Positions 1-10,737 of a DNA stretch of 10,737 nucleotides are shown here, in pieces. The translations under genes and the position numbers were made by a program. The stretch is from Chloroflexota bacterium. GTDB taxonomy: Bacteria > Chloroflexota > DTOL01 > JACQYG01. Location of the stretch: positions 1-10,737 of the forward strand of contig JACQYG010000221.1 in the NCBI GenBank assembly GCA_016208345.1. The letters run 5' to 3'. The notes below the pieces were generated by a model. The model did not search any database and was not told where the DNA came from. It saw only the letters and a list, made by a program, of their open reading frames with translations. Numbering within the stretch: the first letter of the stretch is position 1; each line of letters begins with the position of its first letter.

Positions 1-62
1 AACAGATCTAGATCGCGGATCAGAGCAGACCCAGATCGGATGTCACAAGAGGAGTGAGACAA

Positions 63-1832
63 ATGGCAGACAAGGCTATCTACACGAAGATGATCAACGA
101 GTCGGCTGCAGCAGCCGACGCAGACCTGGAGGTCATTCGAAGGAAGCGTGGTGGCCCCTTCGTGTTCACCGATGCCAAGCCCTATGTGGATGCCGTCAAT
201 GGCATGAAGCCGGGCGCTGGGCAGTCGAAGGAAGTGTTCGACTTGCACGTTCAGTCGGTGAACGCCCACTACGATATCTTCACGAAGATCTCCGTCAACG
301 GCACCATCCGGCCGGAGGATGACCCGTTCGTCGAGCACTACCAGACGCCGCCCATCCTGGAGATCCTCTACGACGAGGACAAGGATTTCAAGGCGTCGAT
401 GTGGAAGTTCATCGATGCCATCGCCGAGAACCGGGCCCTCATCGGCCGTGAGGCGGTCGCCCGCTACGGCGGAATGTATGGCCCGACCTGCGTCGTGGAC
501 TTCGCCTTCTCCGTCGGCTCGACCTCCAACGTGGTGAACCGCATCCTGCGTGGGTTGGACATCCCCAAGGACCACAAGCGCACCATCCTGGCCGCTAAGT
601 CTTGGGGCATGAACACCTCGTACGGCCTGGGAGGGGCCTTCCGGGCCGCATTGCAGGCGGGCAAGACCGTGGCCGAGGCCGAGAAGGCCGAGATCGACAT
701 GCTGCAGTTCATCTACCGCGAGCCGTCGGCGGCCCAGACGCAGTTGATGAAGACGCACAACCTGGGCGGGCACGGCCCCCACACCTCGTTCGACACCACC
801 GAGTACATGAAGCAGTACAAGGAACGGATGAAGCCCTATATCCTGGCCGCTGTCAAGGCGGGGGTGCATCCGGGCAACATCGTGACCGTTCCGGCCTACT
901 GCGTGGGCGACGTCGGCCACCACCTCGGCCCGGCGACCTTCAACATGTTCAAGGACGACATGGTGTTCGGCATCTACGAGGCCGTCACCAGGGTGTACGA
1001 GAACACCTTGCGGAAGGGCCTGGAGTTGGACGCCTACAAGAGCGAGTGGGACGTGCTGGGCGTCGCCACCGGCGCGGCCGCCTGCGCCGTGGCCTACATC
1101 CTGTGGCTCGACTCCTTCACCGTGCCGATGGTGATCGACCTGTTCAACAAGCGCTTCCACAACTACGCGGCCATGAACCCTGGGCGCGGAGAAGCGGACG
1201 AGCTGCACAACGCCGACTTCATGGACATCCTGAAGCGCGGTGAGGAAATCCTGGAGATCGAGCCGAAGGGTGGCGGTGCCAAGATCAAGGGTATTCCGGT
1301 TGACCTCAGCCCGGTGGACAAGCACGAGGTCATCATGAACCCGCAGCGCTACACCTACCCGGCCTGCGCCATCACCCAGCGCTTCGCGGCCCTGATGAGC
1401 CTGTCCGACTACCCGTGCTTCCTGACCACCGAGTGCGTCACCGCGACGCTCATGACCAACATCATCGCACTGTCGCCGACCAAGGTGGCTGCGCCGGTCC
1501 GGACGTGCAAGGACTGCGCGACGACCACCCTGATCAAGCGCAACGTGCCCTACATGAAGGCCTTCGGCAAGGAGGCCAAGGGCCTGTGCCAGTGGGAGAG
1601 GCCAAGGGTCTGTGCCAGTGGGACGTGGCGGTCTAGCGCTGGCGCGTTAGGATTCGACGTACGGGGCGCATCCCACGATGCGGGGATGCGCCCCGTGCTC
1701 TACCACCGATCAGATCAAGAAACACCCAGCAAAGATGCAAATGGTGCCTGCTGGGTGATGCCCACACAGTACATCACAACCCCTTGCTTCCCACCCATTG
1801 TCCATGGCGGGCTGGTGACAGGAAGCGCCTGA
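63..1832 (+). CDS. DUF2193 family protein, 3' end frameshifted by a tandem duplication
   Basis: I recognise this as DUF2193, a family of about 500 residues known mainly from methanogenic archaea and of unknown function; recognition is from memory of the family. The ATG at 63 is preferred over the in-frame GTG at 54 because AGGAG at 50-54 sits 8 bases before it. The body is soluble-looking, with cysteines toward the C-terminus, including C435 and a C482-K-D-C485 pair that could bind metal or a cluster. As sequenced, the frame is 589 residues, but the last 70 or so look unlike coding sequence. A 26-bp direct repeat at 1572-1623 shifts the frame; with one copy removed the protein would end at the TAG at 1634-1636, giving 515 residues with C-terminal GLCQWDVAV. 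A hairpin 24 bases after that stop supports the shorter form. It lies upstream of the mtdB promoter, so it is probably a separate transcript. A role linked to H4MPT chemistry is inferred from context only. Confidence 0.7.
   Translation: MADKAIYTKMINESAAAADADLEVIRRKRGGPFVFTDAKPYVDAVNGMKPGAGQSKEVFDLHVQSVNAHYDIFTKISVNGTIRPEDDPFVEHYQTPPILEILYDEDKDFKASMWKFIDAIAENRALIGREAVARYGGMYGPTCVVDFAFSVGSTSNVVNRILRGLDIPKDHKRTILAAKSWGMNTSYGLGGAFRAALQAGKTVAEAEKAEIDMLQFIYREPSAAQTQLMKTHNLGGHGPHTSFDTTEYMKQYKERMKPYILAAVKAGVHPGNIVTVPAYCVGDVGHHLGPATFNMFKDDMVFGIYEAVTRVYENTLRKGLELDAYKSEWDVLGVATGAAACAVAYILWLDSFTVPMVIDLFNKRFHNYAAMNPGRGEADELHNADFMDILKRGEEILEIEPKGGGAKIKGIPVDLSPVDKHEVIMNPQRYTYPACAITQRFAALMSLSDYPCFLTTECVTATLMTNIIALSPTKVAAPVRTCKDCATTTLIKRNVPYMKAFGKEAKGLCQWERPRVCASGTWRSSAGALGFDVRGASHDAGMRPVLYHRSDQETPSKDANGACWVMPTQYITTPCFPPIVHGGLVTGSA
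1572..1623 (+). repeat. 26-bp tandem duplication at the 3' end of the DUF2193 gene
   Basis: Bases 1572-1597 and 1598-1623 are the same 26-bp unit, differing only at 1583 (C) versus 1609 (T). Both units read E-A-K-G-L-C-Q-W when each is put in the ancestral frame, and the single difference is a silent glycine change (GGC/GGT). Because 26 is not a multiple of three, the second copy is read out of frame in the sequence as given. A silent difference between the copies suggests either an old duplication or two strain variants joined end to end by an assembler. Confidence 0.93.
1661..1696 (+). terminator. Strong hairpin, probable transcript end of the DUF2193 gene
   Basis: ACGGGGCGCATCCC (1661-1674) pairs perfectly with GGGATGCGCCCCGT (1683-1696), a 14-bp stem with an 8-base loop. 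No T-run follows (GCTCTACC), so it is not a classic intrinsic terminator; it may stabilise an mRNA 3' end or assist termination. It lies 24 bases after the likely original stop at 1636 and inside the frameshifted extension, which argues the extension is not real coding sequence. Confidence 0.6.
1723..1757 (+). other. Second, weaker inverted repeat after the DUF2193 gene
   Basis: CACCCAGCA (1723-1731) is the exact reverse complement of TGCTGGGTG (1749-1757), separated by 17 bases. It follows the stronger hairpin at 1661-1696 and may be part of the same transcript-end region. No T-run follows. It could be a chance match. Confidence 0.35.
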
Positions 1833-1856
1833 CGCCCACGTAAACCGGAGGGACGA

Positions 1857-1885
1857 TTGTTGTTTATCCTCATCGGTGCTATAAT
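1857..1885 (+). promoter_or_regulatory. Predicted sigma70-type promoter for the mtdB-led operon
   Basis: TTGTTG at 1857-1862 and a consensus TATAAT at 1880-1885 are separated by exactly 17 bases, in an AT-richer island within GC-rich DNA. Transcription would start near 1892, leaving a leader of about 110 bases before the mtdB ATG at 2002. The leader contains a very short open frame (ATG GCG TAG, 1938-1946) after GGAGG at 1930-1934, though that spacing of three bases is too tight for efficient initiation. I recognise no riboswitch. This signal favours a bacterial host. Confidence 0.65.
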
Positions 1886-2001
1886 TCTTTTGAGTCGGCA
1901 ATGTCTATTGTTATTAAGGATCGGTGACCGGAGGATAATGGCGTAGGAAGTGACCAGGCAGAAGACATCCTGAAGCAATTCATGCGAAAGGAGAAAGTGT
2001 C

Positions 2002-2856
2002 ATGGAGAAACTGCTGATCCAAATGGACAGTGACAAGTTTGCCAGCTCCTTTGACTGCATCACCGCCTACGACGCTGGGGTGGACCACGTGCTCGGTTAC
2101 GGCGGGGTCACTCTGGAAGACGTGCGCAATCTGGTCTATGGCGGCATGTTCACCCGCGGCGGCGAGGCACTTAAGAATACTGCAATCTTCATCGGTGGTT
2201 CGTCGGTGCCGGTGGGTGAGGCGATGCTGAAGGCCGTGCTGGATGCTTTCTTCGGTCCGGTGCGCGTGTCAGTGATGGCCGACCCCAATGGGTCCAATAC
2301 CACCGCCGCCGCTGCTGTCTTGAAGATCGTCCGCGCGGTGCCGGTGGCGGGCAAGCGCGCGGTCATCTTCGCCGGCACTGGCCCGGTTGGGATTCGTGCC
2401 GCCACCCTGCTTGCGAAGGAAGGCTGCCAGGTCGCTATCACCTCCCGTGCTCTGGACCGCGCCCAGAGCACAAGCCAGCCTATTCGGGAGCGCTTTAACC
2501 TGGACGTAACCCCCCTGGAGGTTAGGGACGATGCGGCTAGCGTGCGGGCTCTGGAAGGCACGCACATCGTCCTGACCACCGGCGCAGCCGGGGTCGAGCT
2601 GGTGAAGAAGGAGCTCTGGGCGGCTTCCCCCAGCGTCGAGGTGATCGCCGACGTGAACGCCGTGCCGCCCACCGGCATCGGAGGGATCAAGCCGACCGAC
2701 GACGGTAAGGAGCGGGAAGGCAAGCTAGCCTTCGGCGCTATAGGTATCGGCGGCCTGAAGATGAAGATCCACCGAGCCGCAGTGGCCAAGCTTTTCGAGG
2801 CTAGCGACCTGGTCCTGGATGTCGAGGAGATCTACGAGATCGGCAAGGCGTTATGA
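2002..2856 (+). CDS. mtdB: NAD(P)-dependent methylene-H4MPT dehydrogenase (MtdB/MtdA family)
   Basis: The product (284 residues) oxidises methylene-H4MPT to methenyl-H4MPT with NAD(P)+ in the cytoplasm. Evidence is the family N-terminal block QMDSDKFASSFDCITAYDAG (residues 7-26), a Rossmann motif GTGPVG (125-130) followed by SR at 148-149 at the end of the second strand, a pair often linked to NADP binding, the block ADVNAVPPTGIGGI (216-229), and GAIGIGGLKMKIH (245-257), whose lysines match the region of the proposed catalytic lysine in MtdA. Length fits the family. The start is fixed by AAAGGAG at 1987-1993. It is the first gene after the promoter at 1857-1885 and supplies the substrate for Mch, whose gene begins at 10666. 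Whether it prefers NAD or NADP, or also uses tetrahydrofolate as MtdA can, cannot be read here. Confidence 0.92.
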   Translation: MEKLLIQMDSDKFASSFDCITAYDAGVDHVLGYGGVTLEDVRNLVYGGMFTRGGEALKNTAIFIGGSSVPVGEAMLKAVLDAFFGPVRVSVMADPNGSNTTAAAAVLKIVRAVPVAGKRAVIFAGTGPVGIRAATLLAKEGCQVAITSRALDRAQSTSQPIRERFNLDVTPLEVRDDAASVRALEGTHIVLTTGAAGVELVKKELWAASPSVEVIADVNAVPPTGIGGIKPTDDGKEREGKLAFGAIGIGGLKMKIHRAAVAKLFEASDLVLDVEEIYEIGKAL

Positions 2857-2893
2857 AGGCACGCCGCTGGCGGCCTAAGCCGGGAGGGGACCA

Positions 2894-3034
2894 GTGGTCG
2901 AGTGCCCGGTTTGCCTGAGGGACGTCGAGTTGAGCGCCAGTGCCAGGGAAGGGGACGTCATCCAGTGCCCCTTCTGCAAGATATGGTTCAAGCTGGTCAA
3001 GGTCAACGGGGAACTGGTTGGAGAGCGGATCTAG
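2894..3034 (+). CDS. 46-residue zinc-ribbon protein, LysW-like
   Basis: A GTG start at 2894 is preceded by GGAGG at 2883-2887, and the frame runs 46 residues to TAG at 3032-3034, 37 bases after mtdB. The product begins MVECPVC and has a second pair CPFC (residues 25-28), giving C4-x2-C7 and C25-x2-C28, a four-cysteine zinc ribbon. The spacing and opening resemble LysW, the carrier protein on whose C-terminal glutamate the amino group of lysine or arginine intermediates is masked by an ATP-grasp ligase (LysX). An ATP-grasp gene lies 1.2 kb downstream. However, the C-terminus here is GELVGERI and lacks the acidic E-D-W-G-E type tail of true LysW, so carrier function is not shown. It may instead be a small metal-binding or regulatory protein. 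Confidence 0.75.
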   Translation: MVECPVCLRDVELSASAREGDVIQCPFCKIWFKLVKVNGELVGERI

Positions 3035-3094
3035 GGTGATCCCGGTTGGGGTCCGTAGAATGGCCGCTGAAATAGCCCACAAGGAGGATTCAGC

Positions 3095-4186
3095 ATGGCA
3101 AGGACAATCGGCATTGATCCTGGGACAGTGAGTTTCGACGTGTGCGGGCTGGATGATGGGCGGGTGTTCCTGGACACTAGCCTGCCCTCGCCAGAGTTCG
3201 CTGCCAACCCCCAGACATTGATTGATCTGCTGCAATCAGCTCAGCCGGTGGACTTGATCGCCGCCCCGTCTGGTTACGGCCTGCCCCTGGTGCCCATCGA
3301 AAAGTTCGGGGATCAGGAGCGCTTCCTCTTCACCCTGGTAGACGAGCGCGAACGGGGCAGGATTCCCGTGCTGGGCGGGATGGGCAAGATGATCCCCCTG
3401 ATGAAAGTCAGCGGGCTGCCCCTTCTCTTCATCCCCGGCGTGATCCACCTGCCTACGGTGCCAGAGCACCGTAAGGCCAACAAGCTGGACATGGGCACTG
3501 CCGACAAGCTCTGCTGCCTGGCGCTTGGCATCTACGACCAGGCCCGGCATTACGGCATCAGTTATCAGGAGACCTCTTTCATCTTCGCCGAGGTGGGCGG
3601 GGCCTACACCGCGGTGATGGCCGTGGCCGGGGGCAAGGTGGTGGACGGCCTGGGCGGGACGGTGGGTGGTCCGGGCTACTACTCCCTGGGCAGCATGGAT
3701 GCAGAGCTGGCCTACCTGCTGGGTGGTTTTCACAAAGAGCTCCTCTTCACCGGTGGGGCGGCCTACGTGGCCGGCCGCCCGGAGTTGTCGCCGGAGGATT
3801 TTGCCGACCTGGCCGAGAGAGACGGACGCGCCCGAATGGCTTGGGAAGCCCTCATGGAAGGTGTGGTCAAGAGCGTGGCCGCAGAGTTGGTGACGGTGCC
3901 AAACCCACGGGAGATCTTGATCTCGGGCCGGCTCTGCCGCACGGAGAAGATCCGCCAGGAGCTAACCCGCAGGCTTTCGACCTTCGGTCCCGTGCGCCGG
4001 GTGGAGGGCTTCGCCCAGGTGGCCAAGGAGGCTGCTCAGGGCGCCGCCCTCATCGCCGACGGCCTGGCTGGCGGGCTATATGCTGGGCTGGTAGATGTGA
4101 TGGAGATTCGCGGCGCGGCGGGCACCGTCCTCGACCATCTTCACGTCCGCGACAGCGCAGCGATCAAACAGAAATACCTTGGTTGA
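3095..4186 (+). CDS. DUF1464 family protein, ASKHA-fold kinase-like
   Basis: The product (363 residues) matches DUF1464, a family of about 350 residues known chiefly from archaea and annotated only as a predicted butyrate kinase. It shows features of the ASKHA (acetate and sugar kinase/Hsc70/actin) fold: a phosphate-1 loop IGIDPGTVSFDV (residues 5-16), the block KLDMGTADKL (130-139), a phosphate-2-like segment FAEVGGAYTAVMAV (164-177), and C-terminal ISGRL (276-280) with a glycine-rich helix region 304-327. AAGGAGG at 3081-3087 fixes the start. The substrate is unknown. Its place between mtdB and the fwd genes suggests a role in making or charging a C1 cofactor; the methanofuran enzyme MfnF also belongs to the ASKHA superfamily, but I see no close match to it. 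A butyrate kinase role is not supported by the neighbours. Confidence 0.8.
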   Translation: MARTIGIDPGTVSFDVCGLDDGRVFLDTSLPSPEFAANPQTLIDLLQSAQPVDLIAAPSGYGLPLVPIEKFGDQERFLFTLVDERERGRIPVLGGMGKMIPLMKVSGLPLLFIPGVIHLPTVPEHRKANKLDMGTADKLCCLALGIYDQARHYGISYQETSFIFAEVGGAYTAVMAVAGGKVVDGLGGTVGGPGYYSLGSMDAELAYLLGGFHKELLFTGGAAYVAGRPELSPEDFADLAERDGRARMAWEALMEGVVKSVAAELVTVPNPREILISGRLCRTEKIRQELTRRLSTFGPVRRVEGFAQVAKEAAQGAALIADGLAGGLYAGLVDVMEIRGAAGTVLDHLHVRDSAAIKQKYLG

Positions 4187-4195
4187 GCGCGCTGG

Positions 4196-5359
4196 ATGCG
4201 CATCCTGATCACCGGGGTCAGCACCAGAGCCATTGCCGAGTCGGCCAGGGCGTCCGGCTACGACTTCATCACCCTGGACTACTTCGGCGACTATGATCAG
4301 AAGAGCTGGTGCCAGAACTACTCCCTGAAGCGGGACTTTGAGCTCCCCTTCAGTTCAGCGGCGCTCTATACCGCTAGTCAGGGTTTGGCCTTTGAGGCCG
4401 TGGCTTACACATCTAACCTGGAGAACCACCCCGAGGTGGTGGCGAGGTTTGCTGCCGGCCCCGGAGAGGGGAAACGCCCCCGGCTGTTGGGCAACAGCGT
4501 CGCCGTGCTCGCCCGAGTGCGGCACTGGCCCACCTTTTTCGGTTTCCTCCGGCGGCAGGGGATCCCGGTGCCGGAGACGATCTACGAGGGCCAATGTCCC
4601 CCCCGCGATGCCCCACGCCGCTGGCTGCGCAAGCCGGTCCGCAGCGGGGGCGGTCACAGCATCTCTTTCTGGCCGGAGGACCAGCCGCCGGGAAAAGGGT
4701 TCATTCTGCAGGAGTACGTCCGGGGGACAGCTTGCTCGGCCTCGTTTGTGGCGGATGGCCGGGAGTGCGTGGTCCTGGGGCTGACGGAGCAACTCATCGG
4801 CCTGCCGGAGTTCGCCAGCGGGAGGTTCCGTTATTGCGGGAACATCCTGCCTCTGATCGTAGAAGACGAGGCAGGGCAGACAACGCTGCTGGCCCAGGTC
4901 CGGCAGATCGCCGGCAGCCTGACCCGGGAGTTCGGCCTGGTGGGGGTCAATGGGCTGGATTTCGTGCTCAACGACGGACAGGTCTACCCGCTGGAGGTCA
5001 ACCCCCGCTATTCGGCCTCGATGGAACTGGTCGAACGGGCTTACGGCCTGTCCATCTTCGACCTGCACGTGCGGGCTGTCATACAGGGGGAGCTGCCGGA
5101 TTTCGACCTGGCTCTGGCTGGTGGGCTGGCCAGCGCGCGTTTCCATGGCAAGGCGATCCTGTACGCTGAGAGAGATGGCCGGGCGCCGGATACGCGGGAC
5201 TGGCCGGAGCGTGGGGTCCGAGATGTGCCCTTTCCAGGCGAGAGCCTGACTCAGGGTGGGCCGATCTGCACCGTGCTGGCTTGTGAGCCCACGCGTGACG
5301 CCTGCTTTGCCAGCTTAGTCGCCCACGCTAAGGCGCTCCAAGGAGAGATCTATGCCTGA
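4196..5359 (+). CDS. ATP-grasp ligase (COG2232-like), possible cofactor biosynthesis
   Basis: The product (387 residues) has an N-terminal nucleotide-fold segment beginning MRILITGVSTRAIAESA and an ATP-grasp core: lysine K146 before the flexible loop SGGGHSI (150-156), the hinge block LQEYVRG (171-177), and the Mg-binding residues D255 in NGLDFVL and E267/N269 in LEVNPRYS. ATP-grasp enzymes join a carboxylate to an amine or thiol through an acyl-phosphate. The overall form recalls COG2232; as I remember it, the Orf17 protein in H4MPT gene clusters of methylotrophs belongs there. A role in adding glutamate or another group to methanofuran or H4MPT is inferred. The ATG is 9 bases after the upstream stop, in the same frame, without a visible Shine-Dalgarno site, so it probably depends on translational coupling. 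Its 3' end overlaps fwdD by 8 bases. Confidence 0.8.
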   Translation: MRILITGVSTRAIAESARASGYDFITLDYFGDYDQKSWCQNYSLKRDFELPFSSAALYTASQGLAFEAVAYTSNLENHPEVVARFAAGPGEGKRPRLLGNSVAVLARVRHWPTFFGFLRRQGIPVPETIYEGQCPPRDAPRRWLRKPVRSGGGHSISFWPEDQPPGKGFILQEYVRGTACSASFVADGRECVVLGLTEQLIGLPEFASGRFRYCGNILPLIVEDEAGQTTLLAQVRQIAGSLTREFGLVGVNGLDFVLNDGQVYPLEVNPRYSASMELVERAYGLSIFDLHVRAVIQGELPDFDLALAGGLASARFHGKAILYAERDGRAPDTRDWPERGVRDVPFPGESLTQGGPICTVLACEPTRDACFASLVAHAKALQGEIYA

Positions 5360-5690
5360 CGGGAAGCTGACCCTTATCACCGGCCGCAGCCTGAAGCAGG
5401 GCACCGGGTTGAACAAGGGCAAAGACTCTTCTGAGTACCGGGAGGCAGTCACCACCGTGGAGATGAACGGTGGGGACATGACCCGCTTGGGACTGTGCGA
5501 TGGAGACCTGGTGAAGATTAAGACGTCACATGGCGAAGCGACCGTCCAGTGCCGGCGCGCCGAACTGCCAGAAGGCATGGCGTTCATCGCCTACGGCCCC
5601 CTGTCGAGCTGTCTGATCGGAGCCGAAACCCACGCTTCTGGCATGCCCGACTCCAAAGGGCTTGAGGTGGAGATGGAGCGGATCAGCTGA
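5352..5690 (+). CDS. fwdD: Formylmethanofuran dehydrogenase subunit D (molybdopterin-dinucleotide-binding)
   Basis: This 112-residue protein is the FwdD/FmdD subunit, which forms the C-terminal half of the Mo/W-pterin site completed by FwdB. Recognisable blocks are LITGRSLKQGTGLNKGKDS (residues 8-26), the beta-barrel turn LCDGDLVKIKT (48-58), and the pterin-binding end AYGPLSSCL (80-88) plus ETHASGMPDSKG (92-103), strongly like archaeal FwdD. AAGGAGAG at 5340-5347 fixes the start, and the gene overlaps the ATP-grasp gene by 8 bases, so they are translated together. The Fhc complex of aerobic methylotrophs has no such subunit, as it lost the pterin; its presence here predicts a redox-active enzyme. 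Confidence 0.92.
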   Translation: MPDGKLTLITGRSLKQGTGLNKGKDSSEYREAVTTVEMNGGDMTRLGLCDGDLVKIKTSHGEATVQCRRAELPEGMAFIAYGPLSSCLIGAETHASGMPDSKGLEVEMERIS

Positions 5691-5694
5691 CCCA

Positions 5695-5721
5695 CCCCGC
5701 ACACCTTCCAGGGGTGCGGGG
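5695..5721 (+). other. Hairpin between fwdD and fwdB
   Basis: CCCCGCAC (5695-5702) pairs with GTGCGGGG (5714-5721), an 8-bp GC-rich stem in the 49-base gap between the two genes. No T-run follows, and the fwdB ribosome site TAAGGA lies at 5728-5733, just after it. It may tune mRNA stability or the amounts of D and B, or partly end transcription. Confidence 0.45.
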
Positions 5722-5739
5722 GCAATGTAAGGAAAAAGA

Positions 5740-7032
5740 ATGCAAATTGACCACGTCGTCTGTGCTTTCTGCGGCTGCGTGTGCGATGACCTGACGGTGA
5801 CGCTGGAAGACGGGCGTGTAACGGGGGTCAAACAGGCCTGTGCCCTGGGGCGGGCCTGGCTACTTGGCCACAGCGCGGAGGCCGACCAGCCGCCGGCGTT
5901 GATAGATGGTCAGCCTGCCAGCCTGGAGGAGGCGGTGGAGGTCGCGGCGCAGATTCTCTCCCAGGCGCGCTACCCCCTGATCTACGGCCTGAGCAGCACC
6001 TATTGCGAGGCCCAACGCCAGGCAGTTGCCCTGGCAGACCTGCTGGGGGCGACCATCGACTGCTGCACCTCGGTGTGCCACGGCCCATCGGGCATCGCAA
6101 TGCAAGTCGTCGGTGAACCAACCTGCACGCTGGGCGAGGTGAAAAATCGGGCGGATCTGCTCATCTACTGGGGGTCAAACCCCGCCGAGTCTCACCCGCT
6201 GCACTTCGCACGCTACGCGGTCACGCCTAAGGGCTTGTTCATCCCTCGCGGACGCAAGGACCGCACGGTGGTGCTGGTGGACGTGCGACCAACGGCCAGC
6301 GCCCGCGCCGCCGACATCTTCCTGCAGATCAAGCCGGGCCGGGACTTCGAGTGCCTGTGGGCTTTGCGCGCCCTGATCCGCGGTCTCGATCTGGAGGAGA
6401 GCGCCGTGGCGGACACGGGCCTCACGCTGGCGCAGCTCCAGGACCTGGCAGGGCGGATGAAGTCGTGCCGGTTCGGTGTACTGTTTGTGGGCCAGGGCCT
6501 GACCCAAAGCCGGGGCAAGCAGATGAACACCGCCGCCGCGTTTATGCTGGTGCGTGATCTCTACGCCCACACCAAATTCGCCGTTATCCCAATGCGCGGA
6601 CATGGCAACGTGACCGGCATTGACAACGTACTCTCCTGGCAGACGGGCTATCCCTTCGGTGTTAATTTCAGCCGCGGGTATCCCCGCTTCAATCCGGGCG
6701 AGTTCACGGCGGTGGATGTCCTGGGCCGCGGCGAGGCTGACGCGGCGTTGATCGTGGCTTCGGACCCGGTGGCAACCCTGCCGCGGGTGGCCGCGCGGCG
6801 CCTGGCGCAGATTCCCACGGTAGCGCTGGACACCCACGGGAGCGAAACCACCAAAGTTGCCAGAGTGGTCATTACTACCGCCCCGGCCGGTATCAGCGCC
6901 GAGGGAACTATCTACCGCATGGACAACGTGCCATTGCGCCTGCGCAAGTTCCTGCCCTCTCCCTACCCTAGCGACGAAGAGGTACTCGGCCGCATCGTGG
7001 AGCGGGTCACCCAGTTGCGCGCGAGGAACTGA
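5740..7032 (+). CDS. fwdB: Formylmethanofuran dehydrogenase subunit B (Mo/W catalytic subunit)
   Basis: The product (430 residues) is the molybdopterin-oxidoreductase-like subunit that reduces CO2 to formate or oxidises formate inside the FwdABCD complex. N-terminal cysteines C8, C11, C15 and C34 (CAFCGCVCDD, then KQAC) match the [4Fe-4S] site. C113 in SVCHGPSG matches the cysteine (selenocysteine in some homologs) that ligates Mo or W. Later pterin-fold blocks include IYWGSNPAESHP (around 147-158), VDVRPTASARAADI, and FAVIPMRGHGNVTGIDNVL. Length equals archaeal FwdB. Bacterial FhcB of methylotrophs lacks the metal centre, so this copy is of the archaeal, redox-active kind. TAAGGA at 5728-5733 precedes the ATG. 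It is followed by a 117-base gap holding an inverted-repeat element. Mo versus W cannot be told from sequence alone. Confidence 0.93.
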   Translation: MQIDHVVCAFCGCVCDDLTVTLEDGRVTGVKQACALGRAWLLGHSAEADQPPALIDGQPASLEEAVEVAAQILSQARYPLIYGLSSTYCEAQRQAVALADLLGATIDCCTSVCHGPSGIAMQVVGEPTCTLGEVKNRADLLIYWGSNPAESHPLHFARYAVTPKGLFIPRGRKDRTVVLVDVRPTASARAADIFLQIKPGRDFECLWALRALIRGLDLEESAVADTGLTLAQLQDLAGRMKSCRFGVLFVGQGLTQSRGKQMNTAAAFMLVRDLYAHTKFAVIPMRGHGNVTGIDNVLSWQTGYPFGVNFSRGYPRFNPGEFTAVDVLGRGEADAALIVASDPVATLPRVAARRLAQIPTVALDTHGSETTKVARVVITTAPAGISAEGTIYRMDNVPLRLRKFLPSPYPSDEEVLGRIVERVTQLRARN

Positions 7033-7059
7033 CGTGTAGCATAGAGCGTAAATCAAGGA

Positions 7060-7127
7060 TTACCGCCGAGAACGCAGAGCTCGCAGAGATCTCTATAATT
7101 TCTCTGCGGTCTCTGCGTGCTGCGGTA
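7060..7127. repeat. CGCAGAG-type inverted repeat, copy A (between fwdB and fwdA)
   Basis: The left arm (about 7060-7089, starting TTACCGCCGAGAACGCAGAG) and right arm (about 7100-7127, ending in CTGCGGTAA) are imperfect reverse complements around a short AT-rich loop. Each arm contains short tandem units of the form CGCAGAG. The same element occurs again at 8835-8905. It carries no gene. Similar CTCTGCG/CGCAGAG repeats are dispersed in many Chloroflexota and other environmental genomes, as I recall; they are probably small non-autonomous mobile or REP-like elements. In RNA it would form a long hairpin between the two cistrons. The TATAAT in the loop (7094-7099) has no matching -35 box. Confidence 0.8.
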
Positions 7128-7149
7128 AAGCAGCTAAAAGAGATGACGG

Positions 7150-8778
7150 GTGCTCAGAATCATTAACGGCGAAGTCTATGATCCCCTGAACGGAGTCAAC
7201 GGCGAAGTGCGGGACGTTTGCGCGGCGGACGGCAAGATTGTTTCCGAGGCGCCGGACGGTAAGGTCATTGACGCTCAGGGGATGGTTGTCATGCCCGGCG
7301 GCATTGAGTTCCACGCCCACGTCGCCGGCGGCAAAGTGAACGCCGGCCGCAAGATGAGGCCCGAGGATCACCGGGAAATGGCCATTCCGCGTACGCCGCT
7401 CACCCGTTCCGGGGTCGGCCATACCGTCCCCTCCACCTTTGCCACCGGCTACCACTTCGCCCAACTGGGCTACACCACAGTCATGGAGGCAGCCGGCCCG
7501 CCGCTGGGCGCCCGGCACGTCCACGAGGAGCTCAACGACATCCCGATTCTCGACAAGGGCTTCTTCGTGCTGATGGGCAACAACTACTTTGTCCTCAAGT
7601 TCATCGCCGAAGGGGACTTTGCCAGGCTCAAGGACTATGTGGCCTGGCTGCTGGAGGCCACCGGGGGCTATGCCATCAAGATCGTCAATCCGGCGGGTGT
7701 GGATACGTGGAAGTGGGGCCGGAACGTGAACAGCCTGGACGACCCGGCCGACACTTTCCCGGTCACCCCCCGGCAGATCGTGGTCAACCTGGCTCGCGTG
7801 CAGCAAGAGCTGGGGCTGCCGCACACCATCCACGTCCACTGTAACAACCTGGGGGTGCCCGGCAACGCCCAGATCACTTTGCAGACCATGCAGGCGGTCG
7901 GCGATCTGCCCATCCACGTCACCCATGCCCAGTTCAATGGCTACGGCGGGACCGGTTGGGGTGACTTCCACTCTGGCGCGCCGGAGCTGGCAGCCTACGT
8001 CAACGAACACAAAAATGTCACGGTAGACATGGGCCAGGTGGTTTTCGGGCCGGTGACTACGATGACGGCCGATGGGCCGTGGCAATACCGGTTGTACCAG
8101 CTCTCCGGCCATAAATGGGTCAATTGTGACGTGGAGATGGAGACTAGCGCCGGCATTGTGCCATACCGGTTCAGCAAGCGCAACGCCGTCAACGCGGTCC
8201 AATGGGCGGTCGGGCTGGAGCTGGCGTTGTTGATCGAGGACCCATGGCGCGTGTTCCTGACCACCGACCACCCCAACGGCGGGCCGTTCCATGCTTATCC
8301 GGACATCATCAAGCTGTTGCTGGATCGCGACCACCGCGCTGAAGTGCTGGAAGGGGTGCACCGGGGGGCGCAAAAGCGTAGCAGCCTCAAAGATCTGCAT
8401 CGCGAATACAGCCTGTTCGAGATCGCCATCATCACGCGGGCGGGTCCGGCCCGGGCGCTGGGCTTGCGCCAGAAGGGCCACCTGGGACCAGGGGCCGACG
8501 CCGATATCGCCATCTACTCCAAGGCCGCGGACCCCAAGGAGATGTTTGCCCGTCCCCGCTACGTCATCAAGGCCGGGGAGATCGTGGCCCAAGACGGCCG
8601 TATCGTCCAGGACAAACCGGGCCGGACCTTCTACGTCGCGCCGGGCTACGACCGGCAGATTGAGTCGGCTATCCGCGACGACTTCGAGAAGTACTACACC
8701 GTGTCATTCGAGAACTACCCGGTGCAGTTTGACCATTATCTGCCACACCGCGTAGCAGTCTCCTGTGTGCGTGAATGA
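7150..8778 (+). CDS. fwdA: Formylmethanofuran dehydrogenase subunit A (amidohydrolase)
   Basis: The product (542 residues) is the dinuclear-metal amidohydrolase subunit that links formate to methanofuran, or hydrolyses formyl-methanofuran. The metal-binding residues of the family are all visible: H55 and H57 in FHAHVAGG, K177 in YAIKIVNPAG (the lysine carboxylated in archaeal FwdA), H230 in HTIHVHCNN, H256/H259 in HVTHAQFNGYGG, and D373 in TTDHPNGGPF. Length and the opening LRIINGEVYDPLNGVNGEV agree with FwdA, FmdA and FhcA. The start is GTG at 7150, chosen because the family N-terminus begins there and the upstream ATG at 7143 is in another frame and stops after seven codons. A weak AAAGAG at 7137-7142 is the only ribosome site. 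Inverted repeats lie on both sides of the gene. Confidence 0.94.
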   Translation: MLRIINGEVYDPLNGVNGEVRDVCAADGKIVSEAPDGKVIDAQGMVVMPGGIEFHAHVAGGKVNAGRKMRPEDHREMAIPRTPLTRSGVGHTVPSTFATGYHFAQLGYTTVMEAAGPPLGARHVHEELNDIPILDKGFFVLMGNNYFVLKFIAEGDFARLKDYVAWLLEATGGYAIKIVNPAGVDTWKWGRNVNSLDDPADTFPVTPRQIVVNLARVQQELGLPHTIHVHCNNLGVPGNAQITLQTMQAVGDLPIHVTHAQFNGYGGTGWGDFHSGAPELAAYVNEHKNVTVDMGQVVFGPVTTMTADGPWQYRLYQLSGHKWVNCDVEMETSAGIVPYRFSKRNAVNAVQWAVGLELALLIEDPWRVFLTTDHPNGGPFHAYPDIIKLLLDRDHRAEVLEGVHRGAQKRSSLKDLHREYSLFEIAIITRAGPARALGLRQKGHLGPGADADIAIYSKAADPKEMFARPRYVIKAGEIVAQDGRIVQDKPGRTFYVAPGYDRQIESAIRDDFEKYYTVSFENYPVQFDHYLPHRVAVSCVRE

Positions 8779-8834
8779 CATAGGGAGGATTCCAGGGTGG
8801 GCATCGAGGCACCGCCCGCTCACATGGTAGTAAC

Positions 8835-8905
8835 TTTACCGCAGAGCACGCAGAGACCGCTGAGATTTCCACTTTATTCTCTGCGTTCTCCGCGCTCTCT
8901 GCGGT
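8835..8905. repeat. CGCAGAG-type inverted repeat, copy B (between fwdA and ftr)
   Basis: The left arm (8835-8865, starting TTTACCGCAGAGCACGCAGA) and right arm (8877-8905, ending CTCTCTGCGGT) are imperfect reverse complements with an 11-base AT-rich centre. The left arm closely matches the reverse complement of the right arm of copy A (7060-7127), so B is an inverted relative of A. It fills most of the 193-base gap before ftr. A good ribosome site at 8782-8788 is stranded upstream of it, which suggests it inserted into a once-tight junction. It could act as an intercistronic RNA hairpin. Confidence 0.8.
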
Positions 8906-8971
8906 GAGTGCAGGGGCGATCCCTCATCCCCACCTCTGGTGGTCGTGGTCGCCCCTTCACGGAGTGATACG

Positions 8972-9853
8972 ATGTACATCAACGGTGTGGAGATCGAGGA
9001 CACCTTCGCCGAAGCCTTCAAGATGTGGGGCACGCGGGTCATTATTACGGCCAAGAACCGCCAGTGGGCTATGACGGCCGCGATCAAAATGACCGGCTTC
9101 GCCACCTCGGTCATCGGCTGCAAGTGCGAGGCGGGCATTGAAAGCGAGGTCACGGACACGCCGGATGGTCGCCCCGGCGTCAGCGTGCTGCTATTTACCC
9201 CGTCGAAGGACGACCTGCCTAAGCGGTTGATGGAACGCATCGGGCAATGCGTGATGACCTGCCCGACCACGGCCTGTTTCAACGGCCTTGAAAGCCCGGA
9301 CGTGCTGCCTGTCGGCGGGCAGCTCCGCTACTTCGGCGATGGCTACCAGGCTAGCAAGCTCTTGGGGGGCCGGCGGTTTTGGCGCATCCCGGTGATGGAG
9401 GGCGAGTTCCTGATCGAGGAGAAGTTTGGCATGCAACGCTCGGTGGGCGGTGGCAACTTCCTGATCCTGGGTGAGGGCCCAGACGTGACGCTGGAGGCGG
9501 CCGAGCGGGCGGTTGAGGCGATGCAGCGGGTGCGTGGGATGGTGATGCCCTTCCCAGGTGGGATCGTTCGTAGCGGCAGCAAGACCCGCTCCAAGTACAA
9601 GTTCCTGATCGCCTCGACTAACGACGCCTTCTGCCCCACACTGCGCGGGGTGGTGGAAACAGCCCTGCCCGAGGGAGTTAACTGCGTCCTGGAAATCGTC
9701 ATCGACGGGCTGGACCTGCCGGCGGTGGAGGAGGCCACCCGGTTGGGCATCCGGGCGGCGTGTATCCCGGGCATCCGACGCATCTCGGCCGGCAACTATG
9801 GCGGCACTCTGGGCCAGTTCCAGATCCACCTGCGCCGGGTCATGGAGGGCTAG
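8972..9853 (+). CDS. ftr: Formylmethanofuran:H4MPT formyltransferase
   Basis: The product transfers the formyl group between methanofuran and H4MPT; the same protein is called FhcD in bacterial methylotrophs. Starting at the ATG at 8972 gives 293 residues, close to the roughly 297 of the family, and the N-terminus MYINGVEIEDTFAEAF matches it; the in-frame GTG at 8939 would add 11 unrelated residues. GGAG at 8961-8964 supports this start. Family blocks include RVIITAKNRQWAMTAA (22-37), RIGQCVMTCPTTACFNG (89-105), EEKFGMQRSVGGGNFLILGE (149-168), and a C-terminal RRISAGNYGGTLGQFQIHLR segment. The next gene, fwdC, follows after 6 bases. In methylotrophs the protein is a structural part of the Fhc complex; the location between fwdA and fwdC here would fit such an association. 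Confidence 0.94.
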   Translation: MYINGVEIEDTFAEAFKMWGTRVIITAKNRQWAMTAAIKMTGFATSVIGCKCEAGIESEVTDTPDGRPGVSVLLFTPSKDDLPKRLMERIGQCVMTCPTTACFNGLESPDVLPVGGQLRYFGDGYQASKLLGGRRFWRIPVMEGEFLIEEKFGMQRSVGGGNFLILGEGPDVTLEAAERAVEAMQRVRGMVMPFPGGIVRSGSKTRSKYKFLIASTNDAFCPTLRGVVETALPEGVNCVLEIVIDGLDLPAVEEATRLGIRAACIPGIRRISAGNYGGTLGQFQIHLRRVMEG

Positions 9854-9859
9854 TTAGCG

Positions 9860-10669
9860 ATGACGACTTTGAGGCTCAAGACTTGGCCGGCCGTGCCGCT
9901 GGAGGCCGAGGCCATTACGCCGGACCGCTTCGTCGGCAAGACCAGCGCCGAAATCGAGGCCCTGCCGGTGCACCACGGCAACCAAGAAGCCGCCCTGGGT
10001 GACTTCTTCGCGGTCAGCGGCGATGGCACGCCCGACATTGCCATCGAGGGAGATCTAGCGCGGGTAAAGCTGATCGGCGCAGGCATGACCCAGGGCCAGA
10101 TCACCGTGCACGGCGACGCGGGCATGCATCTGGGCGCTGCCATGAGCGGCGGCCGGATCGGGGTTCATGGCAACGCCGGCGACTGGGCGGGCGCGGAAAT
10201 GCGCGGCGGCCAGATCTACATCCGGGGGAACGCCGGGCATGGTCTGGGGGGCGCGTATCGGGGCAGCCCCCAAGGCATGAACCGGGGCCTGATCGTCGTA
10301 GCCGGCAGCGCCGGCAACGAGGTCGGGAGCGCTATGCGACGGGGCGTGATCGTCGTCGGTGGCAACACCGGGGACTTCACCGGCGCTTTCATGATCGCCG
10401 GCTCCATTTTGGTCTTCGGCAACCTGGGCGAGCGGGCCGGCGCGGGAATGAAACGAGGCAGTATCATCACCTATCAAACGCCCAAGCTGTTGCCCACCTT
10501 CCGGTATGCGTGCACCTACCGCCCGGTTTTCCTGCGCCTGTTGCTGCGGGAGTTGCGTAGCCTGGGCCAGGAGATCGCGGAGGAGTGGTTTGAGCGGCGC
10601 TATCGGCGCTACTGCGGTGACCTGACAGCCTTTGGGAAAGGGGAGATCCTGGCCTGGGAGGGTCCATGA
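9860..10669 (+). CDS. fwdC: Formylmethanofuran dehydrogenase subunit C
   Basis: The 269-residue product is the beta-helical subunit that packs against FwdA and, in the methylotroph Fhc structure, carries the cofactor arm. The hallmark is a run of glycine-rich repeats from about residue 66 to 205 (for example HGDAGMHLGAAMSGG, HGNAGDWAGAEMRGG, GGNTGDFTGAFMIAG), a right-handed beta-helix related to the C-terminal domain of glutamate synthase. Length equals FwdC. GGAGGG at 9844-9849, inside the end of ftr, precedes the ATG. The stop overlaps the next start (ATGA at 10666-10669), so it is translationally coupled to mch. Confidence 0.93.
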   Translation: MTTLRLKTWPAVPLEAEAITPDRFVGKTSAEIEALPVHHGNQEAALGDFFAVSGDGTPDIAIEGDLARVKLIGAGMTQGQITVHGDAGMHLGAAMSGGRIGVHGNAGDWAGAEMRGGQIYIRGNAGHGLGGAYRGSPQGMNRGLIVVAGSAGNEVGSAMRRGVIVVGGNTGDFTGAFMIAGSILVFGNLGERAGAGMKRGSIITYQTPKLLPTFRYACTYRPVFLRLLLRELRSLGQEIAEEWFERRYRRYCGDLTAFGKGEILAWEGP

Positions 10670-10737
10670 TCAGCGTTAATCAACAAGCCGCGGCAATCGT
10701 CGAAGAGATGGCAGCCGAGGCCGAAACCCTGGGCATT
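10666..10737 (+). CDS. mch: Probable methenyl-H4MPT cyclohydrolase, 5' end only
   Basis: An ATG overlapping the fwdC stop (ATGA) opens a frame of 24 codons that runs off the window. GGGAGGG at 10656-10662 is a strong ribosome site. The visible residues, starting MISVNQQAAAIVEEM, match the typical Mch opening (M-x-S-V-N, then I-V-x-x-M). Mch interconverts methenyl- and formyl-H4MPT, exactly the step missing between MtdB and Ftr in this cluster. The call rests on a short N-terminus and context. Confidence 0.8.
   Translation, partial: MISVNQQAAAIVEEMAAEAETLGI

Follow-up and report, generated by a model that had tools for sequence, protein, structure and literature searches.

The window, a stretch of 10,737 nucleotides, carries on its plus strand mtdB, a zinc ribbon, DUF1464, an ATP-grasp gene, fwdD, fwdB, fwdA, ftr and fwdC, in that order (Table 1). 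The three genes between mtdB and fwdD are tightly spaced, as a preliminary description had reported, and the last of them does overlap fwdD, whose start lies 8 bases inside the end of the ATP-grasp gene. That description counted all three as lacking an assigned function. For the zinc ribbon and DUF1464 this is correct, but the ATP-grasp is a protein of OrfY/MyfA type (PMC8141765).

Table 1. Features of the window and the matches or analyses behind their names
Feature	Position	Strand	Basis
mtdB, methylene-H4MPT dehydrogenase (context)	2002..2856	+	Mpt_N PF09176, 110.3 bits
Zinc ribbon, 46 aa, GTG start	2894..3034	+	PF21344, 26.8 bits, E 4.1e-6; NF041070, positions 3-41 of 57
DUF1464, acetate/butyrate-kinase-like ASKHA protein, candidate H4MPT-biosynthesis kinase	3095..4186	+	PF07318, 333.5 bits; AF2 pLDDT 92.3; Foldseek; VIA-align; RFAP synthase co-occurrence
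ATP-grasp ligase, OrfY/MyfA type; putative methylofuran glutamate ligase by relationship	4196..5359	+	PF02655, 88.9 bits; tree; relatives' neighbourhoods
fwdD, molybdopterin-binding subunit (context)	5352..5690	+	NF042908, 87 bits (below cut-off 175); PF01568, 44.9 bits
fwdB, fwdA, ftr, fwdC (context)	5740..10669	+	TIGR03129, 525 bits; TIGR03121, 765 bits; TIGR03119, 425 bits; TIGR03122, 286 bits

The zinc ribbon

Because it has 19 homologues at 65-83% identity and pS exceeds pN in 6/6 pairs from four loci, the zinc-ribbon frame is, on this sequence evidence, coding and a real gene. It falls under the 60-aa minimum of the open reading frame list, and it has the motif CPVC-x17-CPFC and GGAGGGG just 5' of its start. 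The preliminary description called it LysW-like and a possible carrier. The likeness is borderline for the globular zinc-ribbon domain of LysW/ArgW carriers (PF21344, 26.8 bits, just short of the cut-off of 27), and the carrier role is not supported. LysW carriers have an acidic C-terminal tail ending in glutamate (EDWGE-like), whereas the window protein leaves the C-terminal part of NF041070 unmatched and ends in GERI. None of 21 aligned zinc-ribbon rows has such a tail; relatives mostly have short ERV/ERI-type ends, and one, P0245, has a single glutamate as its last residue. We regard the protein as a lineage-restricted accessory that would more likely be a small structural or regulatory partner, local to its lineage, than a substrate carrier.

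The DUF1464 protein

DUF1464 matches its family at full length and over the curated cut-off (residues 6-349, profile positions 1-325 of 327). Its AF2 model has an acetokinase fold, with acetate, propionate and butyrate kinases as the best structural matches by Foldseek and VIA-align against the PDB, which bears out the earlier suggestion of an ASKHA kinase fold. From this model we consider the protein probably a kinase. The resemblance to these enzymes has clear bounds: identity in aligned rows is 10-16%, the butyrate kinase score of 25.3 bits does not reach the cut-off of 222, and the gene context is instead C1-cofactor synthesis. The profile alignment with AckA is weak (probability 6.5%) and leaves unmatched the arginine of the MGTRSGD motif, a substrate-binding residue in AckA. 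A search of the DUF1464 profile against PDB sequences gave no match at E 0.01. MfnF (family TIGR03123) is an ASKHA-like protein from the same gene clusters, and we take its fold to be ASKHA-like too, but DUF1464 had no match to TIGR03123/NF040623 at E up to 0.1 and the profile alignment had a probability of 0.5%. We found no mention of DUF1464, COG2441, arCOG04340 or PF07318 in the open-access literature searched.

The ATP-grasp ligase

In a tree of 40 ATP-grasp rows (open reading frames longer than 290 aa only), the window protein falls in a 27-row clade (97/98) with proteobacterial OrfY/MyfA; MfnD-like ligases form a separate 6-row clade (100/100), and seven archaeal relatives lie outside both. 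The tree takes in 23 of the 29 bacterial loci with a tblastn match, leaving out L028, L030, L054, L059, L063 and L085. At two of the three proteobacterial loci OrfY/MyfA comes directly after mtdB, and an Azospirillum copy lies about 12 kb from mtdB; the window gene also comes after mtdB, with two genes between, and relatives too are linked to mtdB. The window differs in that its ATP-grasp is 29-35% identical among the 20 matches listed, in that fwdD rather than mch comes after the ligase, and in having FwdD as well as a FwdB that bears a CxxCxxxC motif. MfnD, the tyramine-glutamate ligase, is likewise an ATP-grasp protein, but the profile match of 28.6 bits is far under the model cut-off of 400, and an MfnD-like protein occurs beside MfnF/MfnE-type genes in L041, L047, L082 and L084.

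A published study describes MyfA (OrfY) as the methylofuran glutamate ligase of methylotrophic proteobacteria, with a role in methylofuran glutamylation, and reports that it adds glutamate to methylofuran that has one glutamate (PMC8141765). The window protein is, judged by its sequence, likely of MyfA type, in keeping with the earlier proposal of a ligase that could glutamylate a methanofuran-type cofactor. Its family placement comes from the tree; from the published OrfY mutants we infer a reaction in which a carboxylate would be converted to an acyl phosphate and glutamate added to a precursor of the methylofuran or methanofuran with which Fwd and Ftr work.

Distribution and neighbourhoods of DUF1464

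DUF1464 ranges over Asgard archaea, Nitrososphaeria, Sulfolobus and bacteria of several phyla, among them Chloroflexota, Actinomycetota and Gemmatimonadota. RFAP synthase catalyses the first step of the non-pterin part of H4MPT. Among 151 genomes of one archaeal phylum it was found in 42 of 43 DUF1464 carriers and 15 of 108 non-carriers; this and the other co-occurrence counts are raw and ignore kinship, and without the two weakest DUF1464 matches (G524 and G565; 32 and 35 bits) the count is 40/41. By contrast, FwdA at E 1e-40 was present in only 6 of the 43 carriers. In these archaea it is H4MPT synthesis, and not FwdA, that DUF1464 tracks. The nucleotidyltransferase (73/151 genomes: 42/43 carriers, 31/108 others) and CitG (64/151: 37/43 carriers, 27/108 others) are both more widespread than DUF1464 and therefore not specific to it.

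Outside this sample the counts do not tell the two pathways apart, since FwdA is as frequent as RFAP synthase (each over cut-off in 26 of 30 named-locus genomes). In a Gemmatimonadota-centred sample of 150 genomes, FwdA occurred in 15/15 DUF1464 carriers and 2/135 others. RFAP synthase was over cut-off in 27 of a mixed set of 37 genomes and missed in G001, G067, G080, G297, G343, G351, G403, G405, G411 and G427; four of these, all from Chloroflexota (G080, G297, G343 and G427), have a radical-SAM protein next to DUF1464. Sulfolobus acidocaldarius was the only DUF1464 carrier among 14 control genomes. A search of 400 Chloroflexota genomes gave 25 with a DUF1464 match, 19 of them weak f17 matches; it and the relatives search were a source of loci and did not enter the linkage counts.

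Methanocaldococcus jannaschii and Methanosarcina acetivorans have RFAP synthase and FwdA, though no DUF1464 match, so either H4MPT synthesis does not require DUF1464 everywhere or another protein replaces it. No substitute was recognised among the limited set of neighbour families covered in RFAP-synthase genomes without DUF1464 (14 loci, from 14 of 15 such genomes, and 6 further stretches). One neighbour family, m33, recurs there in 7 loci; by eye it is membrane-protein-like, and no evident kinase turned up among the neighbours.

Neighbours were counted for 91 DUF1464 genes with open reading frames longer than 280 aa, namely 68 from the 80 named loci (the best 80 of 93 that were confirmed), 3 short loci and 20 fetched stretches. 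An H4MPT-synthesis gene lies within 4 kb of 59 of them, whereas for 21 that range contains no H4MPT-synthesis or C1 gene. The preliminary description expected the three families to stay linked; an ATP-grasp adjoins DUF1464 (<200 bp, same strand) in 13/91 genes, and the zinc ribbon occurs at 3 of the 80 other named loci (best 80 of 93).

Discussion

The window's three genes are real genes that probably do not make up one module. On balance, we favour as the best overall explanation that genes from two cofactor pathways lie side by side here, both serving the downstream operon; the earlier idea of cofactor supply for the H4MPT/methylofuran pathway is upheld as to pathway membership.

The preliminary description instead envisaged one module, in which kinase, ligase and zinc-ribbon carrier build or glutamylate a methanofuran or pterin precursor on a carrier protein. 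The close spacing of the window genes on one strand, the LysW-like domain, and L028, L030 and L033, where the zinc ribbon precedes and the ATP-grasp follows DUF1464, would agree with it; the scarcity of the zinc ribbon at other loci, its lack of a LysW-like tail and the place of the ATP-grasp in the OrfY clade make this the least probable reading. The trio as a single module was set aside on the narrow spread of the zinc ribbon. A functional pair of DUF1464 and ATP-grasp working on one cofactor, methanofuran-like or H4MPT-like, without the zinc ribbon, is improbable. The 13 adjacent pairs argue for it, eight bacterial with the ATP-grasp downstream and five from Hermodarchaeota with an OrfY-like ATP-grasp 15-45 bp upstream, as does the one Hermodarchaeota ATP-grasp compared, a full-length relative 27% identical to the window's over 400 columns. 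However, 78/91 DUF1464 genes are not so placed, a homologous ATP-grasp occurs at 29/39 bacterial loci but is absent from 34 of 41 archaeal ones (present at 7; best 80 of 93 loci), and in a plasmid collection the ATP-grasp is carried by 35 records and DUF1464 by none. The two-pathway split leaves the Hermodarchaeota pairs unexplained, and because of them we hold the MyfA type, the H4MPT role and the overall reading each slightly less firmly.

A place for DUF1464 in methanofuran or methylofuran synthesis, for example replacing MfnF, is very unlikely, even with mtdB, fwd or ftr linked to it in 35/39 bacterial loci (best 80 of 93), the FwdA counts outside the archaeal sample, and MfnF going unmatched in both the window's genome and a same-genus relative (74% and 84% complete). 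Against it, 37/43 archaeal-sample carriers lack FwdA at E 1e-40, S. acidocaldarius has DUF1464 with neither FwdA (E 1e-40) nor MfnF, and MfnF coexists with DUF1464 in 18/32 carriers, including relatives G400 and G402, a coexistence that makes a substitute for MfnF unlikely. ASKHA proteins also include regulators and chaperones, and DUF1464 could be a regulator or could use ATP to mature an enzyme that depends on H4MPT, a non-biosynthetic role to which the unmatched acetate-kinase arginine and the two model methanogens making H4MPT without DUF1464 would be congenial. We judge this about as improbable as the functional pair, since the commonest archaeal neighbours are biosynthesis genes and the residues invariant across 56 sequences sit at ASKHA-type loops.

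Linkage and co-occurrence place DUF1464, likely and with fairly good support, in H4MPT rather than methanofuran synthesis, where it probably uses ATP. As an acetokinase-fold, ATP-dependent phosphotransferase, a kinase activity suggested by the fold, it would work alongside RFAP synthase, a dihydropteroate-synthase-like protein, MptA/MptE, CitG and the nucleotidyltransferase. Its most likely point of action would be the non-pterin arm (ribitol, ribose or acidic end), which we put forward tentatively; the DUF1464-nucleotidyltransferase-CitG gene block is the one basis from which we infer the substrate. It is rather doubtful that DUF1464 is one of the missing enzymes of the non-pterin half, a kinase on the acidic or sugar end enabling CitG and NTP_transf_2 to assemble the ribosyl-phosphodiester terminus along CitG/CitX-like or CofC/CofD-like lines.

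As of 2011, a published account gave the non-pterin half of H4MPT synthesis as largely unassigned, with at least nine steps and, for methanopterin, seven proteins by estimate yet to be identified (PMC3087415). DUF1464, with RFAP synthase in 42/43 archaeal-sample carriers, offers a concrete candidate for H4MPT synthesis, for example in S. acidocaldarius. These findings also help to sort the genes of such operons, the ATP-grasp probably to methylofuran and DUF1464 to H4MPT. If DUF1464 is such a kinase of the non-pterin half, its carriers among Chloroflexota, Actinomycetota, Gemmatimonadota and their relatives would make an archaeal-type phosphorylated cofactor, in contrast to the dephospho form of methylotrophic proteobacteria.

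Results

All genes of the window lie on one strand, in the order DUF2193, mtdB, zinc ribbon (46 aa), DUF1464, ATP-grasp, fwdD, fwdB, fwdA, ftr and fwdC. The preliminary description had placed a tightly packed trio between mtdB and fwdD; the three genes are real, and order, strand, close spacing and an 8-base overlap of the ATP-grasp gene with fwdD all bear this out. The closest loci to the window are from Chloroflexota, and DUF2193 occurs in 8/39 bacterial DUF1464 loci. Because FwdD is present and FwdB keeps its CxxCxxxC motif, the sequences suggest a true formylmethanofuran dehydrogenase, not the Fhc complex of methylotrophs. The available text of PMC7325909 reports fwdDBA-ftr-fwdC in an actinobacterium, and a broad distribution of H4MPT and methanofuran genes, Chloroflexi included, is known from that of PMC5020050.

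Features of the window and of related loci (L numbers), with positions in each sequence
Sequence	Positions	Feature	Observation
Window	54-1832	DUF2193	~590 aa; model match stops at residue 497; final 90 residues look like read-on past a frameshift
Window	5352-7032	fwdD, fwdB	
L036	6528-8000	HPPK fused to FolE2/MptA-type GTP cyclohydrolase	In a bacterial H4MPT cluster
L041	6482-7936	Resembles the L036 fusion	Judged by eye
L065	3455-5835	OrfY-like ATP-grasp, DUF1464	Hermodarchaeota
L070	8751-11098	OrfY-like ATP-grasp, DUF1464	Hermodarchaeota
L117	5974-8598	DUF1464, NTP_transf_2 gene, CitG	Overlapping genes; read in detail

We searched 80 named DUF1464 loci (39 bacterial, 41 archaeal; the best 80 of 93 confirmed) with the window proteins (tblastn, E 1e-4, within the available stretch). 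At least one of the mtdB, fwd and ftr genes was found in 35/39 bacterial loci and in 0/41 archaeal loci. Frequent archaeal neighbours are RFAP synthase (first step of the non-pterin part of H4MPT), DUF447, a flavoprotein, a dihydropteroate-synthase-like protein, MptA, MptE and NTP_transf_2 proteins. For 91 DUF1464 genes (drawn from 68 named loci, 3 further short loci and 20 additional stretches), the neighbours within 4 kb include an H4MPT-synthesis gene in 59 cases and a C1-transfer gene in 21, with both kinds present in 10 and no gene of either kind in 21. At less than 200 bp, the most frequent gene is RFAP synthase (27). DUF1464, an NTP_transf_2 gene and CitG are consecutive in six genomes, probably Sulfolobales (L117, L118, L123-L126), which makes the three genes candidates for building the ribosyl-phosphodiester end in H4MPT-type cofactors.

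The 21 genes with neither neighbour class include ANME-2/Methanosarcinales loci and a radical-SAM group. In the latter (L004, L005, L006 and L105; three Chloroflexota genomes and one Dehalococcoidales contig), DUF1464 directly adjoins a radical-SAM/SPASM protein and RFAP synthase was not found in the genomes, possibly reflecting another function of the family. Weak DUF1464-like matches (25-62 bits; L008-L024, L026, L027) occur in 19 genomes belonging to a single family, f17, of Chloroflexota with large genomes, and are possibly a distant ASKHA subfamily. Separately, in seven archaeal H4MPT loci without DUF1464 (L137-L140, L142, L144, L145), m33, which looks like a membrane protein, lies beside or near the dihydropteroate-synthase-like gene.

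Across 151 archaeal genomes from the phylum of the Caldarchaeum genome G426 (RFAP synthase E 1e-20, FwdA E 1e-40), DUF1464 occurs in 43, RFAP synthase in 57 and FwdA in 34. RFAP synthase accompanies DUF1464 in 42/43 genomes versus 15/108 others (Fisher 1.9e-23, kinship ignored), or 31/43 versus 14/108 at the curated cut-off, whereas FwdA is found in 6/43 versus 28/108 (p 0.13). In a Gemmatimonadota-centred sample (n=150), FwdA occurs in 15/15 DUF1464 genomes and 2/135 others. For the 30 named-locus genomes, FwdA and RFAP synthase each exceed the cut-off in 26, so the two pathways are unseparated there; the genomes missed differ save G427, FwdA being below cut-off or missing in G420, G424, G426 and G427, and RFAP synthase present in the first three. 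Of 14 control genomes only Sulfolobus acidocaldarius matches DUF1464; it has RFAP synthase, MfnF was not found, and FwdA is absent at E 1e-40, with a match at E 0.001 in a search in which just two controls exceed the cut-off. Methanocaldococcus jannaschii and Methanosarcina acetivorans carry FwdA and RFAP synthase without DUF1464, as Haloferax volcanii does an RFAP synthase match.

The window ATP-grasp matches 35 plasmid records (tblastn). Query coverage is 80% or more in every one, and identity is 29-35% among the 20 matches listed. In three plasmid records read, the gene lies between mtdB and mch (Azoarcus, Thiodictyon) or upstream of a RimK-type ligase, ~12 kb from mtdB (Azospirillum). A 40-row tree joins the window protein, these three OrfY proteins and 23 from bacterial DUF1464 loci in a 27-row clade (97/98). 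These clusters also have a second ATP-grasp, which adjoins MfnF-type genes and groups apart in a clade of its own (100/100); both types occur in L041, L047, L082 and L084. Neither clade includes the seven archaeal relatives (six Hermodarchaeota-type, one Methanosarcinales), which branch on the OrfY side when the tree is midpoint-rooted.

Nineteen homologues of the zinc ribbon (65-83% identity) and pS > pN in 6/6 pairs (four loci) identify it as a real gene. It recurs in only 3/80 other named DUF1464 loci (L028, L030, L033), always within the mtdB-DUF1464 gap, and does not consistently accompany DUF1464 and the ATP-grasp. It matches the LysW globular domain slightly under the cut-off but covers only positions 3-41 of 57 of the LysW carrier model. 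None of 21 aligned zinc ribbons has an acidic tail; most end in short ERV/ERI-type C-termini, one in a single glutamate. The suggested carrier role is thus not upheld.

Discussion

Linkage and co-occurrence, taken together, are better explained by a role of DUF1464 in H4MPT synthesis than in methanofuran synthesis. They also make it unlikely that DUF1464 stands in for MfnF, a further ASKHA-like protein. MfnF is not found in the window's genome (74% complete), but it exceeds the cut-off in 18/32 DUF1464 genomes, including the relatives G400 and G402.

The ATP-grasp had been listed among genes lacking an assigned function, a view that its place in the OrfY clade revises. According to the available text of PMC8141765, orfY (myfA) and orf5 (myfB) function in methylofuran glutamylation, and a myfA mutant builds up the methylofuran core and its one-glutamate form. 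Thus, the window protein has a published counterpart, and its relationship to MyfA favours the earlier proposal that it would glutamylate a methanofuran-type cofactor. DUF1464 and the ATP-grasp may nevertheless work as a pair, since they are same-strand neighbours within 200 bp in 13/91 cases. The ATP-grasp lies downstream in eight bacterial pairs, as in the window, and 15-45 bp upstream in five Hermodarchaeota pairs (L065, L070, L071, L072, L075). The L070 protein aligns with the window's (27% identity, 400 columns), and matches PF02655 at 97 bits and no NCBIfam model at cut-off among the matches listed. These neighbours run counter to a split in which the ATP-grasp serves methylofuran and DUF1464 serves H4MPT, and lower its odds very slightly.

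The literature searched, which excludes subscription journals, yielded no mention of DUF1464, COG2441, arCOG04340 or PF07318, and no published assignment of DUF1464 to H4MPT synthesis. The genomic data place DUF1464 in that pathway; its fold suggests kinase activity, and the block with NTP_transf_2 and CitG makes the non-pterin arm most likely. The CitG/CitX system offers an analogy, by which a CitG-like enzyme could put on the alpha-ribosyl unit, a nucleotidyltransferase could close the phosphodiester, and DUF1464 would ready a phosphorylated partner. The available text of PMC3087415 gives the non-pterin part at least nine steps and an estimated seven unknown proteins. Thus, as of 2011, there was room for such an enzyme. 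In our reading, DUF1464 is probably an ATP-using phosphotransferase of H4MPT synthesis.
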